DNA of 64,000 nucleotides from an uncultured Caulobacterales bacterium (GTDB lineage Bacteria > Pseudomonadota > Alphaproteobacteria > Caulobacterales > Caulobacteraceae): NCBI GenBank assembly GCA_903884425.1, contig CAISEP010000016.1, positions 372,001 through 436,000 of the forward strand, read 5' to 3'. Shown here piece after piece: positions 1 through 64,000 of this stretch; within the stretch, counting starts at the first letter, position 1; every line of letters starts with the position of its first letter. The position numbers and the translations under genes are program-made. Below the pieces are notes generated by a model. The model saw only the letters and a list, made by a program, of their open reading frames with translations, was not told where the DNA came from and searched no databases.

Positions 1-1806
1 GATGTCGGCCCCGGCGAAGGCGGCCCGCTGCACCGACTTGGAGCGCAGGTAGTAGAGGGACTTCACCCCCCGCTCCCAGGCCGACCAGTGCAGCATGTGC
101 AGGTCCCACTTGTCCACGTCGCCGGCCAGGAACAGGTTCAGGGACTGGGACTGGCAGATGTCCGGGGTGCGGTCCGCGGCCAGGTCGACGATCCAGCGCT
201 GGTCGATCTCGAAGGCGGTCTTGAACACGTCCTTCTCGTCCTGGGTCAGGAAGTCGAGATGGCTGACCGAGCCCTCGTTCTCGAGGATCGAGCTCCACAC
301 CACGTCGGTGTTCTTGCCCTTCTCCTCCAGCACCTTCTCCAGGTACGGGTTCTTCACGGCAAACGAGCCGGACAGGGTCTTGTGGGTGTAGATATTGGCC
401 GGGATCGGCTCGATCCCCGCGCTGGTGCCGCCGCAGATGATCGAGATCGAGGCAGTCGGCGCGATGGCCAGCTTATGGCTGAACCGCTCCATCACGCCGG
501 CATCGGCGGCGTCCGGGCAGGGGCCGCGCTCTTCCGCCAGCATCTTCGAGGCCTTGTCGGCCTCCCGGCGCAGGTGCTTGAAGATGCGCATGTTCCACGA
601 CTTGGCCAGCGCGCTCTCGAAGGGCACGTTCTGGGCCTGCAGGAAGGAGTGGAAGCCCATCAGGCCCAGACCCACCGACCGCTCGCGCATGGCCGCATAG
701 ATGGCCGGATCCATCTCGGCGGGGGCGCGGTCGATGAAGTCCTGCAGGACGTTGTCGAGGAAGCGCATCACGTCCTCGATGAAGGTGGGATGGTCGCGCC
801 ACTCCATGAAGGTCTCGGCGTTCACCGAGGACAGGCAGCACACCGCCGTGCGGTTCTTGCCCAGGTGATCGGCCCCGGTGTGCAGCACGATCTCGGAGCA
901 CAGGTTCGACTGGCGAACCTTCAGGCCCAGGGACTGCTGGTGCACCGGCATGGAGCGGTTCACCGTGTCGGAGAAGATCAGGTAGGGCTCGCCGGTCTGC
1001 AGGCGGATCTCGAGGATCTTCTGCCACAGGGTCCGGGCGTCCACATACTTCACCACCTCGCCGGTCTTGGGCGAGCGCATGGCGAACTTCTCGCCCGCGC
1101 GGACGGCCTCCATGAACTCGTCGGAGATGGAGATGCCGTGGTGCAGGTTCAGGGACTTGCGGTTGAAGTCGCCCGACGGCTTGCGGATCTCGAGGAACTC
1201 CTCGATCTCCGGGTGGTTGATGTCGAGGTACACGGCGGCCGAGCCGCGACGCAAGGACCCCTGGCTGATGGCGAGCGTCAGGCTGTCCATCACCCGCACG
1301 AAGGGGATGATGCCCGAGGTCTGGCCCGCGCCCTTGACCTTCTCGCCGATGGAGCGGACCCCGCCCCAGTAGGTGCCGATGCCGCCGCCGTTCGCCGCCA
1401 GGAACACGTTCTCGTTCCAGGTGCTGACAATGCCCTCGAGGCTGTCGGGCACGGCGTTCAGGAAGCAGGAGATGGGCAGGCCGCGATCCGCGCCGCCATT
1501 GGACAGGACCGGCGTGGCCGGCATGAACCACAGGCGGGAGATGTAGTCATAGACCCGCTGGGCATGCTCGGAATCGTCCGCATAGGCCGTGGCCACCCGG
1601 GCGAACATGTCCTGGTAGCTCTCGCCCGCCAGCAGGTAGCGGTCCTCCAGCGTGGTCTTGCCGAAATCCGTCAGCAGGGCGTCCCGGGACCGGTCGACCT
1701 CCACATGCTTGACGAGGCTCAGGCGCGGCCGCTCGGCCTGTGCCGCCGGCTTGCCGACCCGCACCTTGGCTTGCCCCTGAACCTTTGCTGCTTCTCTGCC
1801 GACCAT
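1..1806 (-). CDS. nrdA: Ribonucleoside-diphosphate reductase alpha (large) subunit, 3' end beyond window
   Basis: Catalytic subunit of ribonucleotide reductase, reducing ribonucleotides to deoxyribonucleotides for DNA synthesis. 602 codons are visible. Seen: MPATPVLSNGG followed by SCFLNAVPDSLEGI and NENVFLAANGGGIGTYWGG, which are class I alpha-subunit signatures, and near the edge KSLYYLRSKSVQRAAFAGADI-like sequence containing the conserved C-terminal tyrosine pair of the radical-transfer route. The final C-terminal residues lie to the left of base 1. The ATG at 1806 is the first methionine before the conserved body. nrdB would be expected beyond the left edge. The upstream gap carries NrdR-like boxes, a GANTC site and a CtrA box (separate entries), suggesting cell-cycle and nucleotide control. 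Confidence 0.93.
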   Translation of the reverse strand, partial: MVGREAAKVQGQAKVRVGKPAAQAERPRLSLVKHVEVDRSRDALLTDFGKTTLEDRYLLAGESYQDMFARVATAYADDSEHAQRVYDYISRLWFMPATPVLSNGGADRGLPISCFLNAVPDSLEGIVSTWNENVFLAANGGGIGTYWGGVRSIGEKVKGAGQTSGIIPFVRVMDSLTLAISQGSLRRGSAAVYLDINHPEIEEFLEIRKPSGDFNRKSLNLHHGISISDEFMEAVRAGEKFAMRSPKTGEVVKYVDARTLWQKILEIRLQTGEPYLIFSDTVNRSMPVHQQSLGLKVRQSNLCSEIVLHTGADHLGKNRTAVCCLSSVNAETFMEWRDHPTFIEDVMRFLDNVLQDFIDRAPAEMDPAIYAAMRERSVGLGLMGFHSFLQAQNVPFESALAKSWNMRIFKHLRREADKASKMLAEERGPCPDAADAGVMERFSHKLAIAPTASISIICGGTSAGIEPIPANIYTHKTLSGSFAVKNPYLEKVLEEKGKNTDVVWSSILENEGSVSHLDFLTQDEKDVFKTAFEIDQRWIVDLAADRTPDICQSQSLNLFLAGDVDKWDLHMLHWSAWERGVKSLYYLRSKSVQRAAFAGADI

Positions 1807-1870
1807 CGTCCAAAACCCCAAGAAATACCGAACGGGGGGCCTCGAAGGCGAACGTGTGAACGTCGCCTCA

Positions 1871-1919
1871 CCCATACATGTAGTAGGGTGATCCCCCCAC
1901 AGCCCACTATATGGTGCGC
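1871..1919 (-). promoter_or_regulatory. Tandem NrdR-box-like sites upstream of nrdA
   Basis: Two imperfect palindromes resemble the NrdR box consensus acaCwAtATaTwGtgt: CCCATACATGTAGTAG (1871-1886) and CCACTATATGGTGCGC (1904-1919). Their centres are 33 bp apart, about three helical turns, which is the arrangement known for paired NrdR boxes. They lie 65-113 bp upstream of the nrdA start. The second box is the better match. Repression by NrdR is inferred; nrdR itself is not in the window. Confidence 0.5.
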
Positions 1920-1930
1920 AAATGCGCCGC

Positions 1931-1940
1931 GACTCGTCAA
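1931..1940 (-). promoter_or_regulatory. GANTC methylation motif overlapping a TTGACG -35-like element
   Basis: On the minus strand the sequence reads TTGACGAGTC: a TTGACG hexamer like the Caulobacter sigma-70 -35 element, overlapped by a GANTC (CcrM target) site. This arrangement is known for GcrA/CcrM-controlled promoters. I could not identify a convincing -10 at the usual spacing, so promoter function is tentative. Confidence 0.35.
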
Positions 1941-1972
1941 CGGCCAGTTAGGGCGCCATGCGGACTTTTTCG

Positions 1973-1987
1973 TTAACAAGGTCTTAA
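1973..1987. promoter_or_regulatory. Perfect CtrA box TTAA-N7-TTAA
   Basis: TTAACAAGGTCTTAA matches the full CtrA consensus (two TTAA half sites, 7-nt spacer). It lies between divergent nrdA (start 1806) and the acyl-CoA hydrolase gene (start 2080). In a 70 percent GC genome such a site is rare by chance. Which gene it controls is unknown. Confidence 0.55.
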
Positions 1988-2079
1988 TATCTGGTGACAG
2001 TTTCGGGGGCTGTTAACCCTTTGGAAAAGAGTCGCCGAGCGGTTTGACGATCGCTTCGGGGACGTCCAGTTTGGGGACC

Positions 2080-3357
2080 ATGTCCACCCCCAGCGCCCCT
2101 CGCCTGTCCTCGCCGCAGGACGCCCTCATCGACCTTCGCCGTCGCCTCCCCGACGGCCCGATTCGCCTCCACATCCCCGGTGCCGCCGCCGAGCCCCTGG
2201 CCTTCGCCGAGGCCCTGGCCGCCGATCCGGCGCTGGGTCGCGGGATCACCTTCACCGGCGTGTGGATTCCCGGAGTGAACCGGACGGACTGGTCGGGTCT
2301 GGGGGACGGGGCGGAGTCCACCTTTGCCGCGCCGGAATGGACCGACAGCCGCCGGGCGGACCGGATGCAGGTCCGTCCCCTGGGTTACCGCCAGGCCTGG
2401 GACTGGGTGGCCACCTCGCCCCTGGACGCGGCCATCGTCCAGGTCGCCCCCCCGGACCGGAGCGGGATGTGCAATCTCAGCCTGACGGCGGACTTCACCT
2501 CGGCGGTGCTGGAGCGGCCGGTCCCGGTGATCGGCCTGATCAACCCCGCCCTGCCGGTGATCCAGGGCGCGCCGTCCGTGGCCCTGTCCCGGTTCGTGAC
2601 CTGGGTGGAGGTCGACCACGCCCCGGCGACCTACGATCCCGGCCCGGTGGACCCGGTGACCGAGGCGGTGGCCCGGGTGACGGCGGGGCTGATCCCCCAC
2701 GGGGCGGTGCTGCAGACCGGCATCGGCAAGCTGGGGGCGGCGGTGTTCAATGCCCTGACCGACCGGCGCGGCCTGCGCATCCATTCCGGCATGGCCAGTG
2801 ATTCGTTGATCGCGCTGCTGGATGCAGGTGCCATCGCCGACGTGCCGGGGGCCATCACCATCGGGGCCATCCTCGGATCCCCCGCCCTCGGCAACCGCCT
2901 GGCCGACGATCCGCGGGTGCGGATGGAGGGCGTGCCGGTGACCCACGGCTTCGAGGTGCTGAGCCGCCTCGACGGCCTGGCCGCCATCAATTCCGCCGTG
3001 GAGGTGGACCTGTTCGGCCAGGCCAATGCGGAGCATGTGGGGGGCAGGCTGGTGTCCGGCATCGGCGGCCTGGGGGACTTCCTGCGGGGGGCCGCGGCCG
3101 CCCGGGGCGGCCTGCCGATCCTGGCCCTGCCGTCGGAGACCCCGGGGGGCAAGCACAGCCGGATCGTGCCGCAGCTGGGACCTGGCATCACCACCATCAG
3201 CCGCACCGACGTGGCCATCGTGGTCACCGAGCACGGGGCCGCGGACCTGCGCGGCCTGACCCTGGACGCCCGGGCGGAGGCCCTGATCGCCATTGCCGCC
3301 CCGGCCCGGCGGGCGGAACTGGCCGCGGGCTGGGACGAGATGCGGCGCAGGCTCTAG
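2080..3357 (+). CDS. Acetyl-CoA hydrolase/transferase family protein
   Basis: 425-residue member of the acetyl-CoA hydrolase/CoA-transferase family (Cat1/4-hydroxybutyrate CoA-transferase type). Seen: the conserved core INSAVEVDLFGQANAEHVGG, where the glutamate is expected to form the CoA thioester, then GIGGLGDF and the C-terminal VVTEHGAADLRGLTL. The family moves or hydrolyses CoA from short acyl-CoAs; the exact substrate cannot be read. ATG 2080 has a GGGGAC ribosome site; a TTG 36 nt upstream is in frame but less convincing. It stands alone, divergent from nrdA and convergent with the next gene. Confidence 0.85.
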   Translation: MSTPSAPRLSSPQDALIDLRRRLPDGPIRLHIPGAAAEPLAFAEALAADPALGRGITFTGVWIPGVNRTDWSGLGDGAESTFAAPEWTDSRRADRMQVRPLGYRQAWDWVATSPLDAAIVQVAPPDRSGMCNLSLTADFTSAVLERPVPVIGLINPALPVIQGAPSVALSRFVTWVEVDHAPATYDPGPVDPVTEAVARVTAGLIPHGAVLQTGIGKLGAAVFNALTDRRGLRIHSGMASDSLIALLDAGAIADVPGAITIGAILGSPALGNRLADDPRVRMEGVPVTHGFEVLSRLDGLAAINSAVEVDLFGQANAEHVGGRLVSGIGGLGDFLRGAAAARGGLPILALPSETPGGKHSRIVPQLGPGITTISRTDVAIVVTEHGAADLRGLTLDARAEALIAIAAPARRAELAAGWDEMRRRL

Positions 3358-3371
3358 CCCGTCCGTCGGCC

Positions 3372-6300
3372 TCAGTGAGCGACGGGCACGATGTTGTCGT
3401 CGGAATTCCGGTCGATCAGCTTGGTGTAGGGATCGATCCCCGCCACGGTGGGCACGTGGTCTGCGACCAGGGTCACCGTATGCACCCCCTCGAGGATCGG
3501 CAGCCGCTCCACCCGCACCACGTCCGTGGCCTTGAAGCCGTCCCGGGCCGGGGAGCGGGTGAAGAGGCCGATCTCGGCGGAGTCATTCACCGGCGCGGGC
3601 GTCTCCCGTCCCTGGCCATCGGCATAGGTCTTGTGCGCCTCGTAGGTCAGGGTCACGTCCCAGCGCCCGTCCGGCCGCCGCCGGGCCCGGGCCACCTTGG
3701 CCTTCAGATCATAGAGGGTGATCTTCTCGAACAGGTCGGTGATCAGCTGCTGCTGATCCGGGCGGGCCTGGGCCCGGAACAGGTCCACCAGTTCCTTCGA
3801 GGTGGGATAGGGCGCGCTCTTGAAGGCGTAGCGGTGGAGCATCTCCCGCAGGGCCGCGTTCACCCGGTCCTCGCCCAGCTCCTCCTTCAGCCGGTACATG
3901 ACCAGGGCCCCCTTGCGGTAGTGGATGTAGCCCTGGTTCTCCACCCGCTCCAGCGGCAGCTCCTCCACCACGTCCGCCCCCCGGGCCCGGAGATAGTGGT
4001 CCAGCTCGAACTTCAGGAAGATGTGGATCTGGGCGGGGCCGTAGAGCTTCTCCATGGCCATCAGGGCGGAATACTGGGCGAGGGTCTCGTCCAGCATGGT
4101 GGCCCCCTGCATGTTGGCACCGATCAGCTGGTGGGCCCACCACTGATGCCCCAGCTCATGGGCCGTGACATAGGTGACCATGTCCAGCTTGTCCGGATTG
4201 CGGGTGTCGATGATCCAGCCGAGATTCTCGGAATAGGGGATGGTGTTGGCGAAGGACTGGGCGAAGTCCGCATAGGCGGGGAACTCCAGGATCCGCACCT
4301 GGCGGAACTGGTAGGGGCTGAAATTGGCCTGGTCATAGTCCAGCCCGACCTTCAGGGCCCGCAGCATCCGGTCCACGTTCCAGTCGTGGCCGGGATGGTG
4401 GTAGATGGACAGGTCCACGCCCTTGTAGCGCTCCGTCTTCACCGCATAGGCGGCGGACTGGATGGAGAAAAATCGCAGGATCGGGGCCTCGGTGCGGAAC
4501 CGGGCGATGCGGCGACCGTTCACCACCGTGTCGGACACCTTGTAGCCGGGCGCCATGGGGGTCTGGTCGGCCACGGTGGACACGGTGATGTCCGCATTCA
4601 CCCAGTCGGCATCCTTGCCCATCAGGCTGAAGCGGCGGGCGCTCTCGTCCTCCAGCCTGGCCATGCGCTGCTGGACGGGCAGGCCGTACTTGCGCCGCTT
4701 GGCCCGGTCCTGGAGCAGGCCATCGCGGCTCATGCCGATGCTCGGCGCGATGTCCTGATCGTCGAGGAAGGTGCCGTTGTCCGCGATCCGGGTCCAGTCG
4801 TTGCCGGAGTTCCTGAAGCCGGTCTGGGCCCGCAGGGTCTGGAACGAGACGCTGCGATGCTCCCCCGGTGCCATGGGCGTGTCGAAGGTGAAGATGCGGT
4901 AGTTGAAGCGTTCGAAGGTCGTCTTGGGACGGGCTCCCTCCACGCTGAGGCTGACCACCTTCAGGTCATGGGGAAAGCGCACGTGCAGCTCGCGCACCGC
5001 CCCGCCGGTGCGGTTCTCCAGCTGGTAGACCCCCCGGGTCATGGCCCGGTTGCCGTGGGGGTCGAGGTCCACCTGCAGCTGGACATCGGTGATCTTGGGC
5101 TGCGGCACCGTCTCGTAGTGCAGCAGCGTCTTCTCCAGGTCCGCCGTCCAGATGTCCTCCGCCTCCGCCGTCCGGTAGGGGTTGAGGATGTGGGTGTTGT
5201 AGAAGATGAAGCTGCCCAGGGCAGCGGCCACGACCACGGCCCCGGCCATGGCCAGCCCCGCGGAACCGGCCAGCCGTCGCGGCAGCGCCCGCACCCGGAC
5301 CCACAGGCTGTCGGTCCGGCCACGCCGCCACAGGGCGTAGGTCAGGAGGACGAGGACCGCCCCGAACGCGCTCCAGTAGCTGCGGAACCAGAACCGGATC
5401 AGGCCGAAGCGCCCCTCGCCGTTCATGTCGGACAGGGGCACCGGCGGCGCACCGTTATAGCGGTACAGCAGGTCCTCGAAATGCAGGCTGGCCAGGGTCT
5501 GGTTGGCGATCATGTAGACCAGCATCACGCCGAAGCCCCAGAACTTGTGCGGCACCAGGGTCTGGATGAAGACGGCGAGAATGGCGGTGAGGATCAGGCT
5601 GACGCTGGTGGGGGCCACGTACCAGAGCAGGTACTTGGCCGGCTCGAACTCGGTCCAGCCCTTCAGCACCTGCACCAGCATGGCCATGGCCACCCCGAAC
5701 AGCAGGGACACCACCAGGACGCCGGATATGGCCAGGATCTTCGGCGCGGCGAACACCCAGTCCGGCGCGGGGGTGGAATCGATGATCTCCTCCGTCCGGC
5801 AATCCCGCTCCCGCCAGACCAGCTCGCCGGCATAGTAGATCGCCACGATGGCCGGGATGAAGGTGTAGGCCCCGGTGAGGATGCCGATGGTCACGCGGGT
5901 GACGGGATAGATGTCCACCCCGTAGGGGCCCGGGGAGAACCAGAGGGAGTTCAGGGCATTGAAGGCCCCCAGCAGGATCAGCACGAAGAAGGCCGGGCTG
6001 CGGAACACCTGGTCCATGTCGAAGCGGGTCCGGGCGAGGAACTGCTGCCAGGCCGCATCCCTGCGCAGGACGGAGGGCGCGACCGCCGGCACCCGCGGGG
6101 CGGGGCGCAGGTCCGGTTCCCGGTCCTTCCGGCCTCGGCGGTCCGGCTTGCCCGAGACCTCGAAGCGATAGGCGAAGCGTGCCGCGGCCAGGGCCGAGAC
6201 GGCCACCGCCATCCAGATCAGCCGAGATGTCAGCAGGATCCCGGACAGGGGCACGTTCAGGCTGTTGCGCTCCGTCACCGTCCAGTACTTGCTGACGAAG

Positions 6301-6950
6301 CTGTAGGCCCCCAGGCCGAAGGGTTCCACAAAGGCCATCAGCCGCTCGAGCTCGGGCTTGTCGGTGACGGCCATCGCCCCGCTCCACGCCATCAGCAGCG
6401 CCACCACCCCCAGATAGGTCGCCATCATCGACCGGGTCGCCGTGGCCAGGGAGAAGAACAGGGCCGAGGTCAGGAAGACGGTGGGCAGGCCGAGGGCCAG
6501 ATAGTCATAGGCATAGTCCGCCGGACGCACGGGCCCCAGCAGGTCCTTGTCGAGCCACGGGGCGAGGGACCCGGCGAGGCAGCCCAGCGGCACCGCCAGA
6601 TAGGCGATCGCCACCGCCGCGAAGGCTCCGGTGAAGCGGCCGTAGAGGTAATCGAACCGCTTGATCCGGCTGGACCGCAGGATCGCACCGAAACCGGTCT
6701 CGTCGTCCCGCACCACCACATTGGCCACGATCGCCGTCGAGGCGAACATGAAGAACACCGCCATGATCATGTGGGTCATGCCCAGCGCATAGGGCGCATT
6801 GCGGTGCAGGTTGGAGTTGTCGCCCCCCACATGGATCTGATCCACCGCCAGGGAGGCGAAGCTCAGCAGAAAGAACAGGACCACCGCGACCCAGAAGACC
6901 GGGTTGCGGACCTGGTAGCGGAATTCGAAGCCGGCGATCCTGAGAAACAT
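3372..6950 (-). CDS. ABC-2 permease fused to M1 family aminopeptidase
   Basis: 1192 residues. Residues about 1-260 and 315-600 are two ABC-2 type permease modules with several hydrophobic segments each. Residues about 610-1190 are a gluzincin (M1) peptidase: SENLGW replaces the usual GAMEN exopeptidase motif, and HELGHQWWAHQ followed by LDETLAQY supplies the zinc-binding residues (19 rather than 18 residues between the second His and the Glu). The downstream GYIHYRKGALVMYRL region carries candidate catalytic tyrosines. It is the membrane partner of the ATPase encoded 12 nt upstream. Such fusions are known in databases, but the transported substrate and the peptidase target are not. Confidence 0.9.
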   Translation of the reverse strand: MFLRIAGFEFRYQVRNPVFWVAVVLFFLLSFASLAVDQIHVGGDNSNLHRNAPYALGMTHMIMAVFFMFASTAIVANVVVRDDETGFGAILRSSRIKRFDYLYGRFTGAFAAVAIAYLAVPLGCLAGSLAPWLDKDLLGPVRPADYAYDYLALGLPTVFLTSALFFSLATATRSMMATYLGVVALLMAWSGAMAVTDKPELERLMAFVEPFGLGAYSFVSKYWTVTERNSLNVPLSGILLTSRLIWMAVAVSALAAARFAYRFEVSGKPDRRGRKDREPDLRPAPRVPAVAPSVLRRDAAWQQFLARTRFDMDQVFRSPAFFVLILLGAFNALNSLWFSPGPYGVDIYPVTRVTIGILTGAYTFIPAIVAIYYAGELVWRERDCRTEEIIDSTPAPDWVFAAPKILAISGVLVVSLLFGVAMAMLVQVLKGWTEFEPAKYLLWYVAPTSVSLILTAILAVFIQTLVPHKFWGFGVMLVYMIANQTLASLHFEDLLYRYNGAPPVPLSDMNGEGRFGLIRFWFRSYWSAFGAVLVLLTYALWRRGRTDSLWVRVRALPRRLAGSAGLAMAGAVVVAAALGSFIFYNTHILNPYRTAEAEDIWTADLEKTLLHYETVPQPKITDVQLQVDLDPHGNRAMTRGVYQLENRTGGAVRELHVRFPHDLKVVSLSVEGARPKTTFERFNYRIFTFDTPMAPGEHRSVSFQTLRAQTGFRNSGNDWTRIADNGTFLDDQDIAPSIGMSRDGLLQDRAKRRKYGLPVQQRMARLEDESARRFSLMGKDADWVNADITVSTVADQTPMAPGYKVSDTVVNGRRIARFRTEAPILRFFSIQSAAYAVKTERYKGVDLSIYHHPGHDWNVDRMLRALKVGLDYDQANFSPYQFRQVRILEFPAYADFAQSFANTIPYSENLGWIIDTRNPDKLDMVTYVTAHELGHQWWAHQLIGANMQGATMLDETLAQYSALMAMEKLYGPAQIHIFLKFELDHYLRARGADVVEELPLERVENQGYIHYRKGALVMYRLKEELGEDRVNAALREMLHRYAFKSAPYPTSKELVDLFRAQARPDQQQLITDLFEKITLYDLKAKVARARRRPDGRWDVTLTYEAHKTYADGQGRETPAPVNDSAEIGLFTRSPARDGFKATDVVRVERLPILEGVHTVTLVADHVPTVAGIDPYTKLIDRNSDDNIVPVAH

Positions 6951-6962
6951 CGGGGCCCCGCG

Positions 6963-7841
6963 TCAGGCGGCGCGGCGGGAGGCGGCGAGGGCGGTGAAAT
7001 ACACCTCCTCGAGCCCGCCCGTATGGGCGACGAAGCCCTCGCCCGGGTCGGTGTCCGCCAGGATGTGCACCACGGTCCGGCCGCTGATCAGGCGGGTGGA
7101 GATCACCGTGTGGCGGGCCCGCAGGGCCTCGAGCTCGGCGCGGTCGACGGTCTTGCGCCAGATCCGCCCCTCCAGCTCGTGCATCAGTTCGTGCGGGGCC
7201 CCCTGCCGGAGGATGCGGCCATTGGCGATGATCGCCATGGCCGGGCAGAGATCGGCCACATCCTCGACGATGTGGGTGGACAGGATCACCACCACCTTGT
7301 CGCCGATATCGGCCAGAAGGTTGAGGAAGCGGTTGCGCTCCTCCGGATCGAGGCCCGCGGTGGGCTCGTCGACGATGATCAGGGACGGGCCGCCGAGGAG
7401 GGCCTGGGCGATGCCGAAGCGCTGGCGCATGCCACCGGAGAACCCGGCAATGGCCTTCTTGCGCACGCTCCACAGATTGACCTGGTCCAGCAGGCGCTCG
7501 ACCTCCGCCTTGCGCGCACCGGCATCGGACAGCCCCTTCAGGATGGCCATGTGATCAAGCATGTCGTAGGCCGAAACCCGGGGGTAGACGCCGAAGTCCT
7601 GCGGCAGGTAGCCCAGGGTCCGGCGCAGGGCCTGGGGGTCCTTGACCACGTCGATCGCGTCGAAGCGGATCGAGCCGGAGGTCGGGACCTGCAGGGTGGC
7701 GATGCAGCGCATCAGGGTCGACTTCCCGGCCCCGTTCGGTCCCAGAAGGCCGTACATGCCCGGGCGGACGGACAGGCTGATCCGGTCCAGGGCCTGGACG
7801 CCGTTCGGATAGACGTGACTGAGGTCGTCGATCTCGAGCAT
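6963..7841 (-). CDS. ABC transporter ATP-binding protein
   Basis: 292-residue ABC ATPase. Seen: Walker A LLGPNGAGKST, Q-loop YLPQDFG, signature FSGGMRQR, Walker B LIIVDEPTAGLD and switch STHIVED. The start ATG 7841 (MLEIDDLSHVYPNG) begins exactly at the domain; the frame stays open further upstream but without homology. It is the first gene of a two-gene operon with the permease/M1 fusion, so it should energise that transporter. Its C-terminal region, about residues 215-292, is the variable accessory part usual for this subfamily. Confidence 0.93.
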   Translation of the reverse strand: MLEIDDLSHVYPNGVQALDRISLSVRPGMYGLLGPNGAGKSTLMRCIATLQVPTSGSIRFDAIDVVKDPQALRRTLGYLPQDFGVYPRVSAYDMLDHMAILKGLSDAGARKAEVERLLDQVNLWSVRKKAIAGFSGGMRQRFGIAQALLGGPSLIIVDEPTAGLDPEERNRFLNLLADIGDKVVVILSTHIVEDVADLCPAMAIIANGRILRQGAPHELMHELEGRIWRKTVDRAELEALRARHTVISTRLISGRTVVHILADTDPGEGFVAHTGGLEEVYFTALAASRRAA

Positions 7842-8013
7842 GTCCGGTCCCGCCCCGATGTGATGCGCATGATAATCTCGCCCCGGACGTTGCCTTGCGG
7901 CCCTCGCCAAGGCAAGTGAACGGTGAGTCATGTTCGAAGGCCGCCCGGGGCGCTCGCCCCGGACCGACGACACCAAGGTCAGAAACAACAGAACCGACAG
8001 AGGAGGCCCGCAG

Positions 8014-8694
8014 ATGACCGCCACGGTGTTTCCCCCCGCCCCGACCGTCCTGGCCGCCGTTGACGGCCGGGAAGCCCGCTTTCCCGTGCGCCGCATCTTC
8101 TGTGTCGGGCGCAACTATGCCGCCCACCGGGCCGAGATGGGGGGCGACGACCGCGAGCCGCCCTTCTTCTTCACCAAGCCGGCGGATGCGCTGGTCCTGT
8201 CGGGCAGCGCCATTGCCTATGCCCGCGCCACGTCGGACCTGCACCACGAGGTGGAGCTGGTGATCGCCATCGGCACCGGCGGGGCCGACATTCCGGTGGC
8301 CGAGGCGCTCGCCCATGTGTTCGGCTATGCCGTGGGCGTCGATCTCACCCGCCGGGACCTCCAGGCGGCGGCCAAGGGCAAGGGACAGCCCTGGGACAGC
8401 GCCAAGGGCTTCGACCAGTCCGCGCCCCTCGGGGCCATTGTCGAACGCCGCGGGTCGGACCTAAAGGGGGCCATCCGGCTGGACGTGAATGACGCCACGC
8501 GACAGGCCTCGCAGATCTCGAACATGATCTGGTCCGTGCCGGAGATCATCGCCGAATGCTCGCGCCTGTGGTGCCTGGCCCCCGGGGACCTGATCTTCAC
8601 CGGTACGCCGGAGGGCGTTGGGGCCCTGGTGCCGGGCGACCGGGTCCGGGCCGCCATTGACGGCCTGCCGGAGCTGACCTTCACCCTCGCCTGA
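8014..8694 (+). CDS. Fumarylacetoacetate hydrolase family protein (fumarylpyruvate hydrolase-like)
   Basis: 226 residues. Seen: FCVGRNYAAH, the metal-site stretch DLHHEVELVIAIG, GVDLTRRDLQ and FTGTPEGVG, typical of short FAH-fold hydrolases that cleave the C-C bond of fumarylpyruvate or fumarylacetoacetate. The start ATG 8014 has a strong AGGAGG site at 8001-8006. It is followed 24 nt later by a maleylacetoacetate isomerase-like gene; the pair catalyses the last two steps of gentisate or homogentisate breakdown. The short length favours the fumarylpyruvate type, but the substrate is inferred. Confidence 0.85.
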   Translation: MTATVFPPAPTVLAAVDGREARFPVRRIFCVGRNYAAHRAEMGGDDREPPFFFTKPADALVLSGSAIAYARATSDLHHEVELVIAIGTGGADIPVAEALAHVFGYAVGVDLTRRDLQAAAKGKGQPWDSAKGFDQSAPLGAIVERRGSDLKGAIRLDVNDATRQASQISNMIWSVPEIIAECSRLWCLAPGDLIFTGTPEGVGALVPGDRVRAAIDGLPELTFTLA

Positions 8695-8718
8695 CCTTGC
8701 CCGGGGAGACCGGACGCC

Positions 8719-9360
8719 ATGACCCTGATCCTCCACAGCTACTGGCGCTCCAGCGCCGCCTACCGGGTGCGGATCGCCCTCAACCTCAAGGGGGTGAGCT
8801 ACCAGCAGGTCACCCACGACCTGCGCCAGGGGGCCCAGTCCGCAGCCGATTATCGCGCGGTGAACCCCCAGGGCCTGGTCCCGGCCCTGGAAGCGGACGA
8901 TGTGGTGCTGACCCAGAGCCCGGCCATCCTGGAATGGCTGGAGGAGCGCTATGCCGACCCGCCCCTCCTGCCGCAGCGCCTCGCCGATCGCGCCGTGGTC
9001 CGGGCCATGGGGGCCATCGTCGCCTGCGACATCCATCCGCTGAACAATCTCCGCGTGCTGAAGCAGCTGCGGGATCAGTTCCAGGCGGACGGTGCCGCGG
9101 AAAAGGTCTGGATGACCGGGTGGATCACCTCCGGCTTCGAGGCGCTGGAGGGGATGATCCATCGCTACGGCCGGGGCTTCTCCTTCGGCGACCACCCGAC
9201 CCTTGCCGACTGCTGCCTGCTGCCCCAGGTCTACAACGCGAACCGGTTCGGCATCGACATGGCACCCTACCCGGGCATCCGGGCCGCGGTGGCTGCCCTG
9301 AATTCCCTTCCGGCCGTGGCCGACGCGCATCCGGACAATCAGCCGGACGCCGACAGATAG
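8719..9360 (+). CDS. maiA: Maleylacetoacetate/maleylpyruvate isomerase (zeta-class GST)
   Basis: 213-residue glutathione S-transferase fold enzyme. The N-terminal thioredoxin-like domain carries the zeta-class signature SSAAYRVRIALNLKG, where the serines bind glutathione; the helical C-terminal domain contains CDIHPLNNLRVL and YNANRFGIDM, typical of maleylacetoacetate isomerase. It performs glutathione-dependent cis-trans isomerisation, giving the substrate of the upstream FAH-family hydrolase. It is co-oriented with that gene and with the carbonic anhydrase gene 7 nt downstream. Maleylpyruvate isomerase (nagL) is an equally possible name. Confidence 0.88.
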   Translation: MTLILHSYWRSSAAYRVRIALNLKGVSYQQVTHDLRQGAQSAADYRAVNPQGLVPALEADDVVLTQSPAILEWLEERYADPPLLPQRLADRAVVRAMGAIVACDIHPLNNLRVLKQLRDQFQADGAAEKVWMTGWITSGFEALEGMIHRYGRGFSFGDHPTLADCCLLPQVYNANRFGIDMAPYPGIRAAVAALNSLPAVADAHPDNQPDADR

Positions 9361-9367
9361 GACCCCG

Positions 9368-9997
9368 ATGACCGTGATTCGCGACCTGATCGACAACAAC
9401 CGGGCCTGGGCCCGGGGCAAGACGGAGGTCGATCCGGACTTCTTCGCCCGCCTCGTGCGCCAGCAGAGCCCGGCCTATCTGTGGATCGGCTGTTCCGACA
9501 GCCGGGTGCCTGCCAACGAGATCGTCGGCCTCGATCCCGGCGAGCTGTTCGTGCACCGCAACGTGGCCAACCTCGCCCCGCCCCAGGACGCCAACTACCT
9601 GTCCGTGCTGCAATATGCGGTGGAGATGCTGAAGGTGAGGGACATCCTCGTGGTGGGCCACTATGGCTGCGGCGGGGTGATCGCCGCGACGGAGCACACC
9701 CATCACGGGCTGATCGACCACTGGCTGACCCCCATCCGGCTGCTGGCCACCGAGCATCAGGCGGAGCTGGATGCCCTGCCCGAGGGCAAGGCCCGGCACG
9801 ACCGGCTGTGCGAGCTGAACGTGATCCGCCAGGTCCGCAACGTGGCCATGAACCCGTTCCTGCTGGCCGCCTGGGAAGCCGGGCGGGCACTGACGGTCCA
9901 CGGCTGGTGCTATTCCATCGAGAACGGCCTGGTCAGCGATCTCGGCGTGTCGGTCTCGAGCAAGGCCGAGGCCCGGGACATGTTCGGCGACCGCTAG
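9368..9997 (+). CDS. can: Beta-class carbonic anhydrase
   Basis: 209 residues, close to E. coli Can in length. Interconverts CO2 and bicarbonate in the cytoplasm. Zinc ligands and catalytic dyad are visible: C42-x-D44-x-R46 in IGCSDSRVPAN, then H98 and C101 in VGHYGCGGV. FVHRNVANLA is also conserved. It starts 7 nt after maiA and is probably co-transcribed with it; it converges on the aldo/keto reductase gene. Confidence 0.95.
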   Translation: MTVIRDLIDNNRAWARGKTEVDPDFFARLVRQQSPAYLWIGCSDSRVPANEIVGLDPGELFVHRNVANLAPPQDANYLSVLQYAVEMLKVRDILVVGHYGCGGVIAATEHTHHGLIDHWLTPIRLLATEHQAELDALPEGKARHDRLCELNVIRQVRNVAMNPFLLAAWEAGRALTVHGWCYSIENGLVSDLGVSVSSKAEARDMFGDR

Positions 9998-10021
9998 GGT
10001 CCGCTGCCGGTCAGGGCCGCA

Positions 10022-10900
10022 TCAGGCCGCGGCCCACAGGCCCACATGCTCCGCCTCGTGGGCGTTGAGGCCGAGCGTCGTCCAGTCCAGCTCCGGGGCC
10101 GGAGCCGCGGCGGCGGCCAGGATGGCCCGCAGTTCCGCCTGGGACGCCACCCCGACGATCACGTGGGACGCATCCGCCTGGCCCAGGGCATAGGCGAGGG
10201 CCGCCTGAAGCGGGTCGGCCCCGGCTTCGGCGATGTCCCGGCGGATTCTCGACAGTCGGGGGCCGGCCTCGGCCAGCTCCGGCGGCAGGCCGTCGCTGGG
10301 CAGGAACATCAGCCCCTGCAGGAAGATGGAGCGCAGGTGCACCTCGACGCCCAGTCCGGCCAGGGCCTGCAGTTCGCCGCCGGCCACCAGCCGCTGGTCC
10401 AGCAGGCTCACCGGCAACTGCATGAGGTCCGGCTTGAACCGTCGAGCCAGCGCCACGGGCGCATCCTCGGACCGGGCGCAGACCCCGATCTTCTCGAACA
10501 GGCCCGCCTCCCGCAGGTCCATCAGGGCCCGCCAGAGTTCGTCCCCGTCGGGACCGAGGAGGTCTTCCGCCTGGCTCACCACCAGGGCATGGGCCCGGGG
10601 CGCGCCGAGATTGCGCAGGGACCGGCGGGCGCGGGCCACCACGGCGGCCACGCCGCCCTCGACGGGTGCGGTCTTGGCAATGGTCCGGAAGGGCCGTTCC
10701 CGCGGGGCCAGCCGCCCCACCAGGGCCTCGGCCTCCGGGATGTCGGCGGAGGTGTCGACCGTGGTCATGCCGGCATCTGCGGCCAGGGCAAACGCACCCC
10801 GCAGCTCCGCGTCGAACTGACGGGCCCGGGCGGGGGTCAGCACGCCGGGGTGCCTGAAATGGGCTGTGCTCAGGGCCAGCCGGGCCTCGACCGTCGCCAT
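10022..10900 (-). CDS. Aldo/keto reductase family protein with degenerate catalytic tetrad
   Basis: 292 residues with the aldo/keto reductase fold pattern (GMTTVDTS near residue 49, FRTIAKTAP near 76, C-terminal [20 protein letters not shown]). The Asp (D49) and Lys (K76) of the D-Y-K-H tetrad are present, but the tyrosine expected at about residue 54 is isoleucine and the histidine usually ending the LLH strand is replaced (VVSQ near residue 110). It may bind nicotinamide or a sugar without normal reductase chemistry, or be a divergent subfamily. Start ATG 10900 follows AAGGGTGAG; an upstream in-frame ATG exists at 10984 without homology. Confidence 0.72.
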
Positions 10901-11204
10901 GCTCACCCTTCCGCAGACCCGGCACAAGTCCGCGAGCCCTTTGCAGGACAGGGTCTTGGGCGGTTCGAGGAAACGGACATGCACACTCCGCAGGACAGAT
11001 CAATTCGCGGAGATGGAGCACATGCATTGCTTAATGAACCCTTTGGAGCCCGACCAAATATTCCGCGGACGGGACGATCTGCGGCCCCTTCCCTCACGCC
11101 CCCGGACGCGCTATATGACGGGTCACATCGATCGTTGGTCCTGGATGGGGCTTTCGAGCGGCGGCCTCCGGGTCAGCCGCTTTTTTGTTGCTTGGAGACC
11201 CGCC
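10901..11204. other. 304-bp intergenic region upstream of rimP
   Basis: No credible gene is visible. It should contain the promoters of the divergent reductase gene and the rimP-nusA-infB operon. GCTATATG at 11110-11117 resembles the Caulobacter -10 (GCTANAWC), but no good -35 lies at the expected distance. A terminator-like hairpin occupies its right end (separate entry). Confidence 0.4.
11157..11187 (+). terminator. Terminator-like hairpin in the rimP leader
   Basis: AGCGGC (11157-11162) can pair with GCCGCT (11176-11181), and the arm runs into a T stretch (11181-11186). It sits 18 nt before the rimP start codon and after the likely promoter, so it may be an attenuator. The 13-nt loop and short stem make it weak. 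Confidence 0.35.
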
Positions 11205-11780
11205 TTGCGCGGCAAGACGCCGGAAGACCGCCGACTGCTGGAACTGCTGGACCCCGTGGCCGAGTCCGTGGGCTACGAGATCGTGCGCCTGCGCATGATG
11301 GGCGGGGCCGCGCGCCGGACCCTGCAGATCATGGCCGAGCGGCCGGACGGCGAGATGAACGTGGACGACTGCGCGACCCTGTCCCGGGCCATCGGCGACG
11401 TGCTGGATGCGGCGGACGTCATCAACGGCGACTATGTGCTCGAGGTGTCGAGCCCCGGCATCGACCGCCCCCTCACCCGGCTGAAGGATTTCGAGGCCTG
11501 GGAAGGCTATGAGGCGAAGCTGGAACTGGATCGCCTGGCCGACGGCCGCAAGCGTTTCCGCGGCATCCTCGCCGGCATCGAGGAAGATGCCGTCTGCATC
11601 GACCTGGAAGGCGAGGAGGACACCACCGTCATCCCCTTCGACTGGATCACCGAGGCCAAGCTCAGCCTCACCGACGAATTGCTGAAGCGCGGCGCGGAGC
11701 AGCGCGAGCAGCGGCTGGCCCGGGGGGCCGGCGACGAAGACGACGACGAACATCCGAACCACTCAGATGAGGACGCCTGA
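11205..11780 (+). CDS. rimP: Ribosome maturation factor RimP
   Basis: 191 residues; assists 30S subunit maturation. Seen: [34 protein letters not shown] and [12 protein letters not shown], the core RimP signatures, then an acidic C-terminal tail rich in Asp and Glu. The start is taken as TTG 11205 ([17 protein letters not shown]), with GGAG 8 nt upstream, because homologues begin at this point; the reading frame is open much further upstream without homology. It is the first gene of the rimP-nusA-ylxR-infB operon; its stop is 2 nt from the nusA ATG. Confidence 0.92.
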
Positions 11781-11782
11781 CC

Positions 11783-13423
11783 ATGGCCCTTACCGGCATC
11801 AGCGCCAACCGGCTGGAACTGCTTCAGATCGCCGATGCGGTCGCCCGCGAGAAGTCGATCGAGAAGGAGGTCGTCATCGAGGCGATCGAGGAGGCGATCA
11901 CCAAGGGGGCCCGCGCCCGCTACGGGGCCGAGCATGACATCCGCGCCCACATCAATCCCAACACCGGCGAGCTGACCCTCACCCGCTACATCACCGTGGT
12001 GGAGGACGAGGCCGACATCGAGGGCCTGCTCGGCATGGTCCGGCTGTCGGAGGCCAAGCGCAAGTATCGCGACGCCGAGGTGGGCAAGACCTACGAGGAG
12101 ATCCTGCCGCCCTTCGAGTTCGGCCGGGTGCAGACCCAGATGGCCCGCCAGGTGGTGACCCACAAGGTCCGGGAAGCCGAACGCGAACGCCAGTTCGAGG
12201 AGTTCAAGGACCGGGTCGGCGAGATCATCAACGGCTCGGTGAAGCGCGTCGAGTACGGCAACGTGATCGTCGACCTGGGCCGCGGCGAAGGCATCATGCG
12301 CCGGGACCAGTCGATCCCCCGGGAGAACTTCAACATCGGCGACCGCATCCGCTGCTACATCTATGACGTGCGGCGCGAGGCCAAGGGCCCGCAGATCATG
12401 CTGTCCCGCGCCCACGGCGGCTTCATGGCCAAGCTGTTCGCCCAGGAAGTGCCGGAAGTGTACGACGGCGTCATCGAGATCCGCGCCGTGGCCCGCGACC
12501 CGGGCAGCCGCGCGAAGATGGCGGTCATTTCCAACGACGGCTCCATCGATCCCGTCGGTGCCTGCGTCGGCATGCGCGGCAGCCGCGTCCAGGCGGTGGT
12601 GGCCGAACTGCAGGGCGAGAAGATCGACATCATCCAGTGGAGCCCGGACGAGGCGACCTTCATCGTCAACGCCCTGGCCCCCGCCGAAGTGACCAAGGTG
12701 GTCATGGACGAGGATGACGGCCGGGTGGAAGTGGTGGTGCCCGACGAGCAGCTGTCGCTGGCCATCGGCCGCCGCGGCCAGAACGTGCGCCTGGCCTCGC
12801 AGCTGTCCGGCTGGCAGATCGACATCACCACCGAGAGCCAGGAGAGCGAGCGCCGCCAGCGCGAGTTCGCCGAGCGCACCCAGCTGTTCCAGGAAGCCCT
12901 GGACGTGGACGAGATGGTCGCCCAGCTGCTGGTCACCGAGGGCTTCGCCGCCATCGAGGACATCGCCTATGTGGACGAGAACGAACTGGCCTCCATCGAG
13001 GGCTTCGACGAGGACACGGCGGTGGAACTGCAGACCCGGGCCCGCGAGGCCCTGGAGCGGGAAGCCGCCGAGCTGGACGCCCGCCGTCGGGAGCTGGGGG
13101 TCGAAGATGCCGTGCTGGACGTGGAGGGGGTGACCCTGCAGATGGCGGTGGCGCTGGGCGAGGCCGGGGTGAAGACCCTGGAGGATCTCGCCGATCTCGC
13201 CACGGACGAACTGCGCGGCGCCTTCGAGAGCAAGGGCGGCGAACGGGTCCGCAATCCGGGCGCGCTGGAGAACTTCAACCTCGCCGTCGAGGATGCCGAG
13301 GCCATCATCCTGCGGGCCCGGGTCGCGGCCGGCTGGATCGACGCCGCCGACATCGCGCCGCCGGAGTCCGAGGAAGAGCTGGTCGAGGCGGATGCCGAGG
13401 ACTTCGGAGATGAAGCGCACTGA
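11783..13423 (+). CDS. nusA: Transcription termination/antitermination factor NusA
   Basis: 546-residue RNA polymerase-binding elongation factor. N-terminal RNAP-binding domain about 1-125; S1 domain ([16 protein letters not shown]) about 135-200; KH domains with [15 protein letters not shown] and [14 protein letters not shown]; then two C-terminal helix-hairpin-helix repeats ([18 protein letters not shown] and a more divergent one) and an acidic tail. Length and order match alphaproteobacterial NusA. It affects pausing and Rho-dependent termination. Starts 2 nt after rimP. Confidence 0.96.
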
Positions 13424-14154
13424 CCACGTCCCCGCCTGACAGCCCGCCGGACGATACGGCCCCGCCGACCCCCGAGGCCGGCGGACCACGCACCCACCGG
13501 GAAGCGTCGCGGGAGCGGCGTGACCTGGTATCCGGTGCCGTCATGCCGGAAGCCCGGCTGATCCGCTTCGTCGTCGGGCCGGATGGCTGCGTCACGCCGG
13601 ACGTGGGCCGCAGGCTGCCGGGGCGCGGCATGTGGGTCGCCGCCCACCGCGCCGCCGTGGACGAGGCCGTGCGCCGGGGCGGCTTTTCCCGCTCCGCCAA
13701 GGCCCGGATCACCGCACCGGCGGACCTGTCGGACCAGGTGGAGCGGTTGCTGCACCGGCGTCTTCTGGACCATCTCGGCCTTGCACGGCGCGCCGGGTCG
13801 CTTACCTACGGTTTCGACAAGGTCGAGGCGGCCATCGACGGCGGCCGGGTCGCCTGGCTGATCGAGGCCAGCGACGGGGCGCCCGACGGACGGCGAAAGC
13901 TGGGACAGGCGGTCCGGCGGCGCATCGCCAGCGGCAAGCGGCCGCCGCGGACGATCGGCGTGTTCAGCGGCGATGATTTGAGTTTGGCCTTGGGCCTTGG
14001 AAATGTGATACACCTCGCCTTTCTCGTGGGGAGAGGGGCCGAAAGCTGGACGGAAGACGTCGAGCGATTGGCCGGTTTCCGCCCGCTGGTGCCCGAGAGC
14101 TGGACCGAAGGTCGGCCAGAGGGCCTGCCGGAGGATGGGCACGAGGAACCCTGA
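13420..14154 (+). CDS. YlxR (DUF448)/L7Ae-type RNA-binding protein
   Basis: Fusion of an N-terminal YlxR (DUF448) domain (ARLIRFVVGPDG, LPGRGMWVAAHRAAVDEAV) and a C-terminal L7Ae/L30e-like RNA-binding domain (LDHLGLARRAGSLTYGFDKVEAAI). Found between nusA and infB in alphaproteobacteria. The first ATG is 13543, but YlxR-like sequence (RTHREASRERRDLVSG) continues upstream of it with no ATG, GTG or TTG. A CTG at 13420 overlaps the nusA stop as CTGA and has GGAG 10 nt before it, so I propose a CTG start giving 244 residues; with ATG 13543 it is 203 residues. Role probably in RNA binding; no more can be read. Confidence 0.8.
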   Translation: MTTSPPDSPPDDTAPPTPEAGGPRTHREASRERRDLVSGAVMPEARLIRFVVGPDGCVTPDVGRRLPGRGMWVAAHRAAVDEAVRRGGFSRSAKARITAPADLSDQVERLLHRRLLDHLGLARRAGSLTYGFDKVEAAIDGGRVAWLIEASDGAPDGRRKLGQAVRRRIASGKRPPRTIGVFSGDDLSLALGLGNVIHLAFLVGRGAESWTEDVERLAGFRPLVPESWTEGRPEGLPEDGHEEP

Positions 14155-14327
14155 GGCTGTCCTCGTGCGGCGGCTCACATGGCTGAGCCCCGGCGCAGGC
14201 GGACAGGGTAATATCTTTACGGCCCTCCGTCATGGTTCGGATGGACAGGGCGGTAGGCCTATTGGTGATTTCGGGCGGACTTCCTGCGGGAAGCGCGTCC
14301 GCGATCTTTTGATGTCTTGGCGACTGA

Positions 14328-14343
14328 CGCCCGATTTCGGGCG
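14328..14343 (+). promoter_or_regulatory. Perfect hairpin in the infB leader
   Basis: CGCCCG-ATTT-CGGGCG forms a perfect 6-bp GC stem with a 4-nt loop, ending 24 nt before the infB start. A related string GATTTCGGGCGG occurs at 14269-14280. It could hinder or shape translation initiation, but no ribosome-site pairing is evident. Confidence 0.3.
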
Positions 14344-14367
14344 CACGACGATGAGTAAAGCGAGCGG

Positions 14368-17300
14368 ATGAGCGACGCGAACGACAATGATGGCGGCCAG
14401 GGCGGCCCGGGTGCTGGAACTCCTGGCGGGACGTCGCCTGGCGGGCGTGCGCCCCTGACCCTCAAGCCGAGGGCTCCGGGCGTCAATACAGGCGTGGTCC
14501 GGCAGAGCTTCAGCCATGGCCGCTCCAAGACCGTCGTGGTCGAGACCAAGCGCCGCCGCGAGGGTGAACGCCCCGTCGTCGAAGCCCGTCGACCCGCCGC
14601 ACCGGTGGTGGCACCGCCCCGTGCGGAGGCCCCGCCTCCGCCGCGCCCCGCCGCACCTGCGGCCCCGGCCTCGGGATCGACCCTCAACCTGTCCCAGAGC
14701 GAACTGGCCGCGCGCCAGCGGGCCCTGGACGCCGCCCGCATCGCCGCCGAGCGCCAGCGGGCCGAGGCCGCCACGCGGGAAGCCGCCGCCCGGGCCCAGG
14801 CCGCGGCTGCCGCCGCTGCAACCCGGGAAGCTGCGCCGCAGACCTCCGAAGCCCCCTCTCCCGCGCCCGTGGCCCCTTCGGCACCGGCCGCCGCCGCCCC
14901 GCCGGTCGCTGCCGAACCGGTGAGCCGCCCGGCCGCGACGGCGACCCCGGAGGCCCCTGCGACTGTCAGCCGTCCGGTCCTGTCCCAGGCCCCCCGGCGC
15001 GACGATCCTCCCGCTGCCCCGCGCCCGGTTCGCCAGGACCCGCGCAATGACGGCCGCACGCCGGAAGGCCGCGTCTATGAAGCGCCGCGCCGGGAAGGCT
15101 CCTCCTATCCGGACCGGACGGCCCGTCCGGCGGGCCAGGACCGGCCCATGCCCGATCGTGGCATGGCGGACCGCGGGCCCCGCCCCGCCGGCCAGGGCTA
15201 TGGTGACCGCGGGCCCCGCCCGACGGGTGACCGCGGCCCGCGCCCGGCCGGCCAGGGCTATGCCGGGGATCGCCCCCGTCCCGCCCCCGGCGAGACCGTA
15301 CGTTACTCGGCGCTGGCCCCCCGCCCCGCGGGACCCCGCACCGGAGGCCCGCCCCTGCGCGGCGGTGCCGCCGCCCCGTCGGCCCCGGAGATCACCAAGA
15401 CCGCCCGGACCGCTCCGCCCCGCGCCAATGATCGTCGCCCCGCCCCCGTGGTGGATGACGAGGAGGGCGCGCGCCGCCGCGGCGGCCCCGGCGGGCCGAA
15501 GAAGGCCGAGCCCACCAAGGCCGTCTCCCGCGTCAAGGGCGAGCCCAAGCGCCGTGAAGGCCGTCTGACCATCCAGGTCGCCGCCGGCGAAGAGGGCGGC
15601 GACGACCGCATGCGCTCCCTCGCCTCGGTCCGCCGCGCCCGGGAACGGGAACGGGAAAAGCGCGCCCGGGGCCTCGGTGGCCTCGACGCGCCGAAGGTGG
15701 TCCGCGACGTGGTCATCCCCGACGCCATCACCGTGCAGGACCTTGCCCAGCGGATGGCCGTGCGGGCCGTGGACATCATCAAGTACATGATGCGCCAGGG
15801 GGCCATGCTGACCATCAATGACGTGCTGGACGCCGACACGGCGGAGCTGATCGCCACGGAATTCGGCCATGCCGTCACCCGCGTGTCGGAAAGCGACGTG
15901 GAAACCGGGTTCATCTCGGAGGACGACCGGGTCGAGGACACCCTGTCCCGGCCGCCGGTGGTGGCCGTCATGGGTCACGTGGACCACGGCAAGACCTCGC
16001 TGCTGGACGCCCTGCGCTCCGCCGGCGTGGCCGCCAGCGAGCACGGGGGCATCACCCAGCACATCGGGGCCTATCAGGTCACGCTGGAGTCCGGCGACAA
16101 GGTCACCTTCCTCGACACGCCCGGTCACGCTGCCTTCTCCGCCATGCGGGCCCGCGGGGCCAATGTGACGGACATCGTGGTTCTGGTGGTCGCCGCCGAT
16201 GACGGGGTCATGCCCCAGACCATCGAGGCGATCCATCACGCCAAGGCCGCCGGGGCCCCGATCATCGTGGCCATCAACAAGATCGACAAGCCAGACGCCG
16301 ACCCCACGCGGGTCATCAACGAGCTGCTCAGCCACGAGATCGTGGTCGAGGCGCTGGGCGGTGATACCCAGGTGGTGGAGGTGTCCGCCCTGAAGAAGAC
16401 CGGTCTCGACACCCTGCTGGAGTCGATCCTGATCCAGGCCGAGGTCATGGACCTGCGGGCCAATCCGGACCGCTCCGCCGAGGGCGTGGTGATCGAGTCC
16501 AAGCTCGACAAGGGTCGCGGCCCGGTGGCCACGGTGCTGGTCAAGCGCGGCACCCTGAAGCGCGGCGACATCGTCGTGGCCGGTGCGGCCTGGGGCCGTG
16601 TGCGGGCCCTGATCAACGAACGCAACGAGCAGATCCCCTCGGCCGAACCGTCGACCCCGGCGGAGATTCTCGGCCTCGACCAGACCCCTGATCCCGGCGA
16701 GACCTTCGCCGTGGTGGAGAACGAGGCCCGCGCCCGGGAGCTGACCGAGTATCGCGAGCGGGTGAAGCGCGACAAGGCCGTCTCGCCGATCACGGCGGGC
16801 TCGAGCCTCGCCGACATGATGGCCAAGCTCCAGACCAAGAAGGTCTCGGAACTGCCGATGATCATCAAGGCGGACGTGCAGGGCTCGGCGGAAGCCATCA
16901 TGGGGGCCCTGGACAAGCTGGGCACCGACGAGGTCCGCGCCCGGATCATCCACTCCGCCGCCGGTGCCATCACCGAAAGCGACGTGCTGCTGGCCAAGGG
17001 GGCCAACTGCTCCATCCTCGGCTTCAACGTCCGGGCCTCGCGCCAGGCGCGGGACCTGGCGGAGCGGGAAGGCGTCGAGATCCGCTACTATGCGATCATC
17101 TACGACCTGATCGACGACATCAAAGGCGTCATGTCGGGCATGCTGGCCCCGATCCAGCGGGAAACCTTCCTGGGCAATGCGGATGTGCTGCAGACCTTCG
17201 ACATCTCGAAGGTCGGTCGCATCGCCGGGTGCAAGGTCTCCGAGGGCGTGGTCCGCAAGGGGGCCAAGGTCCGGATCATCCGCGACAATGTGGTGATCCA

Positions 17301-17460
17301 GGAGATGGGCACCCTGCAGACCCTGAAGCGCTTCAAGGACGAGGTGAACGAGGTCCAGGTCGGCCAGGAATGCGGCATGGCCTTCCAGAACTTCCAGGAC
17401 CTGAAGGCCGGCGACCAGATCGAATGCTTCACCGTGGAGACCATCCAGCGCACCCTCTAG
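14368..17460 (+). CDS. infB: Translation initiation factor IF-2
   Basis: 1030-residue GTPase that brings initiator tRNA to the 30S subunit. A long disordered N-terminus (about 1-440) rich in Ala, Pro, Arg and Gly includes Ala-Arg coiled-coil-like segments and DRGPRP repeats; IF2_N motif ([22 protein letters not shown]) near residue 455; G domain from about 535 with [14 protein letters not shown] and NKIDKP; domains II-IV follow, ending in the C-terminal fMet-tRNA-binding domain. ATG 14368 is the start (MSDANDND). Last gene of the operon; a strong terminator follows. Confidence 0.96.
15168..15263 (+). repeat. In-frame DRGPRP(A/T)GQGY repeats within infB
   Basis: Three imperfect copies of a GC-rich unit encode [20 protein letters not shown] and [13 protein letters not shown] in the disordered N-terminal region of IF-2. 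The DNA copies share long identical stretches, indicating recent tandem expansion. Confidence 0.6.
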
Positions 17461-17499
17461 GGCGCGCCGGTCACCCGGTTCCACCGGTCAGACATGACA

Positions 17500-17537
17500 A
17501 GGGCCCGGTCGCATCACGCGGCCGGGCCCTGTTCATT
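17500..17537 (+). terminator. Rho-independent terminator after infB
   Basis: AGGGCCCGG (17500-17508) pairs perfectly with CCGGGCCCT (17522-17530), followed by GTTCATTT. It lies 40 nt after the infB stop and ends the rimP-infB operon. Confidence 0.75.
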
Positions 17538-17554
17538 TGCGCGATCGTCGGTGC

Positions 17555-17827
17555 TCAGTGGACCGACACGGGGGCCAGGTCATAAGCCAATGCCGCGGCA
17601 TAGGCCTGCTCGCGGTCGGAGACGATGGCCAGGCGGGTGCCGTCGGCCCGGTGCACCACATAGACCATCTGGCTGGGCACCAGTTCCGCGGCCGCCACGG
17701 CCTCCGGATGATCGGCCAGGGCATCGGCGGCGGTCATGCCGCGGACATAGACCAGGTGGGGGGCACCGAGGGCCGCGAAGGCCTCGTTGCTGAGCGGGAA
17801 TTCGGAACGGATTTCGGGCGTCGTCAT
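17555..17827 (-). CDS. DUF1150 family protein
   Basis: 90 residues (MTTPEIRSEFPLSNEAFAAL..., with YVRGMTAADAL and VYVVHRADGTRLAIV). Matches the small DUF1150 family that commonly follows small heat-shock protein genes in alphaproteobacteria. Function unknown. Start ATG 17827 has a GGAGG site; it is 37 nt downstream of hsp20 and likely co-transcribed and heat-inducible. Confidence 0.8.
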   Translation of the reverse strand: MTTPEIRSEFPLSNEAFAALGAPHLVYVRGMTAADALADHPEAVAAAELVPSQMVYVVHRADGTRLAIVSDREQAYAAALAYDLAPVSVH

Positions 17828-17864
17828 GACCACCTCCTTCGAAAAAACGGGATAATTCGAGCCT

Positions 17865-18287
17865 TCAGCCGGCGCTGCGGATGGCGATCCGGCGCACATT
17901 CCGCTCGGGCTCCAGGCGCACCACGTCGATGTGCAGCAGGCCGTGCTCCAGGGCCGCCCCCTCCACCTCCATGCCGTCTGCGAGCACGAAGCTGCGCATG
18001 AAGCCGCGGGCGGCAATGCCCCGGTGCAGATAGGCCGCATCGCCGCGACCATCCCCGTCCCGCTTGCCGGACACCACCAGCTGGTTGTCCTCCACGGTGA
18101 CGCTGAGCTGGTCCGGTGAGAAGCCGGCCACGGCCAGGGTGATGCAGAACCGGGACTCCGCCGTCTGCTCGACATTGTAGGGGGGATAGCTGTCCGCCGC
18201 CGCCTTGGCCGCCCGCTCGATCAGGGCGCGGGTGTGCTCGAACCCGAGCAGGAAGGGGCTGTCGAACAGGATCGTTCGCGTCGTCAT
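17865..18287 (-). CDS. Hsp20/alpha-crystallin family small heat-shock protein
   Basis: 140 residues. Holdase chaperone that binds unfolding proteins. Seen: N-terminal FDSPFLLGFEHTRALIERA typical of IbpA-type proteins, PPYNVEQTAESRFCITLAVAGFSPDQLSV, the strand VVSGKRDGDG and HRGIAARGFMRSFVLADGMEV, then GLLHIDVVRLEPE, the crystallin core. The ATG at 18287 has AAGGA 9 nt upstream, buried in a predicted hairpin (ROSE-like element). Cotranscribed with the DUF1150 gene. A sigma-32-like promoter lies about 80-110 nt upstream. Confidence 0.92.
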   Translation of the reverse strand: MTTRTILFDSPFLLGFEHTRALIERAAKAAADSYPPYNVEQTAESRFCITLAVAGFSPDQLSVTVEDNQLVVSGKRDGDGRGDAAYLHRGIAARGFMRSFVLADGMEVEGAALEHGLLHIDVVRLEPERNVRRIAIRSAG

Positions 18288-18360
18288 GGTCTCAAGTCCT
18301 TGCATCAAGCGACTTTGGCAACGGCCCGCCACCCTTTGGTGCGGCATGGGGGACCGTCTG
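18288..18360 (-). ncRNA. ROSE-like RNA thermometer in the hsp20 5' UTR
   Basis: On the minus strand AAGTC-G-CTTG-ATG-CAAG-GACTT (18315 to 18294) folds into a 9-bp hairpin with a bulged G. The 3' arm contains the Shine-Dalgarno AAGGA (18301-18297) and the 5' arm contains TCGCT, matching the conserved U(U/C)GCU of ROSE elements. A second hairpin (CCGCACC-AAAG-GGTGGCGG) precedes it. Position before a small heat-shock gene in an alphaproteobacterium fits the ROSE family, in which heat melting exposes the ribosome site. Confidence 0.7.
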
Positions 18361-18365
18361 CACGG

Positions 18366-18395
18366 GATATGTGCCCGCCCCAGGTTGCGTTCAAT
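18366..18395 (-). promoter_or_regulatory. Sigma-32-like heat-shock promoter of hsp20
   Basis: Minus-strand ATTGAA (18395-18390) resembles the heat-shock -35 CTTGAA, and CATATC (18371-18366), 18 nt later, resembles the -10 CYTATNT. A transcript starting about 7 nt further would have a 5' UTR of about 72 nt, just covering the ROSE-like hairpins. Confidence 0.45.
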
Positions 18396-18406
18396 AGCCG
18401 ACACCC

Positions 18407-19114
18407 TCAAGGGGCGATGCGGGACCCGTCCCAGGCCAGCACACAGCCGCTGTCCTCCAGCCTCGCCCGGTCGATGACATCCACCAGGCAGCGGGCCGAA
18501 TAGGCCGGGGTGAACAGCTGGCCGGTGGCCAGGCCCCGCTGGAACGGGGCCGAAAGGGAGGTATCCACCGTGCCGGGGTGCAGGCCGAGACACAGCGCCT
18601 CCGGCCGCTCCCGCGCCAGTTCGATGGCCAGGTTTGCGAGGGTCATGTTCAGGGCGGCCTTGGCGGCCCGGTAGCTGTGCCATCCCCCCAGCCGATTGTC
18701 GGAGATCGACCCCACCCGGGCGGACAGGGCGGCGAACACGCTGCGCCCGCTTCGGGGCAGCTTCGGCAGGAAATGCTTGGCCACCAGGGCCGGGCCGATC
18801 AGGTTGATCCGCAGGCTCTCCAGCATCGCGTCGGCGTCCAGGGCGCGGTAGGTGCGCTCCGGCCGCAGGGTGGCAGACTGCAGGACCCCGGTGGCCACGA
18901 TCACCAGATCCGCCGTCTCCACCCGCGCCGCCGCGGCGGCGATGCTGGCCTCGTCGGTCAGATCCAGGTGCCCAGTCACCACCCCGGCCCCTGCGGCCGC
19001 GCCCGGACGGCGGCCGAGGGCGTGAATCTGCCCGTATACCCCCCGGCGCACCAGTTCCTCGACGAGGGCCCCGCCGATGCCCCCTGTCGCCCCGATCACC
19101 ACCGCCGTCGCCAT
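18407..19114 (-). CDS. Short-chain dehydrogenase/reductase (SDR) family oxidoreductase
   Basis: 235 residues with Rossmann motif GATGGIGGALVEEL, the DLTD motif after strand 3, ATGVLQ, a serine in LSARVGSISDN and the catalytic SYRAAKAALN (Y-x3-K), then LHPGTVDTSLS. It resembles C-factor/CsgA-like SDRs of unknown substrate. Start ATG 19114, preceded by GGAAG at 7 nt; GTG 19120 is an alternative. Stands alone between hsp20 and the M28 peptidase. Confidence 0.85.
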   Translation of the reverse strand: MATAVVIGATGGIGGALVEELVRRGVYGQIHALGRRPGAAAGAGVVTGHLDLTDEASIAAAAARVETADLVIVATGVLQSATLRPERTYRALDADAMLESLRINLIGPALVAKHFLPKLPRSGRSVFAALSARVGSISDNRLGGWHSYRAAKAALNMTLANLAIELARERPEALCLGLHPGTVDTSLSAPFQRGLATGQLFTPAYSARCLVDVIDRARLEDSGCVLAWDGSRIAP

Positions 19115-19282
19115 GTGCACGCTTCCAGACTGCCGGACCGACCCGGAGATGGGGCCGATCCGCGGGATTGGAAGGTGCCCCCTTCCGGCATTTGAGGACT
19201 TCCTCTAGCCTCGGTCCTTCCCAAGACCCGAACAGGCACCCCGCAGGTCGCCCCCTGCCCCCCCTGGATGAAGGCCCACCCC

Positions 19283-20926
19283 ATGTCCCGAACCACCCGC
19301 CGCCACCCGATCGCTCGGACCCTGGCCCTCGCCCTCCTCTGCACCGCCGCGGTTGTCGGTCCGGTGGCCGCCGCTCCGGCCGAAAATCCGGATGCCGCCG
19401 TGGTGGCCCGGATCGTGGACGAGGGCCTGAACCGCAGCGAGGTCATGCGCACGGCCTCGGACCTGATGGACGGCATCGGCCCGCGCCTGACCAATTCCGA
19501 GAATGTCCGCAAGGCGCAGGCCTGGGCCATGGATCGCGTCAAGGGCTATGGCCTGTCCAATGTCCATCTGGAGCCCTTCTATTTCGGCCTGGGCTGGAAC
19601 CTGGACAGCGTCTCGGCCAGCCTCACGGCCCCGCGGCACTTGCCCCTGACGGCGATCCCGGTGGCCTGGTCACCCCCCACGGACGGCGTCATCACCGCCC
19701 CGGTGGTCATCGCGCCCATGACCCGGGAGGAGCACTTCGCCGCCTGGAAGGGCAAGCTGAAGGGCAAGATCGTCCTCGTCTCCAAGCCGGGAGAGACGTC
19801 CGAGAGCAAGGAGGGCACGTTCCAGCGCCTGAGCGACAAGGAGATCGGCGAGCTGGACCATTATGACGCCCCGAGCTTCGATCCCCTCACCAAGCCCCGC
19901 TGGCTGAAGGCCATGGCCTTCGAGGAAAAGCTGTCGGACTTCCTGAAGGCGGAGGGCGCCGTCGCCGTGGTGACCCGCGCCTATCGGGACGGCAAGCTGG
20001 TCTCGGGGGAAGGCTATCACTACGCCCCGGGCCACACCCTGCGCCTGCCGACCCTGCAGATGGCTCAGGAGGATTATCGCCGTCTGGTCCGCCTCGCGGC
20101 CGGTGGCAAGGCACCGGAGCTCAGCCTGTCGATCAATGCCCGGTACGATGACAAGACCCTCGAGTCCAACAACCTCGTCTTCGAGATCCCGGGAACGGAC
20201 CCCAGGGCCGGGTTTGTCATGGCCGGGGCGCATTTCGACAGCTGGATCGCCGGAGACGGGGCCAGCGACAATGGCGCGGGTTCCGTGGCGGTGATCGAGG
20301 CCGCCCGCCTGATCCAGAAGCTGGGCCTCAAGCCGAAGCGGACCATCCGCTTCGTGCTGTGGACCGGCGAGGAGCAGGGGGAACTCGGCAGTCTCGCCTA
20401 TGTGGACCAGCACTTCGCCGCGCGACCTGTGGACGCCGCGCTGGGGGGCATGGACAAGGAGGAGGCCTGGAACCGGGCCTTCCCGATCAAGGTGAAGCCC
20501 GAATATGCCGCCATGAAGGCCTATTTCAACATCGACAACGGCTCCGGCCGCCTGCGCGGCCTCTATGACGAGGGCAATGTGGGGGTGTCGTCCCTGCTGT
20601 CGGAGTGGCTGGCCCCGTTCAAGCCCATGGGGGCCGGTGCGGTGGTGAGCTCCCGCACCCACGGGACCGACCACGAGAAGTTCCAGGCGGTGGGCCTGCC
20701 TGGCTACCAGTTCGTCCAGGACCCGCTCGACTATGAGAGCCGGGTGCACCACTCCACCCTCGACACGGTGGACCACATGCGCGGCGAGGACATGCGGCAG
20801 ATGTCGGTGGTCCTGGCCGGTGTGCTCTGGCAGGCCGCCAACGGGGACCGGGAGCTGCCCCGCCAGCCCCTGCCGACCCAGCCCACGGCCACGGACCCGT
20901 TCAAGGTCGCCGATCCGGACCAGTGA
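19283..20926 (+). CDS. Secreted M28 family zinc metallopeptidase
   Basis: 547 residues. N-terminal signal peptide (RRHPIARTLALALLCTAAVV, cleavage near AAAPA) directs export. The peptidase domain shows the M28 dinuclear zinc ligands: H in AGAHFDSW, D in SDNGAGS, EE in GEEQGELGS, D in NIDNGSG and H in RVHHSTLDT. A PA-like insert lies about residues 120-260. Likely aminopeptidase or carboxypeptidase acting in the periplasm. ATG 19283 has GAAGG 8 nt upstream; ATG 19268 is in frame but less well placed. Confidence 0.9.
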   Translation: MSRTTRRHPIARTLALALLCTAAVVGPVAAAPAENPDAAVVARIVDEGLNRSEVMRTASDLMDGIGPRLTNSENVRKAQAWAMDRVKGYGLSNVHLEPFYFGLGWNLDSVSASLTAPRHLPLTAIPVAWSPPTDGVITAPVVIAPMTREEHFAAWKGKLKGKIVLVSKPGETSESKEGTFQRLSDKEIGELDHYDAPSFDPLTKPRWLKAMAFEEKLSDFLKAEGAVAVVTRAYRDGKLVSGEGYHYAPGHTLRLPTLQMAQEDYRRLVRLAAGGKAPELSLSINARYDDKTLESNNLVFEIPGTDPRAGFVMAGAHFDSWIAGDGASDNGAGSVAVIEAARLIQKLGLKPKRTIRFVLWTGEEQGELGSLAYVDQHFAARPVDAALGGMDKEEAWNRAFPIKVKPEYAAMKAYFNIDNGSGRLRGLYDEGNVGVSSLLSEWLAPFKPMGAGAVVSSRTHGTDHEKFQAVGLPGYQFVQDPLDYESRVHHSTLDTVDHMRGEDMRQMSVVLAGVLWQAANGDRELPRQPLPTQPTATDPFKVADPDQ

Positions 20927-20931
20927 CCCAC

Positions 20932-20961
20932 AAAAAAGCCTCCGCAGTGTCCTGCGGAGGC
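20932..20961 (-). terminator. Terminator of tRNA-Ala (possibly bidirectional)
   Basis: GCCTCCGCAG (20938-20947) pairs perfectly with CTGCGGAGGC (20952-20961), loop TGTC. The six A residues at 20932-20937 read as a U tract on the minus strand, 5 nt after the tRNA 3' end. It also lies 11 nt after the peptidase stop and may end that transcript too. Confidence 0.8.
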
Positions 20962-20966
20962 TGATT

Positions 20967-21042
20967 TGGTGGAGCTAAGCGGAGTCGAACCGCTGACCTC
21001 TTGAATGCCATTCAAGCGCTCTACCAGCTGAGCTATAGCCCC
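20967..21042 (-). tRNA. tRNA-Ala (GGC)
   Basis: 76 nt on the minus strand beginning GGGGCTATAGCTCAGCTGG and ending with an encoded CCA. D arm, anticodon stem CTTGA/TCAAG with loop ATGGCAT (anticodon GGC), and TTCGACT T-loop are all present. Decodes GCC/GCU alanine codons, heavily used in this GC-rich genome. Confidence 0.97.
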
Positions 21043-21183
21043 GTGCCGATCGGCTGAACGCCGGTCGACAAATTCGGGATGCGATCGGGACTTCGAGAAG
21101 CCCTGCCGCAAGGCGGCGGAACCTATGTCAGCCGCCGGACGAGATCAAGCCCGTTGGTGACGGTTTTTTGCCCGACCGTGAAA

Positions 21184-21648
21184 TCAGACCGGATCCTCGT
21201 CGTCGTCGGTGAGGACATCGATCTCGTCGTCCGGGAAATCCTCGTCATCGTCCTCGAGGAAGGGCACGTCCTCCACGTCGTCCTCGAGGGCGGTCTCCTC
21301 CTCGAAATCGACGCCGAGGTCGGGCTCGGCCGTGGGTTCCACGACCTCGTCGCCATCGTCCACTTCCAGGGGCTCGGCCTCGACGGCCTGATCGATCTCG
21401 GGGGTGTCGTCCACTTCGTCCTCGAAGCCTTCCACCTCCGCGTCCACCTTCGGCTTTTCCGCCGCCTCGTCGTCAGCCTCGTAGTCGGGAACGACGGCGC
21501 GGGCGCGAACCCGACGGGTCTTCACGGCCTCTTCCGGATCGAAGGCCGTCTGACACTTCGGACACACCGCCGGGCGGCGACCGAGGTCGTAGAACTTGGC
21601 CCCGCAACTGGGGCAAATCTGTTTGGCGCCGAGCTCTGGACTAGCCAA
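21184..21648 (-). CDS. FYDLN-motif zinc-ribbon protein (TIGR02300 family)
   Basis: 154 residues. N-terminal two-CxxC zinc ribbon around [15 protein letters not shown], the signature of this alphaproteobacterial family; the remaining about 100 residues are strongly acidic (runs such as [21 protein letters not shown]). Function unknown. Start is taken as TTG 21648 ([16 protein letters not shown]) because homologues begin there and AGGAAAGG lies 6 nt upstream. Divergent from aroA. Confidence 0.82.
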
Positions 21649-21796
21649 GGCGGACCTTTCCTGCGTGCGGTTCTGGCGGTCGCTCCCGCGCACGAGGGCA
21701 AAGGAGCGGCGGCTCACTTGCCATGCGCGCGCGGCGCTGTCAAAAGCAAAGACCCTTTTGGGTCCCCGATCCTGCAATCCATCTCCGAGGCGACGC

Positions 21797-23101
21797 TTGA
21801 GCACAGGTCGACTAACCGCCCGCGCGTCCGGTTCCCTGAACGGCCGCGTCCGTGCGCCCGGTGACAAGTCCATCTCCCACCGGTCCCTGATCCTCGGCGG
21901 AGTCGCCCGAGGCACGACGACCATCTCCGGGCTGCTGGAGGGGGCCGACGTGCTCGCCACGGCCGCCGCCATGCGCGCCCTGGGGGCCACGGTCCAGCGC
22001 GGGGACGACGGGGTCTGGACCGTGACAGGTGTGCCCCACCTGACCTCCGCGGCCATCGACTGCGGCAATTCCGGCACCGGGGCCCGGCTGCTGATGGGGA
22101 TCGTCGCCGGACACGATATCCGCGTCACCATCGACGGGGATGCCTCCCTGCGCACCCGTCCCATGGCCCGGGTCACCGGGCCCCTGGGCGAGATGGGCGC
22201 GCGGTTCGAGGGCGACCGGCTGCCCATGACCGTCCAGGGCGGGTCCCTGCGCGCCATCGGCTACCGGCTGCCGGTGGCCTCGGCCCAGGTGAAGTCCGCC
22301 ATCCTGCTGGCCGGTCTCCGCGCCGCGGGCCTGACCGAGGTGATCGAGCCCGAGCCGACCCGGGACCATACGGAGCGGATGCTGCGGGCCTTCGGGGTGG
22401 AGGTGGCCGTCACCGACGCCGCCGACGGTCGCCATGTGCGTCTGATGGGCGGCCAGGACCTCACCGGCACGACCATCACCGTCCCCGGCGACCCGTCCTC
22501 AGCCGCCTTTCCCCTGGTCGCCGCCCTGATCACGCCGGGCTCGGAGGTCACGGTGGAGGGCGTCCTGCTGAACCCCCTGCGAACGGGCCTGTTCGAGACC
22601 CTGGTCGAGATGGGCGCGGACCTGAAGGTGATCAACGCCCGGGAAATCAGCGGCGAGCCGGTGGGCGACCTGGTGGCCCGGCACTCCCGGCTGCGGGGGG
22701 TGAGCGTCCCGGCGGATCGCGCGCCGTCCATGATCGACGAGTACCCGATCCTGGCCATGGCCGCCGCCTTTGCCGAGGGGGACACCCACATGGACGGCCT
22801 GGCGGAGCTGCGGGTGAAGGAAAGCGACCGGATCGCCCTCACCGCCCGCGGCCTCGAGGCCTGCGGCGTGACGGTGGACGAGCGGCCGGACGGCATGACG
22901 GTCCACGGCCTGGGTCGCGCCCCAGCCGGCGGGGGCCTGGTCCACACCCACGGGGACCACCGGATCGCCATGGCCCATCTGGTGCTGGGCCTGGCCAGCA
23001 CCGCCCCGGTGACCGTGGACGAGCCCGATATGATCGCCACGAGCTTTCCGGGCTTCGTGTCCCTGATGGCCAGCCTGGGCGCGGCCGTCACCGACGCATG
23101 A
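21797..23101 (+). CDS. aroA: 3-phosphoshikimate 1-carboxyvinyltransferase (EPSP synthase), class II-like
   Basis: 434 residues. Joins phosphoenolpyruvate to shikimate-3-phosphate in aromatic amino-acid synthesis. Seen: [48 protein letters not shown], and [39 protein letters not shown] and RDHTE match the class II (CP4-type) set, but the fourth motif is NPLR rather than NPTR, and the residue equivalent to CP4 Ala100 is glycine. Start TTG 21797 has GAGG 6 nt upstream. Overlaps cmk by ATGA. Confidence 0.95.
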
Positions 23102-23748
23102 CCCCCTTGCGCCGCCCCCTCGTCATCGCCGTGGACGGACCGGCCGCCTCGGGCAAGGGCACGGTGGCGGAGGGCCTCGCCCGGCACTACGGCCTGCCCT
23201 ATCTCGACACCGGCACCCTCTACCGGGCCGTGGCCCTCGGCGTCCTGTCGGCGGGCCGGGACCCCCGGGATGCGGAACCGGCACGGCAGGTGGCGCGCCT
23301 TCTGGACCCGGGACTGATCGATCTCGTGGCCATCCGGTCGCCCGACGTGGGGGCAGCGGCCAGCATCGTGGCGGCACATCCCGCAGTGCGGACGGCGCTG
23401 CATGACCTGCAGACCCGCTTTGCCGCGCAGCCCGAGGGCGCGGTCCTCGACGGTCGCGACATCGGCACGGTGATCGCCCCGGATGCGGTGGCCAAGCTGT
23501 TCGTCACCGCCGCGCCGGAAGTCCGGGCGGAGCGGCGGCTGAAGCAGCACATCGCCGCCGGCCGGCCGGTGACCCGCGAGGCGGTGCTGGCCGACATTCT
23601 CGAGCGGGACGCCCGGGATTCCGGGCGGGACATGGCCCCGCTGACCCCCGCCGCAGACTCCGTCTTGCTAGATACGACCCATTTGACTATAGAAGCGGCT
23701 GCCGATGCGGCCCGCCGCATCGTCGAGGCGGCGCGCGACCGGGCCTGA
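23098..23748 (+). CDS. cmk: Cytidylate kinase
   Basis: 216 residues. Phosphorylates CMP/dCMP with ATP. P-loop [18 protein letters not shown] at the N-terminus, [13 protein letters not shown], then [14 protein letters not shown] and [13 protein letters not shown], all Cmk signatures. Its ATG overlaps the aroA stop (ATGA), so translation is coupled; rpsA follows 187 nt later, the usual aroA-cmk-rpsA order. Confidence 0.96.
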
Positions 23749-23935
23749 CAAGGGCTCCGTCAAATCCAAACGCGTCAGAAACTCGGACGGCTGCGGGCGA
23801 TTTTCGATCTGATGCGATGGACGGGCGCTGGCCTTCGGGTCTGCGTGAGCCCTCGCGTTTTCGGCTTCAACCCTCAACCCGGTCGAGCATTCCGCTAGAA
23901 GCGCGGGGTCGGACCGTCACCTGTCTGGAGACCCA

Positions 23936-25642
23936 ATGGCTGACGACGCCAGCATGAATCCCTCCCGCGACGATTTCGCGGCCCTTCTCGACGAGTCCTT
24001 CGGCGGTCGCGACATCATGGAAGGCACGGTTGTGCACGGCCATGTGGTCGCGGTGGAAAAGGACTTCGTCGTGGTCGACGTCGGTCTGAAGACCGAAGGC
24101 CGCGTGCCGATGAAGGAATTCGCCAACATGGAGGGCAAGCCCCTCCCGAAGGTCGGCGACACCGTGGAAGTCTTCCTGGAGCGCGTCGAGAACGCCGCCG
24201 GGGAAGCGGTGATCAGCCGTGAAAAGGCCAAGCGCGAAGAGGCCTGGACCCGCCTCGAGGGCGTCTATGCCCGCGCCGAGCCGGTCATGGGTGCCATTGT
24301 CGGCCGCGTGAAGGGTGGCTTCACCGTCGATCTGGGCGGGGCCTCGGCCTTCCTCCCCGGCTCGCAGGTGGACATCCGTCCCGTGCGCGACGTCGGCCCG
24401 CTGATGGGCAAGGAACAGCCCTTCGCCATCCTGAAGATGGACCGTCCCCGGGGCAATATCGTGGTCTCCCGCCGGGCGATCCTCGAGGAAGCCCGCGCCG
24501 AGCAGCGCACCGAACTGGTCAGCCAGCTGGCCGAGGGCGAGATCCGCGAAGGCGTGGTCAAGAACATCACCGACTACGGTGCGTTCGTGGACCTGGGCGG
24601 TATCGACGGCCTGCTGCATGTCACCGACATGAGCTGGAAGCGCGTCTCCCATCCCAGCCAGGTGCTGGCGGTCGGCGACACGGTGAAGGTGCAGATCATC
24701 AAGATCAACCCGGACACCCAGCGCATCTCGCTCGGCATGAAGCAGCTGCAGTCCGACCCGTGGGACGGCGTGGAGGCCAAGTATCCGGCCGGCGCGAAGT
24801 TCACCGGTCGCATCACCAACATCACCGACTACGGCGCCTTCGTGGAGCTGGAAGCCGGGGTCGAGGGCCTGGTGCACGTGTCGGAAATGTCCTGGACCAA
24901 GAAGAACGTCCATCCCGGCAAGATCGTCTCCACCTCGCAGGAAGTGGATGTCATCGTGCTGGACGTGGATCCGTCCAAGCGCCGGGTGTCGCTGGGCCTC
25001 AAGCAGGCCCTGCCCAACCCGTGGGACGACTTCCTGTCCAAGCACCCGATCGGCTCGACCGTCGAGGGCGAGGTCAAGAACACCACCGAATTCGGTCTGT
25101 TCATCGGCCTCGACAACGACATCGACGGCATGGTCCACCTCTCCGACATCGACTGGAGCGTGTCCGGCGAAGAAGCCGTGCAGCGCTACCACCGCGGCGA
25201 GATGGTCAAGGCCAAGGTGCTGGACGTGGACGTCGAGAAGGAGCGCATCTCGCTTGGCATCAAGCAGCTGGCCGGCGATCCGATGGCTGGTGATTCCTAC
25301 CGGAAGAACCAGACGGTCACCGTCACCGTGACGGAAGTCACCACCGGCGGCCTGGAAGTGAAGTTCGGTGAGGACTCCGCCCCGATGACCGCCTTCATCC
25401 GCAAGTCCGACCTGTCCCGCGACCGGTCGGAACAGCGGCCGGAGCGCTTCGCCGTCGGCGATCGTCTCGACGCCCAGATCACCAACATCGACAAGGCCGC
25501 CCGTCGGGTGTCCCTGTCCGTGAAGGCCCTGGAAATGGCCGAGGACAAGGCTGCCATCGAGCAGTTCGGTTCGTCGGACTCCGGCGCGTCGCTGGGCGAC
25601 ATCCTGGGTGCCGCGCTCCGCGAAAAGGCGTCCAAGGAATAG
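23936..25642 (+). CDS. rpsA: 30S ribosomal protein S1
   Basis: 568 residues with six S1 (OB-fold) repeats, e.g. [57 protein letters not shown] and [18 protein letters not shown]. Binds mRNA to the 30S subunit to allow translation of structured leaders. ATG 23936 has GGAGA 6 nt upstream. The 187-nt leader between cmk and rpsA holds no gene I can recognise. A strong terminator follows. Confidence 0.97.
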
Positions 25643-25679
25643 ACAGCTCGCGTCACCTCGTGATGTGAGATGCGGCAAG

Positions 25680-25711
25680 GCCCGCGCAGGTTCCGCCTGC
25701 GCGGGCTTTTT
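25680..25711 (+). terminator. Rho-independent terminator after rpsA
   Basis: GCCCGCGCAGG (25680-25690) pairs perfectly with CCTGCGCGGGC (25696-25706), followed by TTTTT. Ends the aroA-cmk-rpsA transcript. Confidence 0.9.
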
Positions 25712-25845
25712 CGTGGCGAAAGCCCCCGAGACGCCGCCATAACCCCTTGAACTTCCCCGACGTTTCGGCAATGGTCGCCCGCGGTTGGGGGAATTGTGTC
25801 GGAAACCTGTCGGGTCCGGCGGATGCTGTGTTCAGGGACGGAAGC

Positions 25846-26136
25846 ATGATCAAGTCGGAATTGATCGCGAAACTTGCCTCGGAAAATCCGCACCTGACCC
25901 AGAAGGACGTGGAGCGGGTGATCTCCGTGATCCTGGATGAGATGATCGACGCCCTGGTCGGCGGCGGACGGGTCGAGCTGCGCGGGTTCGGGGCCTTCTC
26001 CGTCCGCGCCCGCCCGGCCCGGGCCGGTCGCAACCCCCGCACCGGTGCCACGGTCCAGGTTCGCGCCAAGGCGGTTCCCTTCTTCAAGAGCGGCAAGGAA
26101 CTGCGGGAAAGGCTCAATGCGAGCGGTGACGATTGA
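25846..26136 (+). CDS. ihfB: Integration host factor subunit beta
   Basis: 96 residues of the HU/IHF DNA-bending family. Seen: [21 protein letters not shown] and [26 protein letters not shown], the beta-arm with the DNA-intercalating proline region, then [17 protein letters not shown] beta rather than HU by the first motif and its place after rpsA. Start ATG 25846 follows GGGACGGAAG. It has its own leader after the rpsA terminator. Confidence 0.94.
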
Positions 26137-26219
26137 TTACAGTATGTTGACCACATCTTCCCGCTAAGGGATGGTCCTCCTGTCGGCGCGCGCCGCCGCC
26201 CATAGACCAGGAGCCCCCC

Positions 26220-26633
26220 ATGTCCATTGCCAGTGAGTTTCGTGAATTCATCGCCCGCGGCAATGTGGTCGACCTCGCCGTCGGCGTGATCATCGGCGGC
26301 GCCTTCGGCAAGATCGTCACCAGTCTGGTGGACCAGATCATCATGCCGCCGGTGGGCCTTCTGACCGGGGGCGTGGACTTCTCGCAGATGAAGATCGTCC
26401 TGCGGGCCGCCGATCCGGTGAACAAGATCACCGAGACGGCCATCGGCTATGGCGCGTTTCTCAACACCCTGATCCAGTTCCTGATCATCGCCGTGGTGAT
26501 CTTCTCCCTGGTCAAGGGCATCAACAGCCTGCGGCGCAAGGACGAGGCCCCCGCGGAACCCGCCGCGCCGCCGCCGCCGACCCCCAGCGAAGCCCTGCTG
26601 GGCGAGATCCGCGACCTTCTGAAGTCCCGCTAG
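26220..26633 (+). CDS. mscL: Large-conductance mechanosensitive channel
   Basis: 137 residues. Inner-membrane pentameric channel that opens under membrane tension to relieve hypo-osmotic shock. Seen: N-terminal helix [22 protein letters not shown]1 with [21 protein letters not shown]2 [16 protein letters not shown]-like ([19 protein letters not shown]), and a C-terminal helix ([12 protein letters not shown]) after a Pro-rich linker. Normal family length. Converges on the MarR gene. Confidence 0.96.
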
Positions 26634-26655
26634 GCGACGGGACCGGAACGAGGGG

Positions 26656-27261
26656 TCAGACGACCTTCCTGGTCTTCTTGACCTTCTTGTCCTTCTTGGC
26701 CTTTTCCTTCTTCTTCTTCGGGGCCTTCACCGCCTTGGCGACCTTCGGGGTCGCGACCTTGGCCTTTTTCTTGGCCGCCGGGGTCGCCTCTCCCAGTTCG
26801 CCGTCGATCAGGGCCTTTTCCCCGGCCTTGGCCAGGTCCCGGAGCACACCGAGGAAGGATTCCCGCTTGTTGGCGGCCAGATAGCCGAGGATACGGCCGT
26901 CGGCGGCCCCGACCCGCGGTGCCGCCTCGTCCAGGATCGCCCGGCCGGTCTCCGTCAGCCGCACCGTATTGGCGCGACCGTCCGTGGTCGAACGTTCCCG
27001 CGCCAGATAGGCCTTCGAAATCATCCGGGCGATCATGTCCGCCAGGGTGGACCGGTCGATGCCCGTGGCCCGGACGAGATCGGTCTGGGTCAGGCCCTCA
27101 TGCTCCGCCACCGCGGCCAGGACGGCGTATTGCCGCTGGGTGACGGCCCCGGGGCCGGTTTCCGCCGCATAGACGTCCAGGGCCAGCTGCAATGCCCGGT
27201 GCAACAGATGGCTGGGAGAGCGCTCGAGGCTGGAAACAGCAATCTTCACGGACTTGGCCAT
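26656..27261 (-). CDS. MarR family transcriptional regulator with lysine-rich C-terminal tail
   Basis: 201 residues. Winged-helix MarR domain about 20-150: AVTQRQYAVLAAVAEHEGLTQTDLVRATGIDRST-type HTH (recognition part RATGIDRSTLADMIARM) and wing RERSTTDGRANTVRLT. The last 40 residues contain 19 lysines interspersed with Ala, Pro and Val, like histone H1 or HU-type tails, which is unusual for MarR. An 18-bp palindrome lies 62-79 bp upstream of the start (separate entry) and is a likely autoregulatory operator. Ligand unknown. Confidence 0.85.
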   Translation of the reverse strand: MAKSVKIAVSSLERSPSHLLHRALQLALDVYAAETGPGAVTQRQYAVLAAVAEHEGLTQTDLVRATGIDRSTLADMIARMISKAYLARERSTTDGRANTVRLTETGRAILDEAAPRVGAADGRILGYLAANKRESFLGVLRDLAKAGEKALIDGELGEATPAAKKKAKVATPKVAKAVKAPKKKKEKAKKDKKVKKTRKVV

Positions 27262-27322
27262 GCGGCACCCCCTGTCCCGGAGCGGCAAAACCCTGCCGCT
27301 GAAGCCGGATATACTCCGACCA

Positions 27323-27340
27323 CGGTGTATATAAACACCG
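27323..27340. promoter_or_regulatory. 18-bp perfect-arm palindrome, candidate MarR operator
   Basis: CGGTGT-ATATAA-ACACCG has perfect 6-bp arms around an AT-rich centre, the form typical of MarR sites. It lies between ispZ/yciB (stop at 27376) and the marR start (27261), overlapping where the marR promoter should be. Confidence 0.55.
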
Positions 27341-27375
27341 AACACGTCGTTTTGACGACAGCCGCCGCGAACGCC

Positions 27376-28020
27376 TCAGGTCGACGGTGGGTCGCCCGGA
27401 GGATGCAGACCTTCCGGTTGCGGATGACAGGTTTCCCGCAGCATCAGAGGGGCCTGGAACGCCGCGAAGATGAAGGTCAGCACCACCGACCCCGCCGTCC
27501 GGTAGGCCAGCCAGAGCTCGTGAGACTGATGCCGGACCACCTCGTTGCCGATGGCCATGGCCAGGAAGAACAGGCCGAAGCGCAGGGTCAGCTTGCGCCA
27601 TCCGATGTCGGTCAGTTGCACGGCCTGTCCCATCAGCATGCGGATCGGGCTCTTGCCCAGGACGAGGCCGCCGAGCATCAGCACGCCCAGCCCCGTATCG
27701 ATGATGGTGGTCTTCATCTCCACGATGTTGGGATCGTGGAAGACCAGGGTCGCCCCTCCGAACAGCAGCGCCGCCGACCCGTAGACCGCCGGCAGTATGG
27801 CCAGCTTGCGACGGACCAGGAGACTGGCGGCCACGGCACCACCGGACCCGACCACCAGGCCCCAGGTGCCCACCAGCACCAGGTCGCCCCCCTTCACATG
27901 GAAGCCCAGCCAGGCCACCAGCGACACGACGAACATCGTCAGCACACCGGCATAGTCCACGGCCAAGTGGAACGCATCCGGTGCCGGCGGACCGGGGGCG
28001 TGGCTCGGGTCAACGGACAT
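27376..28020 (-). CDS. Inner membrane-spanning protein, YciB/IspZ (septation protein A) family
   Basis: 214 residues, five or six hydrophobic segments. Seen: LAVDYAGVLTMFVVSLVAWL, the conserved PLAVYGSA-like (LPAVYGSAALLFGG), KTTIIDTGLGVLMLGGL, GKSPIRMLMGQAVQLTDIGWRKLTLR and FLAMAIGNEVV, all typical of YciB/IspZ. Involved in envelope/septation integrity in other bacteria. Directly downstream of ftsY (36 nt), an association common in alphaproteobacteria. Confidence 0.9.
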   Translation of the reverse strand: MSVDPSHAPGPPAPDAFHLAVDYAGVLTMFVVSLVAWLGFHVKGGDLVLVGTWGLVVGSGGAVAASLLVRRKLAILPAVYGSAALLFGGATLVFHDPNIVEMKTTIIDTGLGVLMLGGLVLGKSPIRMLMGQAVQLTDIGWRKLTLRFGLFFLAMAIGNEVVRHQSHELWLAYRTAGSVVLTFIFAAFQAPLMLRETCHPQPEGLHPPGDPPST

Positions 28021-28056
28021 GGACAGGCTCCGGAGCGTGCGGGGACAGGACGGCCG

Positions 28057-29061
28057 TCACAGCTCGAGCCCGACCAGGGACCGGGCAAAGGCCCGGGCAT
28101 CAAAGGGTTGCAGGTCGTCGGGGGACTCGCCCACGCCGACCAGCTTGATCGGGGCCCCGCCGGCCTCCGCCGCCGCCAGCAGCACGCCGCCCCGGGCGGT
28201 GCCATCCAGCTTGGTCATGACGAGGCCGGTCACGTTCGCCGTGGCCGCAAATCCCGTCGCCTGGGCCAGACCGTTGCGACCCACCGTGGCATCCAGCACC
28301 AGCAGCGTCTCGTGCGGGAGGGCGGGGTCCATCTTCTTCAGCACGCGAACGATCTTCGCCAGCTCGTCCATCAGGCCGGACTTGTTCTGCAGCCGACCGG
28401 CCGTGTCGATGAGCACCACGTCATAGCCCTCGTCCCGGGCCCGGGTGACGGCATCGAAGGCGAGCCCCGCGGCATCCGCCCCGGGACCCTTGGAGACGAA
28501 TCCGGCATTGGCCCGCTGCGCCCAGACCTGCAGCTGCTCGATGGCGGCGGCGCGGAAGGTGTCCCCCGCGGCAATCAGCACCCGGGCGTTGCGGCGGGAC
28601 AGCTCGTAGGCGATCTTGCCCAGGGTCGTGGTCTTGCCGGAGCCGTTCACCCCCACGAACAGCACCACATAGGGGCGCGGGCCCCCCAGGGGCTCGAACC
28701 GGCCCTCATGGGGCACAAGCTCGGCGGTGATGGCGTCGGCGAGGCTTTCCTTCACCTCCGTCTCGCTGGCTTCCTTGTCGAACCGCGCGCGGCCGAAGGC
28801 GGCGGCGATCCGGCCCGCGGCGGCGGCCCCGATGTCGGCCTCGATCAGCATCTCCTCCAGGCGGTCGAGGTCGTCCTGGTCCAGGCGCTTGCGGGTGAGG
28901 ACGCTGGTGACCTGCTCCGCCAGCCGGGTGGAGGACTTGCCCAGCCCCTCGGACAGGCGCTGGAACCAGCCGGCCTTCTGCCGCCCGAAGCCGCCCGGGA
29001 TCGGTACGACGATGGAACCGCCGTCGCTGTCAGGGTCGGGGGGAGTGTTCGGGTCGCTCAT
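28057..29061 (-). CDS. ftsY: Signal recognition particle receptor FtsY
   Basis: 334 residues. SRP-GTPase that docks ribosome-SRP complexes at the membrane. N domain about 30-115 (GLGKSSTRLAEQVTSVLT), G domain with GVNGSGKTTTLGKIA, DTAGRLQNKSGLMDEL, TKLDGTARGGVLL and GVGESPDDLQPF. The N-terminal acidic A domain is short. Cotranscribed with the YciB/IspZ gene. Confidence 0.96.
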   Translation of the reverse strand: MSDPNTPPDPDSDGGSIVVPIPGGFGRQKAGWFQRLSEGLGKSSTRLAEQVTSVLTRKRLDQDDLDRLEEMLIEADIGAAAAGRIAAAFGRARFDKEASETEVKESLADAITAELVPHEGRFEPLGGPRPYVVLFVGVNGSGKTTTLGKIAYELSRRNARVLIAAGDTFRAAAIEQLQVWAQRANAGFVSKGPGADAAGLAFDAVTRARDEGYDVVLIDTAGRLQNKSGLMDELAKIVRVLKKMDPALPHETLLVLDATVGRNGLAQATGFAATANVTGLVMTKLDGTARGGVLLAAAEAGGAPIKLVGVGESPDDLQPFDARAFARSLVGLEL

Positions 29062-29109
29062 GCAGACGTCTTAGGCTGGCTGAAGGCAATGGGCAATTCG
29101 TTGCGCGGA

Positions 29110-30009
29110 TCAGGCGTTGCGCAGGGCGTCGGCCAGCAGGCGCGCCTCGGGCCCGCGGCTGGACCCGGCGCGCCAGGCGACGACGATCTGCCGGGAGGGG
29201 GCACCCGCCGTCATCGGCCGCACCACCACGGGGGCGGTCTGGGTCAGGCCCGCATCCACCGCCACTCCGGGCAGCAGGGACACGCCCAGCCCCGACCCCA
29301 CCATCTGCACCAGGGTGTGCAGGGAGGTGGCCGCAAACCCGCCCTCGGCCCCGCTGCTGCGCAGGCCGTCCAGGCTGCAGGCGGCCAGGGCGTGGTCGCG
29401 CAGGCAGTGCCCGTCCTCCAGCAGGATCAGGTCATCCTCGCCCAGGTCCTCGGGGCTGACCGTCTGCAGGGTCGCGATCCGGTGATTGGCGGGAGCGATG
29501 GCATAGAAGGGGTCCACCGCCACCGGCGCATGGTCGATCCCCTGCAGGTCATAGGGCAGGGCGATCAGGGCCGCATCCAGGCCGCCGCTCTTCAGGGACG
29601 AGACCAGGCGGGCGGTCATGTCCTCCCGCAGGAACAGGCGCAGGTTCGGGAACTTCAGCCGCAGGGCGGGGAGCGTCCGGGGCAGAAGGAACGGGGCAAT
29701 GGTGGGGATCACGCCCAGCCGGAAGCGGCCGGACAGGGGCTGGCCGGCACTGCGGGCCGCCTGCACCAGATCCTCGGCCTGGGCCAGGATATCCGCCGCG
29801 CGGGCGACGGCCTCCTCTCCCACCGGCGTCAGGATCACCCGGGACCGGCCCCGGTCCACCACCGGGGCACCCAGCACCTTCTCCAGCTCCGCCACGCCGG
29901 CGGACAGGGTCGGCTGGGTCACATGGGCGGCATCGGCGGCGCGGCTGAAGGAGCCGTGCTCTGCCAGGAGCTTGAGATACTGGAGCTGTCGCAGGGTGGG
30001 GAGAAGCAT
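29110..30009 (-). CDS. oxyR: LysR-family hydrogen peroxide-responsive regulator OxyR
   Basis: 299 residues. N-terminal LysR winged helix (GSFSRAADAAHVTQPTLSAG), C-terminal sensor domain containing LLEDGHCLRDHALAAC: C202 and C211 correspond in context and spacing (8 residues between) to the OxyR peroxide-sensing cysteines. Expected to activate peroxide-defence genes. No catalase or peroxidase gene is adjacent in the window. Short gap (about 50 nt) before ftsY, which is in the same orientation. Confidence 0.9.
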   Translation of the reverse strand: MLLPTLRQLQYLKLLAEHGSFSRAADAAHVTQPTLSAGVAELEKVLGAPVVDRGRSRVILTPVGEEAVARAADILAQAEDLVQAARSAGQPLSGRFRLGVIPTIAPFLLPRTLPALRLKFPNLRLFLREDMTARLVSSLKSGGLDAALIALPYDLQGIDHAPVAVDPFYAIAPANHRIATLQTVSPEDLGEDDLILLEDGHCLRDHALAACSLDGLRSSGAEGGFAATSLHTLVQMVGSGLGVSLLPGVAVDAGLTQTAPVVVRPMTAGAPSRQIVVAWRAGSSRGPEARLLADALRNA

Positions 30010-30063
30010 GGGCCGAATATAGGGCTTGCCTATGGCTTCGGCAATTTGGATCGACTTTGTCTG

Positions 30064-31236
30064 TTACCACATCCCCGGCTCGGCCCGGGGATTGTCTGGA
30101 TGGGACTCCAGGTGATGCGCCAGATCCGCGTCCAGGGTCTTCCAGGTGATGGTCCGGGCGACCAGGGCATAGATCCAGTGGATCGGCACGATCCGGTGGC
30201 GGCCATAGTTCAGGAGCGGCACCAGGGAATGGCCCAGTTCGATCTTCACCCGATAGCCGGTCTGCCCGCTCTGCAGCCGCTCCGCCCCCCGGGCCAGGGC
30301 CCAGTCGATGGCCGCGTCCGTGAGGCGGAAGTACAGCATCCAGTCCCGCGGCCGCTCATAGTCGATGCCGATGAACTTGTTCACCACCGCCTCACCCAGG
30401 TCCAGCAGCAGCATGAAGGCCACCAGCCGTCCGTCCGCCCGGTCCCGAAGCAGCAGGAAGTGCACCGCCGGCTCCGTCGCGATCCGTTGGAAGAATCGCT
30501 GGTCCAGGCGCTCGAACTGGGTCGTGGCCTTGAGGTAGGTCTGCAGAAACAGGCCGAACACCTCCTCCAGCACCGCGGGCGACGGGGTCTGGATCACCGT
30601 CACCTCGAGATCCGCCTGCTCCACGCTCCGCCGCAGCTTGCGGCGCAGTTGCTGGCGGTGGGAGGGCTTCATCCCGGCGAAATAGCCGGCCTTGTCCCGG
30701 GACCGGAACCGCACCTCCGCCCCCGGATAGCTTTCGGTGTGGAACAGGCCGCGCCGGGTCTCGAGGCCCACCATGTCAGGGGCGTAGGACATGGGCAGGT
30801 CCTTCCACACCAGCATCAGGGCGCGATGGTCCCGGGCAATGCCGTCCATGGCCCGGTCGATGGCGGCGAAGACGGCGGCGCGGTCCTCGCCCGGCAGCAC
30901 GGCCACCGTCCCCTCGTCGGAGATGGGACAGCCCACGAACAGGGTCCGCTGCGCCATCACCGCCGGAAAGACCCGTCCCAGCACCTGGAACACCGGCATC
31001 AGATCGTCCGGCACCACCAGCTCCACCGGCACGTCCGCCACGAACATGGGGGCCATCCCGACCGGTTCGCCGCCCCGTTCCACCACGGCGTAGAGAAAGG
31101 TGAACTGGTCGGCGAGACCGCCCTCCTCCAGGGTCTGGTACCACCAGCGCCCTTCGAGGGGCGGGGCGAACCCGGTGTCCCACAGGGTCTCCGGCACCTC
31201 CGCCGCCCGGCTTACCACGCGAACGGTCAGGCTCAT
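30064..31236 (-). CDS. GNAT/FemAB-like acyltransferase (peptidogalycan biosynthesis family)
   Basis: 390 residues. Matches large bacterial proteins with a double GNAT/FemAB fold; seen RSRDKAGYFAGMKPSHRQQLRRKLRR, LFLQTYLKATTQFERLDQRFF, LVAFMLLLDLGEAVVNKFIGIDY and the C-terminal GYRVKIELGHSLVPLLNYGRH. Substrate unknown. Its ATG overlaps the stop of the downstream SMR-like gene (ATGA), so it is translationally coupled to a pair of small membrane transporters; a lipid- or glycan-modifying role is inference. Confidence 0.75.
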   Translation of the reverse strand: MSLTVRVVSRAAEVPETLWDTGFAPPLEGRWWYQTLEEGGLADQFTFLYAVVERGGEPVGMAPMFVADVPVELVVPDDLMPVFQVLGRVFPAVMAQRTLFVGCPISDEGTVAVLPGEDRAAVFAAIDRAMDGIARDHRALMLVWKDLPMSYAPDMVGLETRRGLFHTESYPGAEVRFRSRDKAGYFAGMKPSHRQQLRRKLRRSVEQADLEVTVIQTPSPAVLEEVFGLFLQTYLKATTQFERLDQRFFQRIATEPAVHFLLLRDRADGRLVAFMLLLDLGEAVVNKFIGIDYERPRDWMLYFRLTDAAIDWALARGAERLQSGQTGYRVKIELGHSLVPLLNYGRHRIVPIHWIYALVARTITWKTLDADLAHHLESHPDNPRAEPGMW

Positions 31237-31565
31237 GCCTCGCCCCCCATCAGGGCCACGCCCGTCAGGATCAGCAGCAGGCCAGCCCCGCGCATCCAGG
31301 AAATTCGCTCCCCCAGCAAAAGCCGGGAGAGGATGGCCACCGACACGAAGCTGAGGCTGCCCATGGCGAAGGCCACGCTGACATCCACCAGGGTGAGGGC
31401 CAGGGTGTAGAGCGCGATCTCGGTCCCGTAGGCCACGACGCCGAGGCCGATCCACAGCCGGGACCGGTCCGGGCGGACCGAGGCGGTCTTCCACGCGATC
31501 TGCGCCAGACCCTCGATCACGGCGCAGACGATGATCAGGCCAAGGCCCAGGAGGGTCCGGTTCAT
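31233..31565 (-). CDS. SMR/EamA-type small four-helix transporter subunit (second of pair)
   Basis: 110 residues with four predicted membrane helices; IEGLAQIAWKTAS after helix 1 and LSFVSVAILSRLLLGERIS place it in the DMT/SMR superfamily, like the ArnE/ArnF or EmrE type. It overlaps both neighbours by four bases (ATGA on each side). Probably forms a heterodimer with the preceding gene product. Substrate unknown. Confidence 0.78.
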   Translation of the reverse strand: MNRTLLGLGLIIVCAVIEGLAQIAWKTASVRPDRSRLWIGLGVVAYGTEIALYTLALTLVDVSVAFAMGSLSFVSVAILSRLLLGERISWMRGAGLLLILTGVALMGGEA

Positions 31566-31993
31566 CGGGCGGGCAGGGTGTTGTGGTCGGTGCGCGACAC
31601 CAGGAAGACGCCGGCCAGGATCAGAACCATCCCGAGGATCCGTCCGGGGGTGACCGCCTCGTGCAGCCAGACGGCGGAGACGGCGGCCACCGAGACGTAG
31701 CTGAGCGCCGTGATCGGCAGGGCATAGGACACATCCGCGTCGTCCAGCACCTTCAGCCAGTTGACCATCTGCAGCCCGATCAGCACGGCCACGGCCAGGA
31801 ACAGGGGCCGGGTCAGGACCGCCCGGGCCGCCCCGATGGGGTCCGTCGCCGCATCGGCGGGAAGGGTCAGGGCCGCCCGCTTCCACACGGTCTGCACCGC
31901 CGTGTCGAGGACGATGGCCGCGATCAGGCCCAGAACCAGCCGGGTGGGCAGTTTCCGGGTCGCTGCGGCGGACGGGGGCGGATCGGATCCCAT
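31562..31993 (-). CDS. SMR/EamA-type small four-helix transporter subunit (first of pair)
   Basis: 143 residues with four predicted helices: LVLGLIAAIVLDTAVQTVWK, LFLAVAVLIGLQMVNWLKVL, ALPITALSYVSVAAVSAVWL and RILGMVLILAGVFLV. The helix-2/3 pattern and the WLHEAVTP turn are typical of DMT transporters. First gene of a tightly overlapping three-gene cassette with its partner subunit and an acyltransferase. Substrate unknown. Confidence 0.78.
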   Translation of the reverse strand: MGSDPPPSAAATRKLPTRLVLGLIAAIVLDTAVQTVWKRAALTLPADAATDPIGAARAVLTRPLFLAVAVLIGLQMVNWLKVLDDADVSYALPITALSYVSVAAVSAVWLHEAVTPGRILGMVLILAGVFLVSRTDHNTLPAR

Positions 31994-32151
31994 GTGCCGT
32001 TCTTAGGCATCCCGTCGCCCGGTCCGCAAGTCGCTGGCTGCGTCCGGCAGGTGACAGGATCATGAAACTCCACCCCCCGACCGGTACCCAAGCTCCGACA
32101 GGTGTTGACATTTTCGGCTATTGGTCGAGAAGAGACCGCTTCCTCGGTGAC

Positions 32152-32191
32152 GCCCCCGGCGCGATTTCCGCGACCCGGGGCTTCTGCTTTT
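32152..32191 (+). terminator. Terminator-like hairpin in the argD leader (candidate attenuator)
   Basis: GCCCC(C)GG-CGCG (32152-32163) pairs with CGCG-(AC)-CCGGGGC (32169-32181) around loop ATTTC, about 11 bp with small bulges, followed by TTCTGCTTTT (32182-32191). It lies just before the argD ribosome site (GGGAG at 32192). No upstream plus-strand gene needs terminating here, so attenuation of argDF is possible. Confidence 0.5.
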
Positions 32192-32203
32192 GGGAGCAGC
32201 TCC

Positions 32204-33430
32204 ATGTCCAACGTCGAAGTTCCGGTCCCCGCTGATCACCTGATGGGCGTGTACAATCGTGCGCCCCTGACCTTCGACCGAGGCCGAGGCGTGCGCCTGA
32301 TCACCGAGGACGGCGACGAATATCTGGACTGCATGGCCGGCATCGCCACCTGCGGCCTCGGTCACGCCCATCCCCGGCTGGTGGAGGCAGTGAAGCGGCA
32401 GTCGGAAAAGCTGTGGCACGTCTCCAACGTGTTCCGCATCAAGGAGCAGGAGGCCCTGGCCAAGCGGCTGACGGATGCCTCCTTCGCCGACGTGGCGTTC
32501 TTCACCAATTCCGGGGCGGAGTCCCTGGAATGCGCACTGAAGACCGCCCGCAAGTATCACAGCGCCAATGGCCAGCCGGAACGGATCGACGTGATCGGCT
32601 TCGACGGCTCGTTCCACGGCCGGACCTACGCCACCATCAATGCGGCAGGCAATCCGTCCTATGTCGAGGGCTTCGGCCCCCGCCTGCCCGGCTATGTCCA
32701 GGTGAAGTTCGGCGATCACGAGGCCCTGAAGGCCGCCATTGCCGCCCCGACCACCGCCGCCGTGCTTCTCGAGCCCGTTCAGGGTGAGGGTGGTGCCCGC
32801 GCCGTGCCGGACCACTGCCTGCGCGACCTGCGGGCGCTGTGCACCGAGCATGGCGTGCTGCTGATCCTGGACGAGGTCCAGTGCGGTCTGGGCCGCACCG
32901 GCCAGCTGTTCGCCCACGAATGGGCGGGCGAGGCACAGCCCGACATCATGGCCCTGGCCAAGGCGCTGGGGAACGGCTTTCCGGTGGGGGTGTGCCTGGC
33001 CACCGCCGAGGCGGCCAAGGGCATGACCACCGGCACCCACGGGTCCACCTATGGCGGCAACCCGTTTGCCATGGCCGTGGCGGCCGAGGCCTTCGACGAA
33101 CTGTCGAACCCGGCGCTTCTGTCCCATGTCCGCGACGTGGCGGGCTATTTCACCCAGCAGCTGGAGGGGCTGAAGTCCCGCTTCCCGGACATCATCGTCG
33201 ACATCCGCGGCCGCGGCCTGCTGATCGGCGTGAAGCTGATCCCCAACAACCGCAGCTTCATGGGCTGGGCCCGGGACGAGAAGCTTCTCATCGCCGGCGG
33301 CGGTGACAACTGCGTACGTCTGCTGCCGCCCCTGATCATCACCCAGGAAGAGGCCCGGGAGGCCATCGAGAAGTTCGAGCGCGCCTGCCTCCGCGCCCGG
33401 GACGACCTGGCGGGAGCAAGGGCGTCGTGA
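32204..33430 (+). CDS. argD: Acetylornithine aminotransferase
   Basis: 408-residue PLP-dependent class III aminotransferase in arginine synthesis. Seen: [70 protein letters not shown] (PLP Asp) and [14 protein letters not shown] (Schiff-base Lys). May also act in lysine synthesis. ATG 32204 has GGGAG 8 nt upstream. Overlaps argF by GTGA. The leader carries a terminator-like hairpin. Confidence 0.95.
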
Positions 33431-34350
33431 CGGCCCGGCATTTCCTCGATCTGTGGAAGATCGAAGGGACGGACCTGCGGACCATTCTCGACGAGGCCCA
33501 CCGGCGCAAGGCGGCCCGGGCTGGCTGGCCCACCGGCCGGGTCGATGCCGACGCCCCCCTGAAGGACCGGGTACTGGCCATGGTGTTCGAGAAGAACTCC
33601 ACCCGCACCCGCTTCTCCTTCGATGCCGCCATCCGTCAGCTGGGCGGGTCCAGCATCATCGCCAATGCCGGCGACATGCAGCTGGGCCGCGGGGAACCGA
33701 TCGAGGACACGGCCCGGGTCCTGTCGCGGATGGTGGATGCGATCATGATCCGCGCCAACCGGCACGAGGACGTGGAGCGCCTGGCCCAGGCGGCCACGGT
33801 CCCCGTGGTCAACGGCCTGACGGACCGGAGCCATCCCTGCCAGATCCTGGCGGACCTCCTCACCATCGAGGAGCGCCGGGGTCCGGTGCGGGGCATGACG
33901 CTGGCCTGGGTGGGGGACGGCAACAATGTCTGTGCCAGCCTGATCCACGCCTCCGGCCGGCTGGGCTTTCGCCTGCGCATTGCCTGTCCGGCGGACTATC
34001 ATCCGGACCTGATGGATCTGGCCCGGTCCGGAGACGGGGATGTGACCGTGACCCAGGACGCGGCCATGGCCGTCGCCGGGGCCGATGCGGTGTTCACAGA
34101 CACGTGGGTGTCCATGGGCGATACCGACCACGAGGCGCGGCTGGCGGCGTTCGAGCCTTATTGCGTCGATGGGGCGTTGATGGCCCGGGCCGCGAAGGAC
34201 GCGCTGTTCCTGCACTGCCTCCCGGCCCACCGCGGGGAAGAAGTGACCGACGACGTGATCGACGGGCCCCAGTCGGTGATCTTCGACGAGGCGGAGAACC
34301 GCCTGCACGCCCAGAAGGCCGTGCTGGTCTGGTGCTTCGGCCTGATCTGA
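33427..34350 (+). CDS. argF: Ornithine carbamoyltransferase
   Basis: 307 residues. Makes citrulline from ornithine and carbamoyl phosphate. Seen: [14 protein letters not shown] (carbamoyl-phosphate site), [13 protein letters not shown], the ornithine-loop MGDTD-type sequence ([10 protein letters not shown]), and [13 protein letters not shown]. Starts at GTG 33427, overlapping the argD stop. Translationally coupled argDF pair, usual in alphaproteobacteria. Confidence 0.96.
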
Positions 34351-34364
34351 TCCGGTCCTGAACG

Positions 34365-34396
34365 AAAAAGAGGGCCGGACGCCTATGCGCCGGCCC
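34365..34396 (-). terminator. Terminator of the aldolase gene (possibly bidirectional)
   Basis: GGGCCGG (34372-34378) pairs with CCGGCCC (34390-34396), with an inner CGC/GCG extension. The A run at 34365-34369 reads as a U tract on the minus strand, 24-56 nt after the aldolase stop. It also follows argF by 21 nt. Confidence 0.7.
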
Positions 34397-34420
34397 CCGA
34401 TTTCCGTCCGGAAGGAGGGA

Positions 34421-35440
34421 TCAGGCGACCTTTTCCAGCGCGCCTTCCCATTGGCCGAGGCTCGCCAGGCCGTTCATCTTCGCCCGGTGAGCAAAGGCCT
34501 TCTGGGCGGCGGGGACATTGGCGGCCTTGCCGGACCAGGCCTTCTGCGGCGCGGCCTGCAGGGCCCGGCCGTAGGAGAAGGTCATCTTCCACGGGAAGCC
34601 GCCGAGGCGGTTCATGGCGTCCAGATGCGCCGTGGCCTGCTCGTCCGACTGGCCGCCGGACAGATAGGCGATGCCCGGCACCGCCGACGGCACCGTGGCC
34701 TTCAGGCAGGCAATGGTGCGCTCCGCCACCTGGGCGACGGACGCCTGGGTGGGGCACAGCTTGCCGGAGACGACCATGTTCGGCTTCAGCACGATGCCCT
34801 CCAGGGGCACCCGGGCCAGGAACAGCTCCTCGAACACGGTCTGCAGGACGAAGCGGGTCACCTCGTCGCAGCGCTCGACCGTGTGGGCACCGTCCATGAG
34901 CACTTCCGGCTCGACGATGGGCACGATCTGGTGGGCCTGGCACAGGGCCGCATAGCGGGCCAGGGCGTGGGCATTGGCCTTGATCGCTCCCGCCGTGGGA
35001 ATGCCGTCGGCAATGTCGATCACCGCCCGCCACTTGGCGAACCGGGCCCCGCGGGCATAGTACTTGGTCAGGCGCTCGGCCAGGCGGTCGAGGCCCACGG
35101 TCACCGTTTCGCCCGGGAATCCGGGAAGCGGCTGCACGCCCTCGTCCACCTTGATCCCGGGGATGGAGCCGGCGGCCGTGATCAGGTCCACCAGCGGCGT
35201 GCCGTCGGCGGCATTCTGCCACAGGGTCTCGTCATAGAGGATCACGCCGGAGACATAGCTCATGGCGTCCTTTGCCCGGAACATCAGCTCGCGGTAGTCC
35301 CGGCGATGCTCCTCGGTATTCTCGACGCCGATCGCATCAAACCGCTTCTTGATCGTTCCCGTGGACTCGTCGGCGGCCAGGATGCCGCGCCCCGGGGCCA
35401 CCATCTTTTCCGCAACACTGTTCAGCGCAGCCAGATCCAT
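34421..35440 (-). CDS. Class I fructose-bisphosphate aldolase
   Basis: 339 residues. Schiff-base aldolase of glycolysis/gluconeogenesis. Seen: GRGILAADESTGTIKKRF, GVILYDETLWQ, GARFAKWRAVIDI (substrate Lys/Arg), IVPIVEPEVLMDG, and GIVLKPNMV, where the lysine forms the Schiff base. Eukaryote-like class I type, present in many alphaproteobacteria. Monocistronic: converges on argF, and 167 nt with no other gene precede it. Confidence 0.95.
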   Translation of the reverse strand: MDLAALNSVAEKMVAPGRGILAADESTGTIKKRFDAIGVENTEEHRRDYRELMFRAKDAMSYVSGVILYDETLWQNAADGTPLVDLITAAGSIPGIKVDEGVQPLPGFPGETVTVGLDRLAERLTKYYARGARFAKWRAVIDIADGIPTAGAIKANAHALARYAALCQAHQIVPIVEPEVLMDGAHTVERCDEVTRFVLQTVFEELFLARVPLEGIVLKPNMVVSGKLCPTQASVAQVAERTIACLKATVPSAVPGIAYLSGGQSDEQATAHLDAMNRLGGFPWKMTFSYGRALQAAPQKAWSGKAANVPAAQKAFAHRAKMNGLASLGQWEGALEKVA

Positions 35441-35607
35441 CTTGTCCTCATGCCGTTGTGATCGTTCCGGTCGCCCGCGAGCGCCGGCAAAGCCCGAATG
35501 GGTTCCACCCTATCTGGCGGGTCTTATAATGGGGTGAAGTGCATTTCAGAAGACGCTCCGGTGCCGGAAACTGCCGACCTCGGGCGAATGCGGGCCTCGG
35601 TGGCCGT

Positions 35608-36048
35608 TCAGTGACCCGGGCCAGGGCTGCGCGACTTGAGGATGGCGGCCTTGATCCGCTCGGTCAGGGCCTCGTCCAGGAACGGCTTTTCCACCAGGGG
35701 CACGGCCATGGCCGCCGCCCATTCGCGACATTTCCGGCCGGGATTGCTGGCGATCAGCACATGCGGCGGCAGGAGCCCGCGGCGTCCGAGCTCCTCCAGA
35801 AGCTGGATTCCGTCCATGCCGGGGAGCCGGAAATCCACCACCAGACAGTCCACATCCGGGATCGCCTGCATCAGATAGGCCTGAGCCGAGAAGAAGGCGG
35901 CCACCCGGTAGCCCTCCGTGCCGAGGGCGAATTCGAGGGAGTTCACGACGGCGCGGTCATCTTCCACCACCGCGACGAGCGGCCTTCGCGCCGCCCGGCC
36001 AGAGGCGCCGCGACGCTGCGCGGGACGGGGCGAACACGTCGTGTCCAT
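35608..36048 (-). CDS. fixT: Receiver-only response regulator, FixT-like feedback inhibitor of FixL
   Basis: 146 residues: a receiver domain without output domain. Acid pocket VEDD (29-31), phosphoacceptor D72 in LVVDFRLPGMDG, S101 and K121 are all present. Cysteines C5, C68 and C107 are notable because Caulobacter FixT, a receiver-like FixL inhibitor made under FixK control, has been reported to bind an Fe-S cluster. It lies downstream of fixL-fixJ, and a FixK-type box is 76-89 bp upstream. The name rests on context and architecture; a phosphate-sink or ordinary single-domain regulator is the alternative. Confidence 0.65.
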   Translation of the reverse strand: MDTTCSPRPAQRRGASGRAARRPLVAVVEDDRAVVNSLEFALGTEGYRVAAFFSAQAYLMQAIPDVDCLVVDFRLPGMDGIQLLEELGRRGLLPPHVLIASNPGRKCREWAAAMAVPLVEKPFLDEALTERIKAAILKSRSPGPGH

Positions 36049-36123
36049 AGTGGACCTTGCGGATGGCGGCCCCGATGCGGGCTTTGGACCTGACAGACTC
36101 TGCGGATGACACGGGGCCTTGCG

Positions 36124-36137
36124 TTGATCCAGCGCAA
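36124..36137. promoter_or_regulatory. FixK/FNR-type box upstream of fixT-like gene
   Basis: TTGATCCAGCGCAA fits the FixK consensus TTG(A/C)-N6-(T/G)CAA. It lies 76-89 bp upstream of the receiver-only gene, in the 144-bp gap after fixJ, where a class II or I activation site would be expected. Confidence 0.5.
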
Positions 36138-36192
36138 TTCGGGCCACCGGGACGGGTCTGGGGCCCATTCCGGGCCGCCCATTTTCGGCAGG

Positions 36193-36837
36193 CTAGCCGT
36201 CGTCGCCGCTGTCGCGGGGCACCAGGGAGGGCGCGAACCGCAGGTCCGCCAGGATTGCCATCTGCACCAGTTCGGCGAAGCTTCCGGCCCCCATCTTGGT
36301 CATGGCCTTGGCGCGATAGACCTCCACCGTGCGGGGGGAGATGTTCAGACGCCAGGCGATGACCTTGTTCGGGTGGCCGTCCACCAGCCCCTGCAGCACC
36401 TCCCGCTCCCGGGCCGAGAGCTGTTCGACGCGGCGGCGGATGTCGGCATGTTCGTCGGCCCCCCGGGGCGCCGAGGCCAGGGCCAGGCGAAGGGCGCGGA
36501 TCAGGTGCGCATCGTCGAAGGGCTTCTCGATGAAGTCCGCCGCCCCGATCTTCATGGCCTCCACCGCCAGGGGCACGTCCCCGTGACCGGTGATGACGAT
36601 GATCGGCAGGTCGGGATCCAGCGCACGGCTTTCCCGGACCAGCTGCAGGCCGTCCATCTCCGGCATGCGGACATCGGTGATCAGGCAGGACATGCGGACC
36701 CCTGCCCGCAGCGCCGCCAGCACCGCATGGGGGTCGGCATAGGTCGTCACCTGATAATCCGCGCTCTCCAGCAGGAAGGCGATGGAATCCCGCACGGCGG
36801 CATCGTCGTCGACCAGATGGACCGTCCCGTCACGCAT
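36193..36837 (-). CDS. fixJ: Two-component response regulator FixJ
   Basis: 214 residues. Receiver domain with HLVDDDAAVRDS, phosphoacceptor D55 in LITDVRMPEMDGLQLV, TGHGDVPLAVEAMK and IEKPFDD; LuxR/GerE-type HTH (LSAREREVLQGLVDGHPNKVI). Phosphorylated by FixL in low oxygen to switch on fixK. Start ATG 36837 overlaps the fixL stop by 8 bp. Confidence 0.94.
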   Translation of the reverse strand: MRDGTVHLVDDDAAVRDSIAFLLESADYQVTTYADPHAVLAALRAGVRMSCLITDVRMPEMDGLQLVRESRALDPDLPIIVITGHGDVPLAVEAMKIGAADFIEKPFDDAHLIRALRLALASAPRGADEHADIRRRVEQLSAREREVLQGLVDGHPNKVIAWRLNISPRTVEVYRAKAMTKMGAGSFAELVQMAILADLRFAPSLVPRDSGDDG

Positions 36838-38392
36838 GGGGCTGCTCTCCGGCGGACTCGGCCGCGTCATCGAGGTCCGTCACCCGGCGCAGGGTGAAGT
36901 GGAAGATCGTGCCCCCCTCGGGGTTCGGCGAGGCCCAGATCCGGCCGCCGTGGGCCTCGATGATGGTGCGGCAGATGGACAGCCCGACCCCCAGCCCGTT
37001 GGCCTTGGTCGTCAGGAACGGCTGGAAAAGCTGGGAGGCGACCGGCTCGAGCAGGCCGCTTCCGGTATCCATTACCCGGACTTCGGTCATGGTCTCTCCC
37101 CCGGTTGCGGCATCCGCCGGGCCGCTGGATACGACGAGTTCGCGGCGCGACTGGTCCGCCATGGCCTCGATGGCATTGCGGATGAGGTTCAACAGGACCT
37201 GCTGAACCTGCACCCGGTCCGTCAGCACGGTGTCGTAATCTGCATTCAGCTGGAAGGTGACCCGGACGCTGTGCTCCTTGGCCCCGACCAGAGCCAGGGC
37301 CCCGGCCTCCTCCACGATCTTGGCCAGGCTCTCCACCCGCTGCTCGGTCTCCCCCCGGCGGACGAAGTCCCGCAGGCGGCGGATAATCTCCCCCGCGCGC
37401 AGCGCCTGTTCCGTGGCCCGGTCAAGGGCATCCTGCACCCGGCTCTGGACGGGGTCCTGGGCAGAGGGTTCCAGCAGTCGGCGCACCCCCTTCAGATAGT
37501 TGGCTATGGCCGACAGGGGCTGGTTGAGCTCGTGCGCCAGGGCCGAGGACATTTCGCCCAGCGCCGTCAGTCGGGACATGTGGACCAGCTCGGCCTGCAG
37601 CTCCTGCAGCCGGGCCTCGGTGCTCTGGCGCTCCGACAGGTCCCGGATGAAACCGGTGAACATGCTGCCGTCCCGCCCCTTCACCTCGCCCACCGCCAGT
37701 TCGATGGGGAAGGTCGAACCGTCCCGGCGTTCGGCGACCACGATCCGGCCGATCCCGATGATCCGCTTCTCGCCGGTCCTGGCATGCCGCTCCAGATAGC
37801 CATCGTGGCTGTCGCGGTAGGGGGCGGGCATCAGCATGCGGACATTGCGGCCCCGGACCTCCGCGGCGGTGTAGCCGAACAGCCGCTCGGCGGTCTTGGA
37901 AAAGGCCTGGATCTCCCCGGCACCGTCAATGAGCACCATGGCGTCGGGTACCGTGTCGAGGATGGACTGGAGCCGCTGCTCCCGGGCCTCCACGGCCGCG
38001 ATGTTCAGCGCCACTTCCCGGCGGCTCGCCCGCAGCATTTCCCCGAAGGTCGCCACGCCCAGGCCGATCCCGCCGAAGGTCACGGCCTGCCAAAACGGGC
38101 TCGCCCCGGCCTCCCCGCCGACCCTGGTGCCGACCCCGGCGCAGGCCAGTCCGATCACGGTGGCGATCAGGCCCGGTGCCCCGCCCCCCAGGCCACCGGC
38201 CAGCAGCACCGACGGTATCAGCAGCAGATAGGGCGAGACCTGCGAGAAGCCGCTGTGCGGCAGCACGGGCAACAGCAGGATCCAGGCGGGCAGCAGGCAC
38301 AGCCAGAACCGACGGCCCGACTCGAACAGGCCCTCGAAGCGCAGCAACTGGGCGGCCAGCAGGGTGGTCAGGTCGGGCAGGATCGGACGCAT
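36830..38392 (-). CDS. fixL: Oxygen-sensing haem-PAS histidine kinase FixL
   Basis: 520 residues. N-terminal membrane segments about 28-118; PAS about 140-255 with the haem ligand context PYRDSHDGYLERHARTGEKR (H196) and R216 in IIGIGR, matching rhizobial FixL; HisKA with H287 in SALAHELNQPLSAIANYL; HATPase with NLIRNAIEAM and MDTGSGL. Kinase active when haem is deoxy. Operon with fixJ; divergent from fixK. Confidence 0.94.
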   Translation of the reverse strand: MRPILPDLTTLLAAQLLRFEGLFESGRRFWLCLLPAWILLLPVLPHSGFSQVSPYLLLIPSVLLAGGLGGGAPGLIATVIGLACAGVGTRVGGEAGASPFWQAVTFGGIGLGVATFGEMLRASRREVALNIAAVEAREQRLQSILDTVPDAMVLIDGAGEIQAFSKTAERLFGYTAAEVRGRNVRMLMPAPYRDSHDGYLERHARTGEKRIIGIGRIVVAERRDGSTFPIELAVGEVKGRDGSMFTGFIRDLSERQSTEARLQELQAELVHMSRLTALGEMSSALAHELNQPLSAIANYLKGVRRLLEPSAQDPVQSRVQDALDRATEQALRAGEIIRRLRDFVRRGETEQRVESLAKIVEEAGALALVGAKEHSVRVTFQLNADYDTVLTDRVQVQQVLLNLIRNAIEAMADQSRRELVVSSGPADAATGGETMTEVRVMDTGSGLLEPVASQLFQPFLTTKANGLGVGLSICRTIIEAHGGRIWASPNPEGGTIFHFTLRRVTDLDDAAESAGEQPHA

Positions 38393-38478
38393 ATCCTCCT
38401 CTAGCGCCGACCGGGGCCGTCGCCAATTCCGGATCGCGTCGCGCAGTCCCCGGACGCCGGTCCGCCCGGCCTCCGGAA

Positions 38479-38491
38479 AACTACGTAAGGA
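38479..38491 (+). promoter_or_regulatory. Candidate FixJ-binding site upstream of fixK
   Basis: AACTACGTAAGGA contains a TACGTA-type core like the sites recognised by phosphorylated FixJ in fixK promoters of rhizobia and Caulobacter. It lies about 120 nt before the fixK start, in the 218-bp fixL/fixK gap. I compared it from memory of the consensus only. Confidence 0.35.
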
Positions 38492-38610
38492 GGACTCCCA
38501 AATGGTCTAAAGCCGCGTCCGGGGTGAAGTTTAGTCATCGACGACGCTCAGCGGCCCGAACGGACCGCAGTCATTCACCCGAGCGCGTCCCGTCCGGAGG
38601 CCAGAACCCG

Positions 38611-39306
38611 ATGACTGTTCAATACGCCCGCAGCGCCAACGTCTATGATCTGCGTCAAGCCTCCCCCGCGGCACCGCCGTCCATGCTGCACACGGACGAC
38701 GGGTTCGACCTGTTCCAGGGGCTCGGGGCCCGGATGAGCTTCGACCGGGACGAGGAGATCTTCGGCGAGGGGGAGCCTGCGGACTTCGTCTACCGGGTCA
38801 TCTCCGGTGCCGTGCGCACCTATCGCGTGCTCAGCGACGGCCGCCGCCAGATCGGCGACTTCCATCTGGCCGGGGACCTGTTCGGCCTCGAGGCGGGTCG
38901 CGAGCACATGTTCAGCGCCGAAGCCATCGGCCATTGCGAGATTCTGGTCTGCCGCCGCAGCGCCCTGTTCGGGATCGCCGCGCGGTCCGCGGAGCTCGGC
39001 CAGGCCCTGTGGGCCCAGACGGCCCTCGAGCTGGAGCGGGCCCAGGCCCATCTGATGCTGCTGGGCCGCAAGAGTGCCTGCGAACGGGTGGCCACTTTCC
39101 TGGCGGCCCTGGCCGACCGGTGCCCCGGCGACCGGGAGATCGTCCTGCACATGTCCCGCCAGGACATCGCCGACTATCTCGGTTTGACCATCGAAACGGT
39201 GTCCCGCACCTTCACGCAGCTGCAATCTGATGGTGTGATTGCCCTGAACGGTTGTCGTCACGTGCAGATTCTCAGCCGTGGGGCCCTCGCTCGCCTGACC
39301 CAGTAG
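38611..39306 (+). CDS. fixK: Crp/Fnr family transcriptional regulator FixK
   Basis: 231 residues. Cyclic-nucleotide-binding-like fold (FGEGEPADFVYRVISGAVRTYRVLSDGRRQI, GDFHLAGDLFGLEAG) about 35-150 and HTH with RQDIADYLGLTIETVSRTFT, the E..SR recognition motif for TTGA-type boxes. It lacks the N-terminal cysteine cluster of Fnr, so it is the FixK class, controlled at transcription by FixJ. GGAGG lies 10 nt before ATG 38611. Confidence 0.92.
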   Translation: MTVQYARSANVYDLRQASPAAPPSMLHTDDGFDLFQGLGARMSFDRDEEIFGEGEPADFVYRVISGAVRTYRVLSDGRRQIGDFHLAGDLFGLEAGREHMFSAEAIGHCEILVCRRSALFGIAARSAELGQALWAQTALELERAQAHLMLLGRKSACERVATFLAALADRCPGDREIVLHMSRQDIADYLGLTIETVSRTFTQLQSDGVIALNGCRHVQILSRGALARLTQ

Positions 39307-39335
39307 CCTGAACCCGTCGTCATCGGAGCTTTTCC

Positions 39336-40166
39336 ATGGACATCCGCGCCGTCCTCACCCAGGTCCATCCGTCCCCGCGGGGCGAGGCCCGCCTTCGCTT
39401 TGCGACGGCCCTTGCCGCCCGGTTCAAGGCGGAGCTGATCGGCGCGGGGGTGCAGGCCTTCTCGCCCTACATCGCCTCCACCGGGGCCTTCGGCTATGTG
39501 GACGCCGGCACCGTCCAGGCGATCCGCGACGAGATCGACACCGAGATCGAGGAGGCGCGGCAGCGATTCCACGCCGCCATCGAGGCCACGGGCGTGAAGG
39601 GCGAGTGGTGCTCGGCGGTGGACGACCCGGTGGAGGTCATGTCCCGCCTGTCCCGCAGCGCCGACGTGATCGTCGCCTCCCGCCGCGATCCCGTCGACGG
39701 CCCCGCCGCCACGGCCTATCCCGGCGATCTTCTGGTCTCGTCCGGCCGTCCGGTCCTGGTCATTCCACCCGACGCCGCCGACCTGAAGCTGGAGACCATC
39801 CTGGTCGCCTGGAAGGATGGCCGCGAGGCCCGCCGTTCGGTGGCCGATGCCCTTCCCTTCCTCAAGGCGGCCGGCCGGGTCGTGGTCACGGAAGTCTGTC
39901 ACGCCGACGATGTGAGCGACGCCACCATCCGCACCGAGGCGGTGGTCCGTCACCTGGCCCGGCACGGGGTCCGCGCGGAGCCGCAGACCGCAAAGGTCGG
40001 TCATGGTCGGGTGTCGGCCCAGCTGGTCGACCTCGCGCACGGCCAGGGGGCCGACCTGATCGTGGCCGGGGCCTATGCGCACCCCCGGATCCGGGAGTGG
40101 GTGTTCGGCGGCGTCACCCAGGACCTGCTGAGCGGATCCCCGATCGCCTGCCTGATGAGCCACTAG
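39336..40166 (+). CDS. Universal stress protein family protein
   Basis: 276 residues, two UspA-like halves. C-terminal half has VAWKDGREARRSVADALPFL and GADLIVAGAYAHPRIREWVFGGVTQDLL, the UspA nucleotide-binding region. It starts 29 nt after fixK and is likely co-transcribed; such proteins are often in FixK/microoxic regulons. No specific function can be read. Confidence 0.88.
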   Translation: MDIRAVLTQVHPSPRGEARLRFATALAARFKAELIGAGVQAFSPYIASTGAFGYVDAGTVQAIRDEIDTEIEEARQRFHAAIEATGVKGEWCSAVDDPVEVMSRLSRSADVIVASRRDPVDGPAATAYPGDLLVSSGRPVLVIPPDAADLKLETILVAWKDGREARRSVADALPFLKAAGRVVVTEVCHADDVSDATIRTEAVVRHLARHGVRAEPQTAKVGHGRVSAQLVDLAHGQGADLIVAGAYAHPRIREWVFGGVTQDLLSGSPIACLMSH

Positions 40167-40187
40167 GCTCCCTCGCCGGAGAGGAGC
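40167..40187. terminator. Convergent hairpin between uspA and GT39 genes
   Basis: GCTCCCTC-GCCG-GAG(A)GGAGC forms an 8-bp stem with one bulge that fills the 21-bp convergent gap exactly. No U tract follows on either strand, so it is a weak or Rho-assisted terminator, or a transcript-end stabiliser. Confidence 0.35.
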
Positions 40188-41798
40188 TCAGCGGGCCTCC
40201 CGGCGCTGCCGGGCGCGCAGGCTGTCGGCCAGGGTCTTGGCCTCCCAGCAGCCGTCGCGGGCGAGATCCACCTTCGGTCCCTGCACGAGAAAGAGGGCAT
40301 AGGTGTACTGCCGCGGCCCCAGACCCAGCCGCTGCAGGGCCGGCGGCGGCCGGGCATCGCCGCCCCGCTGGATCTCGCCCAGGGGCGTCACCCGGGCGAA
40401 ACAGCCCTGCAGATCCCCAGCCGTCACCCGTCGGCTGAAATCCACGATCAGACCGGGACGAGCCAAGGTGGCCGCGGAGGGCGGCGGCTGGAAGCGATAG
40501 CGGCTGCGTTCGATGATCTGCAGGATCGGGGCGTGGATGCGCCGTTCGTTGTCGAGCATGCCCACCTGGCCGAAGCTGAGCGCCCCCACCCACGCAGCCC
40601 CGGTCTGAAGTCGCAGGGTCTCCACCCGGTCGGCAAACACCGGCCACCCGCGCATCTGCCCGCTGAGGTCGATCCGTCCGAACCAGTCCGTGGCCGGAAG
40701 CGCCAGGTGGATCAGGGCAAACAGGCTGACCGCCGCACCGACCGGCGCAACCCACCGGGCCGAAAGCCGCAGCCAGCCGCTCGCCCGCTCCGCGGCCAGG
40801 GCGGCCAGCAGGGCCAACCCCGGATAGAGCGGCGCCGGCCAGTGACCCTGCACTCCCGCATGGAGGCTGTGCAGGACCAGATAGGCGGCAAAGGGAAGGG
40901 TCACCGCCGCCAGCAGCCAGCGGCCGTCCAGGGGCAGGACCCGCCGCGCCACCGCCCGGCGCAGGCCCGCCAAGGCAAAGGGGGCCATCAGCGGGTTGAT
41001 CAGCAGGAACTGGGTTCCGATCAGCTCCAGCAGATGCCGGGGCGTGAAGCGGTCCGCCGCCGCCCGGCCGAACTGCTTGTCGAAGCTCACCCAGTCGTGG
41101 GTCGCGTTCCAGATCACGTTGGTCGATGCGACCAGGGCCGCGGCTGCGAGGCAGACCCAGGGCCACGGGGTCCGCAGCCGGTCGCGGCCTTCCGCGCTGC
41201 TGACCAGCCAGACGAACACGCCGGGGGCGAGGAACAGGGCGCTGTATTTCGAGAGCACCGCCAGGCCCGCGGTGACCCCGGCCAGGCCCCAGATGCCGGC
41301 ACCGCCATCACGGGAACGGAGCAGTAGATAGACGGTGGCGGTCCAGAACAGGGAGGACGGGACGTCGGGCACGATCAGATGCCCGCCGAAGCCCACCAGC
41401 AGGGTGGCATTGTACCAGACGGCGGCCCGCGCGGCGGTGGCCGACGTCGCCCGGCACTGCCGCGCGATGCCATAGATCAGGACGCTGCACAGGGCCGTAG
41501 CCAGGCACGGCAGCAGCCGGGCCCCCAGCGCGGTATCCCCGACCAGTGCCCGTCCCGCCGCGATCCACCAGGCGACCATGGGCGGGTGGTCGAAATAGCC
41601 GAAGGCCAGGTGCTGGGACCACAGGCGGTAATAGGCCTCGTCCTCCGACAGGGGCGTCACCCCGGCGGCGATCAGTCGCCCCACCGTGAGGACAGCGATC
41701 AGGCCGATCAAGCCTCGCAGGGACCGGTCCTCGGCCGTCGAGGCCCCCGGGGCGTAGCGGGGGGAGGGGGCGGACATCTGGACAGGGTTCGTCGGCAT
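40188..41798 (-). CDS. Glycosyltransferase family 39 (ArnT/PMT-like) membrane protein
   Basis: 536 residues, about 11-12 predicted membrane helices. The first periplasmic loop carries PLSEDEAYYRLWSQHLAFGYFDHPPMVAW, the D-E/E-D and Y-DHPP signatures of GT39/ArnT enzymes that move sugars from polyprenyl phosphate donors. Acceptor unknown (lipid A, glycan or protein). A soluble C-terminal region follows from about residue 400. ATG 41798 chosen; GTG 41834 and ATG 41777 are alternatives with equally weak ribosome sites. Confidence 0.85.
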   Translation of the reverse strand: MPTNPVQMSAPSPRYAPGASTAEDRSLRGLIGLIAVLTVGRLIAAGVTPLSEDEAYYRLWSQHLAFGYFDHPPMVAWWIAAGRALVGDTALGARLLPCLATALCSVLIYGIARQCRATSATAARAAVWYNATLLVGFGGHLIVPDVPSSLFWTATVYLLLRSRDGGAGIWGLAGVTAGLAVLSKYSALFLAPGVFVWLVSSAEGRDRLRTPWPWVCLAAAALVASTNVIWNATHDWVSFDKQFGRAAADRFTPRHLLELIGTQFLLINPLMAPFALAGLRRAVARRVLPLDGRWLLAAVTLPFAAYLVLHSLHAGVQGHWPAPLYPGLALLAALAAERASGWLRLSARWVAPVGAAVSLFALIHLALPATDWFGRIDLSGQMRGWPVFADRVETLRLQTGAAWVGALSFGQVGMLDNERRIHAPILQIIERSRYRFQPPPSAATLARPGLIVDFSRRVTAGDLQGCFARVTPLGEIQRGGDARPPPALQRLGLGPRQYTYALFLVQGPKVDLARDGCWEAKTLADSLRARQRREAR

Positions 41799-41825
41799 GA
41801 GGAATCCGGCTATCTCAGAAAATGT

Positions 41826-41848
41826 CCCTAACACAAAGTGTTTAAGGG
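41826..41848 (-). terminator. Imperfect palindrome between arfB and GT39 genes
   Basis: CCCT-AACAC-AAA-GTGTT-(TA)-AGGG, 9-bp arms with a two-base bulge. On the minus strand it is followed by ACATTTTCTG, so it may be a weak terminator of arfB; its position 28-50 bp before the GT39 start also allows an operator role. Confidence 0.35.
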
Positions 41849-41870
41849 CAGCCCGGCCGAATGTCCCGGT

Positions 41871-42295
41871 CTAGTCGTCAGCGGTCTCCGGTCGTCCGCG
41901 ACCGGACTTGACCCCGCTGCGCCGGGCCTTTTCCTCCAGACGCCGTCGGACGGAACTGCCCGTCGGGCGGGTCGGGCGCCGGGGCGGGGGCGGTGCCGCG
42001 GCCGCCGCCTGCAGCAGCTCGATCAGCCGCTGCAGGGCATCCTCCCGGTTCCGCTCCTGGCTGCGGAAGCGATGCGCCACGATCAGGATCACCCCGTCCG
42101 CACTCGCCCGGCGACCGGCCAGCCGGATCGCCCGGTCCCGCACCGCCGACGGCAGGGACGGGGAGTTCGCCACGTCGAACCGCAGCTGCACGGCGGTGGA
42201 CACCTTGTTGACGTTCTGGCCCCCGGGCCCGCCGGCCCGGAAGAACCGCTCCTCCAGCTCGGCCGGGTCAAGGCTCAGGCGGTCGGTGATGGGGA

Positions 42296-42299
<4 letters not shown>
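41871..42299 (-). CDS. arfB: Alternative ribosome-rescue peptidyl-tRNA hydrolase ArfB
   Basis: 142 residues. RF1-like catalytic domain with the GGQ motif in RAGGPGGQNVNKVSTAVQLRF and a basic C-terminal tail (RRRLEEKARRSGVKSGRGR) that enters the mRNA channel of stalled ribosomes. Length matches YaeJ/ArfB, not full release factors. Its ATG overlaps the stop of the upstream DUF885 gene by 4 nt. Confidence 0.93.
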
Positions 42300-44176
<1,877 letters not shown>

Positions 44177-44207
44177 CTCGGACCTTTCGATGCAGTCGGT
44201 GCCAGCA

Positions 44208-44768
44208 TCACCGATGTCGCCGCTTCAGCGCAACATATAGAGCGCCCTCGCCCCCGTGATGCCGCTCCGCCGCGGACAGGCCGGCGATCAACGGCCGGAT
44301 CGCCGGATCAGCCAGCCAGTCCGGCGTGTGGCGACGCAGGACGCCGTCGCCCATGGCCCCCTTGCCGGTGATGATCAGCACCGCCCGCGCCCCGTCCTCA
44401 TGGGCGCGGCGGACGAAACCGATCACCGCCGCGCGGGCCTGATCCTGGTTCAGCCCGTGCAGGTCCAGCCGGGCACCGATGGGCTCCCGGGCCAGGCTGA
44501 TCCGACGCTTGCGCCGGGGCTCGATCTCGTCGGGTACGACCTTCTTCACGGGAGGGGCCGGCTTGCGCACAGGCGCGGGTTGGGGCGCGGGCGCGGCGGA
44601 ACGCAGGGCAGGGTCCTTCGGGCTCGGACCGGGACGGCCGCCCGTCGCAGTGGGAAGCGGCTTCGGGGCTGAGGTGGCTTCTGGGGCGGGACGGGTCCGA
44701 TGGGGCCGAACGGTCGCCGTGACCAGGGACCAGAGTCTAACGTCCTCGGGGTGAAGCGGCCGCCGCAT
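44208..44768 (-). CDS. Smr domain protein
   Basis: 186 residues: Pro/Ala-rich N-terminal half (about 1-95) and a C-terminal Smr domain with LDLHGLNQDQARAAVIGFV, LIITGKG and HGGEGALYVALKR. Smr domains are DNA/RNA nucleases or structure-binding modules. Its first 32 nt overlap the end of mltA, so they are co-transcribed; the mltA-smr pairing is common in alphaproteobacteria. Confidence 0.9.
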   Translation of the reverse strand: MRRPLHPEDVRLWSLVTATVRPHRTRPAPEATSAPKPLPTATGGRPGPSPKDPALRSAAPAPQPAPVRKPAPPVKKVVPDEIEPRRKRRISLAREPIGARLDLHGLNQDQARAAVIGFVRRAHEDGARAVLIITGKGAMGDGVLRRHTPDWLADPAIRPLIAGLSAAERHHGGEGALYVALKRRHR

Positions 44769-46248
44769 CGCGCTCCTCCGAAAGGTCGCCGTCCACCGGC
44801 ACCAGTCGCGCCAGGTGCAGGACGTGCTTCACCCGGCCGGCCTCGCGGCCCGCCTCGTCGCCGGTGCCGAAATAGAGGTCGGCCCGGATCGGTCCGCGGA
44901 TGGCCCCGCCCGTGTCCAGATCCACGGCCAGCCGGTGGTACTGGGCCGTGGCCCCGGTCAGGGTCGGGGCCTCGGCGTCGATCCAGTAGAGGGAGCCGAA
45001 GTCATGATGGGAGCTGTCCATGGCGATGGCGCGCCCGGCGGGCAGGGGAATGCCCGCGGCCCCCTGCGGCTCGGCCCCGTTGTCCGTCCCGATCCGGAAG
45101 AAGACATAGCGGGGGTTCTTCTGCATGACGGCGTCCGCCACGTCTCCGGCATGGGCCGCCAGCCAGCGCCGGATGCCGTCCCCGGAAGCGCCCGTCGACG
45201 GCAGCAGACCGTCACGGATCATCGGCCGGGCAATGCCGACAAAGGGCTTGCCGTTGTCCCCGGCATAGGCGGCCCGGACCCGGTCCCCGTCGGGAAACAC
45301 CAGGATGCCCGAGCCCTGGATCTGCATGAAGAACAGATCCTCGGGCCGCATCCAGGCGGTGATGCCCTCGGCCGGAGCTCGGTCAATAGTGGCCCGGTCC
45401 GCGTCCCGCATCCGGACCCTGAGGATCTGGGGCGGGGGATCGTCCGGCACCGCGGCGCTCGACGATACGGGCAGCGCGGCGGGAGGTGAGGGATCGACCG
45501 CCGTCGCGGACGTCACCGGCGTGGCCGCGGCCGGACCGTCCAGCAGGTCGGCCACCGGATCGGCGGAGGTCTGTTCCAGCGCCGACAGGTTCAGGCTGGC
45601 GGCAACGGTGGGCGTGGCGGCGGCGGTCGCAAGGCCGGTCCGGGCATCGGCATCGGTCCCCTCCGCCGGGGAAGGGGACGGGCGCGTCGGCGGCGGCGAT
45701 GACTGGGCAATCGTCATCCGCACGTCGATCATCTGCCCTGGTGCCGGAGGCGGGCGGACGGGCGCGGTGAAGGCCCCGCTGCGGTGATGGCTGGCCGGAT
45801 AGACCGGCGCGAAATAGCCCGTCAGCACCCCTTCGCCGGGCAGGATTTCGGCCTCGAAATGACGTTCGAAGAACCGCCGCGCGGAGAGGCTGTCCGGCGC
45901 GGACAGCTGGGCGGCCGCCTGGCAGGCGCGGCGCAGGGCGGGATCGTGGGCCGCCCTGCAGCCCACGCGGAAGGCTGCGAGCGCGGCCCGGTGGTCATCG
46001 GCGGTCCAGCCCTTCAGCTGGGTCACCGGAACCCGGGTCACGCCCGGGCTCGCCGGTTCCGCCGGGGGTCGGACCGGAGGCGGCGCGGCGGCCGATCGCT
46101 CCCGCACCGGCGGAGTCACTGCGGCGGGTTCATGGGCCACCGGACCCGTAGCGCAGGCGGCCAGCGAGACGCACAGTCCGGCCAGGAGGCCCGCGGGGGC
46201 GAGAGGCCGCAGCGGGCTGCGGCCGAACCTGCCCGCGGGCGCGCGCAT
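44737..46248 (-). CDS. mltA: Membrane-bound lytic murein transglycosylase A (lipoprotein)
   Basis: 503 residues. Lipobox LAAC with C32 indicates an outer-membrane lipoprotein. MltA barrel: FEAEILPGEGVLTGYFAPVY, then FFMQIQGSGILVFPDG, and the 3D domain AVDLDTGGAIRGPIRADLYFG with the catalytic Asp candidate. Cleaves the MurNAc-GlcNAc bond. A Pro/Ala/Ser/Thr-rich insert of about 95 residues (about 178-270) interrupts the domain and is longer than usual. Its start shares one base with the stop of the Tim44-like gene. Confidence 0.92.
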   Translation of the reverse strand: MRAPAGRFGRSPLRPLAPAGLLAGLCVSLAACATGPVAHEPAAVTPPVRERSAAAPPPVRPPAEPASPGVTRVPVTQLKGWTADDHRAALAAFRVGCRAAHDPALRRACQAAAQLSAPDSLSARRFFERHFEAEILPGEGVLTGYFAPVYPASHHRSGAFTAPVRPPPAPGQMIDVRMTIAQSSPPPTRPSPSPAEGTDADARTGLATAAATPTVAASLNLSALEQTSADPVADLLDGPAAATPVTSATAVDPSPPAALPVSSSAAVPDDPPPQILRVRMRDADRATIDRAPAEGITAWMRPEDLFFMQIQGSGILVFPDGDRVRAAYAGDNGKPFVGIARPMIRDGLLPSTGASGDGIRRWLAAHAGDVADAVMQKNPRYVFFRIGTDNGAEPQGAAGIPLPAGRAIAMDSSHHDFGSLYWIDAEAPTLTGATAQYHRLAVDLDTGGAIRGPIRADLYFGTGDEAGREAGRVKHVLHLARLVPVDGDLSEERDAAAASPRGR

Positions 46249-46883
46249 CAGGCTTCCGCGGCCTCGACCCGCGCCAGGGCCCAGGTGGGGTCCTTGCCGG
46301 CCATGGACCGCTCGAAGGTCCAGGTCTCCGCGGCCCGGCGCTCGTCCGCCGGGGGCGTATCCGCTCCGTCGGTCCCGCTGGCGGCAGGGGATGCCCGGGT
46401 CGCCCGGAACTCGGAGAGGAAGCGCACGCGCAGGCGCAGGCGATCGCCGTCCACCTCCGCCGTTTCCAGATCCGCCCGAGCAGGCATGATGAATTCGATG
46501 GCTTCGGACAGGCCGGAACCTTCCCGCTCGGTGATCGCCTTGTCGAAGGTGGCATAGACCTCCGGGCTGGTCAGACCCTCCAGGGTGCGGCGGTCATTGG
46601 CGGCAAAGGCCTTGACGATGGTCTCGTAGGCCGACCGGGCACCGTTGAGGAAGCTGTCGATCTCGAAGGCGGGATCCTTGGCCTTGACCGCCGCCAGTCC
46701 GGACAGGGCCACGCCATCCACCGCCTCTCCCGCGGGCGGAGCAAGCGCGTCAGGGCGCAGGCCTCCTGCCGGGAGCGGGACGTCCTCCGGTTGCCGACCG
46801 ACACGCTTGCCCAGCACGTTGTAGAGGCTGAACAGCACCACGGCGGCCAGGGCGGCCAGGATCAGCAATTGAATCGTCTGCAA
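46248..46883 (-). CDS. Tim44/TimA family putative membrane adaptor protein
   Basis: 211 residues. N-terminal membrane helix (QTIQLLILAALAAVVLFSLY) followed by NVLGKRVG, then a Tim44-like domain (FLNGARSAYETIVKAFAANDRRTLEGLTSPEVY). Bacterial homologues are thought to aid membrane protein assembly. Start is TTG 46883 because homologues begin at this hydrophobic stretch; a frame-open ATG at 47021 would add unrelated sequence. Precedes mltA-smr, the usual alphaproteobacterial order, and is divergent from secB. Confidence 0.85.
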   Translation of the reverse strand: MQTIQLLILAALAAVVLFSLYNVLGKRVGRQPEDVPLPAGGLRPDALAPPAGEAVDGVALSGLAAVKAKDPAFEIDSFLNGARSAYETIVKAFAANDRRTLEGLTSPEVYATFDKAITEREGSGLSEAIEFIMPARADLETAEVDGDRLRLRVRFLSEFRATRASPAASGTDGADTPPADERRAAETWTFERSMAGKDPTWALARVEAAEA

Positions 46884-47086
46884 GTTCGTCCCGCCGTTCT
46901 GGGGTCGGACACTGATGTGCCCTGCGAATGGGGTGAATATAAGCTGGTCTGTGCAGTTCGTCAGGTCCTGTGACGCAAAACCGGTTAAGGACGCGGAAAG
47001 TTGCGCCTTATTCACCGGCATGATAGCGCACGGCCTCCCGCAACCGCGGCGTCGATCCGTCGTCGCGCCGGCCGAAAAGACCCACC

Positions 47087-47575
47087 ATGACCGACCTTGA
47101 TTCCAGCACCGTCGAAGCGCCCCTGGTTCCCCAGATCCGGATCCTGGCCCAGTTCATCCGGGATTTCTCCTTCGAGAACCCGCGGGCCCCGGACAGCCTG
47201 AGGGCCGCGGCCTCGCCGCAGATCGAACTCGGGGTGGAAATGGCCGCCCGCGGACGCAGCGACGGCCTGTTCGAGGTGGACCTGAAGCTCATGGCCACGG
47301 CCACTTCGGACGGTCAGCCGGCGTTCCAGGCCGAGCTGCTCTATGGCGGCCTCTTCCAGATCGACGGCGTGCCGGAAGAGCATCTGGAGCCGGTCCTTCT
47401 GGTGGAGTGCCCGCGCTTCCTGTTCCCCTTTGCCCGGCGGATCATCGCCGATGCCACTATTGACGGGGGCTTCCCCCCCTTCATGCTCGAGCCCCTCGAC
47501 TTCGCGGCGGTCTATGCCGCCCAGCGCGCGGCCCGGGACGGCAACATGGACGGTTCCGTCGTCGGAAACGCCTGA
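47087..47575 (+). CDS. secB: Protein-export chaperone SecB
   Basis: 162 residues. Tetrameric cytosolic chaperone that keeps preproteins unfolded and hands them to SecA. Seen: [67 protein letters not shown]. Divergent from the Tim44-like gene with a 203-bp gap; this secB/tim44 arrangement is conserved in alphaproteobacteria. Confidence 0.95.
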
Positions 47576-47583
47576 GGTCAGCG

Positions 47584-48309
47584 TCAGGGGGCGGGCATCG
47601 TCCGCCAGATCGCCGCGTCCTTGAGGTACTTGGCGACGAAGGCGTCGTGGGCCGCGCGCTCCGCGTCGGTCAGCCGCTCCGGAAGCGGCCGGGGGCGCGG
47701 GCCGTAGCTCCGCGGGTCCGCCGGGTCGGAGCCCGAAGCGGCGCGGCCCGGTGCCTTTGACGTGACCGGAGCGAGGTCGAGGGCCCGCTCCTTGCCGCCC
47801 TGCAGCTCCAGATACACCATGGCCAGAAGGCGGGTATCGATCAGCGCCCCGTGCTTTTCCCGCTCCGCCAGGCTGATCTTGAACCGCTTGCACAGCGCGT
47901 CGAGGGAGTTGTAGGCGCCGGGGAACCGGGCCCTGGCCAGGTCGAAGGTGCAGGTCCAGCGGGAGACGGGCAGGGGCGCGCGGCCGGCCTTCTCCAGCTC
48001 GGAATTGATGAAGCCCCGGTCGAAGGGGGCATTGTGCGCCACCACGGTGGCGTCCCCCACGAAGTCCAGGAAGGCATCGCAGACCTCCGGATCGGCAAAG
48101 CGCGGCTTGTCCTGCAGCATGGCACGGGAAATGCCGTGCACCTTTTCCGCCTCCGGATCGATGTCCCGGTCCGGATTGATGTAGCGGTGGAAGCTCCGCC
48201 CCGTGGGGATGTAGTCCTCGATCTCGATGCAGGCGATTTCGATGACGCGATGGCCCGTCTTCGGGTCGAGGCCGGTGGTTTCGGTGTCGAGGCAGATTTC
48301 CCGGGTCAT
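47584..48309 (-). CDS. dnaQ: DNA polymerase III epsilon subunit (3'-5' proofreading exonuclease)
   Basis: 241 residues. DEDDh exonuclease: ExoI LDTETTGLDPKTGHRVIEIA, ExoII VVAHNAPFDRGFI, ExoIII HGALIDTRLLAMVYLEL. The C-terminal region would bind the alpha subunit. End of the ppsR-maf-aroE-coaE-dnaQ run that points away from the candidate origin; 39 nt separate it from coaE. Confidence 0.95.
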   Translation of the reverse strand: MTREICLDTETTGLDPKTGHRVIEIACIEIEDYIPTGRSFHRYINPDRDIDPEAEKVHGISRAMLQDKPRFADPEVCDAFLDFVGDATVVAHNAPFDRGFINSELEKAGRAPLPVSRWTCTFDLARARFPGAYNSLDALCKRFKISLAEREKHGALIDTRLLAMVYLELQGGKERALDLAPVTSKAPGRAASGSDPADPRSYGPRPRPLPERLTDAERAAHDAFVAKYLKDAAIWRTMPAP

Positions 48310-48348
48310 GGCTCTGATGTCGGACGCTTTGCCGGTCCTGTCCAGAGA

Positions 48349-48969
48349 TCAGCCGTCCCGGGACCGGCGGGATGTCCATCCGGGCTGGCGCAGGGTCTCG
48401 ACAATGCTCGCCACCTGGTCCCGGGCCGCCTCCAGACCCCGGGAGGTGTCCACCACGAAGTCGGCGCGGGCCCGCTTGTCGGCGTCCGGCATCTGGCGGG
48501 CAAGGATGGCCGCGAACTTGTCCGCATCCATGTCCGGTCGGGCCAGCACCCTCGCCTTCTGCATCTCCGCCGGGGCAGAGACCACCACCACCGCATCGAG
48601 GCCGCGGGCCCCGCCGGTCTCGAACAGCAGGGGCACATCGAGAATCACGAGATCGGCCCCGGCCTTCACGGCCTGGTCGAAGAAGGCCTGCCGGTCGCCG
48701 CCCACCAGGGGGTGGACCACGGCCTCCAGGGCGCGCATGGCCGCGTCATCCCCGAGCACCCGGGCGCTGAGACGGCGGCGATCGATGCCGCCCTCCACTA
48801 CAACCTCGGGAAACAGGGCACCCACCGGGGCCACCGCCGCGCCGCCCGGGGCGTAGAGGCGATGCACCGCCGCGTCGGCGTCATAGACCGGCAGGCCCAT
48901 GTCCGAGAACAGGCCGGCGGTGGTGGACTTGCCCATGCCGATGGAGCCGGTGAGACCGATCAGCTTCAT
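48349..48969 (-). CDS. coaE: Dephospho-CoA kinase
   Basis: 206 residues. Last step of coenzyme A synthesis. P-loop [46 protein letters not shown] and [15 protein letters not shown] 48969 overlaps the aroE stop (ATGA), so translation is coupled. Confidence 0.95.
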
Positions 48970-49868
48970 GGGGCAGGTCCTTTCGTGGGGTACATGGCGG
49001 CCAGAAGCAGCTCCCGGACGGGTATCTCCGGCGGTGCGACGCCAAAGAAGGCTTCGAAGGCGGGCACGGCCTGGCCGATCAGCATGTCGAGGCCGTCCAC
49101 CGTGTGGTGCCCCAGGGCCCGGCAGGCCGCCAGATAGGGCGTTTCCAGGGGCTTGTAGACCATGTCCATCACCACCACCCCGCCGGCGGCCCGCGCCGGG
49201 GGGAGGGGAAGGGAGAGGGGCGCATCAGCGGTCAGCTGGCCCGACGTGGCATTGATCACCGTGCCCGCGCCCTCGAAGGCCGCTTCGGCCGCGTCCCAGC
49301 CGAAGGCCGTCGCGGGCAGGAGCGCGCACAGGGCATCCGCCCGGGCCCGGGTGCGGTTGAGGATGCGGATATCCGTGGCCCCGGCGGCGGAGAGGGCCGC
49401 CACCGCACCCCGGGCCGCACCCCCGGCACCGATCACGGTGACCGGGCCCCGGTCCGCCCGCCAGCCCGGGGCCTGGCGGCGAAGGGCGTAGAGCAGGCCC
49501 TCCCCGTCGGTATTGTCCGCCAGGACGGTGCCGTCAGTGCGGTAGACCAGGACATTGGCCGCCCCGGCGGCCCGCGCCCGGTCGGTGGCGGCGTCGGCAA
49601 GGACCAGGGCCTGTTCCTTGAACGGCAGGGTGACGTTCATGCCGCGGAACGACCCGCCGATCAGGGCCCGGGCGACGGTTTCGAAGCCATGCGGCCCCAC
49701 ATCCAGGGGCACATAGGCCGCGTCGAGCCCGAGGGCCCGGATCCATGCCCCGTGCAGGCGGGGGCTCAGGGAATGACGGACCGGATGGCCGACGACCCCT
49801 GCCACCATGGCCTCGCCGGACAGAAGCCCCTCATGGGCGGTCAAAGGCTCCGAACGCGCACCGGTCAC
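48966..49868 (-). CDS. aroE: Shikimate dehydrogenase (NADP+)
   Basis: 300 residues. Reduces 3-dehydroshikimate. N-terminal substrate domain [31 protein letters not shown] (catalytic Lys), [13 protein letters not shown] domain [15 protein letters not shown] and [10 protein letters not shown]. Starts at GTG 49868, overlapping the maf stop (GTGA). About 15 residues longer at the N-terminus than typical. Confidence 0.94.
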
Positions 49869-50452
49869 GAAATCAGTTCCCCCCTGTCCCGGAGATAGCC
49901 CAGCACATCCAGAAGCGGCAGGCCGAGCACGGTGAAATAATCACCGTCGACCCGTTCGAACAATTGCGAACCTTCCGCCTCGAGATGATAACCGCCGACG
50001 GAGGACAGGACCGCCGGGCCGTTCCGCGCCAGATATCCCTCAAGCCAGGTGTCGGAGAACATCCGGACCTGCAGCTGGACGCTTCTGACCGCGCGCCAGA
50101 CGGGACGACCGTTCTCCGCCATCACGGCGGCGGAGTGCAGGACATGCCGACGCCCCCGCAGGTCCAGCAGGGTCTGGCGCAATCCGGCAAGGTCTTCGGC
50201 CTTGTCGATCAGCCGACCCTCCAGGTCGAGGGTCTGGTCCGCCCCGAGGACCAGTCCCGGCCGGCGGGCGGAGACACGGACGGCCTTCAGCTCCGCCAGG
50301 GCGTCGGCCATGTCCCGAGGGGTCAGGCCGTCCTTCGACAGGGCCTGCTTGGCGAGGACTTCGTCCACCCCCGGCGCGGTGGCGGTGATCTCGACCCCGG
50401 CGGCGCGCAGCATGGCCTGCCGCGCCGCGCTGGTGGAGGCGAGGGTGATCAC
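49865..50452 (-). CDS. maf: Maf family nucleoside triphosphate pyrophosphatase
   Basis: 195 residues. House-cleaning enzyme for modified or canonical nucleotides. Seen: [17 protein letters not shown] (S/R substrate motif), [21 protein letters not shown] and [31 protein letters not shown]-type C-terminal motif. Starts at GTG 50452 overlapping the ppsR stop. Which nucleotide it prefers cannot be read. Confidence 0.92.
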
Positions 50453-51309
50453 GCGGACGGACCCGCCGACGCCGGTCGGCCCGACTGGCGGGCGTTGAGC
50501 AGATTTATCACCGCCGCGGCCGTTTCCTCCACCGACCGGCGGCTGACATCGATCACCGGCCAGCCCTGGCGCTCGAACAGGCGCCTCGCATTGACGATCT
50601 CCTCCCGCACCGCGTCGGCATCCACATAGCTGCTCTCCCGGTTCTCGTTGAGGGACAAGAGGCGGTTGCGACGGATCTGGATGAGCCGGTCCGGAGACAG
50701 GATCAGGCCGACGATGAGGGGGCGGGTGGTCCGGAACAGCAGTTCCGGCAGGGTGGCACCGGGGACGAGGGGGACATTGGCTGCCCGCACGCCCCGATGG
50801 GCGAGATAGATGGAGGTCGGCGTCTTGGAGGTCCGGCTGACCCCCACCAGCACCACGTCGGCGCTGTCCAGATTCTGCCCGCCCTGGCCGTCATCATGGC
50901 CGATGGCATAGTTCAGGGCCTCGATCCGGTTGAAATAGTCGGTGTCCAGGGCGTGCTGCGCGCCGACCCGGGTGGAGAGCTGGGCCCCGAGATACCGCCC
51001 AAGCGCCGCCGTCATCGGGTCCAGGGCCGCGACGCACGGGGTCATCATGCTCCGGCAGCCGTCCTCCAGCGTGGTCCGGAGCTCCCGGTCGACGATGGTG
51101 TGGACCACCATGCCCGGCGCGTCCTCGATTTCCCGCAGCACCCGGTCCAGCTGCCGGTTGGACCGGACCAGGGGATAGATGTGCTCGATGGGAAGGATGT
51201 TGTCGAAGCGGGCGCAGACGGCCTTGCTGATGGCATTCAGCGTCTCGCCGGTGGAATCCGACACCAGGTGGACGTGGAAGTAGGTAGCCAGACGGGCAGC
51301 ACCGACCAT
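50449..51309 (-). CDS. ppsR: Bifunctional kinase/pyrophosphorylase (DUF299, PPSR family)
   Basis: 286 residues. Family regulates PEP synthase or pyruvate phosphate dikinase by ADP-dependent phosphorylation. Seen: [19 protein letters not shown]-loop-like [33 protein letters not shown] and [19 protein letters not shown]. In Caulobacter the DUF299 gene (RP001) flanks the replication origin; here too it borders the 641-bp gap. First of a chain of stop-start overlaps with maf, aroE and coaE. Confidence 0.93.
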
Positions 51310-51603
51310 GTAGGACTTCCAGGCTTCGGTGCCCTCACGGCGACCGGGTCAACAGGCTAGGGCGCATCGCCCGGGAGATCGCGGACAAATCAGTGGACAG
51401 AATTGCGGATAGTCCGCCGACCGTCTGGGGATGCGTCCTGACAAGACGCGGTCTTGCGCGGAAATCCAAGAGCCTCGCGGGATTTCGGGGACAGTTGGTT
51501 CATTTTTTCCACCGCCGGGCCCACGGGTGGACGAGGTTCTCCCCGGGGTCGGGAAAACCGCGGTCGGGACCGCTGGCCGGTTCGGTCTGTCCCAAGGCTG
51601 TGG

Positions 51604-51618
51604 TTAATTATTCGTTAA
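51604..51618. promoter_or_regulatory. CtrA box in candidate origin
   Basis: TTAATTATTCGTTAA: two exact TTAA half sites with a 7-nt spacer. CtrA binding at the Caulobacter origin represses replication in swarmer cells; the same role is inferred here. Confidence 0.6.
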
Positions 51619-51631
51619 GCATTTCCATGTG

Positions 51632-51646
51632 TTAAAAAAGGCTTAA
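51632..51646. promoter_or_regulatory. CtrA box in candidate origin
   Basis: TTAAAAAAGGCTTAA followed by C: exact TTAA-N7-TTAAC. Starts 28 bp after the first box. Confidence 0.6.
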
Positions 51647-51652
51647 CGGCTC

Positions 51653-51661
51653 TTGCCCACA
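51653..51661 (+). promoter_or_regulatory. DnaA-box-like site in candidate origin
   Basis: TTGCCCACA differs from TTATCCACA at two positions. It lies directly beside the CtrA boxes. A weaker TTTTCCACC occurs at 51505-51513. Confidence 0.35.
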
Positions 51662-51684
51662 GACCACCCCAGTCCGGGAAAGGG

Positions 51685-51699
51685 TGAACGAATTGTTAA
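51685..51699. promoter_or_regulatory. Near-perfect CtrA box in candidate origin
   Basis: TGAACGAATTGTTAA has one mismatch in the left half site of TTAA-N7-TTAA. Confidence 0.4.
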
Positions 51700-51950
51700 T
51701 ATTCTGTCATGAGAGCGTGAAAATTCCGGTCTGTCCCCGGTCTGGGCGGCCCTACTGCCTCCTCTCAAAACTCTTTCCAAGATTCTATTCAGAGATAAGA
51801 GGCCTGGCGGGACGGGAGTGGGTATGACTCCGGGTAGGGCCTTGAGGGTCGCGCCGATTGCGGGTTTATACGGGTTCCGGAGCACCGGACGGATCGGCCG
51901 ACGATCCGGACACCGGCGCTTTGCCGACTGGACGAAGGGATCGTAAGCTC

Positions 51951-53027
51951 GTGAGCCTGAAACGCCGCCGTGTCGCCGTGGTGCTGTTCAACCTCGGGGG
52001 TCCCGACGGCCCGGACGCGGTTCGCCCGTTCCTATTCAACCTGTTCCGGGACCCGGCCATCATCGGGGCCCCGGCCTTCGTGCGGCTGCCCCTGGCGGCG
52101 CTGATCTCCACCACCCGGGCGCCGTCGGCCCGACGCAACTATGCGATCATGGGTGGGGCATCGCCCCTGCTTCCGGAGACTGAGGCCCAGTCCGACGCAC
52201 TGCTGGCCAGGCTGACCGCGCAGGACCCGGACACGGACTACCGGACCTTCATCGCCATGCGCTACTGGAAGCCCTTCACCGAGGTGACGGCGCGGGCGGT
52301 GGCGGACTACCAGCCGGACCATGTGGTCCTTCTGCCCCTCTATCCGCACTTCTCGACCACCACCACGGGGTCCTCGGTGAAGGCGTGGTCCAGGGCCTAC
52401 CGGGGGCCTGGCCAGGTGCACACGGTGTGCTGCTACCCCACGGCGGACGGGTTCATCGACGCCCATGCGGCGCGCATCCTGCAGTGCTGGAAGGATGCCG
52501 GATCCCCGGCCGGTGTCCGGCTGCTGTTCTCCGCCCACGGTCTGCCGGAAAAGGTGATCCAGGCAGGGGACCCCTACCAGTCCCAGATCGAGGCGACGGC
52601 CGCGGCCGTGGCAGCCCGGCTGGGGGAGGGATGGGACTGGCAGGTCTGCTACCAGAGCCGGGTGGGTCCGCTGAAATGGATCGGCCCCTCCACCACGGAC
52701 GCCATCCAGAAGGCGTCCGAGGACGGGAAGGGCGTGCTCGTCACCCCCATCGCCTTCGTCTCCGAGCATGTGGAGACCCTGGTGGAGCTGGATCACGAAT
52801 ATGCGGAGCTGGCGAAGGCACAGGGCGTGACCCCCTATCTCCGCGCCCCGGCGCTCGGCATTTCGGAGGCCTTCATCGGCACCCTGTCCGATGCCGTCAC
52901 GGCCGCCGTGGCCGCTGAGGGCGTTGCGCCCTACCGCTGGCCGGGCTGCGACGGGTGCCACGCCCAGTGCCCCCGACCCCGCGGCGGGGCCACGGCCCCA
53001 TCTCCGGAGGAGAGGATCCCCGCATGA
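51951..53027 (+). CDS. hemH: Ferrochelatase
   Basis: 358 residues. Inserts iron into protoporphyrin IX, the last step of haem synthesis. Seen: VVLFNLGGPDGPDAVRPFL, RYWKPFT, LPLYPHFSTTTTGSS, FSAHGLPEKVI (catalytic His), PIAFVSEHVETLVELDHEY (Glu). The C-terminal CDGCHAQCP gives three clustered cysteines, suggesting the [2Fe-2S] form known in Caulobacter. GTG 51951 chosen, with AAGGGA 10 nt upstream. First gene on the right side of the candidate origin; overlaps hemJ by ATGA. Confidence 0.95.
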   Translation: MSLKRRRVAVVLFNLGGPDGPDAVRPFLFNLFRDPAIIGAPAFVRLPLAALISTTRAPSARRNYAIMGGASPLLPETEAQSDALLARLTAQDPDTDYRTFIAMRYWKPFTEVTARAVADYQPDHVVLLPLYPHFSTTTTGSSVKAWSRAYRGPGQVHTVCCYPTADGFIDAHAARILQCWKDAGSPAGVRLLFSAHGLPEKVIQAGDPYQSQIEATAAAVAARLGEGWDWQVCYQSRVGPLKWIGPSTTDAIQKASEDGKGVLVTPIAFVSEHVETLVELDHEYAELAKAQGVTPYLRAPALGISEAFIGTLSDAVTAAVAAEGVAPYRWPGCDGCHAQCPRPRGGATAPSPEERIPA

Positions 53028-53476
53028 CCGAGCACTACAACCTCATCCGCGGCCTCCACATCCTGGCAGTGATCGCCTGGATGGCGAGCCTGCTCTATCT
53101 GCCGCGGCTGTTCGTCTATCACACCCGCGCCATCCCGGGGGGCGAGCTCGACACCACCCTGCAGGAGATGGAGCTCAAGCTGTCCCGGATCATCATGGTC
53201 CCGGCCATGACCGCGGCCCTGCTGTTCGGCCTGACCCTCATCTGGATCGACAGCCACACCCGCGGCTGGGGATTCCTGCTGAAGCCCTGGATGATCCTGA
53301 AGCTGCTCGGGGTGGTGGTCCTGTTCGGCTATCACGGCTTCCTGGCCCGCAGCCGCCGCCGCTTCGCCGCCGGGGAAAACACCCGCAGCGAGCGGTTCTG
53401 GCGCATGACCAACGAGATTCCCTTTGCCGCAGCCATTGTCATCGTCCTGTCCGTGACGACCAAGTTTCTCGACTGA
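53024..53476 (+). CDS. hemJ: Protoporphyrinogen IX oxidase HemJ
   Basis: 150 residues, four predicted membrane helices. Seen: IRGLHILAVIAWMASLLYLPRLFVYH (conserved His in helix 1), MELKLSRIIMVPAM and LKPWMILKLLGVVVLFGYHGFLA (conserved Lys/His). HemJ oxidises protoporphyrinogen IX, supplying the substrate of HemH. Start ATG 53024 overlaps the hemH stop and has GGAGGAGAGG before it. Confidence 0.92.
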   Translation: MTEHYNLIRGLHILAVIAWMASLLYLPRLFVYHTRAIPGGELDTTLQEMELKLSRIIMVPAMTAALLFGLTLIWIDSHTRGWGFLLKPWMILKLLGVVVLFGYHGFLARSRRRFAAGENTRSERFWRMTNEIPFAAAIVIVLSVTTKFLD

Positions 53477-53712
53477 CGGCTTGACCCGCCGGGACCGGTA
53501 TGGTTCTGCTGCGGGACCGGGTTCCGTGAGCCTTCAGGCTCCGGGCCTGTCCTTTCCGCCGGGCGCGGTCCTCGCGTCACTTCCGGCCCTCACGATTTTC
53601 ATCGAGCGCGCAACCTCATCTGAAGGCCCGGCGCGTTCTTCAGACCCTCGGCGTTGACCGGGACAGGGCCGATCCGGGTCCGTCCGGTCGCGACCTCTTG
53701 CGAGTTCTCCCC

Positions 53713-55071
53713 ATGACTGACGAGATTGAAATTCCGGCCGAAGCGGCCCTCGAAACAGACGGTGCCGAAGGCGCGGCCGAGCCGAACCTGGCCGAATCCC
53801 TGGGCGTGACGCGCATGTCACTCCAGGAGCTCAAGGAAAAATCCCCTGCAGATCTCCTGGCCTTCGCCGAGAGCCTGGAGATCGAGAACGCCAATTCCAT
53901 GCGCAAGCAGGACATGATGTTCGCGATCCTGAAGGCCCTGGCCGATGACGGGGTCGAGATTTCCGGCTCCGGCGTGATGGAGGTGCTGCAGGACGGGTTC
54001 GGCTTCCTCCGCAGCCCGGAGGCCAACTATCTGGCCGGTCCGGACGACATCTACGTCTCGCCCACCATGATCCGGAAGTACGGCGTCCGCACCGGCGACA
54101 CGGTGGACGGGCCCGTCCGCGCCCCCCGGGAAGGCGAGCGCTACTTCGCCATGACCAAGGTGGACAAGATCAACTTCGAGAACCCCGACAATGTCCGGCA
54201 CAAGGTCCACTTCGACAATCTGACGCCCCTCTATCCGGACGAGCGCCTGTCCATGGAGATGCTCGATCCGACCCTGAAGGACCGGTCGGGCCGGATCATC
54301 GACATCGTCTCGCCCCTCGGCAAGGGCCAGCGCTGCCTGATCGTCGCCCCGCCCCGGGTCGGCAAGACCATGATGCTGCAGAACATCGCCAAGTCGATCG
54401 CGGCCAATCACCCCGAATGCTATCTGATCGTGCTTTTGATCGACGAGCGGCCGGAAGAAGTGACGGACATGCAGCGGACGGTGAAGGGCGAGGTGATCTC
54501 CTCCACCTTCGACGAGCCCGCCACCCGTCACGTGGCCGTGGCCGAAATGGTCATCGAGAAGGCCAAGCGCCTGGTGGAGCACAAGCGGGACGTGATCATC
54601 CTGCTGGATTCCATCACCCGCCTTGGCCGCGCCTACAACACCGTCGTGCCGTCCTCCGGCAAGGTGCTCACCGGCGGCGTTGACGCCAACGCCCTGCAGC
54701 GGCCCAAGCGTTTCTTCGGTGCCGCCCGGAACATCGAGGAGGGCGGCTCCCTCACCATCATCGCCACGGCCCTGATCGACACCGGCAGCCGGATGGACGA
54801 GGTGATCTTCGAGGAGTTCAAGGGCACCGGAAACTCCGAAATCGTCCTCGACCGCAAGGTGGCGGACAAGCGGGTCTTCCCGGCCATGGACATTCTCAAG
54901 TCCGGCACCCGCAAGGAGGAACTGCTGGTTCCGAAGGACCAGCTGCAGAAGACCTATGTGCTTCGCCGCATCCTCAACCCCATGGGGGCGCAGGACGCCA
55001 TCGAGTTCCTCATCGACAAGCTGCGCCAGTCGAAGAACAACGCCGACTTCTTCCAGTCGATGAACACCTGA
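53713..55071 (+). CDS. rho: Transcription termination factor Rho
   Basis: 452 residues. RNA-dependent hexameric helicase/ATPase. An acidic N-terminal extension (1-34) precedes the Rho N-domain ([21 protein letters not shown]), the RNA-binding cold-shock-like domain with [22 protein letters not shown], and the ATPase with [12 protein letters not shown] (Walker A), [14 protein letters not shown] and [16 protein letters not shown] 53713 chosen; the 236-nt leader after hemJ contains no gene I can see and may serve autoregulation. Confidence 0.96.
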
Positions 55072-55078
55072 TGTCTGG

Positions 55079-55099
55079 GCTGCGGCCTAGAGCCGCAGC
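55079..55099. terminator. Convergent hairpin between rho and quinone oxidoreductase genes
   Basis: GCTGCGGC-CTAGA-GCCGCAGC is a perfect 8-bp stem at the convergent 3' ends; it overlaps the oxidoreductase stop. No U tract on either side. Confidence 0.4.
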
Positions 55100-56055
55100 A
55101 GGGTCGCCCCGGTGGTTTCCCGCCCCGCCAGGGCCACATGGGCCGCAGCTATGTCCTCCAGGGCAAAGGTCTGACCGATCCGGACCTGGACCTGTCCCGT
55201 GGCGATGACCCCGAACAGGGCATCGGCCGCCGCATCCAGCTCCACCGGAGTCGACACATAGTCGAACAGGGTCGGCCGCGTCAGGAACAGGGAGCCGGCC
55301 CGGGACAGACGCAGGGGATCCACCGGGTCCGGCGGGCCCGAGGCGTTGCCGAAGCTGACCAGCAGTCCCCGGCGCGCCAGGCTGGCCAGGGATCCGTCCA
55401 GGGTCGCGCGCCCGACGCTGTCATAGGCCACCTTGACGCCCGCCCCTCCGGTCAGGGCCCTGACCCGGGCCGCGACGTCCTCCCGGCCGGCGATGATCAC
55501 CTCGTCGCAGCCGTGGGACCGGGCCAGTTCGGCCTTGGCATCCGACCCCACGCAGCCGATCACCCGGATACCGGCGGCCTTCAGCCACTGGCACAGGATC
55601 AGACCCACGCCACCGGCTGCCGCCTGCACCAGGGCGGTGTCCCCCGGGGCCAGGGGCCAGAGGCGGCGCACCAGGAATTCCGCGGTCAGCCCCTTCAGCA
55701 GCCCTGCGGCGGCGGTGTCGAAGGACACGGCGTCGGGAACCCGCACGGCCCGGTCGGCCTTGACCACATTGGCCTCGGCATAGGCCCCCAGGCTGCTGCA
55801 ATAGGCGACCCGGTCTCCCGCCCGGAAGCGTGTCACGTCCGGTCCCACCGCCTCCACCGTCCCGGCAGCCTCGAGCCCCAGGGTGGTGGGCAGGGGGATC
55901 GGGTAGAGGCCGTCCCGCTGGTAGATGTCGATGAAATTCAGTCCCACGGCGGCGTGTCGGACCAGAATGTCTCCCGCTCCCGGGGTCGGGACCGGAACAT
56001 CTTCCAGGCTCAGGGCCCCGGGGCCGCCGGTGGCGTGCAGGCGGACGGCGCGCAT
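55087..56055 (-). CDS. NAD(P)H:quinone oxidoreductase (zeta-crystallin-like MDR)
   Basis: 322 residues. Zinc-less medium-chain dehydrogenase: NFIDIYQRDGLYPIPLPTTLG and GLEAAGTVEAVG, YAEANVVKADRAVRVPD, nucleotide motif VQAAAGGVGLILCQWLKA, and YDSVGRATLDGSL. One-electron quinone reduction is typical. Its start shares one base with the stop of the upstream dienelactone hydrolase gene, so the two are an operon. Confidence 0.9.
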   Translation of the reverse strand: MRAVRLHATGGPGALSLEDVPVPTPGAGDILVRHAAVGLNFIDIYQRDGLYPIPLPTTLGLEAAGTVEAVGPDVTRFRAGDRVAYCSSLGAYAEANVVKADRAVRVPDAVSFDTAAAGLLKGLTAEFLVRRLWPLAPGDTALVQAAAGGVGLILCQWLKAAGIRVIGCVGSDAKAELARSHGCDEVIIAGREDVAARVRALTGGAGVKVAYDSVGRATLDGSLASLARRGLLVSFGNASGPPDPVDPLRLSRAGSLFLTRPTLFDYVSTPVELDAAADALFGVIATGQVQVRIGQTFALEDIAAAHVALAGRETTGATLLRL

Positions 56056-56753
56056 CAGGCGAGGGCCCTGCGGAACAGGGCCAGCGTCGCCGCATTGGCG
56101 CGGGCGGCGTCGGCGGCGTCATAATGCTCGCCCCCGACCCGGGCAAAGGCGTGGTCCCGGCCCGGATAGATCATCAGCTCCACATGAGGCTGGCCGGACA
56201 GCCCAGCCACGATGGCGTCCCGGGCGGCCGGGGGGCAGAAGCCGTCCAGTTCGGCAATGTGCAGCAGCAGCGGACGCTTCAGGTTCTCCGCAGCGTCCAG
56301 GTGCTTGTCGAGGCCGACCCCGTAATAGCCGACGGAGGCGTCTACGTCCGTGCGGGTCGCGGTGAGATAGGCCAGCAGCCCGCCCAGGCAATAGCCGACG
56401 CAGCCCACCTTGCCGGAACAGCCCGGATCCTGGCGGATCTGCGTGACGGTCGCGGCAATGTCCGCCACGCCCTTGTCCACGTCGAAGGCATTGAACAGCT
56501 CGAAGGCCCGCTTCCATTCGGCCTCGCTGTGGTCGGTCAGCTCGATGCCCGGTTCGATCCGCCAGAACAGGTCCGGCACGATGGCCAGGAAGCCCTGGGC
56601 CGCAAGGCCGTCGGCCACGTCGCGCATGACGTGGTTCACGCCGAAGATCTCCTGGATCACCACGACGGCGGGGGCCTGGGCCTGGGCGGGGCGGGCGACA
56701 TAGGCATCGAAGGTGCCATCGGCGACGGTGATCTTCTGGCGGCTGGCGGTCAT
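56055..56753 (-). CDS. Dienelactone hydrolase family protein
   Basis: 232-residue alpha/beta hydrolase. Seen: VVVIQEIFGVNHVMRDVADGLA (Glu), VGCVGYCLGGLLAYL (nucleophile Cys), LDGFCPP (Asp) and YPGRDHAFAR (His), the dienelactone hydrolase catalytic set. Physiological substrate unknown. ATG 56753 with GAGGA 5 nt upstream is preferred over ATG 56768. Confidence 0.9.
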   Translation of the reverse strand: MTASRQKITVADGTFDAYVARPAQAQAPAVVVIQEIFGVNHVMRDVADGLAAQGFLAIVPDLFWRIEPGIELTDHSEAEWKRAFELFNAFDVDKGVADIAATVTQIRQDPGCSGKVGCVGYCLGGLLAYLTATRTDVDASVGYYGVGLDKHLDAAENLKRPLLLHIAELDGFCPPAARDAIVAGLSGQPHVELMIYPGRDHAFARVGGEHYDAADAARANAATLALFRRALA

Positions 56754-56865
56754 CTGTGTCCTCGGCATGGAATGGACTCTCGTCCTCTGCCCCGAACTTG
56801 GGTAAGCCTTGCGGACTTGTCGAGGGCTGATCGCGTGCTCTGCCGGCGGGAAGGGAGCTGCCAGG

Positions 56866-57123
56866 ATGAATCTGAAGATCGAAGTCGATTGCTCACCCGA
56901 AGAAGCCCGGGCCTTTCTCGGTCTGCCGGATGTGAGCGGGCTGAACGCCCATCTCGTGGAAGAGATGAAGAAGCGCATGGATTCCAACATGAACCTGCTT
57001 CAGCCGGATGAACTGATGAAGACCTGGATGGCCTATGGCGGTCAGGCGACGGAACAATTCCGTAAGCTGATGACGGCCGCGGCCACGGCCGGCATGGCGG
57101 GAGCCGCGTCTCCCAAGCGATGA
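56866..57123 (+). CDS. DUF6489 family small protein
   Basis: 85 residues (MNLKIEVDCSPEEARAFLGLP..., VEEMKKRMDSNM, MKTWMAYGGQATEQF). Matches a small conserved alphaproteobacterial family of unknown function; mostly helical, no membrane segment or signal peptide. Overlaps mnmE by ATGA, so it is co-translated with it. ATG 56866 has GGGAG upstream. Confidence 0.8.
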   Translation: MNLKIEVDCSPEEARAFLGLPDVSGLNAHLVEEMKKRMDSNMNLLQPDELMKTWMAYGGQATEQFRKLMTAAATAGMAGAASPKR

Positions 57124-58424
57124 ACGAGACCCTCTATGCCCTGGCCACGGCACCCGGCCGGGCCGCGCTTGCGGTGGTGCGACTGTCAGGGCCGGACAGT
57201 CGGCGGGTTCTGGAGACCCTGACCTGTCGCCCGGCCCCGAAGGTCCGGCAGATGCAGGTGCGGCAGATCCACGGGCCCGACGGCGGGCGGGTGGATGAAT
57301 GCCTTGTTGTCTGGTTCAAGGGCCCCGGCAGCTTTACCGGGGAGGACGTTGTCGAACTGCATCTGCACGGGGGGGCGGCTGTGGTGGCCGGGGTGACCGC
57401 GGCCCTCGAGGCCGCGGGTTGCCGTCCGGCCGGCCCCGGAGACTTCACCCGCCGCGCCTTCGAGAACGGACGGCTGAGCCTGGCCGAGGCCGAAGGTATT
57501 GCCGACCTGATCGATGCGGAGACGGCCCAGCAACGGTCCCAGGCCCTGGAGCAGATGGGGGGTGCCCTGGACGAACGCTTTGCCCGCTGGCGGACGAGCC
57601 TGATCGGCGTGCTGGCCCTCCTCGAGGCGGCCATCGATTTTCCGGATGAGGATCTCCCCGACGACGTGGCCGCCGGTGCGCTGGAGGCTCTGAAGGCCCT
57701 CGATGGCGAACTTGAGGCGGCCCTCGGCTCGGCCCGGGGGGAGCAGGTCCGCGAAGGGTTCCGGGTCGCCCTGATCGGTCAACCAAACGCTGGAAAATCC
57801 AGTCTATTCAATAGTTTGATTGGTCGGGAGGCGGCCATTGTCACCCCTCTGGCCGGTACGACCCGGGACGTGATCGAAGCCGATCTCGTTCTCGGCGGCT
57901 ATCTCGTCCGCATCGCCGACACGGCGGGCTTGCGGGATACGGACGACATCATCGAGACCGAGGGGGTGCGCCGAGCCCGTGCCTGGGCGGACAGCGCGGC
58001 CTTGCGTCTGTGGGTGGCCGACGGAACGTTGCACGTGAAACATCTGCCGCCCTCCGGCTCGCAGGACTGGTGGGTTCTGACCCGGGGGGACAGGGGTGCG
58101 GCAGACGTGACCGGGCCCTACCGCTTCCGGGTGGATGCCCGTGCTCCGGAAACCCTGACCGCCTTGACGGGTGCCCTGCGGGATCATGTGGCAGCAACCC
58201 TCTCCGGCGCGGATTTCCCGGCAGTGACCCGACTTCGGCACCGGCAGATCCTTGGGGAGGCGCGGACGGCCCTGGGTCGCGCCATTGGCGGCTTCGGGCG
58301 TCCGCCGGAGCTCGTGGGCGAAGACGTCCGGCTGGCGGCCCGGGCGCTGGAGCGTCTGGCGGGACGGATCGGATCGGAGGATGTTCTGGACCAGGTGTTC
58401 CGGTCCTTCTGCATCGGAAAGTAG
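57120..58424 (+). CDS. mnmE: tRNA uridine-5-carboxymethylaminomethyl modification GTPase MnmE
   Basis: 434 residues. With MnmG it makes cmnm5/nm5 modifications at tRNA wobble uridine 34. N-terminal folate domain (YALATAPGRAALAVVRLSGP), helical domain, inserted G domain (IGQPNAGKSSLFNSLIG, TPLAGTTRDVIEADL, DTAGLRDTDDIIE), and the C-terminal FCIGK motif with catalytic Cys. A parS-like site lies inside the gene and a perfect one starts directly after the stop. Confidence 0.96.
   Translation: MNETLYALATAPGRAALAVVRLSGPDSRRVLETLTCRPAPKVRQMQVRQIHGPDGGRVDECLVVWFKGPGSFTGEDVVELHLHGGAAVVAGVTAALEAAGCRPAGPGDFTRRAFENGRLSLAEAEGIADLIDAETAQQRSQALEQMGGALDERFARWRTSLIGVLALLEAAIDFPDEDLPDDVAAGALEALKALDGELEAALGSARGEQVREGFRVALIGQPNAGKSSLFNSLIGREAAIVTPLAGTTRDVIEADLVLGGYLVRIADTAGLRDTDDIIETEGVRRARAWADSAALRLWVADGTLHVKHLPPSGSQDWWVLTRGDRGAADVTGPYRFRVDARAPETLTALTGALRDHVAATLSGADFPAVTRLRHRQILGEARTALGRAIGGFGRPPELVGEDVRLAARALERLAGRIGSEDVLDQVFRSFCIGK
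58027..58042. promoter_or_regulatory. parS: Degenerate parS-like site within mnmE
   Basis: CGTTGCACGTGAAACA differs from TGTTTCACGTGAAACA at two positions, one half being perfect. Confidence 0.5.
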
Positions 58425-58440
58425 TGTTTCACGTGAAACA
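58425..58440. promoter_or_regulatory. parS: Perfect parS centromere site between mnmE and mnmG
   Basis: TGTTTCACGTGAAACA is an exact 16-bp match to the conserved chromosomal parS palindrome bound by ParB. It begins at the first base after the mnmE stop codon and is 2.6 kb from parA and 3.4 kb from parB. Confidence 0.95.
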
Positions 58441-58526
58441 GGGTGCGGCCACGGGAGGTCTCGACCTCCGGGCCCGGACGGGGTAAAGCACGGCCCCGCC
58501 ATCGATCCACCTGAGCCGCCGCCCCC

Positions 58527-60416
58527 ATGATCCATCAGACCGCCACAACCCTGCCGGACAGGACCTGGGACGTGATCGTCATCGGCGGCGGCCACGCGGG
58601 TGTGGAGGCCGCGACGGCATCGGCTCGCACCGGTGCGGCAACCCTGCTGGTGACCCATCGGATCGACACCCTTGGGGAGATGAGCTGCAACCCCGCCATC
58701 GGTGGCCTGGGCAAGGGCCATATCGTCCGGGAGATCGACGCCCTGGACGGTGTGATGGGCCGGATGGCCGATCGGGCGGGGATTCAGTTCCGCATGCTCA
58801 ACCGCTCCAAGGGACCGGCGGTCCGAGGTCCGCGGGCCCAGATCGACCGGGCCCTGTACCGAAAGGCCGCGGCAGAGGTGCTGGCCGACTATCCCAATCT
58901 CGACATCGTCGCCGGGGCCGTGGATGACCTGGTGTTTCACGTGGAACAGGTTAGCGGCGTGATCCTGTCCGACGGCCGGACCTACACGGCCCAGGCCGTG
59001 GTCTTGACCACCGGAACCTTCCTGCGGGGGGTGATCCTGCGGGGCGACGAGCGGATTCCCGCGGGCCGCCACGGAGAGGCCCCGGCCGTGGCCCTGGCCG
59101 ACAGGCTGTATGCCGCCGGCCTCCGGATGGGGCGACTGAAGACCGGGACCCCGGCCCGTCTCGACGGACGGACCATCGCCTGGTCCCGCCTGGAGATGCA
59201 GGCGGGAGATGCCGAGCCCATCCCGTTCTCGTTCCTGACCGAGCGGATCACCGGGACCCAGGTCGCCTGCGGCGTCACCTGGACCAATGACGAGACCCAC
59301 CGGATCATCGCCGAGAATCTCGGGGAGTCGGCGGTCTATGGGGGCAAGGCCCACGGGGTCGGCCCGCGCTACTGCCCGTCCATCGAGGACAAGGTGGTCC
59401 GCTTCGCCGACAAGACCAGCCACCAGATCTTTCTCGAGCCGGAGGGTCTGGATGATCCCACCGTCTATCCCAACGGCATCTCCACCTCCGTCGCGCCGGC
59501 GACCCAGGACGCCTTCCTGAGGACCATCCCGGGTCTGGAGGCCGTGGAAGTGTTCCGCTACGGCTATGCCATCGAGTACGACTATGTGGACCCCCGGGAG
59601 CTGCGGCCGTCCCTCGAATGCAAGCGGGTGCCCGGGCTGTTCCTGGCCGGGCAGATCAACGGCACCACCGGATACGAGGAAGCCGCGGGGCAGGGGCTTG
59701 TGGCCGGGCTGAACGCCGCGCGTCTGGCCGCCGGTCTGCCCTCGGTGACCTTCGCCCGGGACGAGGCCTATCTGGGCGTAATGATCGACGATCTGGTGAC
59801 CCGCGGTGTGTCGGAGCCGTACCGGATGTTCACCAGCCGAGCGGAGTTCCGTCTGCTGCTCCGCGCCGACAATGCCGATCAGCGTCTGACCGCCCGGGGG
59901 ATGACCCTCGGACTGGTGGGAGCGGAACGGGGCGCAGCCTACACCAACAAGGCGGCCGCGCTGGGCGACGCCCGGCAATTGGCGGCACGGCTGACCCTGA
60001 CCCCGAAGAGCGCCCGGGAGCAGGGGCTGTCGGTGAACGCCGATGGCCAGCGGCGCAACGTGCCCCAGCTGCTCGCCTGTCCCGGCGTGACCCTGGATCG
60101 TCTGGCCGGGATCTGGCCGGAGCTGGGTGACTGGAGCGGGGAGATCCGCGAGCAGATCGAGATCGATGCCCTCTATGCCGGATATCTGGACCGCCAGGCC
60201 GCGGACGTGGCGGCTTTCCGCCGGGACGAGGATCTCCGCCTCGATCCGGACCTGGACTACCGCCAGGTGGGCGGGCTGAGCCATGAGGCCATCGAAAAGC
60301 TGTCCACGGTGCGTCCCGTCACCCTCGGCCAGGCCGCGCGGATCGAGGGAGTCACGCCCGGTGCCCTGACCGCGCTGCTGGGCCATGTTCGACGGGGCAC
60401 CCCCGATGCCGCCTGA
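58527..60416 (+). CDS. mnmG: tRNA uridine-5-carboxymethylaminomethyl synthesis enzyme MnmG
   Basis: 629-residue FAD-dependent partner of MnmE. Seen: [21 protein letters not shown] (FAD), [83 protein letters not shown] and [18 protein letters not shown], all family motifs. Carries a second parS-like site near its 5' end. Overlaps rsmG. Confidence 0.96.
58933..58948. promoter_or_regulatory. parS: parS-like site within mnmG
   Basis: TGTTTCACGTGGAACA has one mismatch to TGTTTCACGTGAAACA and combines the two half-site versions known from bacterial parS sites. Located inside the mnmG coding sequence. Confidence 0.85.
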
Positions 60417-61050
60417 AGCCGCAGCAGTTGAAACGGCCGGACGGGAACGGTTCCAGGCGCTTACGGGGGCTGCCCCCGAGGCCATGGAACGGATGGACGC
60501 CTATCTTGCGCTCCTCACGGACTGGAATTCCCGGATGAATCTGGTGGGGCCCACCGCGCTCGGGGAGTTCTGGGAGCGCCACGCCCTCGACAGTGCCCAG
60601 CTGCTGACCCACGCCCCGGATGCCCGGATCTGGGCCGACATCGGCGCGGGCGCCGGCTTCCCCGGCCTGGTCCTGGCGATCCTGCTTCAGGGCCGACCGG
60701 GTGTGACCGTTCACCTGATCGAAAGTATGGCCAAGCGCTGTGCTTTTCTGCGGGCTGTGTCGGTCGCGCTCAATCTGCCCACACAAGTCCACAACGCCCG
60801 GGCCGAATCCCTGCACTTATCCCCAGTGGATGTGGTGACGGCGCGGGCCTGTGCCCCGCTGCCCCGACTTTTGGAGTATGCTCGACCCCTGCTCCGAGGC
60901 CCGGCCATTGCCCTTTTCCTGAAGGGGAAGGACGCCGAGAACGAACTTGCGGAGGCTCGCAAGACCTGGCGGTTCACCGCGACGCTGCTGCCCAGCGTCA
61001 GCGGGCCGGACGGCCGGATCATAAGACTTGAAAGGCTCGCCCGTGTCTGA
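60406..61050 (+). CDS. rsmG: 16S rRNA (guanine-N7) methyltransferase RsmG
   Basis: 214 residues (ATG 60406; ATG 60385 is an alternative). Methylates G527 of 16S rRNA. Seen: [24 protein letters not shown] motif [58 protein letters not shown]. Overlaps mnmG by 11 bp and parA by 8 bp in the conserved mnmG-rsmG-parAB order. Confidence 0.95.
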
Positions 61051-61861
61051 CCCGATCCCTGAAACCCCTGTCCGTCCCCGGGTCCTGGCCGTCGCCAACC
61101 AGAAGGGTGGCGTGGGCAAGACCACCACGGCGATCAATCTCGGCACGGCCCTGGCGGCGGTGGGAGAGCGGGTGCTGATCGTCGACATCGATCCCCAGGG
61201 CAATGCCTCCACCGGCCTGGGCGTCCGCCGGGAACAGCGGGCCCGGACTATCTATGACGTGCTGGTGGGCGGGGCCGCCATTGCCGACACGGTGGTTCAC
61301 ACCACGGTTCCGGGTCTCGATCTGATGCCGTCTGACGCGGATCTGTCCGGCGCGGAGATCGAACTGGGTACGGCCAATCGCCGGTCCTACCGGCTTCGCG
61401 ATGCCATCGACGGCATGCCGGCCGGAAGTGCCTATGACTATGTGCTGATCGATTGTCCGCCGTCCCTGAACCTTTTGACGGTGAACGCCATGACCGCGGC
61501 GGATGCGGTGCTGGTTCCCCTGCAATGCGAGTTCTTCGCCCTTGAGGGGCTGACCCAGCTGATGCGGACGGTGGACCTGGTGCGGGGCAGTCTCAATCCC
61601 CGCCTGGAGATCCAGGGGGTGGTGCTGACCATGTACGACCGGCGCAACAGCCTGTCGGAGCAGGTGGCCGCCGATGTCCGGAGCCACTTCGGGGACAAGG
61701 TCTACAACTCGGTCATTCCCCGCAATGTCCGGGTGTCGGAGGCACCGTCCTTCGGCAAGCCGGTGCTGATCTATGACCTGAAGTGCGCCGGCAGCCAGGC
61801 CTATCTGCGCCTGGCCCGGGAAGTCGTCGGACGCGAACGTGCGCGCCGCGTTGCGGCCTGA
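61043..61861 (+). CDS. parA: Chromosome partitioning ATPase ParA
   Basis: 272 residues. Deviant Walker A ANQKGGVGKTTTAINLG, VDIDPQGNASTGLG, DYVLIDCPPSLNLLT (Walker B), and LVPLQCEFFALEGLTQL, as in chromosomal ParA/Soj. Drives origin segregation with ParB-parS. GTG 61043 with AAAGG 8 nt upstream is chosen; TTG 61028 is an alternative. Overlaps the rsmG stop. Confidence 0.95.
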   Translation: MSDPIPETPVRPRVLAVANQKGGVGKTTTAINLGTALAAVGERVLIVDIDPQGNASTGLGVRREQRARTIYDVLVGGAAIADTVVHTTVPGLDLMPSDADLSGAEIELGTANRRSYRLRDAIDGMPAGSAYDYVLIDCPPSLNLLTVNAMTAADAVLVPLQCEFFALEGLTQLMRTVDLVRGSLNPRLEIQGVVLTMYDRRNSLSEQVAADVRSHFGDKVYNSVIPRNVRVSEAPSFGKPVLIYDLKCAGSQAYLRLAREVVGRERARRVAA

Positions 61862-61871
61862 GGAACGGAAC

Positions 61872-62777
61872 ATGGCAGAACAACAGGCAGGTCGTCGGGG
61901 TCTGGGTCGGGGATTGTCCGCCCTTCTGGGAGAGTCCGATCCGGCCCTCGCCTCGGCGGATCCGGGGGTGCCGGGGGAGTCCCAGGGGAGCCTGGAGATC
62001 GCCATCGAGCTCCTGCGCCGAAACCCGGACCAGCCCCGCCGGTACTTCGACGAGGCGGATCTGGAGGACCTGGCGGCCTCGATCCGGGAGAAGGGAATCC
62101 TGCAGCCCATCCTGGTCCGACCGGCCCCCGGTGCGGCTGGGGAATACCAGATTGTGGCGGGAGAGCGCCGCTGGCGGGCGGCCCAGCGGGCCGGGCTTCA
62201 CAAAGTGCCCATTCTGGTGCGTGAGTTCGACGATCTCGACGTGCTGGAGATCGGCATCATCGAGAACGTGCAGCGGGCGGACCTTAATCCCCTGGAAGAG
62301 GCCAATGGCTACAAGGCGTTGATGGAGCGGTTCGGCCGGACACAAGATGTCGTGGCCCTGACCGTCGGGAAGAGCCGCAGCCACGTGGCCAACATGCTGC
62401 GGCTGCTGAACCTGCCCGAAGGGGTGCGGGAGCATCTGGCGGAAGGTCGGATCAGCATCGGCCATGCCCGGGCCATCGCCTCGGCCCCGGACCCGGCCTT
62501 CCTGGCCGAGGCCATCGTCAAGCACGGCCTGTCCGTGCGCCAGGCGGAGCAGATGGCCCGCAAGGCCGCCGACCGCCCCTCCCGCCCGGCGGGCCGGACG
62601 TCCAGGAGCGCGGCGGCACCGGCAAACGCCGATGTGGCGGCGATCGAACACGATCTGGCCGAGGCCTTGGGGCTGGCGGTTCAGCTGATCTACAACGATG
62701 GCAAGGGGGAAGTGCGGATCCGCTACGAAACCCTCGACCAGCTGGACGACATCTGCCAGCGCCTGACCAGCCGCTAG
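61872..62777 (+). CDS. parB: Chromosome partitioning protein ParB (CTPase, parS-binding)
   Basis: 301 residues. N-terminal GRGLSALLG motif for ParA contact, LRRNPDQPRRYFDEADLEDLAASI, the GERRWRAAQRAGL CTP/clamp motif, ENVQRADLNPLEEANGY, HTH VGKSRSHVANMLRLLNLP, and a C-terminal dimerisation domain. Binds the parS sites in mnmE/mnmG. ATG 61872 follows GAGGAACGG; 10 nt after parA. Its stop overlaps the nth stop tail to tail. Confidence 0.96.
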   Translation: MAEQQAGRRGLGRGLSALLGESDPALASADPGVPGESQGSLEIAIELLRRNPDQPRRYFDEADLEDLAASIREKGILQPILVRPAPGAAGEYQIVAGERRWRAAQRAGLHKVPILVREFDDLDVLEIGIIENVQRADLNPLEEANGYKALMERFGRTQDVVALTVGKSRSHVANMLRLLNLPEGVREHLAEGRISIGHARAIASAPDPAFLAEAIVKHGLSVRQAEQMARKAADRPSRPAGRTSRSAAAPANADVAAIEHDLAEALGLAVQLIYNDGKGEVRIRYETLDQLDDICQRLTSR

Positions 62778-63430
62778 ACCGGGGCCTTGCCCCTGGTCGG
62801 CGGCGCAACGGCGCGGCTGGGGCAGAGGTCGGCCACGGGACAGGCGGCGCATCTGGGATTGCGGGCCACGCACACATAGCGCCCGTGCAGGATCAGCCAG
62901 TGATGGGCCCGCTGCAGCCACCGGGCCGGGATCACCGCCTTCAGCTGCCGTTCCACGGCATCCGGGGTCTTTCCATCGGCCAGTCCCAGACGGTGCGCGA
63001 CCCGGAAGACATGGGTGTCCACGGCCACGGCGGGTTCGATCCCGAGTTCGTTCAACACGACACTGGCGGTCTTGCGCCCCACCCCCGGCAAGGCCTGGAG
63101 GTCTTCCCGGTTCAGCGGCACCTCGCCCCCGTGCCGGTCGAGGACGATCTGCGACAGGGCCAGGACGTTCTTCGCCTTGTTGCGGAAGAGCCCGATGGTG
63201 CGGATCTCCTCGGTGATCCGCTCGAGGCCCAGGGCGACCATGGCCGCCGGCGTGTCGGCCAGGGCGAACAGGCGGGCCGTGGCCTTGTTCACCGACACGT
63301 CCGTGGCCTGAGCCGACAGGGCGACGGCCACCACCAGGGTATAGGGCGAGGTGTAGTTCAGCTCGGTCTTCGGCGCCGGGTCCGCCGCCTCGAACCGCTC
63401 GAACAGCTTCCGGATCTGGCTCGGCGTCAA
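62774..63430 (-). CDS. nth: Endonuclease III
   Basis: 218 residues. DNA glycosylase/AP lyase for oxidised pyrimidines. Seen: LSAQATDVSVNKATARLF, HhH with LPGVGRKTASVVL (catalytic Lys), VDTHVFRVAHRLGL (Asp), and the [4Fe-4S] ligand set C-x6-C-x2-C-x5-C in YVCVARNPRCAACPVADLC. Stop shares bases with the parB stop. Divergent from the DUF2244 gene. Confidence 0.95.
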   Translation of the reverse strand: MTPSQIRKLFERFEAADPAPKTELNYTSPYTLVVAVALSAQATDVSVNKATARLFALADTPAAMVALGLERITEEIRTIGLFRNKAKNVLALSQIVLDRHGGEVPLNREDLQALPGVGRKTASVVLNELGIEPAVAVDTHVFRVAHRLGLADGKTPDAVERQLKAVIPARWLQRAHHWLILHGRYVCVARNPRCAACPVADLCPSRAVAPPTRGKAPV

Positions 63431-63501
63431 GGGCGGCTCCTCAAGGGGATCGGGGTCGGTACGGGGTGGAACGGGGCAGACCTGCGACCCATATCAGCGC
63501 C

Positions 63502-64000
63502 ATGCCCGTGGAAAAAGCCGATCTCCCGCCGGACACGACCGGTTTCGCCCCGGTAGTCTATCTGGACCGTGCCGTGGAACCGAACCGTTCCCTGTCCCGG
63601 CGGGGCATGTGGGTGGTGCTGGGCGTCCTGGCCGTCTTCAACCTGTTCACGGCGGGCTTCATGATACTCATCGGGGCCTATCCGGCACCGATCTTCCTCG
63701 GGGCCGACATGATCGCGGTCAGCGCCGCCTTCTTCGTGATGGACCGGCGTCGGACGGCGAGGGCCGAGCGGGTGATGGTGACCAGTGACCGGGTGGAAGT
63801 GTTCCGGGCCGGGGCCGAGGCGGCGGTGTGGAGCACCGCGCCCGGCTTCACCCGGGTGGTGCTGGACGATCCGGACGCCGACCTGCCGCGGCTGCGCCTG
63901 GCGTCGGCCGGCCGGTTCCTCGATCTCGGCACCCATGTGGGACCGGAGACCCGCACCCGCCTGGCCGGGGAGCTGGAAGCCGCCATCCACCGGGCGCGGA
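63502..64000 (+). CDS. DUF2244 domain membrane protein, 3' end beyond window
   Basis: 166 codons visible from ATG 63502 (MPVEKADLPPDTTGF...), open to the right edge. Two hydrophobic segments (GMWVVLGVLAVFNLFTAGFM and IFLGADMIAVSAAFFVMD) followed by a soluble region with VWSTAPGFTRVVLDD, matching the small DUF2244 membrane family that often neighbours nth in alphaproteobacteria. Function unknown; only a few C-terminal residues are probably missing. Confidence 0.8.
   Translation, partial: MPVEKADLPPDTTGFAPVVYLDRAVEPNRSLSRRGMWVVLGVLAVFNLFTAGFMILIGAYPAPIFLGADMIAVSAAFFVMDRRRTARAERVMVTSDRVEVFRAGAEAAVWSTAPGFTRVVLDDPDADLPRLRLASAGRFLDLGTHVGPETRTRLAGELEAAIHRAR

Follow-up and report, generated by a model that had tools for sequence, protein, structure and literature searches.

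The locus analyzed here raises the question of whether an intergenic gap bounded by ppsR on one side, as in Caulobacter crescentus, and by hemH instead of hemE on the other is still the origin of chromosome replication. The gap (51310–51950; 641 bp) lies in a window, by which we mean the whole 64-kb stretch of DNA under analysis (G000:C16:372001-436000), on a 521,598-bp contig (C16) of a 3.58-Mb genome in 24 contigs. To its left is ppsR (DUF299/COG1806 kinase-pyrophosphorylase; 50449–51309, minus strand; Pfam PF03618, E 1.7e-91), and to its right, on the plus strand, are hemH (ferrochelatase; 51951–53027; PF00762, E 3.5e-104), hemJ (UPF0093; 53024–53476; PF03653, E 2.3e-48), and rho (53716–55071; Pfam Rho_N, Rho_RNA_bind, and ATP-synt_ab). 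An initial annotation had described all neighboring genes as running outwards from the gap, and this orientation was confirmed: the minus-strand order is ppsR-maf-aroE-coaE-dnaQ, and the plus-strand order is hemH-hemJ-rho followed further on by mnmE, mnmG, parA, and parB, where aroE, coaE, dnaQ, and mnmG are putative names, given with the help of synteny.

The gap was also annotated as the longest non-coding interval of the window, with AT-rich runs, and both descriptions hold. In a rough codon-periodicity map, the run at 51300–51960 is exceeded only by one at 14550–15480, which sits within a long ORF resembling what we take to be infB. The gap is enriched in AT, as expected of a Cori-type origin, with 59% GC (41% AT) against 69% GC (31% AT) for the window, and it contains the window's most AT-rich 200 bp (54% AT, at 51601), a segment that coincides with the CtrA boxes described below; on the 521,598-bp contig, ten other stretches exceed this core in AT content.

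Several CtrA boxes, another feature of Cori-type origins, were recovered from the core as initially reported: two exact copies of TTAA-N7-TTAA (box 1, 51604–51618; box 2, 51632–51646, starting 28 bp after box 1) and a third copy with one mismatch (box 3, 51685–51699, starting 53 bp after box 2). Exact sites number three in the window, against a shuffle mean of 0.00, and 19 in the genome, where only boxes 1 and 2 lie close together; the gap also holds the only 300-bp stretch of the contig in which three sites occur when one mismatch is allowed. The window's remaining exact site (1973–1987) stands alone in an AT-rich patch near 1851–2050, is unrelated to the gap, and is perhaps an ordinary CtrA target promoter.

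To place these boxes in a comparative context, we examined 110 ppsR loci, comprising 30 of the 59 matches of one search and 80 of the 139 of another, with genomes partly shared between them. Three loci whose contigs end before any gene (L019, L106, and L115) were dropped, leaving 107, of which 91 are distinct by their first 200 gap bases. The closest relatives by ppsR include uncultured Caulobacterales bins at 97% (L093), 93% (L094), and 85% (L096) protein identity. CtrA boxes with at most one mismatch occur in 88 of the 91 distinct orthologous gaps (3.9 in shuffles) and exact boxes in about 73 (72–73; 0.2 in shuffles), whereas none of the 91 adjoining 600-bp ppsR coding stretches contains a box at up to one mismatch; the shuffles used here, and likewise for the DnaA-like 9-mers, TCCCC/GGGGA strings, and promoter pattern considered below, were mononucleotide shuffles. 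The comparison with related origins that had been proposed thus came out in favor of the annotation. Within the window's genus, the boxes also keep their register: box 1 is exact in L004 and L006 with one mismatch in L005, the step to box 2 is 28–29 bp in all three, and L005 and L006 both have an exact box 3 after a step that is again 53 bp. Within the gap, they start at 295/323/376 in the window, 294/322/375 in G033, and 294/323/376 in G054, while the hemE-keeping G045, a member of the same genus (L006), has all three boxes exact, with the same steps, at 283/311/364; the gap of G020 carries only a pair, with starts at 320 and 384.

The remaining motifs are less distinctive. The annotated DnaA-box-like site is present as a single 9-mer, TTAACCACA (51599–51607, minus strand), which differs from TTATCCACA at one position, overlaps CtrA box 1, recurs in L004 and L005, and is the only such site within one mismatch in the gap; among the relatives, DnaA-like 9-mers at this threshold are found in 47 of the 91 distinct gaps (9.2 in shuffles). 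A search of the gap for the IHF consensus WATCAN5WTR gave no match, at a stringency that may have missed a weak site. The TCCCC/GGGGA strings and GANTC sites that had been listed as origin features do exist, with four and two copies in the gap, but these counts are weak against the 2.0 and 0.7 expected by chance. Two of the strings are weakly W-box-like: a GGGGA (51427–51431, minus strand), where CTGGGGA occupies the same column in 8 of 11 aligned sequences including the window, and a TCCCC (51734–51738, plus strand), where TCC is found in all 11 and TCCCC in 7, both judged by eye. Separately, the stretch at 51730–51765, around TGTCCCCGGTCTG...GGCCCTACTGCCTCC, which sits between the CtrA boxes and a promoter-like element, appears similar by eye in several relatives and matches none of the motifs tried. 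An Rfam search over the window at gathering scores returned only a tRNA. As for a CcnA-like RNA, the C. crescentus ncRNA is said to have CtrA boxes at its boundaries (PMC8959179), a layout that the three clustered boxes of the gap do not provide.

Beyond the gap, a perfect 16-mer parS (58425–58440) is accompanied by sites with one mismatch (58933–58948) and two mismatches (58027–58042). With two mismatches allowed, the genome has no parS-like sites beyond these three, and they lie 6.4–7.3 kb from the CtrA boxes and near parA (61028–61861) and parB (61839–62777), both on the plus strand (Pfam AAA_31, ParB_N, and HTH_ParB), so that the proximity of parS characteristic of Cori-type origins is observed here as well. 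The genome further encodes a match to the CtrA model (NF045991; 415.5 bits, cut-off 350) and a GcrA match.

The published account of C. crescentus agrees with the reference drawn upon in the initial annotation: its origin is located between hemE and COG1806 (PMC1914354) and is described as having CtrA sites, five in all, with weak DnaA boxes close to such sites and a parS within 8 kb (PMC4468827). The gap in our window shares with this origin the COG1806 (ppsR) flank typical of the Cori type, CtrA boxes, AT-richness, a parS within about 8 kb, and, on the opposite flank, a heme gene that a promoter faces. It differs in having three clustered CtrA boxes, one of them imperfect, instead of five, with none near the promoter; in lacking a G-box (TGATCCACA), for which the gap was searched at up to one mismatch; and in its right flank, where hemH follows directly. 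The next gene after the gap is hemE in 85 of the 91 distinct gaps and hemH in six, and the usual order in relatives is origin-hemE-hemH-hemJ-rho. Because hemH and hemJ are the usual second and third genes, hemE alone is missing in the window. The proposal of a rearranged flank is therefore right insofar as ppsR is kept and hemE is gone, but hemH-hemJ did not take the place of hemE, which they normally follow. Seven other sampled genomes likewise depart from the hemE flank of the Cori type, and this flank is perhaps better seen as the usual neighborhood of such an origin than as part of its definition.

On the strength of orthology in gene order, the conservation of CtrA boxes among relatives, the nearby parS and parAB, and the presence of ctrA and gcrA, we read the ppsR-hemH gap as very probably the chromosome's origin of replication, as the initial annotation had suggested, and as an orthologue of the Caulobacter Cori. 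The origin as such belongs to a familiar class and is no surprise. On this reading, DnaA would open the AT-rich core near 51.6–51.8 kb, CtrA would occupy the three boxes in the core and block DnaA in non-replicating cells, and ParB–parS about 7 kb from the gap would segregate the origin copies.

The gap also carries a putative promoter facing hemH (51842–51870, plus strand), with a −35 element TTGAGG (51842–51847), a 17-bp spacer, and a −10 element TTTATA (51865–51870), placed 80 nt before the hemH GTG at 51951. The corresponding pattern, TTGAG-N17-TTTAA[GC] with up to two mismatches in the −10 and the sixth −35 base free, is found in 86 of the 91 distinct gaps against 1.0 in shuffles, a test that speaks to non-randomness only, as the pattern was framed after viewing these sequences. 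A generic sigma-70 scan passed over this element and reported a different site, on the minus strand. Because the first ATG, taken as the hemE start, follows the −10 by a median of 7 nt in 80 hemE-bearing gaps, the hemE message of Caulobacteraceae is predicted to be leaderless. The element is kept in all six gaps with hemH next and, in a closely similar form, in G046; the pattern is not matched in G055 or G016, each of which has a TTGAC in a comparable position (by eye). Origins of hemE-keeping Caulobacteraceae such as the same-genus G045 (L006) share the three boxes in register and the same element with our window, and differ in that hemE stands between promoter and hemH. In the lineage of the window, hemE was lost from between origin and hemH, the native gene now being on another contig, and the element stayed with the origin and came to face hemH-hemJ.

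A CtrA box starts within 75 bp upstream of the element in only 15 of the 86 gaps. Caulobacter sp. BP25 (L131) has CtrA boxes close to the promoter, unlike the window, where the nearest box starts 157 bp before the −35; because the window is not among the 15, direct CtrA control of its element is doubtful. In C. crescentus, hemE transcription reportedly plays an important part in replication and can be repressed by CtrA (PMC8959179), and a promoter within Cori is labeled as one that replication requires (PMC4287350). The element may have been kept for replication or simply because hemH needs a promoter. Lineages in which hemE is gone and the element kept amount to a natural separation of gene and promoter, which makes the role of that transcription testable.

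The presence of this conserved element, and the fact that CtrA boxes do occur at promoters, would also fit a gap that is simply a CtrA-regulated divergent promoter region for ppsR and hemH, with the origin elsewhere. GC skew lends no support to an origin at the gap: the whole-chromosome minimum that was to be looked for could be sought only on the contig, since the assembly is in 24 contigs, and there no turn in skew is evident at the gap (p = 0.81, 95 kb on either side). Nor was a readable turn seen in 40 stretches (a 30% sample) of PMMR1. Skewed 8-mers were also derived from PMMR1 and their polarity traced along the contig; the best change point fell 278 kb before the window start, with no usable signal. 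GC skew therefore counts neither for nor against an origin at this position. Against a plain promoter region stand the orthology to the experimentally defined Caulobacter origin, the clustering of three boxes, and the genome's only parS cluster about 7 kb away, and we consider this reading improbable.

Alternatively, the origin could have moved together with hemE, leaving the ppsR-hemH gap as an old CtrA-regulated promoter region, with replication starting upstream of hemE on contig C17. There is a precedent in the predicted origins of Wolbachia and Anaplasmataceae, which share with our case the exchange of an alphaproteobacterial origin flank gene by rearrangement; as described for Wolbachia, the origin stayed with hemE when COG1806 left, whereas here COG1806 (ppsR) stayed and hemE left (PMC1914354). 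On C17, however, only about 200 bp (by eye) separate hemE from the next possible reading frame upstream, that contig carries none of the genome's 19 exact CtrA sites, and parS and parAB remained on the ppsR side; we rejected this scenario as highly improbable. Finally, an assembly or binning error behind the absence of hemE is scarcely credible: although five of the six distinct hemH-next gaps come from metagenome bins or the window's genome, the ppsR-hemH join lies inside a 521-kb contig, the same order is found in three same-genus bins (L093, L094, and L096) and in the single-contig PMMR1 record (L100), and each of these genomes has one hemE match, located elsewhere.

Tallying positions by hand in 60 genomes, we found ppsR in 59, hemE in 59, and both in 58. 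The two genes are side by side on the same contig in 48 of the 58 and apart in eight (G000, G020, G033, G054, G011, G027, G046, and G055); the other two (G034 and G057) have ppsR at a contig end and were left unassigned. G021 gave no ppsR match, G016 gave no hemE match and has rho directly after the gap, and in G055 no hemH was found on the origin flank either. On an IQ-TREE phylogeny of ppsR, maf, and aroE from 39 genomes, the displaced state (nine genomes, including G016) requires six changes, five of them forced by well-supported branches, where changes may include returns, G016 and G034 sit on long branches, and G027 contains gaps. When G016, G034, and G057 are omitted, a FastTree version yields five changes. 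Several related lineages show this departure of hemE, and most of them carry photosynthesis genes or are closely related to bacteria that do.

The single hemE of the window's genome lies at C17:104484-105479. In the hemE tree, the displaced gene of the window's genus clusters with that of the origin-keeping G045, much as the species do. In G000 and G054, it is flanked by a tetR-like gene on one side and an isocitrate-lyase gene on the other, and in G033 it adjoins the tetR-like gene, where the contig ends. A search for the empty site at this locus in six genomes found no tetR match at E 1e-15 in G020, G041, and G012, and a relative with 53% identity at a contig end in G045. In G020, hemE lies between yebC and a PAS-HTH regulator. 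The hemE genes of G027 and G011 are only 51–52% identical to that of the window and have hemC behind them; together with those of G021, G046, and G055, they form a separate, well-supported clade whose sister relationship to the main Caulobacteraceae hemE has weak support (0.89). This clade may represent an old paralogue or a transfer, and the 28 outside sequences included yielded no donor.

Matches to bchF (PF07284; bacteriochlorophyll synthesis) were detected in 7 of the 60 genomes: five of the eight with displaced hemE (G020, G033, G054, G011, and G046) and two with unassigned flanks (G021 and G034). None was found in the 48 genomes with hemE at the origin, nor in G000, G027, and G055 among those with hemE displaced. 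Fisher's exact test over the 56 assigned genomes, which ignores relatedness, gives 1.5e-5. On the FastTree phylogeny, bchF requires five changes, hemE-away subtrees hold 19% of the branch length, and the chance of four bchF origins all falling in these subtrees is, as a rough figure, ~0.0014. In two of the five bchF-positive genomes with displaced hemE, the gene itself lies among photosynthesis genes: in G020, a PAS-HTH_8 regulator, BchF, a protochlorophyllide-reductase-type subunit, and a magnesium-chelatase-type large subunit are found within 10 kb, and in G011, hemE-hemC is surrounded by a B12-binding protein, a PAS-HTH_8 regulator, and UbiA-, FAD-, and Mg-chelatase-type proteins, about 8 kb from the bchF match. 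A lycopene cyclase gene follows hemC in G027, bchF and hemE are on different contigs in G033 and G054, and the few hemE neighbors examined in G021, G046, G055, and G000 revealed no photosynthesis cluster.

We tentatively entertain a joint reading of these patterns, in which the adoption of bacteriochlorophyll synthesis could repeatedly have drawn hemE away from the cell-cycle-controlled origin flank, the promoter being kept with its transcription serving replication. Under a similarly speculative account of the routes, either the native hemE would have moved, as into the photosynthesis cluster of G020, or a distant hemE would have been used, as in the two genomes with hemC behind it. The two nearest sampled relatives of the window's genome, G033 and G054, are bchF-positive; because G000 groups with them, its lineage may have lost phototrophy, as judged by bchF only. 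If the joint reading is true, an origin flank without hemE marks present or past phototrophy, and the window's genome belongs to a lineage that lost photosynthesis. Should the link survive wider sampling, it would tie the place of a metabolic gene at the origin to way of life and provide a marker for whether the Caulobacterales ancestor was phototrophic. A 2025 study describes photosynthesis clusters as patchy but widespread in Caulobacterales and leaves ancestral phototrophy open (PMC12700997); its main text mentions neither hemE nor 'origin of replication'. In the literature accessible to us, where the primary Cori papers are represented by papers citing them, we encountered neither a reported departure of hemE from a Caulobacterales origin nor a reported photosynthesis link.

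The only genome without a URO-D match, G016 (L289, G016:C6:174000-193999), is a 2.0-Mb member of the family and possibly a heme auxotroph; its gap keeps two exact CtrA boxes together with perfect TTATCCACA and TGATCCACA DnaA-type 9-mers. Among the matches listed, tblastn gave only weak hits to hemE remnants in the gaps (best E 0.21), and a recognizable hemE start, by blastn and by eye, is kept only in G027, the sister of the hemE-keeping G040; in G027, roughly the initial 15 codons of the former hemE persist downstream of the promoter. After hemE loss, an ATG near the old hemE start opens a short frame, as seen by eye in L009 (G027), L010, and G046 (L286). In L009, this frame resembles the hemE start and its stop overlaps the hemH start (ATGGATGA), an arrangement that suggests translational coupling.
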